This document shows, one piece after another, positions 1 through 64,000 of a stretch of DNA of 64,000 bases. This stretch comes from Flavobacteriales bacterium (GTDB taxonomy: Bacteria; Bacteroidota; Bacteroidia; Flavobacteriales_D; Sanyastnellaceae). The notes beneath the pieces were generated by a model, which worked only from the letters and a program-made list of their open reading frames with translations, was not told the origin of the DNA and did not search any database. Position numbers and translations under genes: made by a program. The DNA lies in assembly GCA_018402085.1 (NCBI GenBank), contig JAGYJM010000002.1, forward strand, positions 1,922,001 through 1,986,000, in the 5' to 3' direction. Position 1 is the first letter of the stretch. The number at the start of each line of letters is the position of its first letter.

Positions 1-195
1 CCAGTACAATTTGCTGTACTGTCCGATAAAGAGTGCAGACTTACCCGAAGCTTCAGAAGCCTCTTGAATGGTGAGGTATTGCAGTGCTTCATGAATAATC
101 TCTGATCTGCGAATGACATCCGCTCCTTCTACTGTTTTGAGGTTCTTTTTAACCTCTTTAAGCTTCTCTGGTGATGCTTCTTTCTTCGTTCTCAT
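1..195 (-). CDS. Unknown protein, N-terminal part (runs off left edge)
   Basis: An open frame reads from an ATG at 195 leftwards to the window edge without a stop, giving 65 residues. The first 20 residues are rich in lysine and glutamate (begins MRTKKEASPEKLKEVKKNLK), followed by a predicted helix around SEIIHEALQYLTIQEASEAS. I do not recognise a family. It precedes no other gene in the window, and a 16-bp AT-rich palindrome lies 33 bp upstream of the start. The charged helical start could suit a small regulator, but nothing shows this directly. Confidence 0.5.
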   Translation of the reverse strand, partial: MRTKKEASPEKLKEVKKNLKTVEGADVIRRSEIIHEALQYLTIQEASEASGKSALFIGQYSKLYW

Positions 196-227
196 AAATA
201 TTTGTTTTTGATCCTACCACAAAGGAA

Positions 228-243
228 AGTAAATTTATTTACT
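228..243. promoter_or_regulatory. AT-rich inverted repeat upstream of the leftmost gene
   Basis: AGTAAA-TTTA-TTTACT is a perfect inverted repeat placed 33 bp before the start at 195. Its position suits an operator, but AT-rich palindromes also arise by chance. No regulator is identified. Confidence 0.2.
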
Positions 244-328
244 CTCAAAAAAATATTTTCAGCCGCTATATTCACAATTATTAACAACGAAATTAACAGT
301 GGAATTCGAAGAAGGGATGAAAAATCAA

Positions 329-703
329 TCAGTTGATATTCAAAGCATTCTTAAGCGCCGCGTGTTCAATGGGTTTTATCAGATAACCCGATATCTGTTT
401 ATGTGCCTTTGCTCTTGCACTGTCTCGATCGTCGATAGAAGAAGTCAGGATAAAAATGGACGACTTTTTGTCGATGTGTTTTTCTACTTCATCTAGAAAC
501 TGCCAGCCATTCATCGCAGGCATATTGAGATCAAGAAAGATATAGTCAGGTTGTCTTCTTTCAGTGCAGATCAGACGAATGACCTCTTCCGGGTTTGAGA
601 ATACTTCTATGGTAAGATTCGGCTGAATACGGCTCAACATGCGCTGCGTGATCATGGATGCGATTTGATCATCATCCACAACGTAGACTAATTCGTTTCC
701 CAT
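329..703 (-). CDS. Single-domain response regulator (CheY-like receiver)
   Basis: The 124-residue protein is a receiver domain alone. It has the acidic cluster D10-D12, the phosphoacceptor D58 (in FLDLNMP), T87/S88 as the switch hydroxyl residue and K110-P111. There is no DNA-binding or enzymatic output domain, so the signal must pass by protein contact or phosphotransfer. Its start lies 16 bases inside the end of the upstream histidine kinase gene, so the two are probably co-translated and form one two-component pair. The small-receiver type with NGWQFLDE after the phosphoacceptor site is common next to PAS kinases in Bacteroidota. The output is unknown. Confidence 0.9.
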   Translation of the reverse strand: MGNELVYVVDDDQIASMITQRMLSRIQPNLTIEVFSNPEEVIRLICTERRQPDYIFLDLNMPAMNGWQFLDEVEKHIDKKSSIFILTSSIDDRDSARAKAHKQISGYLIKPIEHAALKNALNIN

Positions 704-2748
704 CTCTTCAACGTAACATAAAAAGTTGTTCCTCTGTTTATTTCACTTTCTGCGCGAATACTTCCTCCCATAGCTTCAATCTGCATCTTAGTGAGATAAA
801 GGCCAAGCCCGCTTGACTCGGGATGGTTGTGAAAGGTCTTATACATCCCAAACAACTCACGTCCGTATTGGTCAAGATCGATACCTGAACCGTTATCGCT
901 GAAAACAAGTTCTACGTACTCCCCTTTTGCCTGGTGGCATTCGACTTTAATCAGAAGGTCTCTTGATGGTGACCTGTACTTGATCGCATTGGTTAGTAAG
1001 TTCAGGATAATGCTATCGAGGTATGCGGGAAAAACGGCAACCTGGTCTTCAGTGCGCAGACCGTTCTCTAGGCGAACCTCCAGCCGCCTCATTTCGTTAT
1101 TCACAGCAATAAGTGCGTCCTCAAAGGCTTCTTTCAAAGATACTTTACTTAGGTTCAGCTCTTTCGTAATATTCTTTGACACGATCTCATTCAATCCGTT
1201 AATGGTGCTGACCAATTTAGTTGCACTTTCATTCAGTAGTGAGAAATACAAATCGCGTTCCTCCTGAGTTGACTCATTTGCGTGCAGCTTTAGCAACCCC
1301 TGAATATTTCCGGCATGTGACCGAATGTTGTGCGAAGTGATATACGCAAAATTGAGCAACCTTTCATTCTGACTCGCGGTCACATTCATAAGCCTGCCGA
1401 GGTCTTTATTCTGCTGCTCCAGTACCCGTTCATTTTGCTGCCTCCGAATGGCATTACCCATGCTGTTGCAAAAAGAGTGTAAGACAGAACGCTCATCATC
1501 AGACCAGCTCCGCTCTTCTTCGCAGTCATCAAAACCGACGAAACCGTAATAATTATCAACATCTACAAAAACGGGAAGCAATAAAATGCTCTTGATTTTC
1601 TGACTTGAAAGGATTTCCCTGGCCTCTGTACTTTCAATTTGGCGCACAATGCGCTCCCATGATTCACCTTGAATAAGCACCTGGTGAGCATCGCCCATAC
1701 TGTCTGTGGGGATCCCCTGAAGCTCGGGGTTGTCAATCTGAGGTTCACTGTGTCCGGAGTTCCATTCCACAACCTGACTGTATGAGCCTACGTCAGTTCC
1801 TGACTTATTGGCTTTAAAAAGATATACCCTGTCTACACCGGTTGCCTTTCCTAGTGCAGAAAAGCTTGCAGACAGTGTTTTTCGAAAATCTTTCTCCTGG
1901 AGCAGTCTTTCTATACTATGCGAAAGGGCGGAGAGAATGGATTGCTTCCGTAAATTTTCAGATTCCAGGCGTTTCATTCGATCCACATCTTGCACGATAC
2001 CGTAAAGCGCAGAAGGCTTTCCGTCACGTACTTCCCTGTTGCCCTGACTACGAATCCATTTTAAACGACCGGTTTCTGCTTCTCGGATTTGCAATTCAAG
2101 ATCCCAGGTCGTGCCATCTTCAAGGCATAGATCAACAGCGACTTTTAAGCGCTCAATTGACTCTTTCTCGAGTGAATCGTAAACTGTGCGAAGCTTAATG
2201 AGCGTGCCCCGTTCTATGTTGTATATGCCATAAACCTGATCTGTCCAGCTCACTTCTTCTGTAACCAAATCAAGCCTCCATCCGCCTACAACAGCAAGCT
2301 CACTGGTCTTTTCGAGCATATCCATTATAGCATGCTTCTCATGCTCTTCCTGAATCTGCAGATCTATGTTTCTGACAGATGCGACAACGAACTCTTGACC
2401 GTCAACCTCCACAATGCGAGCCAACACTTCTACATTTCTCACCTCCCCTGTCACCTGGTGGCGGTGCTTGCCCCTGACCCTTGAAAGCTTCTCACTCCTC
2501 AGATGCTCTACATGCTCACTCCAATCATCAGGCCCCTTAAAGTTTTCTTCAAAGTGCCATACATAGAGATCCCTACCATCAAGCAGTTCCACACCAATGT
2601 TATCAGCCGCACGTCGGTTGGCATAAAGGAGTTTTCCCGATAAGTCTGCGAATTGAAAGGCATCATCTGACTCATTCAGAAGCACCTCCATCAACTTCTC
2701 GTTCCAATCTTTTTTGTGCATGTACATCGTCCTTCCCAAGAGCTGCAA
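688..2748 (-). CDS. PAS-PAS-GAF sensor histidine kinase
   Basis: This 686-residue soluble kinase has two PAS-like sensor regions (about 17-130 and 145-258), a GAF domain (about 285-435), a coiled linker, and a dimerisation helix with the likely phosphoacceptor H473 in ITSHNIRSH. The ATPase domain follows: N box with N583/N587, G1 box DNGSG from 618, G2 box GLGLYLTK from 647. I see no membrane segment, so the stimulus is probably cytoplasmic. It overlaps the downstream receiver gene by 16 bases. The start shown is the longest; M8 (2727) or M10 are also possible. The ligand cannot be read from the sequence. Confidence 0.9.
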   Translation of the reverse strand: MQLLGRTMYMHKKDWNEKLMEVLLNESDDAFQFADLSGKLLYANRRAADNIGVELLDGRDLYVWHFEENFKGPDDWSEHVEHLRSEKLSRVRGKHRHQVTGEVRNVEVLARIVEVDGQEFVVASVRNIDLQIQEEHEKHAIMDMLEKTSELAVVGGWRLDLVTEEVSWTDQVYGIYNIERGTLIKLRTVYDSLEKESIERLKVAVDLCLEDGTTWDLELQIREAETGRLKWIRSQGNREVRDGKPSALYGIVQDVDRMKRLESENLRKQSILSALSHSIERLLQEKDFRKTLSASFSALGKATGVDRVYLFKANKSGTDVGSYSQVVEWNSGHSEPQIDNPELQGIPTDSMGDAHQVLIQGESWERIVRQIESTEAREILSSQKIKSILLLPVFVDVDNYYGFVGFDDCEEERSWSDDERSVLHSFCNSMGNAIRRQQNERVLEQQNKDLGRLMNVTASQNERLLNFAYITSHNIRSHAGNIQGLLKLHANESTQEERDLYFSLLNESATKLVSTINGLNEIVSKNITKELNLSKVSLKEAFEDALIAVNNEMRRLEVRLENGLRTEDQVAVFPAYLDSIILNLLTNAIKYRSPSRDLLIKVECHQAKGEYVELVFSDNGSGIDLDQYGRELFGMYKTFHNHPESSGLGLYLTKMQIEAMGGSIRAESEINRGTTFYVTLKRWETN

Positions 2749-2950
2749 AGATCAGTGATTTAAAAACATCTTACGCAGGATACGATAAATGTCAGAATTC
2801 TCTTACATCGTAAAATCTAATTTGCGCCTTTCTGAAGTCACCGAGGTGATGGGTCAATAACCTTGCTCCCATCCATCTAAGTACAATTCATACTCGCCGA
2901 GTGCCTCTAATCCCATTGATAAAAATAAATCTTGCATGAGCCAGAAAGGT

Positions 2951-3538
2951 TCAAAGCGCTTTCATCGCCTTATATATCAAATGAATGGGGAAGCCCATTA
3001 CGGTATAAAACGAACCATAAACGCTCTCTATCGCGAGCTTTCCAAAGTCATCTTGTGCGCCATAAGCACCTGCTTTATCGAACGGACTTCCGCTGTCAAG
3101 ATAGCTCTCAATCAATCGTTCATCCAGCGCGCTGATGCGCACTTCTGCACGATCTGAAAACACTGTTCTTTCGGATCGGTAAACCATGCAAACACCGGTA
3201 ATCACCTCATGGGACCGACCAGAAAGCTGACGCAGCATCCATTCGGCCTCTGCGCGGTCTGCGGGTTTATTCAGCACTTGATCATCAAGTACCACCGTTG
3301 TATCTCCGGTTAGCAGAATTTCATCCTCCCCAAGGTCGGAAAGCAAAGGTTCTGCCTTGAGCTCAGCGAGGAAAGTCGCCACCTCTGCTACCGGTAAAGT
3401 TGAGGGATAGTGTTCATTTACCTCACGCGTTCGCACCACTACAGGTAAACCCAGCGCCTTAACCAACTCTTGTCTTCTAGGAGACTGACTAGCCAGAACA
3501 AGGGTCTTTGTTCTTAAATGAGGAATGATAAAATCCAT
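2951..3538 (-). CDS. maf: Maf-family nucleoside triphosphate pyrophosphatase
   Basis: Maf proteins hydrolyse non-canonical or excess nucleoside triphosphates to the monophosphate and PPi. The phosphate-binding motif SQSPRRQEL lies near the N-terminus, the acidic metal site is in LTGDTTVVLDD, and SPFDKAGAYG near the C-terminus is typical of the dTTP/UTP-type subgroup. The start chosen (M of MDFIIPHL) gives 195 residues, the usual family length. The frame stays open to an earlier ATG at 3601, which would leave only 17 bp before the divergent guaA. The preferred start leaves 80 bp for the two promoters. Confidence 0.9.
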   Translation of the reverse strand: MDFIIPHLRTKTLVLASQSPRRQELVKALGLPVVVRTREVNEHYPSTLPVAEVATFLAELKAEPLLSDLGEDEILLTGDTTVVLDDQVLNKPADRAEAEWMLRQLSGRSHEVITGVCMVYRSERTVFSDRAEVRISALDERLIESYLDSGSPFDKAGAYGAQDDFGKLAIESVYGSFYTVMGFPIHLIYKAMKAL

Positions 3539-3606
3539 AGGCTCAATTTGTGATTTCAAAGTTGAAAACTCCGCGGTAACCAAACAAGTCCTGATGTGCA
3601 AATAGC

Positions 3607-3614
3607 TAATTTTG
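3607..3614 (+). promoter_or_regulatory. TAnnTTTG -7 element of guaA
   Basis: TAATTTTG matches the Bacteroidota -7 consensus and ends 4 nt before the guaA ATG. If it is used, transcription would start at or next to the start codon. No clear -33 TTTG is seen at the usual distance. Confidence 0.4.
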
Positions 3615-3618
3615 CGTC

Positions 3619-5148
3619 ATGCATGAAACGATCCTCATTCTCGATTTTGGTTCGCAATACACGCAACTCATCGCGCGACGCATTCGTGAACTGAATATTT
3701 ATTCTGAAATCCACCCTTGGAATAAAGCACCTGAGCCAGGTTCCCATGTCAAAGGTGTTATCCTTTCAGGAAGCCCGTTCTCGGTTCGTGATGAAAAGTC
3801 TCCCAATCCGGATCTTGCTGCTTACCTGGGTAAACTGCCCCTTCTCGGTATCTGCTTTGGGGCGCAATTACTTGCTCACCGAAATGGGGGCATCGTTTCT
3901 CCTTCCACTATCAGGGAATATGGACGTGCAAACCTCGAACACATTGCAGATCACCACCTGCTAAAAGGAATGACGCCCGGTTCTCAGGTGTGGATGTCAC
4001 ATGCAGATACAATTAAAGAATTACCTGATTCATTCAAGGTTATCTGCTCAACCGAAGATGTTGAGGTGGCCGGATATGCAGTTGAAGAACAGTCTGCTTT
4101 CGGAATCCAGTTTCACCCTGAAGTGTATCACACTACCGAAGGAACTGAGCTCTTGCGCAATTTCGTTGTTGATATTTGCGGGTGCGCACAAGACTGGACG
4201 CCGAAGGCTTTCATTGAAGAAACGGTAGCGTCGCTTCAAGAAAAGATTGGCGATGAGCAAGTGGTGCTGGGGCTCAGCGGTGGGGTTGATTCATCTGTGG
4301 CCGCCATGTTGCTCCACCAAGCTATTGGGGAGCGGCTCCACTGCATATTCGTAGACAACGGACTACTTCGCAAGAATGAGTTTGAAGAGGTTTTAAGCAG
4401 CTATGAAGACATGGGGCTCAACGTTACAGGAGTTGCTGCGTCCGATCGGTTCTATACGGCACTTAAAGATCTCTCAGACCCCGAGGCCAAGCGAAAAGCA
4501 ATCGGAGGCACCTTCATCGAAGTATTCGATGAAGAAGCCCACAGGATCCAAAATGTGACCTGGCTTGGGCAAGGCACTATCTACCCTGATGTAATTGAGT
4601 CTGTAAGTGCTACAGGAGGTCCAAGTGCTACCATCAAATCGCATCACAACGTAGGTGGTCTTCCTGACTACATGAAGCTCCAAATTGTTGAGCCACTTCG
4701 TCTGCTCTTTAAAGACGAAGTGCGTCGTGTCGGTCGAGCCTTAGGCATCAAACCGGAAATCCTTGAACGCCACCCCTTTCCAGGGCCCGGTTTGGGTATT
4801 CGTATTCTTGGTCATATTACTCCTGAGAAAGTCAGAATGCTTCAAGAGGTTGACCATATTTGGATTAGCGGACTGAAAAAACGGGGGCTTTACAATGAAG
4901 TATGGCAGGCCGGTGCCATACTTTTGCCCGTTCAGAGTGTTGGCGTCATGGGAGATGAGCGTACTTATGAGCAGGCTGTTGCGCTGCGTGCCGTAACTTC
5001 AACAGACGGAATGACTGCCGACTGGTGTCACTTACCTTATGATTTCCTCGGTAAAGTATCGAATGAGATCATCAATAAGGTAAAGGGCATTAATCGCGTT
5101 GTATATGATATCAGCTCAAAACCACCCGCCACAATAGAATGGGAATAA
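3619..5148 (+). CDS. guaA: GMP synthase (glutamine-hydrolysing)
   Basis: GuaA converts XMP to GMP using ATP and glutamine, the last step of guanine nucleotide synthesis. The class I amidotransferase domain carries the triad C79 (in GICFGAQ), H166 and E168 (QFHPEVYH). The ATP-pyrophosphatase loop SGGVDSS is at 220-226, followed by the C-terminal dimerisation domain with [11 protein letters not shown]. The 509 residues are full length. A second in-frame ATG does not occur next to the first: the ATG at 3623 is in another frame. The last 10 bases overlap the following LysM gene, which suggests co-translation. Confidence 0.98.
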
Positions 5149-6995
5149 TTTTAGACCGACAACCGCTTCTGTTTTTGATCTTTTTGCTGGCATCCATTGC
5201 GCTGTTGCCTGCACAAGGTCTTACGCAAAACAAAATCACCGTTGAGCGCAATGATACGCTCTTCTACGTGCACGAGGTAGAAACCGGGCATACTCTATAC
5301 AGCATCTCTAAACTCTATGGTGCAAATGTGGAGGATATTCAAGATCAAAACCCTCAAACGCTTACAGGGCTCAAGGTAGGTCAGACCCTCTACATTGAGG
5401 TGAGTGAAGACCGTGTAGAGAACCCCGATGAATGGACCAACCCCATTCGCATTGAGAACGGGATGATGATTCATCGTGTGAAGCGGCGCGAAACACTTTA
5501 TGGGATCAGCAAGCAGTACAAGACTGATATCAACCGTTTACTTGAGCTCAACCCGGGTATTGATAAAGGGTTGAACCCTGGTGATGAGCTGAACATCCCA
5601 CCAAATGACCTCGATGAACCTGCAGCTCCGATTCCACAGCGCGACACTTCTGACGTTTGGATGCGACACCGTGTTGCCGGTGGTGAAACACTGTATAGTA
5701 TTGCGAAACACTATGGTGTATCTCAGAAAGCTTTGAGCGATCTGAATCAAAACTTCCCGCAGGGTCTTCGTGCAGACAGTATCATTCTCATCCCATTGCG
5801 GAATGAAGAATCTGAACCGGATATCCGGCAAGAAGAGCTTGAAGTCATCCTTAAAGACAGTGTTTTTGTCAAAGAACGTTACAATGTCGTACTGATGCTT
5901 CCATTCCAGCTGGCATTGCTTGATACTGCTGAAAGCATTGATGACCCGCGTCTGAAAAGACTTCAGGAGATTGCTATGAGTTTTTATCACGGCACCCTGA
6001 TGGCGCTTGATAGTCTAAAAGCTTATGGTGCAAACCTGCACGTGAGTGTGTTGGATGTAAGCTCAAATGAAGATGTTCAGCACGCACTGACTTTACCTGA
6101 GGTCAAAAACGCTCATCTGGTGATTGGTCCTTTACAGCGCAAAGCGCTGGAAGAGGTCGCCGCATTCACAGGAAAGAGGGGAATTCATCTGGTATGCCCG
6201 GTGCCACAGTCAAACCGCGTCCTCCTGAGCAGTCCTAATCTCAGCAAGGTCTATCCGTCAGAAGACTCGGAAATACGCACCATTGCGGCTCATGTGGCAA
6301 AAACACATGGCTCAGATAACGTCATCCTTATCGACACAAAAAATCTGAGCGATGCGCGCAGCGTGCAACTGTTCAAAAAGTACTATCATGCTGTCGCAAT
6401 ACCCCAAGACACTCTCGGCGCTGCAATCAAAGAACTGGAGTGCAGCTCCAGATTCGTAGGGAAACTCGAAGATCAACTGATTGCAGGTAAAATGAACGTG
6501 CTTGTAGTTCCAGCAGGTGACAACAGCAAGAGCATGATTGCCAATTTACAGAGCCGGATACAACTTCTCGATGATGCCTTTGACGTAAAGCTTTACGCGT
6601 TAAGCGAATGGATAAGCTATGATTTTCTTGACTATTCCTTCAAATACCGCACCCATCTCACTGTTCCGGGAAACGATTTCATTGACTACAATGCTTCCGA
6701 AGTAAAGTCTTTCGTGTCAGGCTTTCGGGAGAGGTTCAATACCGAACCCAGCGAATATGCATACCTTGGTCACGATGTCATGTTGTTTTACGGCAAAGGG
6801 CTTCTGCTTTATGGCATCAACTTCCCGAACCGCTTCGGAGGGATCGATCAATCAGATCTGCTCAGCCTTCGCTTTGATTTCAACAAGACAGGAATTGACA
6901 GCGGCTTCGAGAACCGTTACGTTTACTTGCTTGAGCATCGTAACTTCGCATTGCAACCTTTGAAAGCACCTCCTCTTGAAAGAGCACATCGCTAA
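5139..6995 (+). CDS. Exported triple-LysM protein with periplasmic-binding-like domain
   Basis: The 618-residue protein begins with a hydrophobic signal sequence (about 1-30). Three LysM peptidoglycan-binding repeats follow at about 43-87, 110-154 and 176-219, each with a variant of the ETLYSISK core. Residues about 245-600 resemble the type I periplasmic binding fold seen in amino-acid-binding and LpoA-like proteins, with alternating segments such as [10 protein letters not shown] and [10 protein letters not shown]. The layout suggests a wall-attached periplasmic protein, perhaps linked to peptidoglycan synthesis or turnover, but the role is inferred. It overlaps guaA by 10 bases and hemF by 20, so the three genes are probably one transcription unit. 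Confidence 0.85.
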
Positions 6996-7863
6996 TCAGT
7001 TTCGCGATATTCAAAACTCCATTTGTGCAGGTCTGGAAGACCTCGACGGCAAAGCGGGATTCAGAGAAGACCAATGGAATCGTCCGGGTGGCGGTGGTGG
7101 TCGCTCTCGCGTTATACACGGTGGAGACCTCATTGAAAAAGGCGGAGTAAATTTCTCAGAAGTCTATGGAGAATGCAGCGCAGAGCTTCGCAAGCAGCTT
7201 CGTAAAGATGTGCATCATTTTTATGCCACCGGAGTAAGCATCGTACTCCACCCGAATAACCCTATGGTTCCTATTATTCACATGAATATCCGCTTCTTCG
7301 AACTAGATGATGGCACGCACTGGTTTGGAGGTGGTATTGATCTGACCCCGCACTACGTTGATAAAGAAGAGGCCCGTATATTCCACCAGCAGCTCAAAGA
7401 AGTCTGCGACCGTCATCATACGGCTTACTACCCTCGGTTTAAAGGTTGGGCCGATGATTACTTTTACCTTCCTCACCGCAATGAAACAAGGGGCGTAGGT
7501 GGTATTTTCTTTGATGATCTGGGGCGTGATGAAAGCGAAACCAACCAGTACTTTAATTTCACCGTGGAGGTCGCACATGCTTTCGTGCCTATATACTCCC
7601 ATCTTGTGAACAGAAAGCGCCATTCTCCATTTAAAAAAGAAGAGAGAGAATGGCAGTTGCTACGCCGAGGACGATATGTAGAATTTAACCTCGTTCATGA
7701 TCGTGGTACACGTTTTGGCCTTTTGTCTAATGGTCGCACCGAGTCTATTCTGATGAGTCTGCCCAACGTCGCTTCATGGGAGTATATGCACGAACCGGAA
7801 GCAGAAAGTCGGGAAGCTCAGACTCTCGCCTTGCTTAAGAAAGGTATTGACTGGCTTCAGTAA
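6976..7863 (+). CDS. hemF: Oxygen-dependent coproporphyrinogen III oxidase
   Basis: HemF oxidatively decarboxylates coproporphyrinogen III to protoporphyrinogen IX in haem synthesis, using O2. The 295-residue protein has the family blocks NPMVPIIHMNIRFFE, WFGGGIDLTPHY, GWADDYFYLPHRNE, GGIFFDDL and YVEFNLVHDRGTRFGL. Presence of the aerobic enzyme points to an oxygen-respiring organism. The start codon lies 20 bases inside the LysM gene. No haem-responsive site is evident. Confidence 0.97.
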   Translation: MKEHIANQFRDIQNSICAGLEDLDGKAGFREDQWNRPGGGGGRSRVIHGGDLIEKGGVNFSEVYGECSAELRKQLRKDVHHFYATGVSIVLHPNNPMVPIIHMNIRFFELDDGTHWFGGGIDLTPHYVDKEEARIFHQQLKEVCDRHHTAYYPRFKGWADDYFYLPHRNETRGVGGIFFDDLGRDESETNQYFNFTVEVAHAFVPIYSHLVNRKRHSPFKKEEREWQLLRRGRYVEFNLVHDRGTRFGLLSNGRTESILMSLPNVASWEYMHEPEAESREAQTLALLKKGIDWLQ

Positions 7864-7928
7864 AGGGTTGAATTCCTTCGGACTGTCATTCATTATCAGC
7901 ATCTTCGCTTAAAGCGTACTCAGCTACT

Positions 7929-9266
7929 ATGCCGAAAACTTTATATGAACGTTTCAGAAAAACAGCACTATATTGGATTCATAACCAGCATTTTGCCACC
8001 GCTCTATTGTTTCTGGGAGTGGTTATTGCGCTGGTCTGGGCGAACAGCCCGTGGTCAGATTCTTACTTCCACCTCTGGCACTATCGGTTCTCAGTGGGCA
8101 CAGATGACCTCACACTCAATAAGGATCTTCATCACTGGATCAACTATGGACTGATGTCTATGTTCTTTTTTGTGGTTGGACTGGAGATACGAAAAGAGCT
8201 CATCTCAGGAGAATTGAGTACGATTAGAAAAGCCGCAGTGCCAATGGTGGCCGCCTTAGGCGGTATGGTGTTCCCTGCTGCGATTTATGTGTTCTTTAAC
8301 TGGGGAAAACCCGAAGTAAGCGGTTGGGGCATCCCTATGGCTACTGACATAGCTTTTGCCCTCGGGTCAATTGCCCTCGTTAGAAAACACTTTACAAATG
8401 GCATCATTGTCTTCCTGACTGCGCTCGCTACCGTAGATGATATTGCATCTGTACTGGTGATTGCCATCTTCTACACACCCAATATTCAACTGGATGACTT
8501 AGGCATCGCATTCATTTTTCTCGGCCTTATGTACGCCGGTAACCGCATTGGAATTCGGTCAACGGCTTTTTACTTTACGCTGGGTGTATTGGGCGTATGG
8601 CTCGCTATCATGCTAAGTGGTATTCATGCCACTATTGCAGGGGTGCTTGCCGCGTTCACAATACCTGCCAATGTACAGATTGGCAGGCGTCAATACGCAG
8701 AAGGACTTAACACGCTCACCGAAAGGTTTGAGGAATCTAATATTCATAAAGGCCCTCTTCTTAGTGAAAAACAACTCGATACCATCTCGAAGATCAAGTC
8801 TCTCAGCAACAAAGCCGGCACCCCCCTTCAAAATCTTGAGCGCTTGCTCACGCCGATTGTTCAACTTGTAGTAATTCCTCTTTTCGCTGTGGCTAATGCC
8901 GGGGTGCAACTTGACAGGGTGACCATAGATAGCTTTGGCAATACCATCTTCCTTGGTGTATTTTTTGGTCTGGTCGTAGGTAAGCTGCTGGGTATCGTTT
9001 TTGCGACCTACGTAGCAAAAAAAGCGAACATCGGTATCCCTCCTGCCGGAAGCAACTGGATTCATATTTCTTCCATAGCATTGATTGGCGGAATAGGATT
9101 TACGATGTCTCTCTTTATTGCTGAACTCGCTCTTGACAGCGAGGCAAATTTGAATTCAGCCAAGCTCGGTATCCTTTTAGGATCACTCGTCGCAGCCATT
9201 GGAGGGCTTATTCTTGCTAAATTCTCGAACGTATTTAGAGCCAAGATGCCTGAATTGGAAAGCTGA
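7929..9266 (+). CDS. nhaA: Na+/H+ antiporter NhaA
   Basis: NhaA exports Na+ in exchange for H+ at the inner membrane, controlling pH and salt tolerance. The 445-residue protein has the expected run of about 12 membrane segments. Key residues correspond to those of the E. coli protein: D140 in PMATDIAF, and the ion-binding pair D170-D171 in LATVDDIASV. The EIRKELISGEL loop after the third membrane segment is also typical. A longer hydrophilic loop at about 260-295 (GRRQYAEGLNTL onward) is as seen in other long bacterial NhaA proteins. It begins 65 bp after hemF and may have its own promoter. Sodium export fits a marine or brackish habitat. Confidence 0.96.
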   Translation: MPKTLYERFRKTALYWIHNQHFATALLFLGVVIALVWANSPWSDSYFHLWHYRFSVGTDDLTLNKDLHHWINYGLMSMFFFVVGLEIRKELISGELSTIRKAAVPMVAALGGMVFPAAIYVFFNWGKPEVSGWGIPMATDIAFALGSIALVRKHFTNGIIVFLTALATVDDIASVLVIAIFYTPNIQLDDLGIAFIFLGLMYAGNRIGIRSTAFYFTLGVLGVWLAIMLSGIHATIAGVLAAFTIPANVQIGRRQYAEGLNTLTERFEESNIHKGPLLSEKQLDTISKIKSLSNKAGTPLQNLERLLTPIVQLVVIPLFAVANAGVQLDRVTIDSFGNTIFLGVFFGLVVGKLLGIVFATYVAKKANIGIPPAGSNWIHISSIALIGGIGFTMSLFIAELALDSEANLNSAKLGILLGSLVAAIGGLILAKFSNVFRAKMPELES

Positions 9267-9358
9267 AGATTCCTTTTATCGCCAAAATGAATCGACTCAT
9301 CGAACAATACGTCGCAGTAATCAAGGTTTCTTTCTACTTTTAGGGAAAGAATTGATGC

Positions 9359-9787
9359 GTGCCCCTCTCTTCTCAACCTTATGCTGCGCATGCAGAAGAT
9401 CCGAATGACGATCACGAATCTGTCCGGAAAAAGACCGATCCTTCTCGCAAGAGGCGCAGGAAAGATGCACTGAGCCATCGTGTAAGGCATTATAGAAAAC
9501 AGTGCGAAAAGCGAAGTAACACCCTCGAAAAAGTAGAGGGCTATGTGCTGATGATGGTGACCATCATCGGCTTATCTATGGTGGTATTTCTCGCTGTAAG
9601 CCTTCTTGCTGACATAGAATGTGCACTCTGTATGGATATTCTAATCAGTGCAGCCGTGCTCGTTTTAACAACCTGGTCATTCTTTAAAACCAGGGTACTC
9701 ATTGCTGAAGCGATCTACAAGAAGCACCGCAAAAAACAGAAGTCTCGATTCTATTCTAGAAAAGCCCGTAGGTATTCGTCTTCCTAG
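9359..9787 (+). CDS. Small membrane protein of unknown function
   Basis: The 142-residue reading begins at GTG 9359. A stop lies just upstream in this frame and no nearby in-frame ATG exists, so the start is uncertain. The N-terminal third is very basic and polar. Two hydrophobic segments follow (VLMMVTIIGLSMVVFLAVSL and MDILISAAVLVLTTWSFF), separated by a short loop with two cysteines (CALC), and the C-terminus is again strongly basic. I recognise no family. Its last 4 bases (CTAG) also carry the stop codon of the convergent T9SS gene. Composition and the paired membrane segments argue for a real gene. Confidence 0.55.
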   Translation: MPLSSQPYAAHAEDPNDDHESVRKKTDPSRKRRRKDALSHRVRHYRKQCEKRSNTLEKVEGYVLMMVTIIGLSMVVFLAVSLLADIECALCMDILISAAVLVLTTWSFFKTRVLIAEAIYKKHRKKQKSRFYSRKARRYSSS

Positions 9788-10506
9788 CGCACCAAAAATC
9801 TTTGTGCTGATGACATGCCATCTTCTCTCCGCAACAGAAACAGGTACAAACCACTGTCCCACGAGCTTACATCTAACATCAATGTATTGGTCAACAGCGA
9901 GTTGTTCCAAACCATTCTGCCGGCGCCATCGTAGATTTCTGCCTCTACGTTGCCTGACAGATAGTGCCTCAGATTGATCACTTCATCGGCGGGATTCGGA
10001 TAAACATTGAACGCAAAACCCTGTTGCTCTGCTACTTCCACGGTGGCCTCCTGAATATCCACCCGGATCTCCGCAAAACCTGAGCATGCATCTCCGTTCC
10101 AGTTATTCTCTACACTAACTAATAAGTACCGACCGGTGGCTCCTTCCAAATCAGGACCGGTCACTCCGATGTAGTCATCATTTCCGGGCGCTTCAGGTAC
10201 TTCGAAGGAGGTTACCGTTTCCCATTCCTCTCCATCCAGACTGACTTCGAAGAAGCAATTCCGCACACCTTGTCCCGTTGAACCGGGTACATTCAGGTTC
10301 CATATGTGTGTTGCGTACATCTGATGCGGCTCTCCTAGATCATACATGATCCAGTGACCTTCAGGGCGGGCACTGTTCGGGTTCTCGCTTGTTTCACAAG
10401 AAAGCCAGGCATCATTCCAGTCAATACTATGTGAACCAAAATCGCATTGGCTTCGACCGGTGACCGCAAAAAGCATTAATGCTATGTAAACTGTAAGCTG
10501 CTTCAT
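9784..10506 (-). CDS. Secreted discoidin-like protein with T9SS sorting domain
   Basis: After a signal peptide ending near GRSQ, residues about 25-150 look like a galactose-binding (F5/8 type C, discoidin-like) domain: the block HWIMYDLGEPHQMYATHIW and later YLLVSVENNW are characteristic. The last 70 residues form a T9SS type A sorting domain (FNVYPNPADEVINL ... SGLYLFLL), which directs export through the outer membrane. It is the third gene of an operon with DUF1800 and DUF1501 proteins and begins 6 bp after the DUF1501 stop. It may be a surface partner or carbohydrate-binding component of that pair; this is inference. Confidence 0.8.
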   Translation of the reverse strand: MKQLTVYIALMLFAVTGRSQCDFGSHSIDWNDAWLSCETSENPNSARPEGHWIMYDLGEPHQMYATHIWNLNVPGSTGQGVRNCFFEVSLDGEEWETVTSFEVPEAPGNDDYIGVTGPDLEGATGRYLLVSVENNWNGDACSGFAEIRVDIQEATVEVAEQQGFAFNVYPNPADEVINLRHYLSGNVEAEIYDGAGRMVWNNSLLTNTLMLDVSSWDSGLYLFLLRREDGMSSAQRFLVR

Positions 10507-10512
10507 GATATC

Positions 10513-11943
10513 TTAAATATTGAGGAAGCCGATCGGCTGGCCGTCGTTGATGTCAATAAAGTTGTTCAGATTCGGAAGTATGTACTCCATATCTCCGGGA
10601 GACACCCCCATCCAAAGCGCAAGCTCCGCAAAATACTCATCCGCGGAGGTGGTTGGAACAATTACTCCGTTGCCCACCTCATCATCACTACCGAGCGCCA
10701 GGTTCGGATATTGACCAAATACCTGCCCGCCGTTTACAGCCCCCCCCATAACGAGGGCATTTCCGCCCCAGGCATGGTCTGTGCCATTGCCGTTTGAAAT
10801 CAGTGCGCGAGCGAAATCAGAGATGGTGAAGGTAGTCACACAATCTGACATGTTCAGCTCATCCATCGCTGCCTGAAATTCACCCAGCGCCTGGCTCACT
10901 ACCGCAAGCATGGCTTGCTGATTATTCAATAACTCATCGTGGTGATCCCAGCCACCAAAGGTGAGAAAGTAGGTTTGTCGGCTATGACCAAGTGATTCAT
11001 GCGCAGCAATGCTCTTGGCGATCATCTCAAGACTCTGAGACATGGGATTCTCCTGATTGAACGTTGTTGCGAATGGAGGCACCCCAGCAATTGATAAGGA
11101 GAATAACTCGTGCTGTGATTGTGCATTGTACACCTTGTCACGGTAGGTTTGCTTGAAGATGTCAGTGTATTGTTGATCCAGCAGGCTTTGCGCTGAATTT
11201 GAGAGAAGTTGATTGAAGGGGTCGTCTGCTTCGAAAATCTGGATACCCACACTTCCAGTCCCGGTATTTTGAATCGCGAACTCAATCACGTTATTTCCCG
11301 TCTGAAAGGCATTGACGCCACTCAATGAAATACTCATGCTCACATCCTGGTTGTCGTTCAAGGTGTGCAAAATGTCTGCCATACGTCCGCCCCATCCTTT
11401 TGAAGTGCGTTCTTGCGGCAAACTGGTCTGCCATTGTTTGATCTGATCTGAATGCGAAAGTAGTCCGAGCGGTAGTGGCACCGTTTGATTCAGCACATCT
11501 TGCTTGGTGGTCGGTTGAATCATTGTACCAACATTCGATACAAAAGCCAGCTTATTGTCATTAAACAGCGACTGCACCTCCGGCATGCTTGGGTGCAAAC
11601 CATACTGAAGACCGTTTCCGTCTGTGAAATTCAGCGGAAGAAGTGAACCCTGCGGCAGCGCCAGATTTGATCTTGAGGCAGCATAGCTTTGGTAAGAATC
11701 TGCCGACGAAGGAACGACCATGTTATAGCTATCGTTTCCACCTGCCAGTAAAATACAAACCAATGCTTTGTAATCACCATTCAAAGGCATGCCGGCTAAA
11801 GGTGCGGGCTTTGCCAGCGCGCTCATCATCCCCAGGTTGAGATAAGAATTCAGAAATGTCGTTGATCCGACCAGCGCACAGCTCGCCTGACCAAGAAACT
11901 TGCGGCGGGAGATTCCCTTTCGATGCTTATTTCTGGATGACAT
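10513..11943 (-). CDS. DUF1501 protein with Tat-type signal
   Basis: The 476-residue protein begins with a twin-arginine signal (SRRKFLGQASCALVGSTTF), so it is probably folded before export. DUF1501 proteins share a fold with the alkaline phosphatase/sulfatase superfamily, and blocks such as LVCILLAGGNDSYNMVVP, TFGGWDHHDE and SDFARALISNGNGTDHAWGGN are diagnostic. No substrate is established for the family. The start overlaps the end of the DUF1800 gene by 17 bases. DUF1800 and DUF1501 genes are a frequent neighbouring pair in Bacteroidota, Planctomycetes and Proteobacteria, so they probably act together in the periplasm or on the surface. Confidence 0.9.
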   Translation of the reverse strand: MSSRNKHRKGISRRKFLGQASCALVGSTTFLNSYLNLGMMSALAKPAPLAGMPLNGDYKALVCILLAGGNDSYNMVVPSSADSYQSYAASRSNLALPQGSLLPLNFTDGNGLQYGLHPSMPEVQSLFNDNKLAFVSNVGTMIQPTTKQDVLNQTVPLPLGLLSHSDQIKQWQTSLPQERTSKGWGGRMADILHTLNDNQDVSMSISLSGVNAFQTGNNVIEFAIQNTGTGSVGIQIFEADDPFNQLLSNSAQSLLDQQYTDIFKQTYRDKVYNAQSQHELFSLSIAGVPPFATTFNQENPMSQSLEMIAKSIAAHESLGHSRQTYFLTFGGWDHHDELLNNQQAMLAVVSQALGEFQAAMDELNMSDCVTTFTISDFARALISNGNGTDHAWGGNALVMGGAVNGGQVFGQYPNLALGSDDEVGNGVIVPTTSADEYFAELALWMGVSPGDMEYILPNLNNFIDINDGQPIGFLNI

Positions 11944-13777
11944 AGTCAGGACTGATTAAAGTGAGAAAAATTCCGGCTTTCACAGCCGCGTTTTGATCAA
12001 ATAAGGCCAGTAACGAAACCGACTCAGCGATGCTGTCTTTTGATTCTTGTGACATAATACCTCCCGTGAAGAGAATATCGAGGCGATCGAGGAGTGCGGC
12101 AGCATTGGTTGCGAGGGCAAGTTCATCATCAAGATCCAACAGTACCTTGTCTTCAGGTAATAGCGCAAATGGATTGCTTTCAGGGATACCAGGCACCAAT
12201 GAATTCGATAAGGTTGAGACTTCCATGTACTCATCAGCAAGCAAGGCGAAATACATCAGATTCACCCAGTTGATGGAGGTTGCCGAGGTCAGTATCTCGA
12301 ACTCAGGACCTACCAGTCCGGCATCAAAAATAGGGCCGTGGGGTGAGTGTGACGGAAGAAAGAAATTGAACACGCTTGGCGCTGCCAATGGACTTTGCGC
12401 CGTAGCAAACTCGAAAGTTGCTCCAACATTCCATAAGCGCCCTGACTCGTTGGATGCGTTTAAGCCACGCATAATCTGAGTGTAGCGCACGAGGGGCTCA
12501 CGAAGTTTTCCGCTGGCGTCCATCGATATCCATTCGCAGTCACGCGCTTCGGGGTCAAGCAGAATGGCCTTAATGACTGACTTCATATCGCCGCGCACTC
12601 CATCGCCATTGTCATTGAATATTTCTGCCACCCGTTCAACATACTCCGGCGTCGGATTTGACTTCACGAGCCGCTGAATCAACTGCTGACCAATAAATGG
12701 ACCAACATTTGGATGATTGAACAAATTGTCAATCGCGTCCTGGATGTCTTCCATACCACTTTGACCAGACGGTACCACCTGATCGTTTAACAGGTATTTT
12801 TCTCCAGGCTCATGCCACTCTTCATACATCACCATTGGCATCATCGTGTTGATGGTAGGAATGGTATTGTTAGGGTCATTCCACTGAACGGGGATGCCTG
12901 AGACATCTTCCCAATGCCACCAATATTCTGCCGGACCAAGTCCGGTGAACACTTTTGCGAATTCCTGTATGTCTTCATTGTCATAAGTAGGCACGGGGTT
13001 GTCGTTCTCATCTAGCACCAGCGTACCATTCGTATTCAACTCATAAAGACCAATCGTGAAAAGCTGCATGACTTCACGGGCATAATTCTCATCAGGTTGA
13101 ATATTATTACCGGGGTCGGCCTTCTCATTGTTCAAGTGGGTCAGGTAAAACCCCATAGAGGGATGCAAGGTCACTTCTTCAAGGATGTCGCGGAAATTGC
13201 CGAAGGCATTGCTGTATAGCACGTCATAATAGTCTGCCAGGCCATGTGCCGCCAGCTCCAGTTGAGACTTGTCAGAAATCACAAAAATCTCGCTGAGAGC
13301 GAGCGCCATGCGCTGCCTGAGTTGGTCTTCACTCGTCATACTGTTGTGCCACCAAGCCATCCTGAAATAAATGTAAAGCGGAAAGATGGCTCCATTTCCA
13401 ATGATTTGATCCTCGCCCCAATCTTCAATGTAAGCGTCTACAAAATGATTCCAGATCGTATCTGTAGTATCGAGATAAGAAGCCATTGGTGTGGCATACT
13501 GGCTATCGATCCAGCTTTCAGGCCCGATGGCTGCTACCTCTTCAATTGATTCCCAATCAGCTCCCAGTGCTGCCTGACCGAGAAAGCGTGAAGCATCCTT
13601 CAGGTGCTGGTTGAGCCCCATTCCGTTAATGGTTGATTGGTGAGAGGTGCCGTTTGACTGGCTGCTGGATGTCACAGTTACGCCGTTGTCTTGCCCTGCA
13701 CCGAAATGGTTTTGCCATTCCTGGGCATAACCTTGGCCAATGAGCGCAGAGCATGCAATGATGAGTAGTATTCGCAT
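11927..13777 (-). CDS. Secreted DUF1800 protein
   Basis: The 616-residue protein starts with a signal peptide (about 1-18) and carries the DUF1800 blocks: ASRFLGQAALGADWESIEEV near the N-terminus, RMALALSEIFVIS, ENYAREVMQLFTIGLYELN, HEPGEKYLLN, and the C-terminal REPLVRYTQIMRGL and SPLAAPSVFNFF. The family has no established biochemistry. It leads a three-gene operon followed by the DUF1501 gene and a T9SS discoidin-like gene. No T9SS domain is seen at its own C-terminus. A weak -7-like TATATTGA lies in the short leader region. Confidence 0.88.
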   Translation of the reverse strand: MRILLIIACSALIGQGYAQEWQNHFGAGQDNGVTVTSSSQSNGTSHQSTINGMGLNQHLKDASRFLGQAALGADWESIEEVAAIGPESWIDSQYATPMASYLDTTDTIWNHFVDAYIEDWGEDQIIGNGAIFPLYIYFRMAWWHNSMTSEDQLRQRMALALSEIFVISDKSQLELAAHGLADYYDVLYSNAFGNFRDILEEVTLHPSMGFYLTHLNNEKADPGNNIQPDENYAREVMQLFTIGLYELNTNGTLVLDENDNPVPTYDNEDIQEFAKVFTGLGPAEYWWHWEDVSGIPVQWNDPNNTIPTINTMMPMVMYEEWHEPGEKYLLNDQVVPSGQSGMEDIQDAIDNLFNHPNVGPFIGQQLIQRLVKSNPTPEYVERVAEIFNDNGDGVRGDMKSVIKAILLDPEARDCEWISMDASGKLREPLVRYTQIMRGLNASNESGRLWNVGATFEFATAQSPLAAPSVFNFFLPSHSPHGPIFDAGLVGPEFEILTSATSINWVNLMYFALLADEYMEVSTLSNSLVPGIPESNPFALLPEDKVLLDLDDELALATNAAALLDRLDILFTGGIMSQESKDSIAESVSLLALFDQNAAVKAGIFLTLISPDYVIQK

Positions 13778-13860
13778 GGGTAATCCGGTTTCAACAACCT
13801 CAATATAAGGTTATTCTTAAAACGCAATACCCTCTTCAGACGTTACAGATGTATTAAGGT

Positions 13861-14628
13861 TTAATCCCCAACCTCTATTTCCAGTCCGTCTTCAGCAATC
13901 TGCACATTTGCCGGCAACTCGGCAGAGACATCGCTATGAAGCCCCATAAGATGACTGATGTGCGTGAGGTAGGCGCGCTCGGGCTTAAGAATTCGAATAA
14001 TCTCCAGTGCTTCTTCAAGGTTGAAATGCGATAGGTGGCTTTCTCTTCGCAGCGCATTGATGACAAGATGCCTGACTCCACGAAGTTTATCAAACTCATC
14101 GGGTTCTATATAGTTGGCATCCGTAACATAGGCGAAGTCTCCAATCCGGTAGGCGAGTACCGGCATTTTGTGATGCATCACCTGAATCGGAATCAATTTA
14201 AAGTCTGCGGCCTGAAAAGGCCGGATGTCAATTTCGTGCAAGCTGATCTCAGGTACTCCCGGGTACCTGATTTCTGCAAAGACGTAATGAAATTCTCGCT
14301 TTAAAGCCGTCTGCACACTCGCAGAGGCGTAAACGTCCATTTTTTTTCGTTGTCTGAAATTAAACGCCCGGATATCATCGAGCCCGGCAATATGGTCTTT
14401 ATGCTCATGTGTAAACACCACTGCATCAAGACTTTCTACACCTGCACGAAGCATCTGCTGCCTGAAATCCGGACCGGTATCTACCACGAGGTTTTGTCCG
14501 TTCCGGCTCAACATTATCGAAGACCTGAGACGGTTATCACGCGGATCATCAGAAGTGCAGACATTGCAGTCGCAGGCAATCACCGGCACTCCCTGAGATG
14601 TACCTGTTCCAAGAAAGGTTACCTTCAT
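13861..14628 (-). CDS. PhnP-like metallo-beta-lactamase-fold hydrolase
   Basis: The 255-residue protein has the metal motif THEHKDH at 73-79, an N-terminal GTGTSQGVP, and the cysteine cluster CDCNVC at 19-24. In PhnP-type phosphodiesterases such a cluster helps bind a structural zinc. Later metal ligands appear in YVTDANYI and LTHISHLMG. The likely reaction is hydrolysis of a cyclic phosphate diester, but the substrate is unknown and no phn genes are nearby. A TACCTTTG promoter element ends 4 nt before the ATG. It is transcribed away from the small secreted gene at 14714. Confidence 0.88.
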   Translation of the reverse strand: MKVTFLGTGTSQGVPVIACDCNVCTSDDPRDNRLRSSIMLSRNGQNLVVDTGPDFRQQMLRAGVESLDAVVFTHEHKDHIAGLDDIRAFNFRQRKKMDVYASASVQTALKREFHYVFAEIRYPGVPEISLHEIDIRPFQAADFKLIPIQVMHHKMPVLAYRIGDFAYVTDANYIEPDEFDKLRGVRHLVINALRRESHLSHFNLEEALEIIRILKPERAYLTHISHLMGLHSDVSAELPANVQIAEDGLEIEVGD

Positions 14629-14632
14629 GAAA

Positions 14633-14640
14633 CAAAGGTA
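14633..14640 (-). promoter_or_regulatory. TAnnTTTG -7 element of the PhnP-like gene
   Basis: TACCTTTG read on the minus strand ends 4 nt before the ATG at 14628, the same spacing as at guaA. This predicts a leaderless or nearly leaderless mRNA. The intergenic space also holds a 9-bp inverted repeat (14661-14669 with 14686-14694) of unknown role. Confidence 0.4.
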
Positions 14641-14713
14641 ATAAGTGGATCAAAGCTGCAGGCTGCAGAGTCAATGAACTTCTGTTCTGCAGCCGTGTAC
14701 TGAAATACAAAAG

Positions 14714-15022
14714 ATGAGACGAATTTTAGCAATCGTGTTCGCATCCGCCGCTTTTGCGGCGAACGCACAAAATGAACACTGGAGTATCATAAAAGCACCG
14801 GTGCCCTGTTCAGGCTATGAGGGACAAACTTACTGTTACCAATTGATGGCACCGCAAGACAGCGTTTTCAGGATGACATATGACACCGTTACAGGGATTG
14901 AAAAACTACGCGGTGATACCTGTCAAGTGAAAATGGTAGAAGAAGTGACAGACCACCCCGCACCTGACGAATCGCCCCTTACATACCACATTCTCAAAGT
15001 CATTCGGTGTAAAAGCGACTGA
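14714..15022 (+). CDS. Small secreted DUF4377-like protein, copy 1
   Basis: The 102-residue protein has a short signal peptide (MRRILAIVFASAAFAANAQ). The mature part contains four cysteines and the pattern PCSGYEGQTYCYQL, then YDTVTGIEKLRGDTC, then PAPDESPLTYHILKV, which resembles DUF4377 domains of small exported proteins. Function is unknown. From 14732 onward the gene is the same as copy 2 at 16467 except for one base (Ala versus Thr in the KxPVPC stretch). The end of the signal peptide is encoded by one of the 21-bp hairpin elements. Confidence 0.75.
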   Translation: MRRILAIVFASAAFAANAQNEHWSIIKAPVPCSGYEGQTYCYQLMAPQDSVFRMTYDTVTGIEKLRGDTCQVKMVEEVTDHPAPDESPLTYHILKVIRCKSD

Positions 15023-15032
15023 AACCCTGAGC
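14732..15032 (+). repeat. 301-bp direct repeat, copy 1
   Basis: This segment matches 16524-16824 at every base but one, at a fixed offset of 1792 bp. It covers nearly the whole small secreted gene plus 10 bp after its stop, and ends abruptly on both sides. The intervening 1.5 kb holds the N-formylglutamate-hydrolase-like gene. The identity implies a recent duplication or ongoing gene conversion. Confidence 0.95.
14741..14761 (-). repeat. 21-bp GATGC-tailed hairpin element (in CDS)
   Basis: Read on the minus strand it is stem CGCCGC, loop AAAA, stem GCGGCG, tail GATGC. It lies in-frame in the signal peptide of the small secreted gene, encoding ASAAFAA. Confidence 0.7.
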
Positions 15033-15210
15033 AGATTGGTGTTTTTTGCATTGAACGCCTAATTTTGAGTACTACACATGGCATCTGCTGAAACAGGCCA
15101 GAACTTCTTGGCCAGCCACACCGCGTTAACGTGTAGTGCGCTAAAACAAGGTTTTGCGCCAGGTTGCCTGCGAAGTGGGAGAGGCGTGATGCGAATCCCG
15201 AAATCACAAC

Positions 15211-15224
15211 TTATCAATTGATAA
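15211..15224. promoter_or_regulatory. Perfect 14-bp palindrome upstream of the T9SS hydrolase gene
   Basis: TTATCAATTGATAA is fully self-complementary and sits 27 bp before the start at 15252. It could be an operator. A promoter-like TTGG-N20-TAATTTTG (15036-15067) lies further upstream, directly after the 301-bp repeat. Confidence 0.35.
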
Positions 15225-15251
15225 CCAATTATTTAAATATCGTCACAATCT

Positions 15252-16427
15252 ATGAAAAGATGTGGATTCATCATCTTGTTCACGTTCTTCGCCTGGGCAT
15301 TGGCCATAGCACAAGACTGCACAATACTGTCGCCGGGTACGGTTTTAATGGGGCAGAATGATTACATCGAGTATCGCACAGGTAATATGCCCATTGTGTT
15401 ATCAATACCACATGGCGGCTCATTGACACCTTCTGAAATACCTGACCGGCTATGTCCTGACTGCGTTACCGTCAATGACGCATTCACCATAGAGCTGGGC
15501 ACTGCACTTTCTGACTCCATTCATGCGATCACCGGATGTCGTCCGCATGTGATCATCAACCACTTGGATCGGATCAAACTCGACGCTAATCGCAATCTTG
15601 CAGATGCTGCGCTCGGACATCCTATTGCTGAGCAGGCATGGAATGACTTTCACGGCTTCATTGAGGATGCTAAAACGTGTGTAGAAGAGCAGTTCGGAAC
15701 CGGCTTGTACATTGACCTTCATGGCCACGGACATACAATAGAGCGCATCGAGTATGGCTATTTGATTTATGAAGATGAACTCGCATTTGACGAGTCGGTT
15801 TTAAATTCAACGACTTATGTCAATTATTCGTCGCTCAGAAATTTGGTCGCGTTTAACGTGATGGGTCTCCAGCATACAGACCTTCTCAAGGGCGATTTTG
15901 CTCTAGGGAGCTTATTGCATGCACAAGGCTATCCTGGAGTGCCGTCTTCAGCTGCCCCTTATCCGCTTCCTGGCGAACCCTACTTCAGCGGCGGTTACAA
16001 TACGGCAGTGCACAGTTCTTACAATGGTGGCACAATAGATGGGGTTCAAATAGAATGCAATCAGGCTCTGCGATTTGACCCGGAGGCAAGGGATATCTTC
16101 GCCGGAGCCCTGGCTGAGAACATTGTGCAGTTTGTGGAATACCACTATGGACATTCATCATCAACCTGCGCTGTGAGTATCTCAGAGCACGAAGACAGTA
16201 ACGTCGCGATGATTCATCCCAATCCCGGCTATACGCAATTTCAAATTGCACCTGCTATGTTGAAGAACCTCGAGCGCCTATCCATTTTTGATTCACAAGG
16301 GCGGCTGCAGCAGCAAATCCCTCCTGAAACCGAGTATATTCATATCGAACGACCGGGAGTCTATATGGTGGTTCTTCGCTTGAAAGATGGGCGTGAGTAT
16401 AGCGAACGGATTATCAGTTTGCATTAG
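15252..16427 (+). CDS. Secreted N-formylglutamate amidohydrolase-like protein with T9SS domain
   Basis: The 391-residue protein has a signal peptide (about 1-20). Its catalytic region resembles the N-formylglutamate amidohydrolase family, zinc enzymes related to carboxypeptidases: IPHGG at 52-56, HLDRIKLDANRN at 104-115 and YIDLHGHGHTIERIEYGY from about 153. The last 75 residues are a T9SS sorting domain (MIHPNPGYTQFQI ... PGVYMVVLRL). Export makes a role in histidine breakdown unlikely; an extracellular amidase or peptidase role is more plausible. The gene lies between two nearly identical copies of a small secreted gene. Confidence 0.75.
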   Translation: MKRCGFIILFTFFAWALAIAQDCTILSPGTVLMGQNDYIEYRTGNMPIVLSIPHGGSLTPSEIPDRLCPDCVTVNDAFTIELGTALSDSIHAITGCRPHVIINHLDRIKLDANRNLADAALGHPIAEQAWNDFHGFIEDAKTCVEEQFGTGLYIDLHGHGHTIERIEYGYLIYEDELAFDESVLNSTTYVNYSSLRNLVAFNVMGLQHTDLLKGDFALGSLLHAQGYPGVPSSAAPYPLPGEPYFSGGYNTAVHSSYNGGTIDGVQIECNQALRFDPEARDIFAGALAENIVQFVEYHYGHSSSTCAVSISEHEDSNVAMIHPNPGYTQFQIAPAMLKNLERLSIFDSQGRLQQQIPPETEYIHIERPGVYMVVLRLKDGREYSERIISLH

Positions 16428-16466
16428 CGCCGGTACATAGGACTAAGATTACCAAACATCAGGATA

Positions 16467-16814
16467 ATGATCCTAAACTCCAGAGGGTATCGACAGCATC
16501 ATGTCACGCTGCCGTTGCTGACGATCGTGTTCGCATCCGCCGCTTTTGCGGCGAACGCACAAAATGAACACTGGAGTATCATAAAAACACCGGTGCCCTG
16601 TTCAGGCTATGAGGGACAAACTTACTGTTACCAATTGATGGCACCGCAAGACAGCGTTTTCAGGATGACATATGACACCGTTACAGGGATTGAAAAACTA
16701 CGCGGTGATACCTGTCAAGTGAAAATGGTAGAAGAAGTGACAGACCACCCCGCACCTGACGAATCGCCCCTTACATACCACATTCTCAAAGTCATTCGGT
16801 GTAAAAGCGACTGA
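16467..16814 (+). CDS. Small secreted DUF4377-like protein, copy 2
   Basis: This 115-residue reading is the same as copy 1 from its residue 20 onward, apart from one Ala-to-Thr change. The first 19 residues come from unrelated upstream DNA (MILNSRGYRQHHVTLPLLT), yet they complete a plausible signal peptide with the repeat-encoded hydrophobic stretch IVFASAAFAANAQ. ATG 16467 is the only good start in this frame; the ATG at 16501 is in a different frame. It may be a functional second copy or a chance open fusion. Confidence 0.6.
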   Translation: MILNSRGYRQHHVTLPLLTIVFASAAFAANAQNEHWSIIKTPVPCSGYEGQTYCYQLMAPQDSVFRMTYDTVTGIEKLRGDTCQVKMVEEVTDHPAPDESPLTYHILKVIRCKSD

Positions 16815-16824
16815 AACCCTGAGC
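16524..16824 (+). repeat. 301-bp direct repeat, copy 2
   Basis: Partner of 14732-15032, with one mismatch. The junction at 16524 replaces the first six codons and the upstream region of copy 1 with different DNA. Confidence 0.95.
16533..16553 (-). repeat. 21-bp GATGC-tailed hairpin element (in CDS)
   Basis: The same element as at 14741, carried along by the 301-bp duplication, so it is not an independent insertion. Confidence 0.7.
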
Positions 16825-16828
16825 CAAG

Positions 16829-16860
16829 TTTGTCACCGTCAGTTTTACCGCCTAAATTTG
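16829..16860 (+). promoter_or_regulatory. Consensus Bacteroidota promoter
   Basis: TTTG (16829-16832), a 20-bp spacer and TAAATTTG (16853-16860) match the -33/-7 consensus. It would drive the gene at 16877, and it begins 4 bp after the end of the 301-bp repeat. Confidence 0.55.
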
Positions 16861-16876
16861 GATGACTCGTTAAATA

Positions 16877-18340
16877 TTGCAGGTGGAAATTGACAGGGTA
16901 GTCTTATCAGCGAAGCAGAAATCGCTGCGCGTAAACTTAAACCAGGACCTATATGGTACCTTCGCTGAAATCGGTGCCGGACAAGAAGTGGTACGGCACT
17001 TTTTCAGAGCCGGAGGCGCTTCCGGGACCATTGCAAAAACCATCTCTGCTTACGATAAAGACTTCAGCGATGCCATTTATGGTCGCGAAGCCAAGGGCCG
17101 GTACGTTTGTAAACCCAGGCTCATGAAGATGCTCAATTATGAGTATGGATTGATGGAAGAACGTCTGGATCGCGATAAGCACCCCACGAAGAAGTTCTTC
17201 GCGTTTGCCAATACGGTGGCGACGATCAACTTTCACAAGACTATTCAGGGGCACGGCTGGTTTGGGGTTCAATTTCAGACCTCTCCTGAAAAGCGACCCA
17301 ACACGGTTGTTCTGCACGTGAGGTTTCACGAAAACGACAGCTTGCTGCAACAAGCCTCAGGCGGAGTTCTCGGGGTCAACCTGATTTACGGTTGTTTCTA
17401 TTTCTACAAGAAGCCAAATGAGCTGCTTAAAAGCCTGTATGACAACCTTGACCGTGATCGCATCGAGATTGATATGATCCAAATGAACGGCCCGGATTTT
17501 GAAAATGTTGACAATCGTCTCCTCAGTCTTCAACTCGTGAAGAACGGCATGACTGATGCAGTGATTTTCTCACCTGACGGACGTAATCTGCAAGCCGCAG
17601 ACCTTCTGTACAAGAAGAATATCCTTGCGATCCGAGGCAGTTTTCGTCCGGTTACCAAAGTGAACATCGACATGATCATGAAAGGCTACTCGATGTTTGA
17701 GGCCGAGCGCAAAGTGGATCCCGACAATGTACAGGTGCTCTTTGAGATCACCCTGAATAACCTGAAGGCTGAAGGTGATATTGATGAAAAAGATTTTCTT
17801 GACCGCGCCGATATTCTCTGCTCGCTTGGTCAAACTGTGCTCATCTCGAACTATCAGAAATACTTCAAGCTCGTAGAGTACTTTTCTCGCTATACCAAGA
17901 AGCGAATGGGGCTTATCATGGGGGTGAACAATCTACTTGATGTGTTCAATGAAAAGTATTACCGCGACTTGAATGGGGGTATTCTTGAAGCGTTTGGTAT
18001 TCTCTTCTCTCGCGACCTGAAGATGTACCTTTACCCCTGGCGGGATGAGAAAACCGATGAGCTGCTCACATCTGAGAATGCGCCCATCTACCCTCGCCTC
18101 AAACCTCTGTATGGCTACCTGACTTTCAATAAGCGCATCGTTGACATTGAGCACTACGATCGTGAAATTCTGCACATTTATTCGCGTCAGGTATTAAAAA
18201 TGATCCGCGACGGTGAAGAAGGTTGGGAAGAAATGGTGCCCACATATGTAGATACCATTATCAAAGAAAAGCAGCTCTTTGGTTATGCAGGTGAAGAAGA
18301 CACACCCGAAGAAGAGACTCATAAGGCTACACGGAATTAA
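16877..18340 (+). CDS. Conserved cytoplasmic protein of unknown function
   Basis: This 487-residue protein belongs to a large, well conserved family in Bacteroidota and other phyla. Its signature is YGTFAEIGAGQEVVRHFFRA near the N-terminus, then SAYDKDFSDAIYG and FFAFANTVATINF. Members are often labelled nicotinate-nucleotide adenylyltransferase or TonB receptor, but no nucleotidyltransferase motif or signal peptide is seen, so I do not assign either. The start is TTG 16877 or GTG 16883; the ATG just upstream is followed by a stop. A consensus promoter lies 16 bp before. It faces rpoC across a 259-bp gap. Confidence 0.8.
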   Translation: MQVEIDRVVLSAKQKSLRVNLNQDLYGTFAEIGAGQEVVRHFFRAGGASGTIAKTISAYDKDFSDAIYGREAKGRYVCKPRLMKMLNYEYGLMEERLDRDKHPTKKFFAFANTVATINFHKTIQGHGWFGVQFQTSPEKRPNTVVLHVRFHENDSLLQQASGGVLGVNLIYGCFYFYKKPNELLKSLYDNLDRDRIEIDMIQMNGPDFENVDNRLLSLQLVKNGMTDAVIFSPDGRNLQAADLLYKKNILAIRGSFRPVTKVNIDMIMKGYSMFEAERKVDPDNVQVLFEITLNNLKAEGDIDEKDFLDRADILCSLGQTVLISNYQKYFKLVEYFSRYTKKRMGLIMGVNNLLDVFNEKYYRDLNGGILEAFGILFSRDLKMYLYPWRDEKTDELLTSENAPIYPRLKPLYGYLTFNKRIVDIEHYDREILHIYSRQVLKMIRDGEEGWEEMVPTYVDTIIKEKQLFGYAGEEDTPEEETHKATRN

Positions 18341-18381
18341 TTACCGGTTTGTATTCCAATCTTAATCTTCTCTTTCCTTTT

Positions 18382-18402
18382 CCGCGCGAAAGCGCGGGAT
18401 GC
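18382..18402 (+). repeat. 21-bp GATGC-tailed hairpin element (intergenic)
   Basis: Stem CCGCGC, loop GAAA, stem GCGCGG, tail GATGC. The bases after the tail (CTCGG...CACAC) resemble those after the copy at 45840, so conservation may extend beyond 21 bp for intergenic copies. Confidence 0.7.
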
Positions 18403-18550
18403 CTCGGTACACACAACTCACGCAAATGCTCCGCTGATTCAGGGGAGCTACAGATGCCGCGCAGGGGCACTCGGATGAGGGGCTTCAGGAGGCCTGTGTG
18501 CCTCTAACAACAGGCCAAATGCCATAGAGACGAGGAATGTGACAGGATAT

Positions 18551-18580
18551 AAAAAAGGCCGCCCAATGGCGGCCTTTTTC
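18551..18580 (-). terminator. Rho-independent terminator after rpoC
   Basis: The 7-bp GC stem GGCCGCC/GGCGGCC with a CAAT loop (18557-18574) is flanked by an A-run on the left and a T-run on the right. It works in the minus direction for rpoC and could also stop plus-strand transcription from the gene ending at 18340. Confidence 0.85.
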
Positions 18581-18599
18581 CTTATAGCTGAAAGACAGT

Positions 18600-21500
18600 T
18601 TATTCTGCTGTCGCTTCTTCTTTTGCTTCCATAAGTGCATCGTACTCTTCTTTCGAACCGACAATATTCTTGTGGAAACGACGCATCCCTGTACCAGCAG
18701 GAATGAGGTGTCCGACAATCACATTTTCTTTCAGTCCCATCAGGAAATCCACCTTACCGCTTACTGCAGCCTCGTTAAGCACCTTAGTTGTTTCCTGGAA
18801 GGAAGCAGCGGAGATGAACGACTTGGTTTGCAGCGAAGCACGGGTGATTCCCTGGAGCAGTGGTCGAGAAGTTGCCGGTATCGCTTCACGCGCTTCCACA
18901 ACTTGTTTATCACGACGTCGAAGCATCGAGTTTTCGTCTCTGAGTCGGCGGGCACTTACGATCTGCCCCAACTTGAGATTTTCAGATTCTCCGGCATCGG
19001 TCACCACCATCATACCGTAGATGCGATCGTTTTCTTCCATGAAGTCGATCTTTTCTACGTTCTGCTTTTCGAGAAAACGGGTATCACCCTGATCTTCGAT
19101 CACCACTTTTTTCATCATTTGGCGAACGATCACCTCGAAGTGCTTATCGTTGATCTTAACCCCTTGCAGACGGTAGACCTCCTGAATTTCGTTCACGATG
19201 TACTCCTGAACGGCAGTTGGCCCTTCAATTGCGAGGATATCAGCGGGTGTAATAGCACCATCTGAGAGCTGCATGCCAGCTCTTACGTAGTCATTTTCCT
19301 GAACAAGGATGTGTTTTGAAAGCGGCACGAGGTATTTTTTGGGAGAACCAGTTTTAGGTTCTACGATGATCTCGCGGTTACCCCGTTTGATCTTACCATA
19401 CGATACAATGCCATCCACTTCAGAAACAACCGCAGGGTTTGACGGATTACGAGCCTCGAAGAGCTCTGTTACCCGAGGCAGACCTCCGGTGATATCACCG
19501 CTTTTACCGGCAACCCGAGGGATTTTCGCAAGGATTCTACCTTCAGCGATCTCAGCCCCCTCCTCGACGGAAATGTGAGCACCTACCGGAAGTGAGTAAA
19601 CTTTAGCCACTTCTTTGCCTTTCACGATATGGATCGCAGGGTTTTTCTTTTTGTCTTTTGTCTCAGTGATCACCATTTCACGGAAGCCGGTTTGCTCATC
19701 CTGTTCAACCCGGTAGGTAATGCCTTCTTCTACCGCGTCAAATTTCGCGACACCATCAGCTTCACTGATGATAACATTGTTGTACGGGTCCCAGGTGCAA
19801 ATGAGGTCACTTTTCTTCACGTTGTCACCGTCTTTCACCGCGAGAATGGCTCCGTACGGGAGGTTCGTTGAAGAAAGGGTCACATTCGTTTTAGGATCGA
19901 TGACTTTGAGTTCAGTAGAACGTGACACCACAATTTGATCGATGGTACCTTCTTGTGACATTCTGCCTACAGTTCGAAGCTCTTCCATTTCAATGCGTCC
20001 GGAGTGTTTGGCACGAATCTCGTTTTCATCTGAGATCTTCGATGCCGTACCCCCTACGTGGAACGTACGCAGTGTGAGCTGAGTACCCGGCTCCCCAATT
20101 GACTGAGCAGCAATAACACCTACTGCTTCTCCGTCTTGAACCATACGGCCTGTTGAGAGGTTGCGACCGTAACATTTCGAACAGACCCCCATTTTAGACT
20201 CGCACGTTAGTACAGAGCGGATTTCAACTTCTTCAATTCCGTTCTCGTCGAGCATCGTCGCCACCTCTTCACTGATCTCACTGCCACCCTCGAGGATAAT
20301 TTCTCCTGTTTCAGGGTGGTATATATGATCTGCAGCGAAACGTCCGACAATGCGTTCATTCAGCGTCTCAACGATATCCTCATTTTTCTTCAACGCAGTA
20401 GCAACGATACCCCGGAGAGTACCGCAGTCTTCTTCAGAGATGATCACATCTTGTGCTACATCCACGAGGCGTCGGGTCAAGTAACCTGCGTCGGCAGTTT
20501 TAAGAGCGGTATCCGCGAGACCTTTTCGTGCACCGTGAGTAGAAATGAAGTACTCAAGAATAGACAGACCTTCTTTGAAGTTGGAGAGGATTGGATTCTC
20601 GATGATGTCTTGTCCGCCTGTTGCAGAAGACTTTTGTGGCTTGGCCATCAAACCACGCATTCCGCTCAACTGGCGAATCTGCTCTTTCGACCCCCTTGCA
20701 CCGGAGTGCATCATCATGTAGATCGAGTTGAAGCCCTGACGGTCTGATTCAAGACGATCCATGAGAATATTGGTAAGACGCGAATTGGTATGCGTCCAGA
20801 TATCAATAATCTGGTTGTAGCGCTCATTGAAGGTGATGAGCCCCATGTTGTAATTGTCCATCACTTCCTTAACCTTCTGCTGCGCATCCAGCACCAGTGT
20901 TTCTTTCTCCGGTGGGATGATAACATCATTCAGGTTGAAGGAGAGCCCGCCTTTGAATGCCATGTAATAGCCCATCGACTTGATATCATCAAGGAACTGC
21001 ACAGTGCGCGGCACACCAACCGTTTTGAGGATTCGCCCAATGATGTCACGAAGTGCTTTCTTGGTCAGAAGTTGATTGATGTACCCGGCCTCATCGGGAA
21101 CGAGCTCATTGAAAAGCACACGTCCGGTAGTGGTTTCAATCATCTCGCTTTTGCCTTCTGGATTGGTCCAGCGAAGCTTGATATGCGAATGAAGATCGAG
21201 TTTTCCTTCGTTGTGAGCGATATTGACCTCTTCAGGAGAGTAGAAGGTCATCCCTTCACCCTTCATTGGTTCTTCTTCGGTTGCTTTCTTACCCTTTGTG
21301 ATGTAGTACAGACCGAGCACCATATCTTGCGAAGGAACGGTAATTGGTGCGCCATTCGCAGGGTTGAGAATGTTATGTGAGGCCAGCATAAGCAGCTGTG
21401 CTTCAAGAATCGCAGCGTTTCCTAGCGGCAAGTGCACCGCCATTTGGTCACCATCGAAGTCAGCGTTGAATGCCGTACACACAAGTGGGTGTAGCTGAAT

Positions 21501-22889
21501 CGCTTTACCCTCAATCAGTTTTGGCTGGAAAGCCTGAATACCGAGACGGTGTAGCGTTGGGGCCCGGTTGAGTAGTACAGGGTGTCCTTTCAATACATTC
21601 TCAAGAATATCCCATACGACCGGTTCTTTGCGGTCAACAATCTTTTTTGCGGATTTGACAGTTTTCACGATGCCACGCTCGATCATCTTTCTGATGATAA
21701 AAGGCTTGTAAAGCTCCGCGGCCATGTTTTTGGGGAGTCCGCATTCATGCAACTTCAAATCTGGACCTACAACGATTACTGAACGAGCCGAGTAATCGAC
21801 TCGCTTACCGAGGAGGTTCTGACGGAATCGTCCTTGCTTACCTTTCAGGCTATCGGAGAGTGATTTGAGTGGGCGATTTGACTCTGTTTTAACAGCACTC
21901 GATTTTCGTGAGTTATCAAACAGCGAATCAACCGCTTCCTGAAGCATTCGTTTCTCATTGCGGAGAATGACTTCGGGCGCTTTAATCTCAATCAAGCGTT
22001 TCAAGCGATTGTTGCGAATGATCACACGACGATAGAGATCGTTGAGGTCAGAAGTTGCGAAGCGGCCTCCATCGAGCGGAACGAGGGGGCGAAGTTCCGG
22101 TGGTATAACCGGTACAACTTTGATGACCATCCATTCAGGGCGGTTTTCTATTCGCTGGTTCGCATCACGCAGGGCTTCTACCACTTGGAGACGCTTCAGC
22201 GCTTCATTCTTACGTTGCTGTGACGTCTCAGTATTGGCCTGGTGTCTCAGTTCATAAGATAATGAATCCAGATCGAGGTTCATCAACAAATCATGCAAGG
22301 CTTCCGCCCCCATCTTGGCGATGAACTTATTCGGATCTTTATCGTCAAGGTACAGGTTATCTTTCGGGAGGGTATCGAGAATGTCGAGGTACTCTTCTTC
22401 AGTGAGGTAATCCATGGTCTGCAGCGGATTCCCTTCTTTATCACTTGCAGGACCAGGTTGTACGACGACATAACGTTCGTAGTAAATGATCTGATCAAGC
22501 TTTTTGGTCGGGAGTCCGAGGAGGTAACCGATTTTATTCGGAAGCGACTTGAAATACCAGATATGAGCCACTGGCACTACAAGTTGGATGTGTCCCAGAC
22601 GCTCACGGCGCACCTTCTTCTCGGTCACTTCAACGCCGCATCGGTCACATACAATTCCTTTATATCGGATTCGCTTGTATTTACCGCAGTGGCATTCATA
22701 GTCTTTCACCGGACCAAAAATACGCTCACAAAAGAGGCCATCTCTTTCCGGCTTGTAAGTCCGGTAGTTGATTGTCTCCGGTTTCAGGACCTCACCGTGT
22801 GACTGCGCCAGGATTTGCTCTGGAGATGCCAGGGAGATCGTGATCGTTGTGAAATCACTATTGAGTTTACTATTTCGTTTCTGAGTCAT
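18600..22889 (-). CDS. rpoC: RNA polymerase beta' subunit
   Basis: The catalytic large subunit of RNA polymerase has 1429 residues. The first zinc site is formed by C66, C68, C81 and C84 (CHCGKYK ... CDRCG). The Mg2+ site is the invariant NADFDGDQ, and the second zinc site is in [15 protein letters not shown]. The C-terminal [14 protein letters not shown] segment is also typical. It follows rpoB by 45 bp and ends the ribosomal/RNA polymerase cluster, with a strong terminator 20 bp beyond the stop. Confidence 0.99.
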
Positions 22890-22934
22890 ATCAATAATTG
22901 CTAAGAGGTGGGTAACTGGTGGTCACAATGACCG

Positions 22935-25900
22935 TTAGTCAAGCGAAATGGTCAATCCTAATCCGCGCAATTCATGCAACAGTACGTTGAATGATTCGGG
23001 GATTCCCGGTGTTGGGAGGGTTTCTCCCTTCACGATTGATTCATAAGCTTTTGCTCGTCCGATAACGTCATCCGACTTTACGGTAAGGATTTCCTGGAGA
23101 ATGTGCGCTGCACCGAATGCTTCAAGAGCCCACACCTCCATTTCACCAAATCGTTGACCACCGAACTGTGCTTTACCACCGAGCGGTTGTTGAGTAATGA
23201 GCGAGTACGGACCGATTGAACGGGCGTGCATTTTATCGTCAACCATGTGGCTGAGCTTGAGCATGTAGATCACTCCAACGGTTGCCGGTTGATCAAATCT
23301 TACTCCTGTGCCACCGTCGTAGAGGTAAGTCACGCCATACTCAGGCACACCAGCTTCTTCGGTATATGCATTGATATTTGCGATTGAAGCTCCATCAAAG
23401 ATTGGTGTTGCGAACTTCACCCCGAGTTTCTCACCTGCCCAACCAAGAACCGTTTCATATATCTGACCGAGGTTCATCCGGGAAGGTACCCCGAGTGGGT
23501 TAAGCACGATATCTACTGGTGTTCCGTCATCGAGGAATGGCATATCCTCCTGGCGAACAATTCGCGCCACGATGCCTTTGTTACCGTGGCGGCCGGCCAT
23601 TTTATCACCCACTTTCAGCTTGCGCTTCTGAGCGATGTAGACTTTAGCCAGCTTCTGAATACCCGGAGGCAATTCGTCACCAATCGTAATTTGAAGCTTT
23701 TTACGCTTTTGCTGACCGAGCAGGTCATTGTACTTAAGGTTGTAGTTGTGCACAAGGCGTCGCACCAACAGATTCTGATCCTTATCACGCGTCCAACCGT
23801 CTGCATTCACGATAGAATAGTCAAGCGATTGCAGTGCTTTGGCTGTGAACTTGACACCTTTTTTGATCTGCTCTTCTTTGTAGTAGTTCGACACCCCTTG
23901 AGATGTTTTTCCTCCTACCAGCTTCATGAGCTTATCAACTAGCAATTTCTTCAGTTCTGCAGCTTCTCTTTCAAATTCTTTGTCGAGTGTATCAATAATC
24001 GCTTTGTCAGACGCTTTGGCCTTGCGGTCTTTGTTGGCTCGCGAGAAGAGTTTTTTATCAATGACCACGCCACGTGATGACGGCGGTACTTTGAGAGATG
24101 CATCCTTCACGTCACCAGCCTTATCACCGAAGATGGCACGCAGAAGTTTCTCTTCAGGTGACGGGTCTGTCTCCCCTTTCGGTGTGATTTTACCGATCAG
24201 AATATCACCTTCTTTCACTTCGGCTCCGATGCGGATAAGACCGTTTTCATCGAGGTCCTTGGTGGCTTCTTCACTCACATTCGGGATATCCGCTGTCAGC
24301 TCTTCTGCACCTCGCTTTGTATCGCGCACTTCCAGCACATACTCAGTGACGTGAACCGAGGTAAAGATATCTTCCCGAACTACCTTTTCAGAAATAACGA
24401 TTGCATCCTCAAAGTTGTATCCTTTCCAAGGCATGAAGGCCACTTTCAGGTTACGTCCGAGCGCGAGTTCACCTTTCTGTGTACCATACCCTTCAACAAG
24501 TACGTCTCCCTTCTTCACCTTGTCTCCAACTTTGACGATCGGACGAAGGCTGATGCTTGAGCCCTGGTTGGTTTTAGCAAACTTCGTAACAGGGTATGAT
24601 TTCACGTCGTCGTCAAATGACACGAGTCTGTCTTCCTCGGTCATTTTATACCGAATGCGGATTTCTTTTGCATCAACATAATCAACCACTCCATCGTCTT
24701 CAGCCCTCGCCAGCACACGTGAATCACGAGCAACGCGTCCTTCGAGTCCAGTACCGACAATTGGGGATTCCGGGCGCATCAGCGGAACCGCCTGGCGCAT
24801 CATGTTGGAGCCCATCAGTGCCCGGTTCGCATCATCGTGCTCGAGAAACGGAATGAGCGAAGCCGCAATTGATGCAATTTGGTTTGGCGCAACGTCCATC
24901 AATTTCAAATCTGACGGGGGCACAACCGGGAAATCACCTTCAAGTCGAGCTTTGACGAGGTCAGTCTGGAACTCTCCTTTTTCGTTTACCTCAGCGTTTG
25001 CCTGAGCTATGATTTGTTCATCCTCTTCTTCGGCAGAGAGGTAAGTAATGGCATCTTCGCCATACTTAGCGGTTCCGTTGACCACTTGGCGGTAAGGCGT
25101 TTCGATAAAGCCGAGACGATCCACTTTCGCATAGACACAGAGCGAGCTGATCAAACCAATGTTAGGCCCCTCAGGTGTCTCAATGGTGCATAGCCTGCCG
25201 TAGTGCGTGTAGTGAACGTCACGCACCTCGAAGCCTGCTCGTTCACGCGACAGACCGCCCGGTCCGAGGGCGGAGATACGGCGTTTGTGAGTAACCTCAG
25301 AAAGCGGATTCGTTTGGTCCATGAACTGTGACAGCTGGTTTGTCCCGAAGAACGAGTTGATCACAGAAGAAAGGGTTTTCGCATTGATCAGGTCAGTAGG
25401 CGTAAACACCTCATTGTCGCGGACATTCATTCGCTCGCGGATGGTACGAGCCATACGAGCCAGACCGACACCAAATTGGGTGTACAGCTGTTCACCAACC
25501 GTGCGCACGCGACGGTTTGATAGGTGGTCGATATCATCTACGTCTGCCTTGGTATTTACCAGGTCAATGAGATAAGTGATGATCGACAGGATATCTTGTT
25601 TGGTGAGCGTTCGGCTTTCCATCGACTCTTCGAGACCGAGTTTTCGGTTAATGCGGAAGCGCCCAACTTCACCGAGGTCATAGCGTTGCTCTGAGAAGAA
25701 GAGTTTATCGATCACACCGCGCGCCGTTTCCATATCGGGTGGCTCTGCATTGCGGAGTTGGCGATAGATGTACTCTACGGCTTCTTTTTCGGAGTTGGAG
25801 GTATCCTTTTGAAGCGTATTATATATGATCGTGTAATCGGCCTGATTAATATCTTCTTTGTGGAGAATAATGGTCTTCGTACCGGAGTCCAGAATTTGCT

Positions 25901-26756
25901 CCATATGCTCCTTTTCGAGCACCGTTTCACGGTCGATGATCACTTCATTACGTTCGATAGAAACCACCTCTCCGGTATCTTCATCAACGAAGTCTTCCAC
26001 CCAACTTTTGAGCACACGGGCGGCGAGTCTTCTGCCCAGCACTTTTTTAAGTCCCGTTTTACTCACTTTGACTTCTTCGGCAAGGTCAAAGATTTCAAGA
26101 ATGTCTTTATCGCTTTCGTAACCAATGGCACGAAGCAGCGTTGTTACAGGCAACTTTTTCTTTCGGTCGATATAAGCATACATGACACTATTGATGTCAG
26201 TCGCGAATTCGATCCAGGAACCTTTAAAAGGAATGATCCGAGCTGAGTACAACTTGGTACCATTTGCGTGGCGGCTCTGACCGAAGAACACTCCCGGAGA
26301 ACGGTGAAGTTGATTAACGATGACCCGTTCAGCACCATTCACCACGAATGAACCTCTCGGAGTCATGTACGGAATCAGCCCCAGGTATACATCCTGAACA
26401 ATCGTTTCAAAGTCTTCGTGTTCCGGATCAGTGCAATATAGCTTCAGCTTTGCCTTCAGTGGAACGGAGTATGTAAGTCCGCGCTCGATGCACTCTTCGA
26501 TGGTGTATCTAGGTGGATCGATGAAGTAATCCAGGAACTCCAGCACGAATTGGTTTCGGGTATCCGTGATGGGGAAATTTTCGCTGAACACCTTAAACAG
26601 GCCTTCATTCGTTCGATCTTCCGGGTTCGTCTCCAATTGAAAGAACTCCTGGAAAGACCGCAATTGGATTTCCAGAAAATCAGGGTAATCAAAGTCGCGA
26701 CGAGCGCTAGTGAAGTCGATCCGTTGATCGGAATTTTTGTACGTGACCAATGCCAT
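22935..26756 (-). CDS. rpoB: RNA polymerase beta subunit
   Basis: The 1273-residue beta subunit carries the rifampicin-pocket region [21 protein letters not shown] with the usual sensitive-type residues, then [15 protein letters not shown], the flap and the C-terminal [21 protein letters not shown]. It begins 120 bp after the rplL stop; that gap contains a long perfect hairpin (26818-26853) that may lower read-through into rpoBC. Transcribed in the standard order rplKAJL-rpoBC. Confidence 0.99.
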
Positions 26757-26817
26757 TGGGTTTACAGACTAAGGGTACAACAAAGGAAAGAAATGCAGGT
26801 TCGATAAAGGTAGAAAA

Positions 26818-26853
26818 GGGTTTAGGCCTGAACCTGCGGTCCGGCCTAAACCC
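26818..26853 (-). terminator. Attenuator-like hairpin between rplL and rpoB
   Basis: A perfect 11-bp stem (GGGTTTAGGCC with its complement) encloses a 14-nt loop, followed on the minus strand by TTTTCTACCTTT. In other bacteria this gap holds a partial terminator that sets the ratio of ribosomal protein to RNA polymerase. The same role is inferred here. Confidence 0.65.
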
Positions 26854-26876
26854 TGAGGGAGAAGTTGTTCAGCTTC

Positions 26877-27254
26877 TTACTTGATTTCAACTTCCGCTCC
26901 GGCTTCTTCGAGTTGTGACTTGAGGGATTCTGCTTCATCCTTCGGCACACCTTCTTTAATCGGAGCAGGAGCTTTATCTACGATCTCTTTGGCTTCTTTC
27001 AGGCCAAGACCCGTTAATTCTTTCACGAGTTTCACCACTTTCAGTTTTGCACCTCCAGCAGCACTCAGAATTACGTCGAATTCGGTTTTCTCTTCAGCGC
27101 CTCCAGCATCGCCGCCACCGGCAGGGCCGGCAACAACAGCTGCTGCAGCAGCAGGTTCAATTCCGTATTCTTCTTTGAGGATCTCAGCCAATTCGTTAAC
27201 CTCTTTTACGGTGAGGTTTACGAGATCTTCAGCCATAGCTTTCAAATCCGCCAT
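26877..27254 (-). CDS. rplL: Ribosomal protein bL12 (L7/L12)
   Basis: The stalk protein that recruits translation GTPases has 125 residues. It has an N-terminal dimerisation helix region, an Ala/Gly-rich hinge ([18 protein letters not shown]) and the C-terminal domain with KTEFDVIL and [14 protein letters not shown]. It lies 39 bp after rplJ, the usual partner that anchors it to the ribosome. Confidence 0.98.
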
Positions 27255-27293
27255 TTTTATTTTGATTTAAAAAGTTCTTGAATGAATAAATGA

Positions 27294-27818
27294 TTATTGT
27301 TCACGCTCTGAGAGCGTTTTTACGAGTCCGGCAATGGTGTTTCCACCTGACTGCAGCGCAGAGAGCACGTTCTTCGCAGGAGACTGGAGAAGTCCTATGA
27401 TATCTCCAATGACCTCCTCCTTAGACTTGATGCTTGCAAGTGCTTCCAGATTTTCATCACCAATGTAACAGTCTGCTTCAATAAATGCGCCCTTAAGAAG
27501 GGGACGGTCGTTGTTCTTACGGAAATCTTTGATCAGTTTCGCAGGTGTACTACCTACTGACGTAATCATGAGCGCAGTTTGACCTTTCAATGCATCATAG
27601 AGTGGTTCGAAGTTTTTTTCTTCGACTCGCTCCATAGCGATTTTAAGCAAGGTATTTTTAACTACGCGCAGGGTGATATCCTTTTTGAAACATTCCCTTC
27701 TCAGTTGGCTGGTCGTGAGTGAATCAAGTCCTGAGGCATCTGTCAAATACAAGACAGGGTTATCCGTCAGAATTCCTTGCAACTCATCTATCATCTGGTT
27801 TTTTTCTTCTCTTGTCAT
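27294..27818 (-). CDS. rplJ: Ribosomal protein uL10
   Basis: uL10 forms the base of the ribosomal stalk with bL12. The frame is open from a GTG at 27836; I prefer ATG 27818 (MTREEKNQMIDEL), the usual family start, with ATG 27824 also possible. Typical blocks are VVKNTLLKIAM and LKGQTALMIT, and the C-terminal helix binds bL12. It follows rplA after a very short gap. Autogenous control through its leader is known in other bacteria, but little leader exists here. Confidence 0.95.
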   Translation of the reverse strand: MTREEKNQMIDELQGILTDNPVLYLTDASGLDSLTTSQLRRECFKKDITLRVVKNTLLKIAMERVEEKNFEPLYDALKGQTALMITSVGSTPAKLIKDFRKNNDRPLLKGAFIEADCYIGDENLEALASIKSKEEVIGDIIGLLQSPAKNVLSALQSGGNTIAGLVKTLSEREQ

Positions 27819-27842
27819 CTTCATGAAGAATTTCACCAGTTA

Positions 27843-28538
27843 CTAAGCCGTAACTGATTTGGGTTCAACCTTCACTCCTGGGCTCATCGTAGCACTTAGG
27901 CTGATGCTTCTGATGTAAGTTCCTTTCGCCGCAGCCGGCTTCATACGCAAGAGGGTCTGTAAGAGCTCTCTAGCGTTATCAGCCAGTTTGTCGTTGTCAA
28001 AAGAGACTTTACCGATTGAAGCATGCACGATACCGTACTTGTCAACCTTAAAGTCAATTTTTCCGGCCTTTACATCTTGCACAGCCTTGCCGATATCCAT
28101 CGTAACGGTTCCCGATTTCGGGTTTGGCATGAGTCCGCGCGGGCCGAGAATTCGACCTAACGCACCCACTTTCCCCATTACGCTGGGAACGGTAATCACA
28201 ACATCAATGTCGGTCCACCCGCCTTTGATCTTAGTCAGATACTCATCCAGACCTACGTAATCGGCACCAGCATCGAGTGCTTCTTGCTCCTTGTCAGGAG
28301 TGCAAAGCACCAGCACACGAACATTTTTACCTGTTCCGTGTGGAAGCGATACGGTACCGCGTACCATCTGATTTGACTTTCTGGGATCAACACCAAGGCG
28401 TACAGCGATATCTACAGAAGCATCAAACTTTGTAGATGAGATCGTTTTCACGATAGAAGTCGCTTCCGGCAGTGCGTAGGCACTTTCCGGGTTAAACTTC
28501 TCGAGGGCTGCTTTCCTCTGTTTGGTTAATCTTCCCAT
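27843..28538 (-). CDS. rplA: Ribosomal protein uL1
   Basis: The 231-residue uL1 of the L1 stalk is complete: [19 protein letters not shown] at the start, [21 protein letters not shown], and [17 protein letters not shown] in the RNA-binding region. It sits between rplK (20 bp upstream) and rplJ. uL1 commonly represses its own operon in other bacteria; no mimic site was identified here. Confidence 0.98.
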
Positions 28539-28558
28539 CGTTTCAGTTTTTGATCTGA

Positions 28559-28996
28559 CTAAAATGGCCGGTCACCGCTGATTGTAATACCCATACTTCT
28601 CGCTGTACCTGCAACCATTCTCATGGCTGACTCAGCGGTAAAGCAGTTGAGGTCGGGCATCTTGTCTTCTGCAATTTCGCGCACCTGATCCCATGTCACT
28701 GATTTCACCTTCTTTCTATTGGGCTCCGGAGATCCTTTTTTGATCTTCGCAGCTTCAAGAAGTTGAACAGCGGCAGGTGGTGTTTTGATAATAAAGTCAA
28801 ACGACTTATCACCGTACACCGTGATCACTACTGGCAAAACCTTCCCGGCTTTCTCCTGGGTTCTAGCATTAAACTGCTTACAGAACTCCATGATGTTCAC
28901 CCCTTTTGCACCCAAAGCGGGTCCGACTGGGGGCGACGGGTTGGCTGCACCACCGCGAATTTGCAGTTTGATCAGTCCAGCTACTTCTTTAGCCAT
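28559..28996 (-). CDS. rplK: Ribosomal protein uL11
   Basis: uL11 binds the GTPase-associated centre of 23S rRNA. The 145-residue protein has the proline-rich start [20 protein letters not shown], the [20 protein letters not shown] segment and the C-terminal [12 protein letters not shown]-binding stretch. It lies 87 bp after nusG in the same direction. Confidence 0.98.
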
Positions 28997-29083
28997 TTTT
29001 TCTGTTTATAATTGGTCAGTCGCGTCGTACAATGGGAAGCATTAAAAAGGACATTGAACGATACGGCTGCGTATTCCTAAAAA

Positions 29084-29635
29084 TCAGGTTTCTTTTTCAA
29101 CCTGCAGGTAGCCAAGCTCCACAGGTGTTTTACGACCGAAGATTTTCACCATAACCTTCAGCTTTTTCTTCTCTTCATTAATCTCCTCAATGGAGCCGTT
29201 AAATCCGTTGAACGGGCCATCGACCACTTTGATCGTTTCGCCAAGAATAAATGGAATGTTCAATTCTTCATCGTTCTCAGCAAGCTCATCCACTTTTCCA
29301 AGGATGCGGTTCACCTCGGATGTGCGCAATGGCATCGGTTCTCCTCGCTTTTCAGCTCCAAGAAATCCGATCACATTTGTAATGTTCCGAATCACGTGAG
29401 GAACCTCTCCAACCAGCACAGCCTCAATTAACACGTAGCCCGGAAAGTAGTTGCGCTCTTTGCTCACTTTTTTCCCATTCCGAATAGTAAACACCTTTTC
29501 GGTTGGGATAAGTACTTGTCCGATGTAATCCTGAAGCCCCTGAGCACTAATTTCGCTCTCAATAGACTCCTTGACCTTCTTCTCTTTTCCGCTAATCGCG
29601 CGGACTACATACCATTTCTTATCTATCTCACCCAT
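29084..29635 (-). CDS. nusG: Transcription antitermination factor NusG
   Basis: NusG binds RNA polymerase and links it to Rho or the ribosome. The 183-residue protein has the NGN domain (WYVVRAISGKEKKVKESIES, then YFPGYVLIEAVL) and a C-terminal KOW domain (VKVVDGPFNGFNGSIEEIN). It follows secE by 14 bp, the conserved order. Confidence 0.97.
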   Translation of the reverse strand: MGEIDKKWYVVRAISGKEKKVKESIESEISAQGLQDYIGQVLIPTEKVFTIRNGKKVSKERNYFPGYVLIEAVLVGEVPHVIRNITNVIGFLGAEKRGEPMPLRTSEVNRILGKVDELAENDEELNIPFILGETIKVVDGPFNGFNGSIEEINEEKKKLKVMVKIFGRKTPVELGYLQVEKET

Positions 29636-29649
29636 AGCAGCAACTCCGA

Positions 29650-29877
29650 TCAGAGCAGGTATTCATAAAGAAAACCGATGATGCCTTTCCAAAAAACATC
29701 TTCACCGGGATTCACACCAAACACATAATCCATGAGGAAAATGAGCCCGGCAATGATCAATGAAGCAATAAATACGAGAACGGACGCCTCCTGAAGTTCT
29801 TTCCAGCTCGGCCAGGTCACTTTATTGACCAGCTCCTGGTAAGACTCTTCGACGTATGTAACGATGCTATTTGCCAT
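29650..29877 (-). CDS. secE: Preprotein translocase subunit SecE
   Basis: SecE is the small clamp subunit of the SecYEG channel. The 75-residue protein has the conserved amphipathic stretch ELVNKVTWPSWKELQEAS followed by one membrane segment (VLVFIASLIIAGLIFLMDYV). The start is ATG 29877 (MANSIVTYVEES); a longer open frame to 29922 would run into the tRNA-Trp gene and is rejected. Confidence 0.95.
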   Translation of the reverse strand: MANSIVTYVEESYQELVNKVTWPSWKELQEASVLVFIASLIIAGLIFLMDYVFGVNPGEDVFWKGIIGFLYEYLL

Positions 29878-29891
29878 CAGTATGTGATTTG

Positions 29892-29964
29892 CACGGGTGG
29901 CAGGACTCGAACCTGCAGCCAACGGTTTTGGAGACCGCTACTCTACCAATTGAGCTACACCCGT
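29892..29964 (-). tRNA. tRNA-Trp (CCA anticodon)
   Basis: A 73-nt cloverleaf with a 7-bp acceptor stem (ACGGGTG/CACCCGT), a D arm with TAGCTCAATTGGTAGAG, the anticodon loop CTCCAAA giving CCA, and a T arm with GGTTCGAGTCC. CCA is not encoded. It sits between tuf and secE, the usual place. Confidence 0.97.
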
Positions 29965-30033
29965 TTGAATATGGCGAAAGAAGGTGATTGATAAACCACC
30001 TTCTTCGCCAAATTTCCGGTTTCTAAAGAACGC

Positions 30034-31221
30034 TTACGCGATGATTTCAGTCACCTGGCCAGCACCTACGGTACGACCACCTTCGCGAATTGCGAAGCGA
30101 AGACCTTTGTCCATCGCTACAGGCTGAATCAATTGCACTTCAATCGAGACGTTATCACCTGGCATTACCATCTCACGGCCTTCACCGAGGAGGATTTCGC
30201 CGGTAACATCGGTCGTACGGAAGTAGAACTGAGGGCGATATTTGTTATGGAATGGCGTGTGACGACCACCCTCTTCTTTTTTCAGGATGTACACCTCAGC
30301 TTTAAACTTCATGTGAGGAGTGATAGATCCCGGAGCGGCAATCACCATACCACGACGGATATCATTCTTATCGATACCACGGAGGAGGAGACCTACGTTG
30401 TCACCTGCTTCACCACGGTCAAGGATCTTACGGAACATCTCAACACCTGTCACGGTAGACTTCATTGACTCTTCTTGCATACCGAGGATCTCTACCTCAT
30501 CGCCAGAGTTGATGATACCGGTTTCGATACGTCCGGTAGCTACGGTACCACGACCGGTGATTGAGAATACGTCTTCCACTGACATGAGGAATGGCTTCTC
30601 CGTGTCACGTGGTGGAATCTCAATCCAGGTATCTACTGCTTCCATGAGCTCGAGTACCGTATTCACCCACTTCTCTTCTCCGTTCAGGGCACCGAGGGCA
30701 GAGCCTTGGATCACCGGCGACTCATCACCATCGTACTCATAGAACGAAAGGAGATCACGAACCTCCATCTCTACAAGTTCGAGAAGTTCTTCGTCGTCTA
30801 CCATGTCTGCTTTGTTGAGGAAAGCAACAATGCGAGGTACACCTACCTGACGACCGAGCAGGATGTGCTCGCGAGTTTGTGGCATTGGACCATCAGTAGC
30901 GGCTACAACAAGAATTGCACCGTCCATCTGGGCCGCACCAGTTACCATGTTCTTCACGTAGTCGGCGTGACCCGGACAGTCAACGTGCGCATAGTGGCGA
31001 TTAGCCGTTGCATACTCCACGTGTGAAGAGTTAATGGTAATACCACGCTCCTTTTCCTCAGGTGCGTTGTCGATTTGATCGAAACTGCTCGCCTCAGAGT
31101 AACCCGCATCAGCAAGCACCTTAGTGATCGCAGCGGTCAGAGTGGTTTTCCCGTGGTCAACGTGACCGAGGGTACCAATATTCACGTGCGGCTTCGAACG
31201 GTCAAATGTTTCTTTAGCCAT
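30034..31221 (-). CDS. tuf: Elongation factor Tu
   Basis: EF-Tu delivers aminoacyl-tRNA to the ribosome. The 395-residue protein has the P-loop GHVDHGKT at 19-26, the DCPGHADY switch region and the guanine-specificity motif NKAD, then domains II and III complete to [10 protein letters not shown]. It is flanked by tRNA genes on both sides, so it probably shares a transcript with the four upstream tRNAs and secE-nusG. Confidence 0.99.
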
Positions 31222-31270
31222 AGCCAGAATGTTTAATTAAAATAATGTTCCTGTTCGTTTACATAATTCG

Positions 31271-31342
31271 AGCCAATGACGGGAATTGAACCCGTGACCT
31301 CTTCCTTACCAAGGAAGCGCTCTACCCCTGAGCTACATCGGC
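31271..31342 (-). tRNA. tRNA-Thr (GGT anticodon)
   Basis: A 72-nt cloverleaf. Acceptor GCCGATG pairs with CATTGGC (one G-T pair), the anticodon stem-loop has TTGGTAA giving GGT, and the T loop is GGTTCAATTCC. It is 49 bp upstream of tuf. CCA is not encoded. Confidence 0.96.
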
Positions 31343-31349
31343 TACTTTT

Positions 31350-31423
<74 letters not shown>

Positions 31424-31439
31424 TTAAGTACCTTTATCG

Positions 31440-31522
31440 TGGGGATAATAGGATTCGAACCTATTCAGTCTGAGACAACAGATTTACAGTCTGCCCCGGC
31501 TCTCCAACTCCGGCGTATCCCC
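31440..31522 (-). tRNA. tRNA-Tyr (GTA anticodon)
   Basis: An 83-nt class II tRNA with a long variable arm. Acceptor GGGGATA/TATCCCC, anticodon loop CTGTAAA giving GTA, T loop GGTTCGAATCC. Confidence 0.96.
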
Positions 31523-31561
31523 AAAAATCCCTCATCCTGCCATTTCTGGCAGAAAAAAGAG

Positions 31562-31635
31562 AGCCGGTGGAGGGATTCGAACCCCCGACCAGCTGATTAC
31601 AAATCAGCTGCTCTGGCCAACTGAGCTACACCGGC
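31562..31635 (-). tRNA. tRNA-Thr (TGT anticodon)
   Basis: A 74-nt cloverleaf. Acceptor GCCGGTG/CACCGGC, anticodon loop TTTGTAA giving TGT, T loop GGTTCGAATCC. It is the first tRNA of the four-tRNA-tuf unit. Confidence 0.97.
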
Positions 31636-31659
31636 TTTTATCGTCTTGTCAATGAGCGC

Positions 31660-31686
31660 AAAAAAAACTCCCTCGTGAAAGGGAGT
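31660..31686 (-). terminator. Terminator after hpf / hairpin at the head of the tRNA operon
   Basis: On the minus strand ACTCCC, an 8-nt loop and GGGAGT are followed by eight T residues. It can end the hpf transcript, but a consensus promoter (31688-31717) points straight into it. Confidence 0.75.
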
Positions 31687-31687
31687 G

Positions 31688-31717
31688 CAAATGTAAGAAA
31701 GTTTTCGACCGTGCAAA
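31688..31717 (-). promoter_or_regulatory. Consensus promoter upstream of the tRNA-tuf operon
   Basis: On the minus strand TTTG (31714-31717), an 18-bp spacer and TACATTTG (31688-31695) match the Bacteroidota -33/-7 pattern. The predicted start lies at or just before the terminator-like hairpin, about 45 bp upstream of the first tRNA. Confidence 0.5.
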
Positions 31718-31759
31718 ATACCCGGACGCAAATTTTTTATGTGCTGAACAATCGTCTTC

Positions 31760-32059
31760 TCAGTGAGCCCTTGCTTTGTCTCGCTGTTTGCGAACCTGTC
31801 TGCGCAATGCTTCAACCGCTTCGTCAGTGGCTTCTTCAAACGATCGGCATTGGCGTTTGGCAAACAAGTCTTTACCTGGCACCATGAGCTTGATCTCGGC
31901 GATCTTGTTCTCATTATGCTCGTTCTTCTCAAGACGGAGGAATACCTCACCTGCGATGATCTGATCGTGGAAGGTCGTGAGTTTATTAAGTTTCTCTTCG
32001 ATGAAACTGATCAGTTTCTGGTCAGCGTCGAAATGGATTGAATGAACTTGTACTTGCAT
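31760..32059 (-). CDS. hpf: Ribosome hibernation factor HPF/RaiA (short form)
   Basis: The 99-residue protein is of the short HPF/YfiA type that binds the 30S subunit and inactivates ribosomes under stress. It starts MQVQVHSIHFDADQKLISFI, has the central VFLRLEKNEHNENKIAEIKL and a basic C-terminus (RRQVRKQRDKARAH). It follows the Xer recombinase gene by 11 bp, so they are probably co-transcribed. Confidence 0.93.
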   Translation of the reverse strand: MQVQVHSIHFDADQKLISFIEEKLNKLTTFHDQIIAGEVFLRLEKNEHNENKIAEIKLMVPGKDLFAKRQCRSFEEATDEAVEALRRQVRKQRDKARAH

Positions 32060-32070
32060 AGGTATTGAGT

Positions 32071-32958
32071 TTAACCCTTTGGGTGATTACGCTCATGGAT
32101 TCCCTTGAGCTTTTCAATTGTGTTGTGTGTGTACACCTGCGTCGCCGCTAAATTTGCGTGTCCGAGTAGTTCTTTCACGGTATTTAACTGGGCTCCATTG
32201 TTCAGCATATGGGTGGCGAAGGTGTGCCTCAGTATATGCGGACTTCGTTTGTCCAACGTACTTACTTGTTTAAGGTAGTTATTTACACGTCTGTATACAA
32301 ATGACGGATACAACTTTGCACCTTTATCGGTGCAGAAGAGCAACCCGTCACCGTTGCCTTTAATGAGTTTACGTAAATGGACAAATCGGTTGATGGCTTC
32401 AGCCGTTTCATTTCTTAACGGTATCATGCGCTCTTTGTTTCGTTTTCCGAGCACTCTGATCAACCTATTCGACGAATCGACGGCATCCATTCTAATTCCG
32501 ATTAACTCTGACAAGCGAATTCCGGTTTCGTAGAACAAGATCATTATCAGCCGATCACGTTCAGAATGAAAGTCTCCGGTCGCTGTCATAATCTCATCCA
32601 GCAAGCGATACATGTCACTTTCCTGCAAGTATTGGGGTAGTCGCTTTTCAGCTTTTGGTGCTGCTGTCTTGCGCACCGGATTTTGATCAGTCCAGCCTCT
32701 ACGCTGGGCGTACTTATAAAAGGTAGCAAGGCTTGATCGCTTTCTGTGCAAAGTGCGGCTGCTCAGGCCCTCCCCTTTCATTTCTGCGAGCCATGAACGA
32801 ATGTGAAGGGTGCCCGCCTTTGAAATTTGATCTGCGCTATAATGACGCTTCAAATAGTTACTGAATTGCTCAAGGTCAATGCGGTAATTACGAACCGTAT
32901 GAACCGAAAGACGTCGCTCTGATGAGAGGTACTGAAGGAATGTGCTGAGTTCGTCCAT
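32071..32958 (-). CDS. xerC: Tyrosine recombinase of the XerC/XerD type
   Basis: The 295-residue protein has the N-terminal SAM-like DNA-binding domain and the catalytic set R148 (TGIRLSEL), K172 region (GKRNKER), H241 and R244 (HILRHTFATH), H267 (LLGHANL) and the nucleophile Y276 (QVYTHNT). The length and its place between rpsU and hpf are those of the chromosomal Xer protein that resolves chromosome dimers, not of a phage integrase. Whether it is XerC or XerD cannot be decided here. A terminator hairpin ends at its start codon. Confidence 0.9.
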   Translation of the reverse strand: MDELSTFLQYLSSERRLSVHTVRNYRIDLEQFSNYLKRHYSADQISKAGTLHIRSWLAEMKGEGLSSRTLHRKRSSLATFYKYAQRRGWTDQNPVRKTAAPKAEKRLPQYLQESDMYRLLDEIMTATGDFHSERDRLIMILFYETGIRLSELIGIRMDAVDSSNRLIRVLGKRNKERMIPLRNETAEAINRFVHLRKLIKGNGDGLLFCTDKGAKLYPSFVYRRVNNYLKQVSTLDKRSPHILRHTFATHMLNNGAQLNTVKELLGHANLAATQVYTHNTIEKLKGIHERNHPKG

Positions 32959-32988
32959 AAAAAAAGCGGAACCCTGAGGATTCCGCTT
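32958..32988 (-). terminator. Terminator between rpsU and the xer gene
   Basis: On the minus strand the 8-bp stem AAGCGGAA/TTCCGCTT with a 9-nt loop is followed by a T-run that reaches the xer ATG. It should separate rpsU from xer-hpf, at least in part. Confidence 0.75.
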
Positions 32989-33010
32989 AATTTACTAAAG
33001 TATTGTGTGA

Positions 33011-33202
33011 TCAGAACTCTTGTTCCTGCAATTTATTTTTGTAGACTGCCTTTTTCATGGCTTCACGCCGCGCTACAGATGGCTTGACGTATTGCTTACG
33101 TGCACGAAGCTGACGCATTTTTCCGGTGCGATCAAACTTCTTTTTGAACTTCTTGAGCGCTCGCTCAATGTTCTCACCTTCTTTTACGGGAATAATCAAC
33201 AT
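33011..33202 (-). CDS. rpsU: Ribosomal protein bS21
   Basis: bS21 is a small basic 30S protein next to the 3' end of 16S rRNA. The 63-residue protein reads MLIIPVKEGENIERALKKF, then KKFDRTGKMRQLRARKQYVK. The ATG at 33202 is preceded at ideal distance by AAGGAGGT, which fixes the start; the open frame to 33238 is ignored. Such a Shine-Dalgarno sequence is exceptional in this phylum and is tied to autoregulation of rpsU. Confidence 0.97.
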   Translation of the reverse strand: MLIIPVKEGENIERALKKFKKKFDRTGKMRQLRARKQYVKPSVARREAMKKAVYKNKLQEQEF

Positions 33203-33208
33203 AATTTT

Positions 33209-33216
33209 ACCTCCTT
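33209..33216 (-). promoter_or_regulatory. Strong Shine-Dalgarno sequence of rpsU
   Basis: AAGGAGGT on the minus strand ends 6 nt before the rpsU ATG. It is the only strong Shine-Dalgarno sequence I noticed upstream of a start in this window. Confidence 0.85.
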
Positions 33217-33258
33217 CTAGTGGGCTGCAAAGATACACGTTCTTTCGGCATCTGCAAA

Positions 33259-34413
33259 TCAGTCTTTCAAGATATCTCTTGAAATCACCAGTTTTTGAAT
33301 CTCAGAGGTGCCTTCCCCAATGGTGCAGAGTTTACAATCACGGTAAAACTTTTCTACCGGAAAGTCTTTTGTGTACCCGTAGCCACCAAATATTTGCACC
33401 GCATCTGTAGAGACCCGCACTGAAACCTCACTCGCGTAATACTTTGCCATAGCAGATATGCGTGTGACGCGTTCGCCCTTATTCTTGAGGTACGCTGCCT
33501 GATTGAGAAGCATTTCTGCCGCTTCAACTTCTGTGGCCATGTCAGCCAGTTTAAAGGCAATGGCCTGGAAGTTTGCAATCGGCTGACCAAATTGTTCACG
33601 TTCTTTTGCGTATTGCTTCGAGGCCTCCATAGCTCCTTTCGCAATACCCAGTGCGAGTGCGCCAATTGAGATACGCCCTCCGTCGAGGATTTTCATGGCC
33701 TGCTTGAAACCTTCTCCAACTTCACCCAGTACGTTTTCTTCCGGAATACGGCAGTCTTCAAATATGAGCTCCGCAGTTTCACTGGCGCGCATGCCAAGTT
33801 TATTTTCTTTCTTGCCTCCTTTGAAACCAGGGGTGCTTCGCTCAACAATAAACGCTGTAATGCCGTTTGAGTCTAACAGGTCACCGGTGCGTGCAAGCAC
33901 CACCGCAACATCACCGCTTATGCCGTGGGTGATCCAGTTCTTGGTGCCATTGATTACCCATTCATTGCCCTCCTTTCTGGCCACACACTGCATACGCATG
34001 GCATCAGATCCGGTATTCGCCTCAGTCAGCCCCCAGGCACCAATCCATTGTCCGGATGCCAGTTTAGGCAGGTACTTCTGTTTTTGTGCTTCACTTCCGA
34101 ACATCATTATATGACCGGTGCAAAGTGAATTGTGCGCGGCCACTGACAATCCAATAGAGCCGCATACCTTCGCGATTTCTTCAATTACTGTCTTGTATTC
34201 GAAATACCCAAGACCAGCGCCACCATATTCTTGCGGAACAAGCACTCCCATCATGCCAAGCTCACCGAGCCGGTGAAACAGGTCTTTGGGGAAATGTTGT
34301 GACTCGTCCCACTCCATAACGTGCGGACGGATTTCTTTCTCTGCAAAATCACGTGCCATCTGGCCGATCATTTGAAGGTTTTCATCTTGTAAAGAATTGG
34401 CAAATGCGTTCAT
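33259..34413 (-). CDS. Acyl-CoA dehydrogenase
   Basis: The 384-residue FAD enzyme catalyses the first oxidation of fatty-acid beta-oxidation or a branched-chain analogue. It has the FAD/substrate blocks [11 protein letters not shown] and [13 protein letters not shown], and the C-terminal [20 protein letters not shown]. The catalytic glutamate is in IGEGTSEIQ, the short-chain/butyryl-CoA type position. It stands alone, 57 bp from rpsU. Chain-length preference cannot be set from sequence. Confidence 0.94.
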
Positions 34414-34506
34414 ACGATGCAGAAGTATTTAAGTACAAGACAAGTAGGGCGCTGCCTTGTTTAACACCGGGCTAAAATAGCAATATTTCGGCAGGAGTCG
34501 CCCAGT

Positions 34507-34998
34507 TTAGACTCTCCTTTGAGTGCCTTGAGCCCAATCACAAATGAACAGCCCACGGGCTCCGCCCCGGCGTTTCTTAACCAACTGCCATGCTGCACAT
34601 GCGGTGCCGCCGGTGGCCAGGAGATCATCATGAATCAACACCCTTTGTCCCTCCCGGAGGCTGCCCTCATGCATCTCAAGGCAATCTGAGCCGTACTCGA
34701 GATCATATTCAAGGCGGATAGTATTACCAGGTAATTTACCGGGTTTTCGGAGCGGAATAAATGGCACGTCTAGTCTGAGGGCGAGCGCTACACCAAACCA
34801 GAATCCCCTGCTCTCCATGCCAGCAACGGCTTCAACGTTGTCAGGTGCGCGTTTTACGAGCTCATTGACGATCTCCCTGCTCAGCTCTGGCTGAAGCAAT
34901 AGGGTGGTCAGATCAACGAAGCGTATTCCGGGTTCGGGAAAATCCGGGATGTACCTCAAGTGTTTAAAAATGCGTTTCTCAATGATTTCCTGTGGCAT
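34507..34998 (-). CDS. apt: Adenine phosphoribosyltransferase, C-terminus frameshifted
   Basis: Apt salvages adenine to AMP using PRPP. ATG 34998 (MPQEIIEKRIF) is the usual start, 20 bases inside the upstream comEA-like gene. Normal family blocks include YIPDFPEPGIRFVDLT, AGMESRGFWFG and the PRPP loop VLIHDDLLATGGT. After LVKK the annotated frame becomes RRGGARGLFICDWAQ, which is not Apt-like. Removing one base near 34572 gives LVKKAGAEPVGCSFVIGLKA and then LKGESKLGD, the expected C-terminal strand, with a stop at 34461. So there is either a real +1 mutation or a sequence error. The protein as read keeps the catalytic core. Confidence 0.88.
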   Translation of the reverse strand: MPQEIIEKRIFKHLRYIPDFPEPGIRFVDLTTLLLQPELSREIVNELVKRAPDNVEAVAGMESRGFWFGVALALRLDVPFIPLRKPGKLPGNTIRLEYDLEYGSDCLEMHEGSLREGQRVLIHDDLLATGGTACAAWQLVKKRRGGARGLFICDWAQGTQRRV

Positions 34999-35983
34999 AT
35001 AAATAAGGTTTGATCCTCTCGGCAAGGCTGTCAGCTACCAGATAACTTGCCCGAATATCATCAACTTTTTGAAATCTTCCGTGCTGTTCGCGATATCGTA
35101 CAAGTGAGCGCGCAACTTCCCAACTGATATAGGGATGCGAAGCGAGAGTGCGCACAGAGGCGGTATCCAGATCGATTTTCCGAATCAACGAAGTATCGAT
35201 CGTAATGACAGAAACCAGCTTCGATCTTACTTCTGGATGCAGACCCCATACTTCAGCGAGTTGCGTGGTGTCTATGAAGCCTCCCAGGGCTTCGCGAAAG
35301 CGAAGGATGCGAACAGCAGATTTCAAACCAACGCCCCGAATAGCTGCCAGGCTTTCTTCCGTGGCCGAGTTGAGCTCTACGGGTTGCACCGCTTCAGTAT
35401 ATTCTCTTGCATGATGCATTGATTCCGGCTCAGTATCAGCGACTGCATTCTGCTCTGACCAATGATGAGAGGCGACTTGATTGTTATCTACACCGGTTCT
35501 TTGCTCAATGCGAATATCTTTCCGATGTCGCTCAAACCATCCTTCCGGCAACGTGTACAGGCGTCCTACATCTTCGGGCTTGTCAAATGAACCTCCGGCG
35601 TTCTGAAAATTCCGGATAACCCGCACTTGACCTTTACTCAATCCCAGTGCTACCCATCCGCTGTCTGTGAGTGTATTGGGGTCAAATTCGAAGTAGTCTT
35701 CTTTTGGTTCTGACCGGCGGGCTGCAGTTGAAAAAGACCGATCACGAGTTTCTCGCCGCCCTGTAAACCGGGAAGGTTTCAACGTTGAAAGTGAATCAGC
35801 AAGCACCTCCAGCTCCGTACTCACCTGAAGTGAGGTCAACGTTTCTTCAGGTGCACTCCAATTGCGCTTATACCACCTGAAATAAACATGCGTAATAAGA
35901 ATGCATGCTAGTAAGATCAGGCCGCGGCGCTGGGCACGGTTGGGATAGAGAGCACTTTTAGGAGAAAAAAGACCTCCCGGCAA
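34979..35983 (-). CDS. ComEA-like helix-hairpin-helix membrane protein
   Basis: The 334-residue protein has one membrane segment near the N-terminus (GLILLACILITHVYF) and then several helix-hairpin-helix DNA-binding repeats. The clearest are VELNSATEESLAAIRGVGLK with RILRFREALGGF, and a last one at DLDTASVRTLASHPYISWEV. The layout is that of ComEA relatives in Bacteroidota, thought to bind incoming DNA in the periplasm. A 21-bp hairpin-like sequence lies within one repeat (35290-35310), in a phase unlike the other copies. It is between the AGCS symporter (1 bp gap) and apt (20-base overlap). Confidence 0.8.
   Translation of the reverse strand: MPGGLFSPKSALYPNRAQRRGLILLACILITHVYFRWYKRNWSAPEETLTSLQVSTELEVLADSLSTLKPSRFTGRRETRDRSFSTAARRSEPKEDYFEFDPNTLTDSGWVALGLSKGQVRVIRNFQNAGGSFDKPEDVGRLYTLPEGWFERHRKDIRIEQRTGVDNNQVASHHWSEQNAVADTEPESMHHAREYTEAVQPVELNSATEESLAAIRGVGLKSAVRILRFREALGGFIDTTQLAEVWGLHPEVRSKLVSVITIDTSLIRKIDLDTASVRTLASHPYISWEVARSLVRYREQHGRFQKVDDIRASYLVADSLAERIKPYLYATGNH
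35290..35310 (+). repeat. Possible 21-bp GATGC-tailed hairpin element (in CDS)
   Basis: Stem CTTCGC, loop GAAA, stem GCGAAG, tail GATGC. It encodes part of a conserved helix-hairpin-helix motif (RILRFREA) in a different phase from the other coding copies, so it may be native sequence matching by chance. Confidence 0.4.
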
Positions 35984-35984
35984 G

Positions 35985-37907
35985 CTAGCTATACCGTTTT
36001 ATCTCACCGGAACGCACCCTGCGGAAATAATCGCGGAGGTCAGCCAATACTTCCGGAGCAAGGAAGTACAGACCGAGTACGTTCGGGAAACACATAGCGA
36101 AAATCATGGCATCGCCAAAGTCGAAAACCTGCTGGGCGCTAATCGCCGAACCGATGACAACGAAGATGCAGAAGATTGCCTTGTAAACATTCGTGGTACG
36201 CTTGTTCTCACCGAAGAGATAGGTCCAGGCTTTTAAGCCGTAATACGACCATGAAATCATGGTCGAGAGGGCAAATAGGATCACCGCAACTGAAAGTATC
36301 GTCGGGAACCATGAAATAGTATTCGCGAAGGAGCTGCTGGTGAGTGAAATGGCGTCAAGGTCTCCCGCGCGTTGATTCACGAATACTTCTGTACTCGAGA
36401 AATCACCGTAATCAGAAATGACAATGACCAGTGCGGTCATGGTACAAATGACCACTGTGTCAATGAGAGGTTCAAGTAAAGAAACCAGTCCTTCTGAAAT
36501 CGGCTCATCGGTACGTGCCGCTGAGTGAGCGATAGAGGCGGAACCAATACCGGCTTCGTTCGAGAATGCCGCTCTTCGGAATCCCTGAATCAACACCCCA
36601 ATCATACCGCCATACATAGCTTCGGCATTGAACGCACCGTCAAGGATGCGACCAAAAGCCGTTGGTACTTCACCGATGTTCATTAAGATCACAATGAGCG
36701 CCGCCAAAACATAGATGCCAACCATAAAGGGTACGATCTTGTCTGTCACTTTCGCAATGCTTTTGATTCCCCCTATGATAATCACCCCCACCACAATGGC
36801 CATGATCACGCCGAAGATCCATCCGCGATCGGCCAGAAACGACTCTGCACCGCCGGTTACCTGAATAAGCTGTTCGGTAGCCTGGTTGATTTGCACCATA
36901 TTTCCGCCACCAAGAGACCCTCCGATGCATGCAACCGCAAACAACACAGCAAGCACCTTACCGAGACCTCCAAAGCCCCGTTTCGAAAGCCCCTTGCTGA
37001 GGTAGTACATCGGGCCACCCGAAACAGATCCGTCTTCATTCTTACGTCTGTACTTCACACCGAGTGTACACTCTACAAATTTCGAACTCATTCCGATCAA
37101 TCCTGCGACAATCATCCAAAACGTTGCGCCAGGACCGCCTACAGAAACAGCCACAGCCACCCCGGCGATATTACCAATACCTACCGTACCCGAAAGGGCA
37201 GCCGTCAGCGCCTGAAAATGTGATACCTCACCAGCGTGATTCGGGTCATCAAATTTGCCCCTTACGACATCTACCGCATGCTTAAAACCACGTATGTTCA
37301 CAAAGCGGAAGAAAACAGTAAAGAACACAGCGCCGAAGATCAGCCAAATGAGTACAAAGGGAATTTCTACATTCTGGTAGCGAACGCGGTAGCGTTCGCC
37401 GTTGGCAAACATCTCCCTTGAAGCGTCTACCTCAACGGTTGCACCCGGAAAGTCTTCGAGCGAGAAAGGCTGTCCGGCCTTTACATCTGTTATCTTCACC
37501 TCTCGTGATTCTTCCTGTGTGCTGATTTTGTAGGTGACCGAAAGGTCACCATCCGCCTCCTGCTCGATGTAAAAAGGCAGCCCCTTCAGGGTCTCTTTGT
37601 CTTCACCCAAATGAATGACCGGACCTTTTCCCTCATCCACTACCATCTTGAATCGCTCTGACGGCTTATCGTATCGGGCGACTTCAATCTCTTCGTCGAT
37701 TGCAATTGAAAAGAACACTACCCTTCCGACAGCGGAGGTAACAGGCTCCATGAAGGCGTTGATTCTGTCATCAATGGTTTCCTTCTGATTGGTCTCGATC
37801 GGTGCTTCATCTGTATCAAGGGAGGTACGCTCATCCTGCGCTTTTGCGCAGAAAGAAATGAAGAATAAAAGGGCGAGAACAGTAAGAATGTTCCGAGAAA
37901 AGGTCAT
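35985..37907 (-). CDS. AGCS-family sodium:amino-acid symporter with extra N-terminal domain
   Basis: The core (from about residue 172) is an alanine/glycine:cation symporter with the signatures [31 protein letters not shown] and [20 protein letters not shown]. It has a signal peptide ([20 protein letters not shown]) and about 110 extra hydrophilic residues (roughly 70-170) before the first core helix. At 640 residues it is far above the usual 450-540. The ATG at 37907 is preferred over the TTG at 37931, because a TATATTTG promoter element overlaps the latter. A 21-bp hairpin element falls at the signal cleavage region (CAKAQDE). Confidence 0.88.
37831..37851 (-). repeat. 21-bp GATGC-type hairpin element (in CDS)
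   Basis: Minus-strand reading: stem CTGCGC, loop AAAA, stem GCGCAG, tail GATGA. In-frame in the AGCS gene, encoding CAKAQD at the signal peptide end. Confidence 0.6.
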
Positions 37908-37928
37908 AAGGCAAGGTTTGGTGACGGC

Positions 37929-37936
37929 CAAATATA
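37929..37936 (-). promoter_or_regulatory. TAnnTTTG -7 element of the AGCS gene
   Basis: TATATTTG on the minus strand lies 21 nt before ATG 37907, which gives a leader of about 15 nt and supports that start. Confidence 0.45.
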
Positions 37937-37966
37937 GCCATTCGGATGAACTGGGTTCATGTAGGT

Positions 37967-38995
37967 TTAATCGTGTGGTTTCAGGATTCGGTGCAAACGT
38001 TCGATTTGGTCTTTATTACCGAGCACAAACAACTTTGAATCTGGCACAATCTCCGTTTCGGCTCCAGGGTTGATAATATACTGACCTTCAGTTGTCTTGT
38101 AACCAATTATATTGACTCCGAACTTGTTTCGGATATCAAGATCTCCAATGGTACGATAGTGGTAGTCTTGCGGCAATTCTTTAAATGATATTTCTTCGAG
38201 GTTCACACTGGCACTTCCCTGAATGCGAATATGGTCAAGGAAGTCAACGACATCTGGCGTAACCACAAGAGAAGCCATATGAGCGCCACCGACCTTATCC
38301 GGCATGATGACATTGTCAGCTCCCGCAATGCGAAGTTTCTTTACCGACTCGGAGTGAGAAGCCCTTGAAATGATGGTCAACTGACGATTCAACTCGTGTG
38401 CGGTCAACACCACATAGAGGTTATCAGCATCATTCGGCAGGGTCGTAATCAAGGCTCTTGCCCGGTCGATTCCGGCGCGTTTGAGGTTTTCATCGCGTGT
38501 GGCGTTGCCCTGAATACTCCAATAAGATTTGGTGTCATTGATGTGTGAGATCTTAACTTCGTCCATTTCGACGATGATAACCTGTTCGTTCATGGCTGCT
38601 AGCTGATCGGCGGCCATTTTACCGACCCTCCCGTAACCACAAATGATTACATGGTTCGAGAAGCTGTGTATTTCTTTGTTCACTTTTGCTGCTTTAATTC
38701 GCTCACGGTATTCACCGTTGACGAAGTAAGTGGTGATGATCGAAATGGTGTATGTAAATGTACCGATGCTAGTCAAGATGAGGAAAGCGGTGAATATCCG
38801 CCCTGTTGAAGACAGTTCCCTCACCTCCTGAAACCCGACCGTTGAGACGGTGATCACGGTCATGTAGAAAGCCTCAACGTAGGTAAAACCCTCAATCAAG
38901 ACATAGCCTACACTTCCGCCGATGACAATGCTCGCCAGAAGCACCAGTGCAATGCTGATGCGCGAAAAGATTTTCAGCTCAGGCCAAAACTGCAT
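37967..38995 (-). CDS. Two-helix potassium channel with RCK/TrkA domains
   Basis: The 342-residue protein has two membrane helices around a pore loop, then an RCK (TrkA-N) domain with NAD-binding ICGYGRVGK at about 118-126, and a TrkA-C domain near the C-terminus ([16 protein letters not shown]). The selectivity filter reads TVGFQE at 52-57: Q replaces the second glycine of the canonical TVGYG. It probably carries K+ or other cations gated by ligand or nucleotide binding to RCK. It starts immediately after the PspC-like gene. Confidence 0.82.
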
Positions 38996-39223
38996 TTACA
39001 GCTCCCAGATGGTACGACGTCGCCTTGTTGGTTTGAAATAGTGCTTGTTCTCCAGAATGAAGGCCATCACCAGGTAAATGATGATGGGTGAGCCAAGGGT
39101 TATAAAGGACAAGTAAATAAACGAGAGTCGCACTCGATGTGCGGCTATACCGAGTTTTTTGCCCCACCAGGCGCAAACACCGAAGGCCTGTTTTTCGAAA
39201 ATGGCCAATATTTTGTTAATCAC
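38996..39223 (-). CDS. PspC-domain membrane protein
   Basis: The 75-residue protein fits the PspC domain: GVCAWWGKKLGIAAHRVRL matches the GVCAGLA...VRL core, followed by one long hydrophobic segment (LSFITLGSPIIIYLVMAFIL) and a basic tail. PspC domains occur in envelope-stress proteins, but no other psp gene is present. It lies 12 bp after the DUF2851 gene and abuts the channel gene. Confidence 0.78.
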   Translation of the reverse strand: MINKILAIFEKQAFGVCAWWGKKLGIAAHRVRLSFIYLSFITLGSPIIIYLVMAFILENKHYFKPTRRRRTIWEL

Positions 39224-39235
39224 GGCGGTTTTTGT

Positions 39236-40489
39236 TTAAGTGCTTGAACTCCTATGGAGCAAGATAAACATTTTTTGAGGGAACAGTACTCCCGAAATAA
39301 ATGCAATTGTGCTTGTGACTCGAGCATAGAGGCTACAGGCCATCCTGACGCCTTCCACTGGCGTGCTATTCTGGTGGTCTTCCGGTTTGAGCAGATCAAA
39401 CCAATCGAGAACCTGTTGCACTTCAGCCTGGTCACCCTTCAGTCGAGCGTGGTAAAATCTCAATGGTAACACGGCGTTCGCCAGCAATCGATCGGCAGCT
39501 TGTTTTCCGATGCGTTCGGTGTGGCCTTGCTCTACTTTAAGCCTGAGGTAATTCACCTCTTTCTGAACGTCGAAAAGTGCTCGCAGTTCACACAAATCTT
39601 CGGCAGCACTGACCCTTCGCCACTGAATGACATCGGCGGCGATGAGTGCTGCCAGTTGCCCGAGTCTTACCCGCGGATGGTTCGCAGGCTTCATTTTACC
39701 TTTGCGCCAGGCTGAAGGTGGTATTGGCTTGATGTTCCACATCCTGCTGTAGTGGTCATATCGGCGGCCTATATCTGCGAAGTTATGTAAGCTTTTGTCA
39801 AGCCTGTTCCAGGAAGAATGCACACATAGCACGGCCTCCAGATCACCTATTCGGTGTGCTATGCGAGCCAGACGCTGCCATGGGAGGGAGGATGCGATGA
39901 TCTCAAAAGCTACCTGATTCACGCCGAAGCCAAATGCCCTGCACAGCGTTTGCCACCAAACGGCATTCCAGTCATTTCGATATTGCAGCAGCAATTCTGC
40001 AAACCGCTTGCTTCTGGTTTCCAGTCGCTCGATTGCCATGCGATGGAGCCAGGCTGCCCTCGCCGCCGATGGTACTTCCGGCAAGAATCCGCTACACGGA
40101 AACACCTCCGGAGAGCCGATGAACCTTCTGTAGCGCTCAAAGAGTGATGCATCGAGAAAGTCTTTCAAAACCAGGGTAGGCACTTCTTCTCCGGCAATGT
40201 TTATTAAAGGTTTGTCGTCTTCGAGCACGACATGCAAGATGACATTCGCGTATGCAGGGTCTCCGGAATGGCCGTGTTTATGCCATTCGGATGACTTGAC
40301 ATGCACTTCAACGCTCCCGATCCACAACTCCTTCCCGATGCGAAGCTTTGCTTCAAAAAAATCTGGTCCGGCGTTGCGATTCCAGTGCCCTTGAAAAAGC
40401 ACGTTGATTTCTTTGCCTGAGGTGGTGCGGAGACGCGCTACAGGTAGGTGCTGAAAGCGCCAGACATATTGCAGATAGTCTTCATTCAT
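39236..40489 (-). CDS. DUF2851 family protein
   Basis: The 417-residue protein has the DUF2851 opening EDYLQYVWRFQHLP, then QGHWNRNAGPDFFEAKLRIG and GSVEVHVKSSEWHKHGH. This family is confined mainly to Bacteroidota and has no assigned role. The acidic and histidine residues in the second and third blocks recall nuclease-type folds, which is only a suggestion. It leads a probable operon with the PspC-like protein and the K+ channel. Confidence 0.85.
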   Translation of the reverse strand: MNEDYLQYVWRFQHLPVARLRTTSGKEINVLFQGHWNRNAGPDFFEAKLRIGKELWIGSVEVHVKSSEWHKHGHSGDPAYANVILHVVLEDDKPLINIAGEEVPTLVLKDFLDASLFERYRRFIGSPEVFPCSGFLPEVPSAARAAWLHRMAIERLETRSKRFAELLLQYRNDWNAVWWQTLCRAFGFGVNQVAFEIIASSLPWQRLARIAHRIGDLEAVLCVHSSWNRLDKSLHNFADIGRRYDHYSRMWNIKPIPPSAWRKGKMKPANHPRVRLGQLAALIAADVIQWRRVSAAEDLCELRALFDVQKEVNYLRLKVEQGHTERIGKQAADRLLANAVLPLRFYHARLKGDQAEVQQVLDWFDLLKPEDHQNSTPVEGVRMACSLYARVTSTIAFISGVLFPQKMFILLHRSSST

Positions 40490-40574
40490 ACTGCAATGAT
40501 GCGGTATGAAACGGTGCCTTCGACAAGCGTTTTACCTACATAACGAACGGCTTTACGAATGGGTGAGTAAACGT

Positions 40575-41378
40575 TTACTGCTTGTTGAGCAGGCGTGCCA
40601 TCTCAGCTTGCAAATGCGCGGCCGCATCCGCCGCTTTTGCGGCGAAATCTTCACCTGAACCTGCATAGATAATGCCACGTGATGAATTCACCAGCAAACC
40701 AATATCCGGCGTTAATGCAGCTTCACTCACGGCACTGAGACTCCCGCCTTGTGCGCCAACACCGGGAACAAGAAAGAAATGCTCAGGTACCCAGCTTCGA
40801 ATGGTCTTCATCGCTTCCGGACGTGTTGCGCCAACTACAAACATGAGTTGTTCAGAGCTTCCCCATTCTGCACATTTACGGATAACCCGTTCATGGAGTG
40901 CCGGCTCTCCGTGGTACTGAAAATCATCTGCTCCGGGATTGCTGGTCAGCCCGAGTACGATGGTCCATTTATGTTTATGTTCCAGAAAAGGCTGGATGGC
41001 ATCGCGCCCCATATATGGCGATACCGTCACCGCGTCTGCCCCGAGATTTTCAAACAACGCACGTGCATAAGCTTCAGCAGTGCTGCCAATATCGCCCCGT
41101 TTTGCATCGGCAATGACCAGGCAATCATCGGGAATGGCCTCAATAGTTTGCTGCAGCACATTCCACCCGTCAGTGCCATACTGCTCGTAAAATGCGAGGT
41201 TGGGCTTGTATGCTACGCAATACGGGGCCGTCGCTTCAATGATTGCCTTATTGAATGTGAGCAGGTCTTCAGGTGTACCGCGCAAAAGCGCGGGAATTTT
41301 TTCTCTGTGGGTATCGAGTCCGACACAGAGGTAGCTGCGCTTCGCACGGATGGCACCAATGAGTTCGCTGCGGGTCAT
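40575..41378 (-). CDS. pyrF: Orotidine 5'-phosphate decarboxylase
   Basis: PyrF decarboxylates OMP to UMP, the last step of pyrimidine synthesis. The 267-residue protein is of the longer type 2 class: CVGLDTH at the start, VAYKPNLAFYEQYG, the catalytic IADAKRGDIGSTA and the phosphate-binding VPGVGAQGG. One 21-bp hairpin element is in-frame near the C-terminus (FAAKAAD) and a possible second one near the N-terminus (IPALLRG). The start overlaps the prfA stop (TAATG). Confidence 0.96.
   Translation of the reverse strand: MTRSELIGAIRAKRSYLCVGLDTHREKIPALLRGTPEDLLTFNKAIIEATAPYCVAYKPNLAFYEQYGTDGWNVLQQTIEAIPDDCLVIADAKRGDIGSTAEAYARALFENLGADAVTVSPYMGRDAIQPFLEHKHKWTIVLGLTSNPGADDFQYHGEPALHERVIRKCAEWGSSEQLMFVVGATRPEAMKTIRSWVPEHFFLVPGVGAQGGSLSAVSEAALTPDIGLLVNSSRGIIYAGSGEDFAAKAADAAAHLQAEMARLLNKQ
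40624..40644 (-). repeat. 21-bp GATGC-tailed hairpin element (in pyrF)
   Basis: Minus-strand reading: stem CGCCGC, loop AAAA, stem GCGGCG, tail GATGC. In-frame near the pyrF C-terminus, encoding AAKAADA. Confidence 0.7.
41278..41298 (+). repeat. Possible variant hairpin element (in pyrF)
   Basis: Stem CCGCGC, loop AAAA, stem GCGCGG, but tail GAATT. It encodes part of IPALLRG in a different phase, so membership is doubtful. Confidence 0.3.
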
Positions 41379-42457
41379 TACGCTTGTCCGGTTTTAAGTT
41401 TCTCTGCATTTTCGGCCACTTTGAGTGATTCAATGATTTCATCGATATCTCCGTCAATAATACTCTGAAGGTTGTATAGGGTGAGGTTTATGCGATGATC
41501 GGTGACCCTTCCTTGCGGGTAATTGTAGGTTCGAATCTTTGCGCTGCGGTCTCCTGTAGATACTAAGCTCTTGCGCTCTGCAGCGCGTTCTTGCTGTTTT
41601 TTTGCCAATTCACGCTCATATAGGCGCGATCGCAGCACTTGAAGGGCTTTTTCGTAGTTCTTGTGCTGAGAACGGCCATCCTGGCATTCTACCACAACAC
41701 CGGTAGGGATGTGTGTCAGGCGCACGGCTGACTCTGTTTTGTTTACATGCTGGCCACCCGCACCTGAAGAGCGGTAGGTGTCTTTTTTGACATCAGCCAT
41801 ATTGATATTGACGTCCACTTCGTCGGCTTCGGGTAAAACGGCTACCGTGGCGGCTGAAGTGTGCACCCTTCCCTGCGACTCGGTGGCGGGTACACGTTGA
41901 ACGCGATGCACTCCGCTCTCGTACTTTAAGGTGCCGTACACATCTTCTCCACTCACGGAGAATACTACTTCTTTGAACCCACCTACACTGCCTTCGTTCA
42001 GGTTGGCGACTTCCATAGACCAGTTCTTTGTCTCAATATATTTGGTGTACATCCTGAAAAGGTCTCCCGCAAATATGGATGCTTCGTCACCCCCGGTTCC
42101 TGCGCGGATTTCAACGATGACATTCTTCTGGTCATCCGGATCATTAGGTATCAAGGCGAGCTTGACCTCATCGCGCAATCTGAGCTCTTCATCGAGAAGG
42201 CTATCAAGCTCTTCTTTCGCCATGTCGCGCATTTCAGGATCCTGCTCTGACTCGAGCATATCTTTGCTGCTCGTGATGTTCTCGGTCACATTGCGGTAAA
42301 GCTCAAAGAGTTCAACCATCTTACCGAGGTCTTTGTACTCTTTCATCAACTTCGCATAGCGCTGGTTATCGCTGATAACCTCCGGGTCAACGATGAGCAA
42401 GCTGACTTCACGGTAGCGATCTTCGATCGCCACCAGTTTATCGAGTAAGTCTTTCAT
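41378..42457 (-). CDS. prfA: Peptide chain release factor 1
   Basis: RF1 terminates translation at UAA and UAG. The 359-residue protein has the stop-codon-recognition PAT tripeptide ([10 protein letters not shown]) and the catalytic GGQ loop ([16 protein letters not shown]). It lies 2 bp after purM and overlaps pyrF, so purM-prfA-pyrF form one transcription unit. Confidence 0.98.
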
Positions 42458-42459
42458 AG

Positions 42460-43635
42460 CTATGCGTTATCGTATTCGAAGGTACCGAATTGGGAAGCAA
42501 TGGTGAGCCGCGGCTTCGCTGATGCTTCTACCCTACCGATCACCTTCGCATCCACACCGAAAGACTTTGCAATGTTCACCAAGTCATCCGCCGCTTCTGC
42601 GGCGCAATAAATCTCAAGGCGATGCCCCATATTGAACACCTTGTACATTTCTTTCCAGTCAGTGCCCGATTCTTCCTGGATCAATTTGAAGAGGGGCGGA
42701 CACTCGAACAGCTTGTCTTTAATCACATGGCCTGCATCTATGAAGTGGAGCACCTTTGTTTGAGCGCCACCCGAGCAGTGCACCATGCCTTTGATGGCTT
42801 CACGGTGCATTTCGAGCATGGTCCGCACGACCGGCGCGTAGGTGCGTGTAGGAGAGAGCACCAGCTTACCGGCATCGAGCGGCGTATCATCAATCTTATC
42901 GGTCAGCATCTTCGTTCCGCTGTAAACAAGGTCTCGGGGCAGTTCCGGATCAAAAGATTCCGGATATTTTTCTGCGAGCAATCGGCTGAACACATCATGC
43001 CGCGCACTGGTAAGTCCGTTGCTGCCCATGCCGCCATTGTACCCGTGCTCGTAATTGGCTTGTCCGTAGGATGACAGTCCGACAATCACCTGACCCGGCG
43101 CAATATTGGCGTTATCAATCACCTGATTTCGTGGCATGCGACAGACCACCGTAGAATCAACGATAATGGTGCGCACCAGATCGCCGACGTCAGCTGTTTC
43201 GCCACCGGTAGAATGAATGTTGACCCCTTGTTGCCTTAGCTCGGCGAGCAATTCTTCAGTACCATTGATGACGGCGCTGATCACTTCACCGGAGATATTG
43301 TTCTTATTGCGTCCGATGGTTGAAGAAAGGAGGATATGGTCTGTTGCCCCAACACAGAGCAGGTCATCGAGGTTCATGACCAGTGCGTCTTGCGCGATGC
43401 CTTTCCAGACGGATAGGTCACCGGTTTCTTTCCAGTACATGTAGGCAAGTGAAGACTTGGTACCTGCGCCGTCAGCATGCATCACGATACAGTGCTCGTC
43501 ACTTCCGGTAAGCAGGTCAGGCACGATTTTACAGAAGGCTTTCGGGAATAGCCCTTTATCAATATTGCTGATGGCGGCGTGAACATCTTCTTTTGAAGCT
43601 GACACCCCGCGCTGTTGGTAACGCGAATCACTCAT
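42460..43635 (-). CDS. purM: Phosphoribosylformylglycinamidine cyclo-ligase
   Basis: PurM makes aminoimidazole ribotide in purine synthesis. The 391-residue protein is the long Bacteroidota variant: [18 protein letters not shown] at the start, [30 protein letters not shown] and the [11 protein letters not shown] metal/nucleotide region. Near the C-terminus AAEAADD is encoded by a 21-bp hairpin element. A terminator for the upstream PorE-like gene ends 3 bp before the start codon, so purM needs its own promoter or read-through. Confidence 0.95.
42584..42604 (-). repeat. 21-bp GATGC-type hairpin element (in purM)
   Basis: Minus-strand reading: stem CGCCGC, loop AGAA, stem GCGGCG, tail GATGA. 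In-frame, encoding AAEAAD. Confidence 0.7.
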
Positions 43636-43637
43636 AA

Positions 43638-43667
43638 AGAAAACGGGACGATCGTTTGATCGCCCCG
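43638..43667 (-). terminator. Terminator after the PorE-like gene
   Basis: On the minus strand CGGGGCGATC, loop AAAC, then GATCGTCCCG is followed by TTTTCTTT. One internal mismatch interrupts a 10-bp stem. It lies 25 bp beyond the stop at 43693. Confidence 0.75.
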
Positions 43668-43692
43668 CAAGTTACTTCGATTTCTAAAAATG

Positions 43693-45708
43693 CTATTGGC
43701 CCTTTTGTTCTTTCGGAACATAGTCATAGCGCAATATCCGGAACACCGTACGACGATTGGTCTGGTGGGCAGCTTCGCGCTCTTCTTCGGTTGCCATCGC
43801 CTCGATTTCTTTGTCTAAAATCTTCGGATCGCTTTCTCCTTTGCCTACCGGCTCTATTCGTTCTGTATCGATGCCTTTTGAGATCAGGTATTGCACACAT
43901 GTTTCTGCACGTGCCTGGCTCAGTCGCTGGTTATAATCAGCTGCCCCACGAGTATCGGTATGTGACTCTAGCTGGATGACAAAGTTCGGGTTGCGCTCCA
44001 TGAGGTCAAAGAGATAATTAAGGGAGTCAGCCGAGTTCACTTCTTCATTGATTAAGAGCTCCGATTGATCAAAGGGATAAAGCACGAGTGGGAGGTCGTA
44101 CTCTTGATCGAGGATGATTTCTTTGAGGAAGTATTCACGAGCAAAGGTTGTTGACTCGCTGAGCCCAACGGTAGAGAACTGATCACCCGTTCCGATGTAG
44201 CCTTCAAGCGAGACGTCAACCGAGTAGTTGGTTTCTTTGGCGATTTCGCCGTTGTCGAGTTTCACTCCGCCGTTGCCGTCAGCAGTAAGTTCATAGCTGT
44301 TGCCATCCGTTCCCTGAACGGTTACCTTGGCATTGGCCAGCGGCGATCCGGTATCAAAATCGTAGACATTGGCGATGTAGTTAAACTCGAGCGGAGGCAT
44401 TTTAAACTCGTAAATGTCATCTTTTCCTTTACCTCCGGGGCGGTTTGAGCTCAGCATCCCCTGGTCTTCATCGTCCATGAAGATGAGCCCGAAGTCGTCA
44501 GCAGAAGAGTTGATAGGTGCAGGAAGACGTTCTACATCTCCAAATTTCATGGCTTCGCCGGCATAAGGTGCTTTGAACACATCAAGCCCGCCCATGCTGC
44601 CGTGGCCGCGTGAAGAGAAATAGAGAGTGGTGTCTCCGCGGAAATACGGGAACATTTCGTCTTCAGGGGTATTCACTTTTTCACCGAGATTCTTTGGCTT
44701 TGACCACTTATCTTCTTTTCGGTCATACTCCATGTACCACAGATCTTTGCCACCGAAGCCTCCGGGCATGTCAGACACGAAAACGAGGTACATATCGCCA
44801 GGGGTCAGCGCAGGATGCCCCACTTGTGAGCTATCATTGACTTCGCGGTCGATGATATTGAGCGGCTCAGCAGGCCCGAAGTCACGTCCTCTTTTGTCGG
44901 CATAATAGATATCGCAGGCAAAGGTGGCTTTCTTCTCATCGATGCAACGTGTGAAGTACATACGCTTGTATCGGCTGTCAAAAGCCACACCACCTTCGCT
45001 GCTTGGGGTATTGATAGTATTGTTCAGTGGCACCGGCGTGCTCCACTTCCCTTTTTTGTCGCGTTCAGCTTTGAAGAGATCCATGTACGATTCTCCAGTG
45101 ATCGGGTCATCGCTGCTACCGGCAGAACTCGGACGTGATGATGCGAAAACGATTTCATCGAAGCGCTTTTCACTCCAGGAAGGAGCGTAGTCGAATTGTT
45201 CGGTATTGAGCATGGGCACCTGCTCAACGATGTAACGCGAAGGCGGCTCATCCATGGCAAGCGCAAGGGCTTCACATTCACCTATCGCAGCGTTCGCCTT
45301 TGATTTATCACCGCCTTTTTCTTTGTACTCGTTATACTTTTCGATGGCGACATCAAATTTATCTTGCGCCTGCAGCACTTCTCCATAACGGAAGTGTACT
45401 TCAGGGTTTTGCTCATCATGCCGGGCTACGATGGATTTTTTGTAGTAATCTTCGGCTGCTTCGTAATTGAGCATTAAGCGGTAGCATTCTCCAATTTTGA
45501 AGTTTACTTCGCCTTTCTCATCTACGCCTTTCAGCTTGCCGTATACCCGGAGATATTCCTGAGCAGCTTCGGCATAAGCGCCTCGGTTGAAAGCATTGTC
45601 CGCCTCGGCGGTGGTGCTGTTCTGGGCCGTCACGGCCATTGCCCCGAAGGCTATCAGAATAAGCAGAAAGTAGCGTTGCACAGCGTGTCTGGTGTTGGTT
45701 CTTAACAT
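43693..45708 (-). CDS. TPR-PD40-OmpA outer-membrane/periplasmic protein (PorE-like)
   Basis: After a signal peptide (MLRTNTRHAVQRYFLLILIA), TPR repeats occupy about 20-145 and a PD40/WD40-like propeller about 175-435 (FDYAPSWSEKRFDEIVFASS, DLWYMEY, LSSNRPGGKGKDDIYEF). A carboxypeptidase-regulatory-like domain follows (ANVYDFDTGSPLANAKVTV). A C-terminal OmpA peptidoglycan-binding domain ends it (QLESHTDTRGAADYNQRLSQ). This order is that of PorE, which anchors T9SS components to peptidoglycan. Paralogues are common, so the exact role is inferred. ATG 45708 is preferred; the open frame reaches 45750. Confidence 0.88.
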   Translation of the reverse strand: MLRTNTRHAVQRYFLLILIAFGAMAVTAQNSTTAEADNAFNRGAYAEAAQEYLRVYGKLKGVDEKGEVNFKIGECYRLMLNYEAAEDYYKKSIVARHDEQNPEVHFRYGEVLQAQDKFDVAIEKYNEYKEKGGDKSKANAAIGECEALALAMDEPPSRYIVEQVPMLNTEQFDYAPSWSEKRFDEIVFASSRPSSAGSSDDPITGESYMDLFKAERDKKGKWSTPVPLNNTINTPSSEGGVAFDSRYKRMYFTRCIDEKKATFACDIYYADKRGRDFGPAEPLNIIDREVNDSSQVGHPALTPGDMYLVFVSDMPGGFGGKDLWYMEYDRKEDKWSKPKNLGEKVNTPEDEMFPYFRGDTTLYFSSRGHGSMGGLDVFKAPYAGEAMKFGDVERLPAPINSSADDFGLIFMDDEDQGMLSSNRPGGKGKDDIYEFKMPPLEFNYIANVYDFDTGSPLANAKVTVQGTDGNSYELTADGNGGVKLDNGEIAKETNYSVDVSLEGYIGTGDQFSTVGLSESTTFAREYFLKEIILDQEYDLPLVLYPFDQSELLINEEVNSADSLNYLFDLMERNPNFVIQLESHTDTRGAADYNQRLSQARAETCVQYLISKGIDTERIEPVGKGESDPKILDKEIEAMATEEEREAAHQTNRRTVFRILRYDYVPKEQKGQ

Positions 45709-45728
45709 CTTTTTCCGATTACAGAGAG

Positions 45729-45761
45729 CGAAAATAACTAAATAATCCACAGTTTAACAAA
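45729..45761 (-). promoter_or_regulatory. Promoter of the PorE-like gene
   Basis: On the minus strand TTTG (45758-45761), a 21-bp spacer and TATTTTCG (45729-45736), one base from the -7 consensus. The predicted leader is about 16 nt to ATG 45708, which supports that start. Confidence 0.45.
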
Positions 45762-45762
45762 T

Positions 45763-45784
45763 TGCGGCAAGCCGCATTGGATGC
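45763..45784 (+). repeat. Variant hairpin element (intergenic)
   Basis: Stem TGCGGC, loop AA, stem GCCGCA, then TTGGATGC. The loop is shorter and the tail displaced by two or three bases, so it is a degenerate or sister form of the 21-bp element. Confidence 0.35.
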
Positions 45785-45839
45785 GGAATTCGGCACACAA
45801 GGTATTGGTTTAAGAGCACAATGCCTTCTTTGAGTTTTT

Positions 45840-45860
45840 CGGGCTGAAAAGCCCGGATGC
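45840..45860 (+). repeat. 21-bp GATGC-tailed hairpin element (intergenic)
   Basis: Stem CGGGCT, loop GAAA, stem AGCCCG, tail GATGC, followed by TTCGG. It lies between glnN and the PorE-like promoter. Confidence 0.7.
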
Positions 45861-45895
45861 TTCGGTTTGGCGCACTTCAGCGGCAGTATAAGAAC

Positions 45896-45930
45896 GAAAA
45901 AAACCGGCCAAGCGTATGCCAGCCGGTTTT
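45896..45930 (-). terminator. Terminator after glnN
   Basis: On the minus strand an 8-bp stem (AAACCGGC with GCCGGTTT) around a 13-nt loop is followed by a T-run. It lies 30 bp beyond the glnN stop. Confidence 0.8.
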
Positions 45931-45960
45931 GTGGAAGTGTTGTTTACCAATTCGATGGAA

Positions 45961-48153
45961 TTAGCGTGTAAAAAGCAATTCACGGAGCTTTGGGAGTGGC
46001 CAGAGTTCATCATCAATCAGCATTTCGAGACGATCACTGTGCTCACGTATGGCATTCATGATGGGCATCAGGTTATTGGCATAGGTCTGAGCCTGTTCGC
46101 GCACATCTGCCTCTACCCCATCAGCTTTTGCACGTTGTTCGATCAACTCATCTACAAGGTCTTTCACAGCGGTAAGATGGCCTGATATTTCACGGATCAG
46201 TTTCATCTGCGTGCTGCTCGCCTGTTTAAAATCACTGGCAGACATGATCTCTTTCAAGCCGCGTACATTGTCAACTAGTCTTGTCTGGTATGCGATGGCT
46301 GTTGGGATGATGTGATTCTGAGCGAGATCAGTACAAACTTGTGCCTCAATCTGGCGTTTCATGATGTAGTTTTCGAACTCCACCTCCATACGGGCGTGCA
46401 CCTCTGCGGCGTTGAGCACTTTAAGGTCTTCAAAGAGCTTTTGAACATCTTTACGTGCCCATACGTCAAGGGCGTCAGGGGTGTTGGTCAGGTTGCTGAG
46501 CCCTCTTTTTTCAGCTTCAACGACCCATTCATCACTGTAACCATTGCCTTCGAATCGAACCGCCTTTGAGGCTTTGATCATCGCCTGAATCTCTTTCAGG
46601 ATGGCCTCATCTTTTTTATCACCCTTGTTGATGCGAGCGTCAACTTTCTTTTTGAAGTCATTCAGTTGCTCTGCCATGATGGTGTTGAGCGCAGTCATTG
46701 CATTTGCGCAGTTGGCGGCAGAACCCACTGCTCTGAATTCCCATTTGTTGCCTGTGAAAGCAAAAGGCGAGGTTCGGTTTCGGTCGGTATTGTCTAAAAG
46801 AACTTCAGGAATCCGCCCGATCTCCAACTTCAGAGCGGTCTTGTCATCAGGGTTCATCTTTCCTGCTTTGATGCTTTTCTCGAGGTCATCAAGCAACTGT
46901 GAGAGTTGCGTACCGATAAAAACGGAGATGATTGCCGGTGGGGCCTCATTGGCTCCCAGACGGTGATCATTTCCTGCACTGGCAATGCTGGCACGCAGAA
47001 TGTCTGCGTTTTTGTGAATGGCCATAATGGTATTCACGAAAAAAGTAAGAAAGCGCAGGTTGCTTTTCGGGTTCTTGCCCGGCTTTAAGAGATTCACACC
47101 TGTATTGGTGCTCAGTGACCAGTTGTTGTGTTTTCCCGAGCCATTTAGTCCTTCAAAAGGCTTCTCGTGCAGAAGCACTCGAAAATCATGCTTACGCGCC
47201 ACCTTATCAAGGAGGTCCATCAGCAATTGATTATGGTCGTTGGCGAGATTCGCTTCTTCGAATACCGGTGCCACTTCAAACTGGTTCGGCGCCACTTCAT
47301 TGTGTCTGGTGGTTACCGGGATACCGAGTTTATGCGATTCGGTTTCAAAATCTTTCATGAAGGCCATCGCACGGTCACTGATCGAGCCAAAATAATGATC
47401 ATCGAGCTGCTGCCCTTTTGCGGGTGCATGACCAAATAAAGCGCGTCCCGTAAGCGCGAGGTCCGGACGCGCATTGTAGAGCGCAGCATCCACGAGAAAA
47501 TACTCTTGCTCCCAACCGAGGGTCGCGTTCACCTTTGTCACATTGCGGTCAAAATACTGGCAAACACTGCTGGCTGCGCGATCAACTGCGTACAAGGCTT
47601 TTAGCAGTGGCATTTTGTAGTCGAGTGCGTGACCGGTGTATGAGATAAAGATTGTAGGAATACAGAGGGTATTACCGATCACAAATGCCGGTGAGCTCGG
47701 ATCCCACAAAGTGTAACCACGTGCCTCAAAGGTGTTGCGGATACCTCCACTCGGAAATGAAGATGCGTCAGGTTCTTGCTGCACCAGCAGTGAACCGTCA
47801 AAGCGCTCAATGGCACGTCCGTCGCCAGTAGGCTGAATAAAACTATCGTGTTTCTCAGCAGTCGCCCCCGTCAGTGGCTGAAACCAGTGCGTGTAGTGGG
47901 TCGCACCTCGCGACATCGACCACTCTTTCATTGCACTTGCTACCTGATCAGCGATCGAGCGCTCCACACGCGTTCCGTTGTCTATCGCATCCATCACCTT
48001 GCGGTAGGCCTCTTCTGTGAGGTACTCGCGCATGACGTGCGGACCAAAGGTGTCTACGCCATAGAAATCGGAAATTTTCCGGGATGGCGGATTGTGATGA
48101 AGTGGTTTACGATGTAAAACGTCTTCAAAAGCTTTGCTGCGAAAAGTTGGCAT
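45961..48153 (-). CDS. glnN: Glutamine synthetase type III
   Basis: GSIII makes glutamine from glutamate, ammonia and ATP. The 730-residue length and N-terminal GSIII domain (GVDTFGPHVMREYLTEEAYR) separate it from the 450-residue type I. Catalytic blocks include HYTHWFQPLTGATAEKHDSF, TRHNEVAPNQFEVAP and FEGLNGSGKHNNWSLSTNTG. It is the typical Bacteroidota enzyme. It is transcribed alone from a TACCTTTG promoter and ends at a clear terminator. Confidence 0.97.
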   Translation of the reverse strand: MPTFRSKAFEDVLHRKPLHHNPPSRKISDFYGVDTFGPHVMREYLTEEAYRKVMDAIDNGTRVERSIADQVASAMKEWSMSRGATHYTHWFQPLTGATAEKHDSFIQPTGDGRAIERFDGSLLVQQEPDASSFPSGGIRNTFEARGYTLWDPSSPAFVIGNTLCIPTIFISYTGHALDYKMPLLKALYAVDRAASSVCQYFDRNVTKVNATLGWEQEYFLVDAALYNARPDLALTGRALFGHAPAKGQQLDDHYFGSISDRAMAFMKDFETESHKLGIPVTTRHNEVAPNQFEVAPVFEEANLANDHNQLLMDLLDKVARKHDFRVLLHEKPFEGLNGSGKHNNWSLSTNTGVNLLKPGKNPKSNLRFLTFFVNTIMAIHKNADILRASIASAGNDHRLGANEAPPAIISVFIGTQLSQLLDDLEKSIKAGKMNPDDKTALKLEIGRIPEVLLDNTDRNRTSPFAFTGNKWEFRAVGSAANCANAMTALNTIMAEQLNDFKKKVDARINKGDKKDEAILKEIQAMIKASKAVRFEGNGYSDEWVVEAEKRGLSNLTNTPDALDVWARKDVQKLFEDLKVLNAAEVHARMEVEFENYIMKRQIEAQVCTDLAQNHIIPTAIAYQTRLVDNVRGLKEIMSASDFKQASSTQMKLIREISGHLTAVKDLVDELIEQRAKADGVEADVREQAQTYANNLMPIMNAIREHSDRLEMLIDDELWPLPKLRELLFTR

Positions 48154-48504
48154 GAGAAATAGGTTTATTTCATTGCAAAGGTATGTTCAATCAGGGGCTA
48201 AAAGACTAAATCTTTGTAAAATATTATGAACACCCCCTATTCGCAAGACCCTTCTCTGCAATCATGCCTATTTTAATGGTCTACAGCCTGCTTCAGCAGT
48301 CAGCTGACGGCCAAACGCGCTAAACCCAGATGTGCAAACGACTTTCAGCCGTCGGTTGGCGATACAGGAGTATGATCAAAAGAAGGTCAGCGCATCCTAC
48401 AATGCTGCGCAGTACAACAGCCGTCGCACAAAGCGAGACCGCACATAGACGTTGCCGCTTAACCAAGACTGCTGAAGCAGACCGCTTACGCCAGACAGCT
48501 TACC
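48154..48504. other. Intergenic region upstream of glnN
   Basis: It holds the glnN leader and -7 element at the left end. The rest has no supported gene and no clear hairpin. It leads into the heptamer array, and the long frame crossing that array is not believable as a protein. Confidence 0.6.
48176..48183 (-). promoter_or_regulatory. TAnnTTTG -7 element of glnN
   Basis: TACCTTTG on the minus strand, 22 nt before the glnN ATG. A weak TTTAG lies about 22 bp upstream in place of the -33 element. Confidence 0.45.
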
Positions 48505-48930
48505 GCAGACGGCAGACGGCAGACGGCAGACCGCAGACCGCAGACCGCAGACGGCAGACCGCAGACGGCAGACGGCAGACCGCAGACCGCAGACGGCAGA
48601 CCGCAGACGGCAGACGGCAGACGGCAGACGGCAGACGGCAGACCGCAGACGGCAGACCGCAGACGGCAGACCGCAGACGGCAGACCGCAGACCGCAGACG
48701 GCAGACCGCAGACGGCAGACGGCAGACGGCAGACGGCAGACGGCAGACGGCGGACGGCAGACCGCAGACCGCAGACCGCAGACGGCAGACGGCAGACGGC
48801 AGACGGCAGACGGCAGACGGCAGACGGCGGACGGCAGACCGCAGACCGCAGACCGCAGACCGCAGACGGCAGACGGCAGACGGCAGACCGCAGACGGCAG
48901 ACGGCAGACGGCAGACGGCAGACGGCGGAC
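48505..48930. repeat. Heptamer tandem array (about 60 units)
   Basis: Units of GCAGACG or GCAGACC, with rare GCGGACG, run head to tail in register for about 426 bp. The two main variants alternate irregularly and blocks of several units recur. Because 7 is not a multiple of 3 all frames are similar, so both strands show long open frames of seven-residue repeats; these are artefacts. The array ends directly in a REP hairpin at the stop codon of the PNGase F-like gene. Confidence 0.97.
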
Positions 48931-48950
48931 GCGATAAATCGCGTCCCTAC
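48927..48950 (-). repeat. REP-like element (GTAG plus hairpin) at a stop codon
   Basis: On the minus strand GTAG is followed by the 9-bp stem GGACGCGAT/ATCGCGTCC with a TT loop. The TAG within GTAG is the stop codon of the upstream gene. A near-identical element is at 61421-61444. Confidence 0.8.
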
Positions 48951-51900
48951 TTTAGCCAGCGTTTCGCCATGCGGCGCTGGCCGTCGCTGACCACTACCTG
49001 GTAGATGCCCTGAGGCCATTCGGATGTATCCACATTCAGGATGCCGTTCGTTGCCACCTGCTCTTCTCGCAGCAGCACTCGCTGCCCGCTAAGGCTGAAG
49101 ACCTCAAGACGGATGCGAGTATCGAAGTTACTCGGACGAACGTAGAGGCGGTCATTGCCCGGATTCGGATACACCTGCACTGAGTACTCCGGAATGCGCT
49201 GCTCCTCCACCCCTACAAGGTCAGTAGCGAAACTGAAGTGGTGCACGATTTCTTTCCCAAAATCATCTTCAAAATTGATAAAGCTGCCTCCCGCCACGCG
49301 CTTCAGGCGGCAGAAGCCGTTTCCGTCGTTGTTGGCAAAAAAACTGAGTCCGTCATCACCAATGTCTTGAAGGTGGAAACGGTAACAGCCTGCATTCAAC
49401 TGAATCGTATCGCGGTAATTGAAGTTTGCCTCATTGTAATCATCCCGGAAGAACACCACGTTGCCGTCTGCGTCTTGAATCGTGATGCGGTTTTCCCAGG
49501 GTTGGTTATTCGTTTTCAGCCAGATGATTAGACGGTTGTCGTCATCTTCTCCTTCACCATAGGTGTAAACAGGTGGTCGCACAAATGCACTAGTGCCTGT
49601 ATTATTGAACGCATTCTCATCTGTACCACCATTGGCGTTGCTCAGCTCAACCCTGAAAATGAGCTGCTGTTCTGAATCGCCCTGCCAGAGCGAGGGGTTG
49701 TCATATTGAAGCTGTACATCTTCGGTTTCAAGAAAGCCGAGGTTACCCGTCCACTCTAATGTCTGCAGCTCCTCATCTATGCCGTATGTAATACTCAGTG
49801 ATGTCAATGGCTGTGTACCGTTGTTGCGAATACGAACCACAGGCTCATCGCAGATTGGATTCATACGACTGTTTACCTTGACGCTGCTTGGGGCGAGGAT
49901 GTCTACCAGCTCAGCATCAACCTCAAAGTTAGGATCACCATACGCGATGATCTGCCCTTCGAATCGGTAATTTCCGTCTGGATCGAAGTCGATGTCGTAA
50001 TCGACCGTGAACGAATCCATTCCTTCAACATGCGGTGTAAGTTCAAAGTTTTGGGTAGTGACTTTGTCACCCGGACACCATCCGGCGCGGTCGTATATCC
50101 AGGTGCCGCCCTGCGGGTAGAGCGGGTTATCTGCGCATTCTTGCATAATTTCCCAACTCCACTGCGCGCTACCGTTTACTTCAACGGTATGGGTATTGAA
50201 GCAGAACTCTGCACAATTGTTTCCTGACCCAAATCCGTGTCCAGATGCACGGGTTTTCAGCCTGAAATTGGTCTCATCGTCTTCAGGCGTGAAAGTGTAG
50301 TCTGTGATGTTTTCGTCAAACACATTGAGGTTCTGCATGCCTTTCCAGAAGGCCTCTACTCGTTTAACTTCACGTGTAGGTGTGCCTTCAATGAACAAGA
50401 ACTTCATATCAAGCAGCTCTTGCCAGTTTCCGGCTTCGAGCTCTACCATATCATGCAATAAAGGCTCATAGTCTGTAACGTCAAAAGTCCACGTCCAGCC
50501 GTCTTCCCCCATATCAAGACCGATACCGTAAGGTGTAATGAAACGACCGAGCTCGTAGCGGTCGATGATTTCAAACGGCACACCGTAGTAGCTGAGTTCG
50601 TCATTGACCACGAGCTCACCCGGAATACCAATTGCTGCGGAGTCGAGCTTGACTCCGGTTTCGTCATAGGTATAGGTGTACCCCGGGAGCCACACGTACT
50701 CTTGCTCACTAATACTGACCTGGTAGCCGTCTACAAACCATGTTGACAGAGACACGGGCGTTTGAATCAGGGTTTCAGTCATGGTTCCTTCACCTGTTGA
50801 AATGGTGTAGTCTCCTTGCTCGAGTGTGATGTGCGGACGAAAATCAATGCTCGTGCCATTGAAGAACAATTCATCAGCTTCATAGAGACGGCGCTGAGGT
50901 GCCCCCTGCGCTGTGCCGTTGAATCCGTTGCCACTGTGATCGATGACCGGTTCTCCGTCTTCTTCATTGAAATCGTAATAAACGACCAGGGCGTCGTAAC
51001 CGGGATGATCTTCTGTTATGGTGCGCTGCATCCACTCACTGATGGTAGTTTCGTCGAGGGCCGTATTCCAGAGGCTGAATTCATCAACCCGACCATTGTA
51101 GTGATTTGACCAACCGGCAGCCGAGCCAATACTGAACTTCACGATGCCTTCCATCGTTCTGAAGCGATCGCTTCCTGAATGCCACAGTTCACCGTTGAGG
51201 TATACACGCATTTCACCGGTTTCGGCATTCTTGGTGAAGGCCCAGTGATTCCATTTCCCTTCGTAGTCATCTGCCGAGGCCTGTGCATCAATGCGATCAT
51301 AGCCGCCATTTTGTCCGGCATCCCAATATACGCGTCCGTTACCCCATGGTAAATGGCTGTTCAGCACGCGTTGATTGTTTGCGTTCACCCCTTCAAATAC
51401 GGTGCTGTTCGAAGGCTGCACTTCGGGGTCTCCGTAAACCCAGAAGCTCACGGTAACTTCATTTTCTATGCTTTCAAATGCTTCTTGCGGCAGGCTGATG
51501 AAGTCTATATTGTCAAAGCTGACATAGCGGTCTTCAGCAGCGCTTCCGTAGGCCATTTGCGGCGCAAAAGCGCCGGATGTTGCGGTGGTTCCCTGTACGG
51601 TATTCTGGTGCACAGACCATTCAAACACCAACCCTGTGGTACCGTCCCAGTCGAAAGTCTGGTAGAACGGAAAAGTGAATGCACCGTTTGGGTCAGGAGA
51701 AAACGGACCTGCATAGACTTCGGTCAAGGTGCCGTCAAACCAAGCTTCAAGAGTTGGGTTGTTGGATGTCCCGACTTTGATGCGCACAAGATCTCCCGGC
51801 GCAACCCCGGCCCCGAGCTCCACGGTGAGTTGCCCGAGCGATCCTGCCGTGATTCCTGCGGTACTCAATTCATCCGCAGTATAAAGGAACTGATAGCGGC

Positions 51901-52411
51901 TGCGACGCGCATTTGTGCGGAGGGCCTCATCGCTAAAGGTCTCCATGGCACCCAAAGCGTGCGTTTCAGTATTATTCGCATCCACCGCTTCTGCGGTGAG
52001 AAAAGCATACACCACCTGATCAAACTGCGGCTCTGAAAGCACCTCAGCTTCGTCAAAATCTTGTCCGCTCAAGAGGTAAAGCGGGTGTGCGAGAAGGTTC
52101 GAGTCAAGCTCTCCAGTGTGATCGTAGAGGTAATTATAGGTGAGGTAATCCCACTCACCGCACGGAAAACCGAGTCCACCCGCTGTGCCGTCTTCAAAAC
52201 ACTTCAACGTATAAGACATGAGGATTTTCTGGTACTCAGTACCGTCATCTTCGGGAAACTCAAACCAGCGTCGGCCCGGGCTATCGTAGTCGGTTTCAGG
52301 ATTATTCTGCTCGTCAAAGGTATAGGTCTGCACCACGAGGGTATCACCGGGGTCAGCAGTCAGGAGAAAAGGCGCACTGAATGCGCACAAAATGGCTAGG
52401 AGCTGTTTCAT
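48947..52411 (-). CDS. Secreted PNGase F-like protein with LamG domain and T9SS domain
   Basis: The 1154-residue protein has a signal peptide (about 1-19). Peptide-N-glycosidase F-like features are GFPCGEWDYLTYNYLYDHTG at about 81-100, and a second jelly-roll with SGHGFGSGNNCAEFCFNTHT and QGGTWIYDRAGWCPGDK. A LamG/concanavalin-like domain is inserted between them (about 320-500, FWVYGDPEVQP to DEFSLWNT). The C-terminus is a T9SS sorting domain (YSVQVYPNPGNDRLYV). PNGase F removes N-glycans from glycoproteins, so an extracellular deglycosylating role is likely. Two hairpin elements are in-frame (TAEAVD, TSGAFAP). The stop is provided by a REP element. Confidence 0.8.
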   Translation of the reverse strand: MKQLLAILCAFSAPFLLTADPGDTLVVQTYTFDEQNNPETDYDSPGRRWFEFPEDDGTEYQKILMSYTLKCFEDGTAGGLGFPCGEWDYLTYNYLYDHTGELDSNLLAHPLYLLSGQDFDEAEVLSEPQFDQVVYAFLTAEAVDANNTETHALGAMETFSDEALRTNARRSRYQFLYTADELSTAGITAGSLGQLTVELGAGVAPGDLVRIKVGTSNNPTLEAWFDGTLTEVYAGPFSPDPNGAFTFPFYQTFDWDGTTGLVFEWSVHQNTVQGTTATSGAFAPQMAYGSAAEDRYVSFDNIDFISLPQEAFESIENEVTVSFWVYGDPEVQPSNSTVFEGVNANNQRVLNSHLPWGNGRVYWDAGQNGGYDRIDAQASADDYEGKWNHWAFTKNAETGEMRVYLNGELWHSGSDRFRTMEGIVKFSIGSAAGWSNHYNGRVDEFSLWNTALDETTISEWMQRTITEDHPGYDALVVYYDFNEEDGEPVIDHSGNGFNGTAQGAPQRRLYEADELFFNGTSIDFRPHITLEQGDYTISTGEGTMTETLIQTPVSLSTWFVDGYQVSISEQEYVWLPGYTYTYDETGVKLDSAAIGIPGELVVNDELSYYGVPFEIIDRYELGRFITPYGIGLDMGEDGWTWTFDVTDYEPLLHDMVELEAGNWQELLDMKFLFIEGTPTREVKRVEAFWKGMQNLNVFDENITDYTFTPEDDETNFRLKTRASGHGFGSGNNCAEFCFNTHTVEVNGSAQWSWEIMQECADNPLYPQGGTWIYDRAGWCPGDKVTTQNFELTPHVEGMDSFTVDYDIDFDPDGNYRFEGQIIAYGDPNFEVDAELVDILAPSSVKVNSRMNPICDEPVVRIRNNGTQPLTSLSITYGIDEELQTLEWTGNLGFLETEDVQLQYDNPSLWQGDSEQQLIFRVELSNANGGTDENAFNNTGTSAFVRPPVYTYGEGEDDDNRLIIWLKTNNQPWENRITIQDADGNVVFFRDDYNEANFNYRDTIQLNAGCYRFHLQDIGDDGLSFFANNDGNGFCRLKRVAGGSFINFEDDFGKEIVHHFSFATDLVGVEEQRIPEYSVQVYPNPGNDRLYVRPSNFDTRIRLEVFSLSGQRVLLREEQVATNGILNVDTSEWPQGIYQVVVSDGQRRMAKRWLK
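51560..51580 (+). repeat. 21-bp GATGC-type hairpin element (in CDS)
   Basis: Stem CGGCGC, loop AAAA, stem GCGCCG, tail GATGT. On the gene strand it encodes TSGAFAP, in the same phase as the copy at 14741. Confidence 0.65.
51978..51998 (-). repeat. 21-bp GATGC-tailed hairpin element (in CDS)
   Basis: Minus-strand reading: stem CACCGC, loop AGAA, stem GCGGTG, tail GATGC. It encodes TAEAVDA, in the same phase as the copies in pyrF and purM. Confidence 0.7.
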
Positions 52412-52451
52412 GATTAAGGTTCTGGAAGTCGAAGATAAGAAACGTGCGGGA

Positions 52452-52479
52452 GATCGGGGATCGGGGATCGGGGATCGGT
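52452..52479. repeat. GATCGGG heptamer array (4 units)
   Basis: Three exact copies of GATCGGG and one GATCGGT. The same array occurs at 61295-61322. It lies between the PNGase F-like gene start and a truncated gene. Confidence 0.9.
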
Positions 52480-52601
52480 GACCTTCCCTGACCCGTCCTA
52501 AAAAAAGTTGACAGTATTAGAACTAAAGTACTGTTATAGGTTTACAAGTTGAAGGTTGTCCTGTTGTTGGTTGTCAAGCAGGAAGTGTATCGACAGTTTA
52601 C

Positions 52602-53132
52602 ATGGGTTGGACCTTCATTTCAAAGGGGATTGCAAACAGACAGTTTCTATCTGAACTTGACAAACAATCAATCACTTACGAACGCATCTGGGTTTCTCCA
52701 ACTCCACTTAACTCTATTTTGTGGCAAGCCATTGTTGAAGTTGAGAACGGCTATTACTTTGCACGTTACTCACTCTTTGATGACCGTGATGAGATTCAAT
52801 TTTATTTTGAAAGGAACCACCGTAAAAAAATTGATTCTGTAGCTAATCATCCGCTTATCAATACCTATCTAACGTACACACAGGGTTTGCCTCTGGTCAA
52901 AGTTGATAAACATCAGTCCGTGAGGATATACGCTGTTAAATTCGGTCCGATCAATTATGCTGGTCCTCCAAAGTTTGACTACCCCCTGAAGTTTAACCTG
53001 GATGATCTCGAACCCGATTCGATCAAAATCGTCAATGAATCCGGGCTGAATGGGCCGATCCATGATTTTAAAGGACTCATGAGACGTGTTGCCGGTAAAA
53101 AAAATGCTGATTGCAGATCACGCGAGCGCTGA
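52602..53132 (+). pseudogene. C-terminal fragment of a YdjM-type membrane-bound metal-dependent hydrolase
   Basis: The 176 residues match the C-terminal part of DUF457/YdjM-like metal-dependent hydrolases of Bacteroidota: a short hydrophobic stretch (YMGWTFISKGIA), then YERIWVSPTPLNSILWQAIV, GYYFARYSLFD and the DIKFG-like AVKFGPINY region. Full members are about 330 residues with several N-terminal membrane helices and metal-binding histidines. Those are missing, and the upstream frame (from 52527) reads unrelated, cysteine- and glycine-rich sequence. The gene was probably cut by the same events that left the GATCGGG array 120 bp upstream. It is unlikely to be active. Confidence 0.55.
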
Positions 53133-53190
53133 TTGATGATTTATTATTTACTGCTTATTACTTAGCATTTATTATTCGCATGGATTTGAC

Positions 53191-53340
53191 AAAACAAGTC
53201 TCCCCTGGAATCAGGGGAGATGTCCGCCGCATGCGGCGGACAGAGGGGTGATTTCGAGTCTTTCCGGAAATTCACCGGTCAACCTCTCAGCCCCGCATCG
53301 GCGGGGCAGCTCTCCTCATCTGAGGAGAGCCTTGTTCGTT
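53191..53340. repeat. 150-bp inverted element made of two two-hairpin modules
   Basis: The left arm (53191-53250) and the reverse complement of the right arm (53281-53340) align over about 60 positions. Each has ACAAG, a first hairpin (CTCCCCT/AGGGGAG in the left arm, CTCTCCTC/GAGGAGAG in the right), a second hairpin (TCCGCCGC/GCGGCGGA versus CCCCGC/GCGGGG), and a closing GAGGGGTG or GAGAGGTTG. The stems differ by paired changes. The centre contains TTTCCGGAAA. No open frame is credible here. Confidence 0.8.
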
Positions 53341-53402
53341 TGTTGCTTCTTTATTCAGCGCTGCGCTTCAACAAACCGGCGGCAATAGCCGCTTACCAGT
53401 GC

Positions 53403-53426
53403 GCGCACACTGCAATGTGCGCCTAC
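53403..53426 (-). repeat. REP-like element (GTAG plus hairpin)
   Basis: On the minus strand GTAG is followed by GCGCACA, a 6-nt loop and TGTGCGC. Different stem sequence from the 48927 element, same layout. Confidence 0.7.
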
Positions 53427-53459
53427 AACAAACCGGCGGCAATAGCCGCTTACCAGTGC

Positions 53460-53483
53460 GCGCACACTGCAATGTGCGCCTAC
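53460..53483 (-). repeat. REP-like element (GTAG plus hairpin), second copy
   Basis: Identical to 53403-53426, carried by the second 57-bp unit. Confidence 0.7.
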
Positions 53484-53519
53484 AATAGACCGGCGGCAAT
53501 AGCCGCCGCCACACTGGGG

Positions 53520-53722
53520 TAGCTTGAATAAAAATCAACAGCGCAAATATGCGCTGTTCTCCATACCTCCCTACCCCGCTACCTAGCTTTTTCCCTATCT
53601 CTCTACCTCGCTAACCGTCGATCGGTCTATGCGTCGATCGGTCTACAAGTCGATCAGTCCACCCTATTTGGTATAACCCATCAAAAACCGCTGACCGCTG
53701 ACTGCAGACAGCAGACGGTTCG
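53520..53722. other. Repeat-rich intergenic DNA before aroC
   Basis: No gene is supported. It contains CTACCTCG-like pyrimidine-rich repeats (about 53555-53612), a 16-bp tandem repeat GTCGATCGGTCTA... at 53617, 53633 and 53649, and short GCAGAC-type units (53701-53716) like those of the 48.5-kb array. Confidence 0.7.
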
Positions 53723-53730
53723 TACCTTTG
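53723..53730 (+). promoter_or_regulatory. TAnnTTTG -7 element of aroC
   Basis: TACCTTTG lies 18 nt before the aroC GTG start, giving a leader of about 12 nt. It is placed directly after heptamer-like repeats; no -33 TTTG is seen. Confidence 0.45.
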
Positions 53731-53748
53731 TGAAACAAGTCCACACAC

Positions 53749-54828
53749 GTGAATACATTCGGACATCTCTTCAGACTGACCACCTTTGGTGAATCGCACG
53801 GCACTGCCATGGGTGGGGTGATTGATGGATGTCCGGCCGGACTTGAGTTGAGCGAAGCCGATATTCAAAATTGGCTCGATCGTCGCAAACCCGGACAAAG
53901 CCGACTGACCACGCAACGCAGAGAGAGTGACACGGTTCAAATCCTCAGCGGCGTTTTTGAAGGTAAGACCACAGGTACGCCCATTGGTTTTCTCATCCCC
54001 AACGATGATGCAAAGTCGAAAGACTACAGCCACATCAAAGACAGCTATCGTCCTTCACATGCCGATTACACTTACCAGGAGAAGTACGGACATCGCGACT
54101 ACCGCGGTGGTGGACGCTCTTCTGCCCGGGAGACTGCATGCCGTGTTGTAGGAGGTGCCATTGCAGCCAAGCTGCTTGCTACCAAAGGCATTGAAGTCAG
54201 AGCGTGGGTTGAGCGTGTGAAAGATGTACAAATTGAACGCAGCTTTGAAGTGCTCCCCACAGTAGAGCAAGTCGATAGCAACCTTGTTCGTTGTCCGGAC
54301 CCCGATGCTGCGACCAAAATGGAGGCTCTCATTGAGCAAATGCGCAAAGAAGGCAACACCGTAGGCGGAGCCATCCGCTGCGTCATTGAAGGCGTACCGG
54401 TCGGACTCGGTCAACCAGTCTTTGGAAAGCTGCACGCCGCTCTCGGCGGGGCGATGCTCGGCATCAACGCCGTCAAAGCATTTGAAATCGGTAGCGGCAT
54501 CAGCGGCACGTACCGCACCGGTGCAGAAGAGAACGACCTCTTTACCTCAAAAGAAGGCATGATCAGCACGCTAACCAACAACAGTGGTGGGGTGCAAGGC
54601 GGCATCAGCAACGGACAAGCGATCAGTTTTTCGGTGGCTTTCAAACCGGTAGCGACCCTGATGCGCGACCAGCAATCGGTTGACCAGAAAGGCGAAGCCA
54701 CCACGGTGAAAGGAAAAGGAAGACACGACCCTTGTGTCTTGCCCCGCGCCGTGCCCATCGTTGAAGCTATGGCAGCGTTGGTGTTGGCCGATCATATTTT
54801 GATTGCAGCGGCGGATCGTTTAAAGTGA
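53749..54828 (+). CDS. aroC: Chorismate synthase
   Basis: AroC makes chorismate from EPSP, the last step of the shikimate pathway, and needs reduced FMN. The 359-residue protein has the three family signatures: [17 protein letters not shown], the [18 protein letters not shown] block and [24 protein letters not shown]. It starts with GTG 53749; a stop immediately upstream in frame rules out an earlier start. No other aro gene is nearby. Confidence 0.98.
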
Positions 54829-54837
54829 GCCTTATCC

Positions 54838-56847
54838 TTATTGGCCGCACTCAGTGCCAAATGCACCAAGAAACTGGAGTAGGTCACTACTGTTGATACT
54901 TCCGTCGTTATTGAGGTCTCCAGGGCAACTAAACACGCAAGAACCGTTGTCGATTTCAGCACTTGGTTCATAATTTGAAGCACTGGCATAGATACAGCCG
55001 GCCATTTCGTCACCATCACAAATGCCATCCTGATCAGCATCATTCAAACAATTACCCTCGCAATCAAAACCGCAAGCCGGGTAAAAACAAGAGCCATCGT
55101 CGCTGGTAGCTGATTCATCGTAATTGCACGCTTCCGGGTAGGTACAGCCATGAATTTCGAATTCATCGCAAATTTCATTTTCATTGAAATCATGTAAACA
55201 ATTTCCTTCACAATCTACCACTTCACTATCCGGGTAGCTACAACTTTCATCGTCACATGTTGCTTCGGGATTATAGTTACAAGCTAACTCATCTGTACAC
55301 CCGGGAACGGATTCTTGAATTTCAACGGTAAAAGGTTCGAAAGACATATTATCATAAGCACCTGAAAACACCACCCCTAATTTAAAACGCCCGGGAGATG
55401 GTTCCTCGAAGGTATTAGTGCTAAACAATACCTGCCCGTTCACTGCAACAGAAATCAGTTCAGGTACGACTACTATAGTGACGCCATACCATTGACCCTG
55501 GCTTACAGGAAAACTATCATCATTAAAGGCAATTCCCAGCCCATTCACAGATATCCCCGGGTTATCGGTATTCTGCGGACGGCATGATATCCCGAGACCT
55601 CCGCCAAGCGGATCATCCTGAAACAAGTAGATAAGGTTATCGGTAATTCCTGAAGTAGCGAGTGCCTGCACATTGTAAGTACCGTATCCAAAATTCAAAC
55701 CAAGTGGGTAGAAGTTATTCGGCTGCTGGCCTGCAAAATGAGTCATCGTCACTGCGCAGCTCCCTTCAAAAGCTGAGTTTGTAACATCGATGGTTCCACC
55801 TTCTGTATTGAACGCGGTTAAATTACAAGACTCGAAACCTGAGGAGAACGGCTCCCCATTATTCATTTCTTCCAAAGCAGGATCACAGTTTCCGCAAGCA
55901 TCCGGGCTGACACAGCTATTGTCATCATCCGTCGCTTCTGCGACGTAGTTACAAGCAACCGGATCAGTACAGCCTGCTACTTCATTTTCATCGCAGACTC
56001 CATCGCCATCAGCGTCGTTCAGGCAGTTACCGTCACAATCGAGGTTGGGTTCAGCATACACACATTCTTCGTCAACCGCCTGGTAATTACAGGCCTCTTC
56101 ATCTTGACAAATCAGTGGCTGTTGAAAGGTTGCGATGTCATTGATTTCATCTGAGGTGAGGGCTCGGCTCCAGATACCGAACTCATCGATATCACCTGAA
56201 AAATGCTGTGTGATACCCGGATTTACGGGATGAATGGCGCCCAGGTAGTTTGTCGCCGTAGAATTTCCGGCGGCATAAAGCTGATAATCCAGCGCAGAAG
56301 CGCTGGATGCTCCGTTGGCAACCTGAACGCCGTTCAGATAAAGCCGAATTTCAGCATTCTCAAACACCACAGCAAGGTGCACCCATTCATTGATCTGAAT
56401 GATCCCCGTAGGACTGTCTAGCCCGAAATACACATTCTGGCTCGTACCGCCGAATCGGAAAGAGCCGTCTGCAGTAATACGCAGGTATATCGTGCGCCAG
56501 AAACCTTCTTTACCACTGATTACATGAGTTCCCGTGAGTTGGGATGGCTTTATCCATGTTGCATAAGTTACTTCACCCATCATTGCTCCTTCGAAGAAGG
56601 TATCATCGAATGCCAGGTAATCGTCAACGCCATCAAAACGATAGGCGCCACCGGGGTTTCCAAATCGATCTTCGATTAACTCTGCACCGAAAACGGTTGC
56701 GTTAACGAGTCCGGTAGCATCATTTGCATTACCTGCAAAAGGCCAGTAACCAGCCAAACCATTTTGAGGTATATAATCAGGTATTATCTGAGCTTTCACT
56801 GCCAGTGAGGGCAACAGTAGAAGTAATACTGTAAAAAGACGTAACAT
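54838..56847 (-). CDS. Secreted LamG protein with cysteine repeats and dockerin-like C-terminus
   Basis: The 669-residue protein has a signal peptide (MLRLFTVLLLLLPSLAVKAQ), a LamG domain (about 45-235), then alternating short cysteine motifs of the form CNY...A..DDGSC and DCDGNCLNDADGDGVCD. A second jelly-roll-like region lies at about 330-500. The end is CPGDLNNDGSINSSDLLQFL and then GAFGTECGQ, a single EF-hand/dockerin-like unit. There is no T9SS type A domain. Two 21-bp hairpin elements are in-frame (VAEATD and ASSASAL). It follows a related gene by 18 bp. Binding of glycans or adhesion is likely but not shown. Confidence 0.75.
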   Translation of the reverse strand: MLRLFTVLLLLLPSLAVKAQIIPDYIPQNGLAGYWPFAGNANDATGLVNATVFGAELIEDRFGNPGGAYRFDGVDDYLAFDDTFFEGAMMGEVTYATWIKPSQLTGTHVISGKEGFWRTIYLRITADGSFRFGGTSQNVYFGLDSPTGIIQINEWVHLAVVFENAEIRLYLNGVQVANGASSASALDYQLYAAGNSTATNYLGAIHPVNPGITQHFSGDIDEFGIWSRALTSDEINDIATFQQPLICQDEEACNYQAVDEECVYAEPNLDCDGNCLNDADGDGVCDENEVAGCTDPVACNYVAEATDDDNSCVSPDACGNCDPALEEMNNGEPFSSGFESCNLTAFNTEGGTIDVTNSAFEGSCAVTMTHFAGQQPNNFYPLGLNFGYGTYNVQALATSGITDNLIYLFQDDPLGGGLGISCRPQNTDNPGISVNGLGIAFNDDSFPVSQGQWYGVTIVVVPELISVAVNGQVLFSTNTFEEPSPGRFKLGVVFSGAYDNMSFEPFTVEIQESVPGCTDELACNYNPEATCDDESCSYPDSEVVDCEGNCLHDFNENEICDEFEIHGCTYPEACNYDESATSDDGSCFYPACGFDCEGNCLNDADQDGICDGDEMAGCIYASASNYEPSAEIDNGSCVFSCPGDLNNDGSINSSDLLQFLGAFGTECGQ
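55925..55945 (-). repeat. 21-bp GATGC-type hairpin element (in CDS)
   Basis: Minus-strand reading: stem CGTCGC, loop AGAA, stem GCGACG, tail GATGA. It encodes VAEATD within a cysteine repeat. Confidence 0.65.
56290..56310 (+). repeat. 21-bp GATGC-tailed hairpin element (in CDS)
   Basis: Stem CAGCGC, loop AGAA, stem GCGCTG, tail GATGC. On the gene strand it encodes ASSASAL within the LamG domain. Confidence 0.65.
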
Positions 56848-56865
56848 TTTATCCAGGTAAATCGT

Positions 56866-58734
56866 TTAAGGCGAGCAACTTCCTCCAAAGCCGACCAAGA
56901 ACATCAGAAGGTCAGAGGCGTTCACTACTTGATCATCGTTCAAATCACTTGGGCAGGTATCTGCAGGATGCTCGAAGGCGCAACTACCGTCATCAAAGAG
57001 AGCTATTTGGTTGAAGTTTATTGCATTTTCATATGTACAACCACAGGCAAAAGATGTATCCAGTTGAAAGACCAACTCTTTCTGGCATCCCTGACCATCG
57101 GTAACCACAACGCAGTAAACACCTTCAGGCAAAAGGGTTTGAACAGGACCATCACCATTAGGAACCTCGGCACATTGAGACCAGTCATAATCGTAGCATT
57201 GCGGAGCAAATAAATCGCAATCAGGTGTACCTCCCTGAACTGTCATTCCAATGCTACCCGATTCAGTTGAACATAAAGGTTGAACTATACTCACTTCAAT
57301 CTGCAGAGGATCCGGCTCAGGAATTTCAAATGGGACAAGATGTGAACAATTTGCATTATCCATGACTTGCACCACGTGGCTACCGCCCTCAAGTATATCG
57401 AAATCTGCGTTCAAGCTGTTGATTTCAAACGGTGGAAAATCTCCTGTCACCTCAATGACAGCCTGACCGTCAGCCTGGCCTGCGCAGCTTACAGGACTTA
57501 CATTAATGACTGCATTCACCTCTGCAATTTCAAGCACAATCTCCGCAGAGCAGGTTGAGCCCTCGTCGGCAACTTGCACGTTTACGGTTTCATCTTCTTC
57601 GAGTAAGATTTGCCATGAGTCACCTACTGTGCCATCCGGCCATAGCACATCTACTCCATCAATAAGGGCGGATAAAACCACTTCTTCCTCTCTACAACCA
57701 CTGACTGTCTCCGGAAATAGCTCATTTGGTTGAATTAAGAGAATAAAAATATCATCGCTTACAGTGCAGCCTGCACAAGCCTCTAAGGGGATTTCATTGC
57801 TGAAGGTTGCACTTTCAAGATTAAGCTCAAGCAGCACTTCTCCTTCGCTCTGTGAAAGGCTCCCCTGACCTTCATCAAAGCGCCATAGTGCCAGCAGTGA
57901 AGGGGCATCAGATAAGGGCGGACAATCAACCAATTCTGTAATCACATCTTGAGAAAGTGGCTCTGACCATATACTGACATTGTCAATGAGTCCTTCGAAT
58001 TCATCATTTCTTGCTCCGTTAAAGTCACTGGCGCCTACGATAAAGGGTTCAGTAGGATCTATATATACAAGAGCATCGTTCTTCTGGAAGGTATTAACCA
58101 GTAAACCGTTAACGAAAACCTTCAACAAGCCTGTAGCTGAGTTCCATGACATGGCAACATGATACCATGTATCAACGGATATTTCTCCTCCATCGATTTC
58201 GATAAAATCTTCTGTATCGGGAACATTGCACCAGCACCCGCCAGCACAAGGTCCGATCATAATTCTCGCTTTCAATCGACCATTTTCCAAGAATAAGCTA
58301 TACGCATCCCAATTTGAGCATGATGCCGATTTCTTCACTGCTATCATTCTTCTTCCGTCAGTTAAGGAGGCTTTAAAATGAGCGGACAACGTGAGAGAAG
58401 AAGGTGTTAAACTACCATTCAAGTCATAAGCAATCGCCCTTTGCTCTCCATCGAATGAAAGTGAATGAGAATTTTGAAATGGACTTCCTGAAGTCATCAC
58501 CAGTTCGTAGGTTCCGGAAGAAAGCGGTTCGATGGTCTGAGTTTCTTCCCCGGTAGACCATAAGTAGCTCCCGAATCCTTCAGGAGCGCTAAGAATTGGG
58601 GCCTCCGAACAAAAAATCACCGTATCGCTGGCGAAGGAGAAATTACATTCTTGAGCGCAGACATGAGTGCTTAAACCATGAAGAACAAGAAGAAGCACAA
58701 AGGTTATCCTGAAAGCATATTCTCCAGGCTTCAT
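56866..58734 (-). CDS. Secreted LamG protein with dockerin-like C-terminus
   Basis: The 622-residue protein has a signal peptide (about 1-27), an Ig-like stretch, a LamG domain (about 85-300, with FKASLTDGRRMIAVKKSAS and VFVNGLLVNTF), then bacterial surface-repeat segments of the SprB type (VSPVSCAGQADGQAVIEVTG). It ends CPSDLNDDQVVNASDLLMFL plus VGFGGSCSP, closely matching the end of the next gene. No T9SS type A domain is present. It is the first of a two-gene unit; the 18-bp gap argues for co-expression. Confidence 0.75.
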   Translation of the reverse strand: MKPGEYAFRITFVLLLVLHGLSTHVCAQECNFSFASDTVIFCSEAPILSAPEGFGSYLWSTGEETQTIEPLSSGTYELVMTSGSPFQNSHSLSFDGEQRAIAYDLNGSLTPSSLTLSAHFKASLTDGRRMIAVKKSASCSNWDAYSLFLENGRLKARIMIGPCAGGCWCNVPDTEDFIEIDGGEISVDTWYHVAMSWNSATGLLKVFVNGLLVNTFQKNDALVYIDPTEPFIVGASDFNGARNDEFEGLIDNVSIWSEPLSQDVITELVDCPPLSDAPSLLALWRFDEGQGSLSQSEGEVLLELNLESATFSNEIPLEACAGCTVSDDIFILLIQPNELFPETVSGCREEEVVLSALIDGVDVLWPDGTVGDSWQILLEEDETVNVQVADEGSTCSAEIVLEIAEVNAVINVSPVSCAGQADGQAVIEVTGDFPPFEINSLNADFDILEGGSHVVQVMDNANCSHLVPFEIPEPDPLQIEVSIVQPLCSTESGSIGMTVQGGTPDCDLFAPQCYDYDWSQCAEVPNGDGPVQTLLPEGVYCVVVTDGQGCQKELVFQLDTSFACGCTYENAINFNQIALFDDGSCAFEHPADTCPSDLNDDQVVNASDLLMFLVGFGGSCSP

Positions 58735-58924
58735 TAGGTCAGTATTAGAGTTAAAAGCTAAAATACTTGATTTCCATGAAACCTCTCAATCACTAATTAT
58801 TCCTGAATTTCAATTTAATGTATCCTTAAGATTTTGATCACCTATAAACAGGCATCCGAGTGACATGAGCATGGCAAATATCAAGCCTCACTGGCATGGT
58901 GCCTGCCTGTCTTAACCTTCGTAC

Positions 58925-59794
58925 TTAAGGCAGCGGCACGTAGGTATCGTCACCCGGAACTTTCGGAAACGCCTTGTCTTTCCATAATTGTTTGGCTTCT
59001 TCGAGGCGCTCTTTTGAAGATGCGCCGAAGTTCCAGTGAATGAAGCGCTCTTCAGGAAACGGCTCACCACCGAAGAGTAGCAAGTGACTTCCGGCGTTCA
59101 CCTTGAGCTTGCACACATCGGTTGATTTCGACACCAGCATATTGCCTTTCTCAACCGATTCACCATTGGCCTCTACGCGGCCATTGACGATGCACACACC
59201 AATCTCACCTTTGAGGTCTTTCCCAACATCGAGGGTGACCTCTTCATCAGCGATGACTTCAACCATAAAGAGTTCAGAATGCACCGGCACCGGCGAACGA
59301 TGTCCGAACCCCTCGCCCGCGATGATGCGAAAAAGAGTACCTCCCTCCTGCCAGCTAGGCAATTCATCGGCAGCTATGTGGTGAAACGAGGGCTCCATCA
59401 TTTCTTTCTCCTTCGGCAAGGCCACCCAGATCTGGTAGCCGTGCATCCTGAAAGTGCGTCCGTCACGTAAGGCATCGGGCATGCGCTCGGTGTGGGTGAC
59501 ACCACTGCCGGCGGTCATCCAGTTCACCGATCCCGGTCGGATGCGCTGTTCGGTTCCAATGCTGTCGCGGTGCACAATCTCACCTTCGAGCAAATAGGTC
59601 AAGGTTGACAGTCCGATATGCGGATGCTGGTCCACATCGAGGTATTTACCCGGACCCATCATTGAGGGGCCCATGTGATCAATGAAGATGAACGGACCTA
59701 CCATCCGTTTCTTTCGAAACGGAAGTAAACGTCCGACCAGAAAATCACCGATATCACGGCTGCGCTCGGCGATAATGAGTTCTTTGTTCGACAT
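58925..59794 (-). CDS. Pirin family protein
   Basis: The 289-residue bicupin has the pirin N-terminal metal site in DQHPHIGLSTLTYLLEGEIVHRDS, with the HPHIG histidines, and the later HTERMP. The C-terminal pirin domain follows from about 175. Some pirins have quercetinase activity, but the role here is unknown. A near-consensus TACCTTCA lies 4 nt before the ATG. It is divergent from the symporter gene at 59893. Confidence 0.93.
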   Translation of the reverse strand: MSNKELIIAERSRDIGDFLVGRLLPFRKKRMVGPFIFIDHMGPSMMGPGKYLDVDQHPHIGLSTLTYLLEGEIVHRDSIGTEQRIRPGSVNWMTAGSGVTHTERMPDALRDGRTFRMHGYQIWVALPKEKEMMEPSFHHIAADELPSWQEGGTLFRIIAGEGFGHRSPVPVHSELFMVEVIADEEVTLDVGKDLKGEIGVCIVNGRVEANGESVEKGNMLVSKSTDVCKLKVNAGSHLLLFGGEPFPEERFIHWNFGASSKERLEEAKQLWKDKAFPKVPGDDTYVPLP

Positions 59795-59892
59795 GCGATG
59801 AAGGTATGAAATGAAATGCTCAGGTCAGGCCATCTTCATACTTCTTCCCACTCACCATTTTTTCGCATCTTCAAGCTCCAAAACCAGACATT

Positions 59893-61293
59893 GTGAGAAA
59901 GATTGCGTTGCATTGGCAAGTTATTATCGGACTGATCGCCGGGGGTGTTTACGCCTGGTTATCTGTGACCTTTGGGTGGAACCAGTTTACCCTCGACTTC
60001 ATCAAACCCTTTGGCGATATTTTCGTCAACCTGCTGAAGCTCATCGCCGTGCCGCTGGTCCTCTTCTCAATTATCGTCGGGGTTACTTCGCTGGGTGATA
60101 TCAACAAGCTTGGTCGTCTCGGACTCAAGACATTGGGAACCTACGTGGTCACAACCGCTACTGCAGTTATTCTCGGCCTGCTGCTCGTCAACATCTTCTC
60201 CCCCGGCAAGAACGTTTCGGATGACCTCCGCACCTCGAACCGCATTCGGTACGAAATCTGGCGCAATGACAACAACATTGAACGCCTCGATGACATCGAC
60301 CTGATGAGCGACCCTGCAAACGCTGAACTGGTCGCTCAGATCAGTGAAGAGATGCAGCGTGAACAGTCTGATAAAGACCTCGAAGACAAGCTGCAGAAAG
60401 CTGAGAAAACCAAGGGCAAAGGTCCGCTGCAACCGCTCGTAGACGTAGTACCCGACAACATTTTCAACGCACTCGGTGCGCAATCGATGCTGCAAATTAT
60501 CTTCTTCGCCATCTTCTTCGGAATTGTGCTGGTGACCATCCCGAAAGACAAGAGCGAACCGCTCGTACGCATGATTGACGGACTCAACGAAGTGTTTGTC
60601 CGCATGGTGATTGTGGTGATGCAGGCGATGCCTTTCTTCGTTTTCGCACTGATGGCCGGACAAGTCGTGCTGGCTGCCGGCACTGACCCTGACAAGTTCT
60701 TCCAGTTGCTTGAGTTCTTGCTCAAATACTCGCTCGTTGTTGTGGCCGGACTCCTGTTGATGATCTTCGTTTTCTACCCTGGTTTGGTGAGTGCACTTGT
60801 CCGCGGTATGAAACCGCTCAAGTTTTTGCGCGGCATGCGCGATGCACAGATTACGGCTTTTGCCACCTCTTCAAGCGTTGCGACGCTGCCGGTGACCATG
60901 GACTGTGTGCACAAGAACTTCAAAGTGAGCGAACGTACGACCAGCTTCGTATTGCCGATTGGCGCCACCGTCAATATGGATGGTACGAGTCTTTACCAGG
61001 CCGTCGCTGTGGTTGCACTGGCGCAATTCCACATGGTGGATCTGAGTCTCGGGCAACAAGCCATCATAATATTGACCGCGACGCTGGCTTCAATCGGAGC
61101 AGCGGCTGTCCCGAGTGCAGGTCTTGTCCTGATGATTATCGTACTCGAATCCGTTGGTCTCAACCCTGCCTGGATTGCTTTGATTTTCCCTGTTGACCGT
61201 ATTCTCGATATGTGCCGCACGGTGGTGAATGTCACCGGCGACGGGGCAGTATCAACGATCATCGCCTCAACGGAGGGTGAGATTGAGGAGTAA
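59893..61293 (+). CDS. Dicarboxylate/amino-acid:cation symporter (DAACS/SDF family)
   Basis: The 466-residue membrane protein belongs to the GltP/DctA family that takes up glutamate, aspartate or C4-dicarboxylates with H+ or Na+. Family blocks are FVNLLKLIAVPLVLFSIIVG, the serine-rich re-entrant loop FATSSSVATLPVT, the ion-binding GATVNMDGTSLYQ and the C-terminal DRILDMCRTVVNVTGDG. A hydrophilic insert at about 110-190 (rich in Asp, Glu, Lys) lengthens one loop. The start is GTG 59893. It is followed by a GATCGGG array directly after the stop. Confidence 0.93.
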   Translation: MRKIALHWQVIIGLIAGGVYAWLSVTFGWNQFTLDFIKPFGDIFVNLLKLIAVPLVLFSIIVGVTSLGDINKLGRLGLKTLGTYVVTTATAVILGLLLVNIFSPGKNVSDDLRTSNRIRYEIWRNDNNIERLDDIDLMSDPANAELVAQISEEMQREQSDKDLEDKLQKAEKTKGKGPLQPLVDVVPDNIFNALGAQSMLQIIFFAIFFGIVLVTIPKDKSEPLVRMIDGLNEVFVRMVIVVMQAMPFFVFALMAGQVVLAAGTDPDKFFQLLEFLLKYSLVVVAGLLLMIFVFYPGLVSALVRGMKPLKFLRGMRDAQITAFATSSSVATLPVTMDCVHKNFKVSERTTSFVLPIGATVNMDGTSLYQAVAVVALAQFHMVDLSLGQQAIIILTATLASIGAAAVPSAGLVLMIIVLESVGLNPAWIALIFPVDRILDMCRTVVNVTGDGAVSTIIASTEGEIEE

Positions 61294-61294
61294 G

Positions 61295-61322
61295 GATCGG
61301 GGATCGGGGATCGGGGATCGGC
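61295..61322. repeat. GATCGGG heptamer array (4 units)
   Basis: Three exact GATCGGG units and a GATCGGC begin 2 bp after the symporter stop codon. Nearly the same array is at 52452-52479. Confidence 0.9.
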
Positions 61323-61360
61323 GGCGCGAGTTTCACAGCGGGCCTGCCCGACACCATAGC

Positions 61361-61440
61361 AGGCGCGATGAATCGACAGCGGACGCGATGAATCGACAGC
61401 GGACGCGATGAATCGACTGAGGACGCGATGAATCGCGTCC
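61361..61440. repeat. 20-bp tandem array ending in a REP element
   Basis: Four units start at 61361, 61381, 61401 and 61421, each close to GGACGCGATGAATCGACAGC. The last unit instead completes the hairpin (GGACGCGATGAATCGCGTCC). The array thus looks like repeated REP halves capped by one full REP. The following 61441-61560 is pyrimidine-rich with CTACCT-type repeats and no gene. Confidence 0.92.
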
Positions 61441-61444
61441 CTAC
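61421..61444 (-). repeat. REP-like element (GTAG plus hairpin)
   Basis: On the minus strand GTAG precedes the 9-bp stem GGACGCGAT/ATCGCGTCC with a TC loop. Same family as the element at 48927. Confidence 0.8.
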
Positions 61445-61564
61445 CTACCTTTCTTCCTACCTCGCTACCTCCCTCTACCGCGCTCCCCTCCTGACCCCAG
61501 ACGCCCGCTCCCTGACCGCGCAGCCATCCGCCGCTTGCCGACAAGTAGGGACACGTTCCGCGGC

Positions 61565-61600
61565 AAAAAAAAGAGCCACCCCATAACGGGATGACTCTTT
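61565..61600 (-). terminator. Terminator after the FAS1 gene
   Basis: On the minus strand AAAGAG...CTCTTT encloses an interrupted stem with CCC/GGG and a 5-nt loop, followed by a T-run. It lies 20 bp beyond the stop at 61621. Confidence 0.7.
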
Positions 61601-61620
61601 TCACATGGAGGGGATAGCTC

Positions 61621-64000
61621 TTATTTCACCATCAGCTGCTTCACGCCAACACCCTGAGTGCCGGTGAAGATGATGCTATAAAGACCTGTACTAAAATTAG
61701 TCACATCGAGGGTTGCAACACCGTTAAAAGTGCTGGTCAACACTACGCGACCGGTAGCGTCAACAATAGTGTATTCAACACCTGCAGGCACTTCACCGCG
61801 AAGGGTTACAATGTCAGTAGCAGGGTTAGGGTACAGACTGATACCGTCAAACGCTGATTCTTCAACGTTAACTGGTGGCAGAAGTACTGCATCAATTACG
61901 TGTACCACGCCATTGTCTGCTTGTATGTCAACCACGGTGACCATGGCATCATTGATCATCACATCTGCACCGTCAATCGTTACAGTAACATCATCGCCTT
62001 GGAGGGTAGTGATGTCCATGTCGTCCATGAGATCAGTAGAGAGCACGTTTCCTGAAGCTACGTGGTAAAGCAGGATGTCTGCAAGGTCACCGGTAGGATC
62101 ATCAAGAAGTTCGTCAAGGATACCTGCAGGCAGTGCATCAAATGCAGCGTCGGTTGGTGCGAATACGGTGAACGGACCTTCACCTGAGAGATCGTCATCG
62201 AGCTCAGCTGCGATAACCGCTGCCTCAAGCGTCTCGTGATCAGGGCTGTTGACAATAATATCCACAACCGTGGTAGTTTCAACTTCCGGCAGTAATACGG
62301 CATCAATGACGTGTACCACACCGTTGTCTGCTTCAAGATCCGCAACGATTACCATGGCATCGTTGATCATAACGTTGCCGTCACCGTCAATAGATACGGT
62401 TACGTCCTCTCCGAAGAGGGTCGTGATCATCTGACCATCTGAAAGGTCGCCTGAAAGTACGTTGCCTGAAGCTACGTGGTACAGAAGGATGTCTGCAAGT
62501 GCTCCGGTTGGATCGTCAAGCAAATCGTCAAGAACACCTGCAGGCAGTGCATCAAATGCAGCGTCGGTTGGTGCGAATACGGTGAACGGACCTTCACCTG
62601 AGAGATCGTCATCGAGCTCAGCTGCGATAACCGCTGCCTCAAGCGTCTCGTGATCAGGGCTGTTGACAATAATATCCACAACCGTGGTAGTTTCAACTTC
62701 CGGCAGTAATACGGCATCAATGACGTGTACTACACCGTTATCTGCAGTAATGTCTGCAACGGTTACCATCGCATCGTTGATCATGACGTTGCCATCACCG
62801 TCGATAGATACCGTTACGTCCTCTCCGAAGAGCGTCGTGATCATCTGACCATCTGAAAGGTCGCCTGAAAGTACGTTGCCTGAAGCTACGTGGTACAGTA
62901 GGATGTCTGCAAGGTCACCTGTTGGGTCAGCAAGAAGAGCGTCCAGTACTCCGGCAGGAAGCGCATCAAATGCAGCGTCGGTTGGTGCGAATACGGTGAA
63001 CGGACCTTCACCTGAGAGATCGTCATCGAGCTCAGCTGCGATAACCGCTGCCTCAAGCGTCTCGTGGTCAGGGCTGTTTACGATGATATCAACAACCGTT
63101 GTGGTTGGCGGCAAGAGTACCGCGTCAATGACGTGAACCACGCCGTTGTCTGCAGTTACGTCAGCCACAGTAACCATCGCATTGTTGATCATTACGTTAC
63201 CGTCTCCATCAATAGATACCGTTACATCCTCTCCGAAGAGCGTCGTGATCATCTGACCATCTGAAAGGTCGCCTGAAAGTACGTTGCCTGAAGCTACGTG
63301 GTACAGTAGGATGTCTGCAAGGTCACCTGTTGGGTCAGCAAGAAGAGCGTCCAGTACTCCGGCAGGAAGCGCATCAAATGCAGCATCGGTTGGTGCGAAT
63401 ACGGTGAACGGACCTTCACCTGAGAGATCGTCATCGAGCTCAGCTGCGATAACCGCTGCCTCAAGCGTCTCGTGGTCAGGGCTGTTTACGATGATATCAA
63501 CAACCGTTGTGGTTGGCGGCAAGAGTACCGCGTCAATGACGTGAACCACGCCGTTGTCTGCAGTTACGTCAGCCACAGTAACCATCGCATTGTTGATCAT
63601 TACGTTACCGTCTCCATCAATAGATACCGTTACATCCTCTCCGAAGAGCGTCGTGATCATCTGACCATCTGAAAGGTCGCCTGAAAGTACGTTGCCTGAA
63701 GCTACGTGGTACAGCAGGATGTCTGCAAGGTCACCTGTTGGGTCAGCAAGAAGAGCGTCCAGTACTCCGGCAGGAAGCGCATCAAATGCAGCATCGGTTG
63801 GTGCGAATACGGTGAACGGACCTTCACCTGAGAGATCGTCATCGAGCTCAGCTGCGATAACCGCTGCCTCAAGCGTCTCGTGATCAGGGCTGTTTACAAT
63901 GATATCAACAACTGTGGTGGTTGGAGGCAAGAGTACCGCGTCAATGACGTGAACCACGCCGTTGTCTGCAGTTACGTCAGCCAAAGTAACCATCGCATTA
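61621..64000 (-). CDS. Secreted multi-FAS1 (fasciclin) protein with T9SS domain, N-terminus off window
   Basis: The frame is open from the right edge to 61621, about 793 residues, and the true start lies outside. It consists of five complete FAS1 domains of about 136 residues plus part of a sixth. Each has the TVFAPTDAAFDALP and ILLYHVASGNVLS cores and the closing NGVVHVIDAVLLP. The three upstream domains are nearly identical; the last two differ slightly and carry PEVETTT linkers. The C-terminus is a T9SS sorting domain (ISLYPNPATDIVTLRG). FAS1 arrays mediate adhesion at the cell surface; that role is inferred. Confidence 0.92.
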   Translation of the reverse strand, partial: NAMVTLADVTADNGVVHVIDAVLLPPTTTVVDIIVNSPDHETLEAAVIAAELDDDLSGEGPFTVFAPTDAAFDALPAGVLDALLADPTGDLADILLYHVASGNVLSGDLSDGQMITTLFGEDVTVSIDGDGNVMINNAMVTVADVTADNGVVHVIDAVLLPPTTTVVDIIVNSPDHETLEAAVIAAELDDDLSGEGPFTVFAPTDAAFDALPAGVLDALLADPTGDLADILLYHVASGNVLSGDLSDGQMITTLFGEDVTVSIDGDGNVMINNAMVTVADVTADNGVVHVIDAVLLPPTTTVVDIIVNSPDHETLEAAVIAAELDDDLSGEGPFTVFAPTDAAFDALPAGVLDALLADPTGDLADILLYHVASGNVLSGDLSDGQMITTLFGEDVTVSIDGDGNVMINDAMVTVADITADNGVVHVIDAVLLPEVETTTVVDIIVNSPDHETLEAAVIAAELDDDLSGEGPFTVFAPTDAAFDALPAGVLDDLLDDPTGALADILLYHVASGNVLSGDLSDGQMITTLFGEDVTVSIDGDGNVMINDAMVIVADLEADNGVVHVIDAVLLPEVETTTVVDIIVNSPDHETLEAAVIAAELDDDLSGEGPFTVFAPTDAAFDALPAGILDELLDDPTGDLADILLYHVASGNVLSTDLMDDMDITTLQGDDVTVTIDGADVMINDAMVTVVDIQADNGVVHVIDAVLLPPVNVEESAFDGISLYPNPATDIVTLRGEVPAGVEYTIVDATGRVVLTSTFNGVATLDVTNFSTGLYSIIFTGTQGVGVKQLMVK
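62040..64000. repeat. FAS1-coding tandem repeat, about 408-414 bp unit
   Basis: Units recur at 408 bp in the right part (for example the block at 63000, 63408 and 63816) and about 414 bp further left. Long stretches of adjacent right-hand units are the same at the DNA level, which implies recent expansion or gene conversion. Confidence 0.9.

Follow-up and report, generated by a model that had tools for sequence, protein, structure and literature searches.

Inverted pairs of two-hairpin repeat modules, predicted to form class II intrastrand triplexes, in a Flavobacteriales genome

Results

The DNA analyzed here (the window) is a 64,000-nucleotide stretch of the genome of a Flavobacteriales bacterium. 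At 53193-53336 it carries an inverted pair of modules, flanked on one side by an open reading frame (ORF) without a Pfam match (52602-53132) and on the other by aroC (53749-54828); a 100-codon ORF at 53220-53522 overlaps the region. A search of 52900-53760 against Rfam gave no match at the gathering score, and sub-gathering matches within 53.2-53.35 kb reached up to E 5. The parts of the pair are listed below, where R1 is a covariance model built from 25 distinct modules of the host genome.

53193-53336: inverted pair of two modules of about 60 nt, 3' ends facing (read from the window letters)
53196-53249, + strand: full extent of module A, from AAG through both hairpins to the closing tract; R1 match 53196-53250, 65.3 bits, letters checked
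53199-53206, + strand: module A pyrimidine arm (Y), TCTCCCCT
53213-53220, + strand: module A purine arm (R), AGGGGAGA, Watson-Crick paired with Y
53222-53241, + strand: module A hairpin 2, within the second loop; across copies its pairing is kept and its sequence is free
53242-53249, + strand: module A closing tract, AGAGGGGT, mirroring the R arm; proposed reverse-Hoogsteen third strand
53250-53281, no strand: spacer separating the facing 3' ends of modules A and B
53282-53333, - strand: full extent of module B, from AAG through both hairpins to the closing tract; R1 match 53281-53333, 72.9 bits, letters checked
53323-53330, - strand: module B pyrimidine arm (Y), GCTCTCCT
53309-53316, - strand: module B purine arm (R), AGGAGAGC
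53290-53307, - strand: module B hairpin 2, within the second loop
53282-53289, - strand: module B closing tract, TGAGAGGT, mirroring the R arm with its outermost T opposite C; proposed third strand

Read 5' to 3', module A consists of AAG, TCTCCCCT, the loop GGAATC, AGGGGAGA, a single T, a 20-nt hairpin 2 and AGAGGGGT, and module B of AAG, GCTCTCCT, the loop CAGATG, AGGAGAGC, T, an 18-nt hairpin 2 and TGAGAGGT. Their second loops are thus 21 nt (A) and 19 nt (B) long, and the spacer has no significant fold of its own (53245-53282, z -0.68). When both strands of the 64-kb window were scanned with a strict three-tract descriptor, modules A and B were found and nothing else. A weak R1 match at 18425-18484 (16 bits, E 0.0067), which the strict triplex descriptor misses, looks like a C-type module in decay. 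Immediately downstream of the pair, 53360-53525 holds about 2.7 copies of a 57-bp tandem repeat with GCGGCAATAGCCGC hairpins; this stretch has 51 matches in the host genome, several of them near triplex modules, and represents a second dispersed repeat family. On the other side, a large ORF at 48947-52411 encodes LamG-like, PNGase F C-terminal-like and Por secretion-tail domains.

Folded as single-stranded DNA, each arm of the pair formed two adjacent hairpins, with energies of -21.6 kcal/mol for arm 1 (z -6.9) and -19.5 kcal/mol for arm 2 (z -5.0); none of 200 shuffles of either arm was as stable, and RNA parameters gave essentially the same folds. In an alignment of 25 distinct host-genome modules, 95.5% of the cells in the stems were paired, falling to 46-55% when the 3' partner was slid out of register. 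Both sides had changed in 9 of the 15 pairs (5.8 in shuffles), and doubly changed cells numbered 60 against 19.1 in shuffles; the pairs altered on both sides were two in hairpin 1 (T-A/G-C and C-G/T-A) and all seven in hairpin 2. An earlier note on this DNA had described, at 53191-53340, an inverted pair of two-hairpin modules whose stems covary and whose linkers are shared. The folds and the covariation bear out the pair, at 53193-53336, and the covariation holds across the 25 modules; of the linkers, the AAG before hairpin 1 and the T(G) after it are common to both modules.

The closing tract is the R arm read backwards, with G opposite G and either A or T opposite A. In this mirror register it fits hairpin 1 at 8 of 8 positions in module A and at 7 of 8 in module B, where the eighth is a T opposite C. 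The outermost C was often found opposite a T of the closing tract in other copies as well, T.CG being a tolerated triplet. Tracts change with their stems: GGGGAG is followed by GAGGGG, GGAGAG by GAGAGG, GGGAGG by GGAGGG and AGGAGG by GGAGGA, and in further families AGGGGGAG by GAGGGGGT and GAGGAGGGG by GGGGTGGT. Within the 25 host-genome modules, alignment columns 8, 21 and 60 take the combinations C, G, G (13 rows) or T, A, A (12 rows), and columns 4, 25 and 56 the combinations G, C, T (15 rows) or T, A, A (10 rows); these two closing-tract columns, varying with hairpin 1 in one genome, may represent two or three events only. Since the rows of this alignment (A2) were picked from modules whose closing tract was on a short list of variants, the near-invariance of the tract in it is partly by choice. 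The triplets concerned correspond to those of the purine motif, given as GGC and A(T)AT in Holder et al. 2015 (PMC4666352).

The earlier note had instead proposed that GAGGGG or GAGAGG pairs antiparallel with the first arm of hairpin 1, so that each module has two alternative folds. Under such a two-state switch the closing tract would displace the purine arm and pair with the pyrimidine arm. Five base pairs of this kind can indeed form in each window module, but their register differs between the two, and the mirror (triplex) register describes the closing tract better.

The registers were compared by permuting 3' segments among modules. The 160 R1 matches taken for this exclude near-duplicates, shadow matches to the stem alone and the bulk of the weakest matches; 2 of them could not be parsed and 3 with a purine core below 6 were dropped, leaving 155; 40 of the 158 parsed matches come from the host genome. 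Over 64 distinct pairs, the triplex code scored 0.899 against 0.820 in permuted pairs (z 7.9, 0 of 5,000 permutations) and the strict mirror gave z 6.9. Antiparallel pairing with Y gave z 3.4 (5 of 5,000), which speaks for the switch, but this fell to 0.7 once GU pairs were allowed; antiparallel pairing with R gave z -1.2. Over the span from first to last G, the code was perfect in 121 of 153 modules and imperfect in 32, compared with perfect fits in 1,369 of 4,813 combinations with a segment from a module of another core; the tracts are of low complexity, so that wrong segments fit the code at 0.82 and perfectly in 28%. Perfect direct copies, against the switch, occurred in just 11 of the 153. 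The copies are related, so that all these counts are of copies and not of independent events.

When tracts were placed by their Gs alone, the base opposite A was A in 55 cases, T in 42, C in 9 and G in 11, and in the GGGGTGGT and GGGGTGAGG families it was T nearly throughout. Because T opposite A suits a triplex but no duplex with Y, whether antiparallel or parallel, R is favored as the partner of the tract. Copies with a mismatch at an informative position of hairpin 1 were divided, the tract following Y in five (L204:148, L150, L109, L251:494 and L044:1564) and R in four (L221:123, L249:516, L045 and L037), and therefore do not decide between Y and R or clearly favor R.

Because the closing tract is itself part of R1, in the form of unpaired columns, searches that fix hairpin 1 only were also run. 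The pattern CCCCTCCTC..GAGGAGGGG was present in 13 of 395 genomes and CCCCTCTCC..GGAGAGGGG in 32 of 395, while neither pattern read backwards occurred in any of the 395. At distinct sites within the loci examined in detail, a tract matching at 8/9 or better lay on one side in 17 of 19 CCCCTCCTC..GAGGAGGGG sites (3.9% of control window pairs) and in 37 of 39 CCCCTCTCC..GGAGAGGGG sites (9.7% of control window pairs), and the tracts differ between the two stem families (GGGGTGGT and GGGGTGAGG, respectively). Direct copies at 8/9 within 60 nt, as the switch would have them, were found at 14 of the 39 GGAGAGGGG sites, some of them contributed by neighboring copies, but at only 1 of the 19 GAGGAGGGG sites. 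Moreover, GGGGTGGT cannot pair antiparallel with CCCCTCCTC over its full length, and mirror-fitting tracts with no antiparallel fit were seen in the GAGGAGGGG families. Taken together, these data make the antiparallel switch very unlikely.

The same coupling was seen within the host genome, where CTCYCCT..AGGRGAG occurs at 100 sites and its backwards pattern at none. Flanks were examined for 87 distinct sites, 85 of them perfect. GAGAGG lay within 60 nt on either side of 23 of the 27 AGGAGAG stems (two others had a change at the variable base and two had no tract), and GAGGGG within 60 nt on either side of 50 of the 58 AGGGGAG stems (eight had none). None of these 27 and 58 stems carried solely the tract of the other type, although many of the sites are copies of one another. 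That the mirror arises by chance from low-complexity purine tracts, or reflects a G-quadruplex motif, is hardly credible on these numbers: many families do contain runs of G and the null itself scores high, but no permutation in 5,000 reached the observed fit, the backwards stem patterns are missing from the 395 genomes and from the host genome, and GAGAGG/AGGAGAG and GGAGGA/AGGAGG obey the rule with no run of three Gs. The triplex register thus remains the preferred description of the closing tract.

Further copies, whose absence the earlier note had named as counting against its reading, are plentiful. At least 140 R1 matches at E<=0.1 were found in the 3.78-Mb host genome among the 150 of 1,428 first-look candidates that were scored, and BLAST of the 150-bp element gave 67 matches. 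In the 130 of these R1 matches kept for layout analysis, 68 modules had a neighbor within 150 nt, close neighbors were inverted in 35 of 41 cases, and gaps clustered at 20-23 nt for minus-plus pairs (14 of 23) and 30-31 nt for plus-minus pairs (10 of 12); about 0.6 close pairs would be expected at random on the main contig, and many of the close-neighbor and gap counts come from one tandem array of seven inverted A-B pairs at about 160 nt per unit (G000 C2:2141710-2142809, L048). Sixteen distinct inverted pairs had readable types, of which 13 joined unlike modules (10 AB and 3 BC), 2 were CC and 1, with overlapping type assignments, was BB. The orientation of solo copies, taken along the contig and not relative to the replication origin, showed nothing clear. 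At two further places (C2:2550542-2551704, L243; C2:3195789-3198496, L244 and L245), modules recur at steps of about 270 nt, apparently within longer tandem repeats.

The repeats are extragenic. With ORFs defined by a simple longest-ORF rule at 110 codons or more, below which the 100-codon ORF at 53220-53522 falls, none of 35 clusters (65 BLAST-found modules) lay within an ORF, compared with 70% of random 55-mers from the same stretches. Of 34 clusters placed relative to ORFs, 20 were between co-directional, 10 between convergent and 4 between divergent neighbors. This distribution would agree with a bidirectional intrinsic terminator or a stabilizer of mRNA ends, with a T-rich tail coming after hairpin 1 when the module is read from its opposite side, and a terminator scan gave matches on both strands, at 53309-53330 (+) and 53220-53199 (-); the region had six such matches where shuffles gave 0.8. 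The matches are weak, however, as are the tails CTTGTTCGTT and CTTGTTTTGT; hairpin 2, the closing tract and its code are left unexplained; and work cited by Holder et al. found no terminator activity in the Escherichia coli PIT elements (PMC4666352). We therefore regard termination as an unlikely explanation of the family.

R1 matches were found in at least 43 of 395 Bacteroidota genomes, the host included, with at most 14 candidates scored per genome. Two genomes of the same genus (G001 and G002) gave no R1 match under strict filters with 93 candidates scored each, and the regions upstream of aroC in four relatives, which are not alignable sites, likewise gave none. The exact B-type hairpin 1 pattern had no match in a genome-contig collection from which the host species may be absent. 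Among 48 relatives found by hairpin 1 only, the second loop was 2-9 nt long in 33 and 18-49 nt in 15; a 3-nt second loop also occurs in some R1-found families (L143, L145, L211, L213 and L216). Against shuffles that keep base composition only, 9 of the 15 long second loops folded better than all but 10 of 200, compared with 14 of 180 control segments, and the other 6 had no clear hairpin.

Discussion

The family consists of dispersed extragenic repeats with two covarying hairpins and a mirror-register tract tied to hairpin 1. On the letters of these copies, the element in the window is probably a pair of class II intrastrand triplex modules of unlike type, set in inverted orientation; the triplex fold is a prediction. 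In PMC4666352, class II order is described as a 5' pyrimidine domain, a purine domain and a 3' reverse-Hoogsteen domain on one strand, and a TM_ECO oligonucleotide is reported to form such a triplex in vitro. In the same account, DMS footprints of TM_ECO in vivo gave no sign of a stable triplex, and its double-stranded DNA gave no triplex signals. RNA is reported there not to form purine-motif triplexes, so that the code of the closing tract points to DNA.

The closest known repeats are BoxC/PIT/TM_ECO, as described in PMC4666352. The window modules share with them the order of Y, R and third strand on one strand and, along the stem, the G.GC, A.AT and T.AT code. Both families are extragenic, the E. 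coli repeats being always intergenic in strain MG1655; in both, inverted pairs join two unlike types; and the account of the E. coli repeats likewise reports no mobile element found beside them. In contrast, the stem of TM_ECO is 9 nt long and differs in sequence, its second loop measures 3 nt, and its formula, CCCTCNCCC-N3-6-GGGNGAGGG-N3-GGGNGAGGG, does not describe the window modules. In the window modules the second loops (21 and 19 nt) contain a covarying hairpin and exceed those allowed in the published class II searches described there (1-6 nt in ITxF, or 0-10 nt in an earlier search); their family belongs to Bacteroidota and uses several stem sequences. Since the modules follow the class II order and code and lack the TM_ECO sequence and short loop, they represent a variant of the BoxC/PIT/TM kind. 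What is new relative to BoxC/PIT/TM_ECO is the hairpin in loop 2, the diverse Bacteroidota families and the covariation of three tracts. The modules resemble H-DNA in their mirror purine tracts and purine-motif triplets and differ from it in that the duplex part is a same-strand hairpin, with all three tracts on one strand. Among the listed titles and abstracts of open-licence PMC articles dealing with triplex repeats together with Bacteroidetes, BIME, BoxC or transposases, no other one described such repeats.

We propose that when a module becomes single-stranded, during replication or transcription or through supercoiling, its Y and R arms would form hairpin 1. Where the E. coli elements have a short second loop, hairpin 2 would act as a compact strut, and the closing tract would then bind the purine arm in reverse-Hoogsteen fashion, through G.GC, A.AT and T.AT triplets and possibly T.CG at the outer pair. 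The literature, together with the arrangement of the copies in inverted pairs and tandem arrays, leads us further to suggest that triplex folds would make polymerases stall and that pairs would spread and multiply when strands switch or slip between inverted modules. We infer that the family is a self-spreading or tolerated DNA-structure repeat and not a regulatory RNA. The concerted change of three tracts suggests that evolution preserves the unusual triplex fold. A broader reading, for which and against which we would weigh the chances equally, is that an intrastrand R.RY triplex, braced by a hairpin strut in loop 2 and possible only in DNA, is kept by selection, that this fold would be the recognized or replicating unit of a widespread repeat class including E. 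coli BoxC, and that it would be spread by an as yet undescribed enzyme or replication mechanism. The E. coli motif is reported to fold in vitro and to give no footprint of a stable triplex in vivo (PMC4666352). That three tracts change in concert in several families is evidence of a kind beyond the reach of biophysics by itself, and it makes testable whether triplex motifs have a role in bacterial genomes; the repeats also offer a defined place to look for a spreading agent and for effects on replication.

The earlier note had likened the element to a BIME-type composite or a non-autonomous element. As regards layout the likeness stands: as in REP/BIME systems with their RAYT (TnpA_REP), according to PMC6006769, these are dispersed extragenic palindromic units in alternating orientation, here with preferred spacings and the seven-pair array. 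Membership among REP/RAYT systems does not, since the family has no GT[AG]G foot (GTAG or GTGG; AAG and similar sequences precede hairpin 1) and no adjoining RAYT in the genes tested. RAYT subclass 2.6 is described there as mostly from Bacteroidetes and associated with atypical structures that have copies elsewhere in the genome, and identity of the family with some of the 2.6 structures is possible. A non-autonomous element remains a candidate, its partner enzyme not having been found.

A Y1 transposase was sought in the host genome, in 60 genomes from the search for relatives and in 20 mostly module-bearing genomes, and the flanks of the examined Y1 genes were scanned with R1 and the triplex descriptor, covering part of the Y1 loci. 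The sole Y1 match of the host genome (L001) lies above the Pfam cut-off and below the NCBIfam cut-off for IS200, and neither scan found a module near it. The triplex descriptor occurred within 600 nt of a Y1 gene once among 58 gene rows, in which three genes were entered twice and for which genes were recognized by a simple motif that missed some Y1 genes, the host's included. R1 matches lay at least about 0.9 kb from the examined Y1 genes, in two genomes: one module is about 1.05 kb from a Y1 gene in G055, and modules are about 0.9 kb from a RAYT-like gene in G129, which a different palindrome adjoins. A Y1 transposase is therefore unsupported as the partner by the R1 and triplex-descriptor scans of the examined Y1 flanks.

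These scans also bear on the idea that the modules are substrates of a structure-specific recombinase or transposase, whose protein would read the mirror tract, as with the guide and cleavage sequences of IS200/IS605, with no triplex involved. Dispersal, inverted pairs and the tandem array would suit such a substrate, as would the atypical flanking structures described for Bacteroidetes Y1 subclass 2.6 in PMC6006769. Nevertheless, no module adjoins the host's Y1 gene, the 58 gene rows yielded the single nearby descriptor, genome G337 has modules and no Y1 match, and a protein-read site needs no interchange of T and A restricted to positions opposite A, which makes this explanation improbable; the triplex reading accommodates that interchange through its A.AT and T.AT triplets. 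As to the Y1 genes themselves, the match in the host genome (L001 1387-1866) encodes 159 aa with a DHIH motif and resembles the low-copy subclass 1.2 described in PMC6006769. In G129, the RAYT-like gene (L171 1306-1800) is followed downstream by a TAGCGCGGACT...AGTCCGCGCTA palindrome that resembles a canonical REP.
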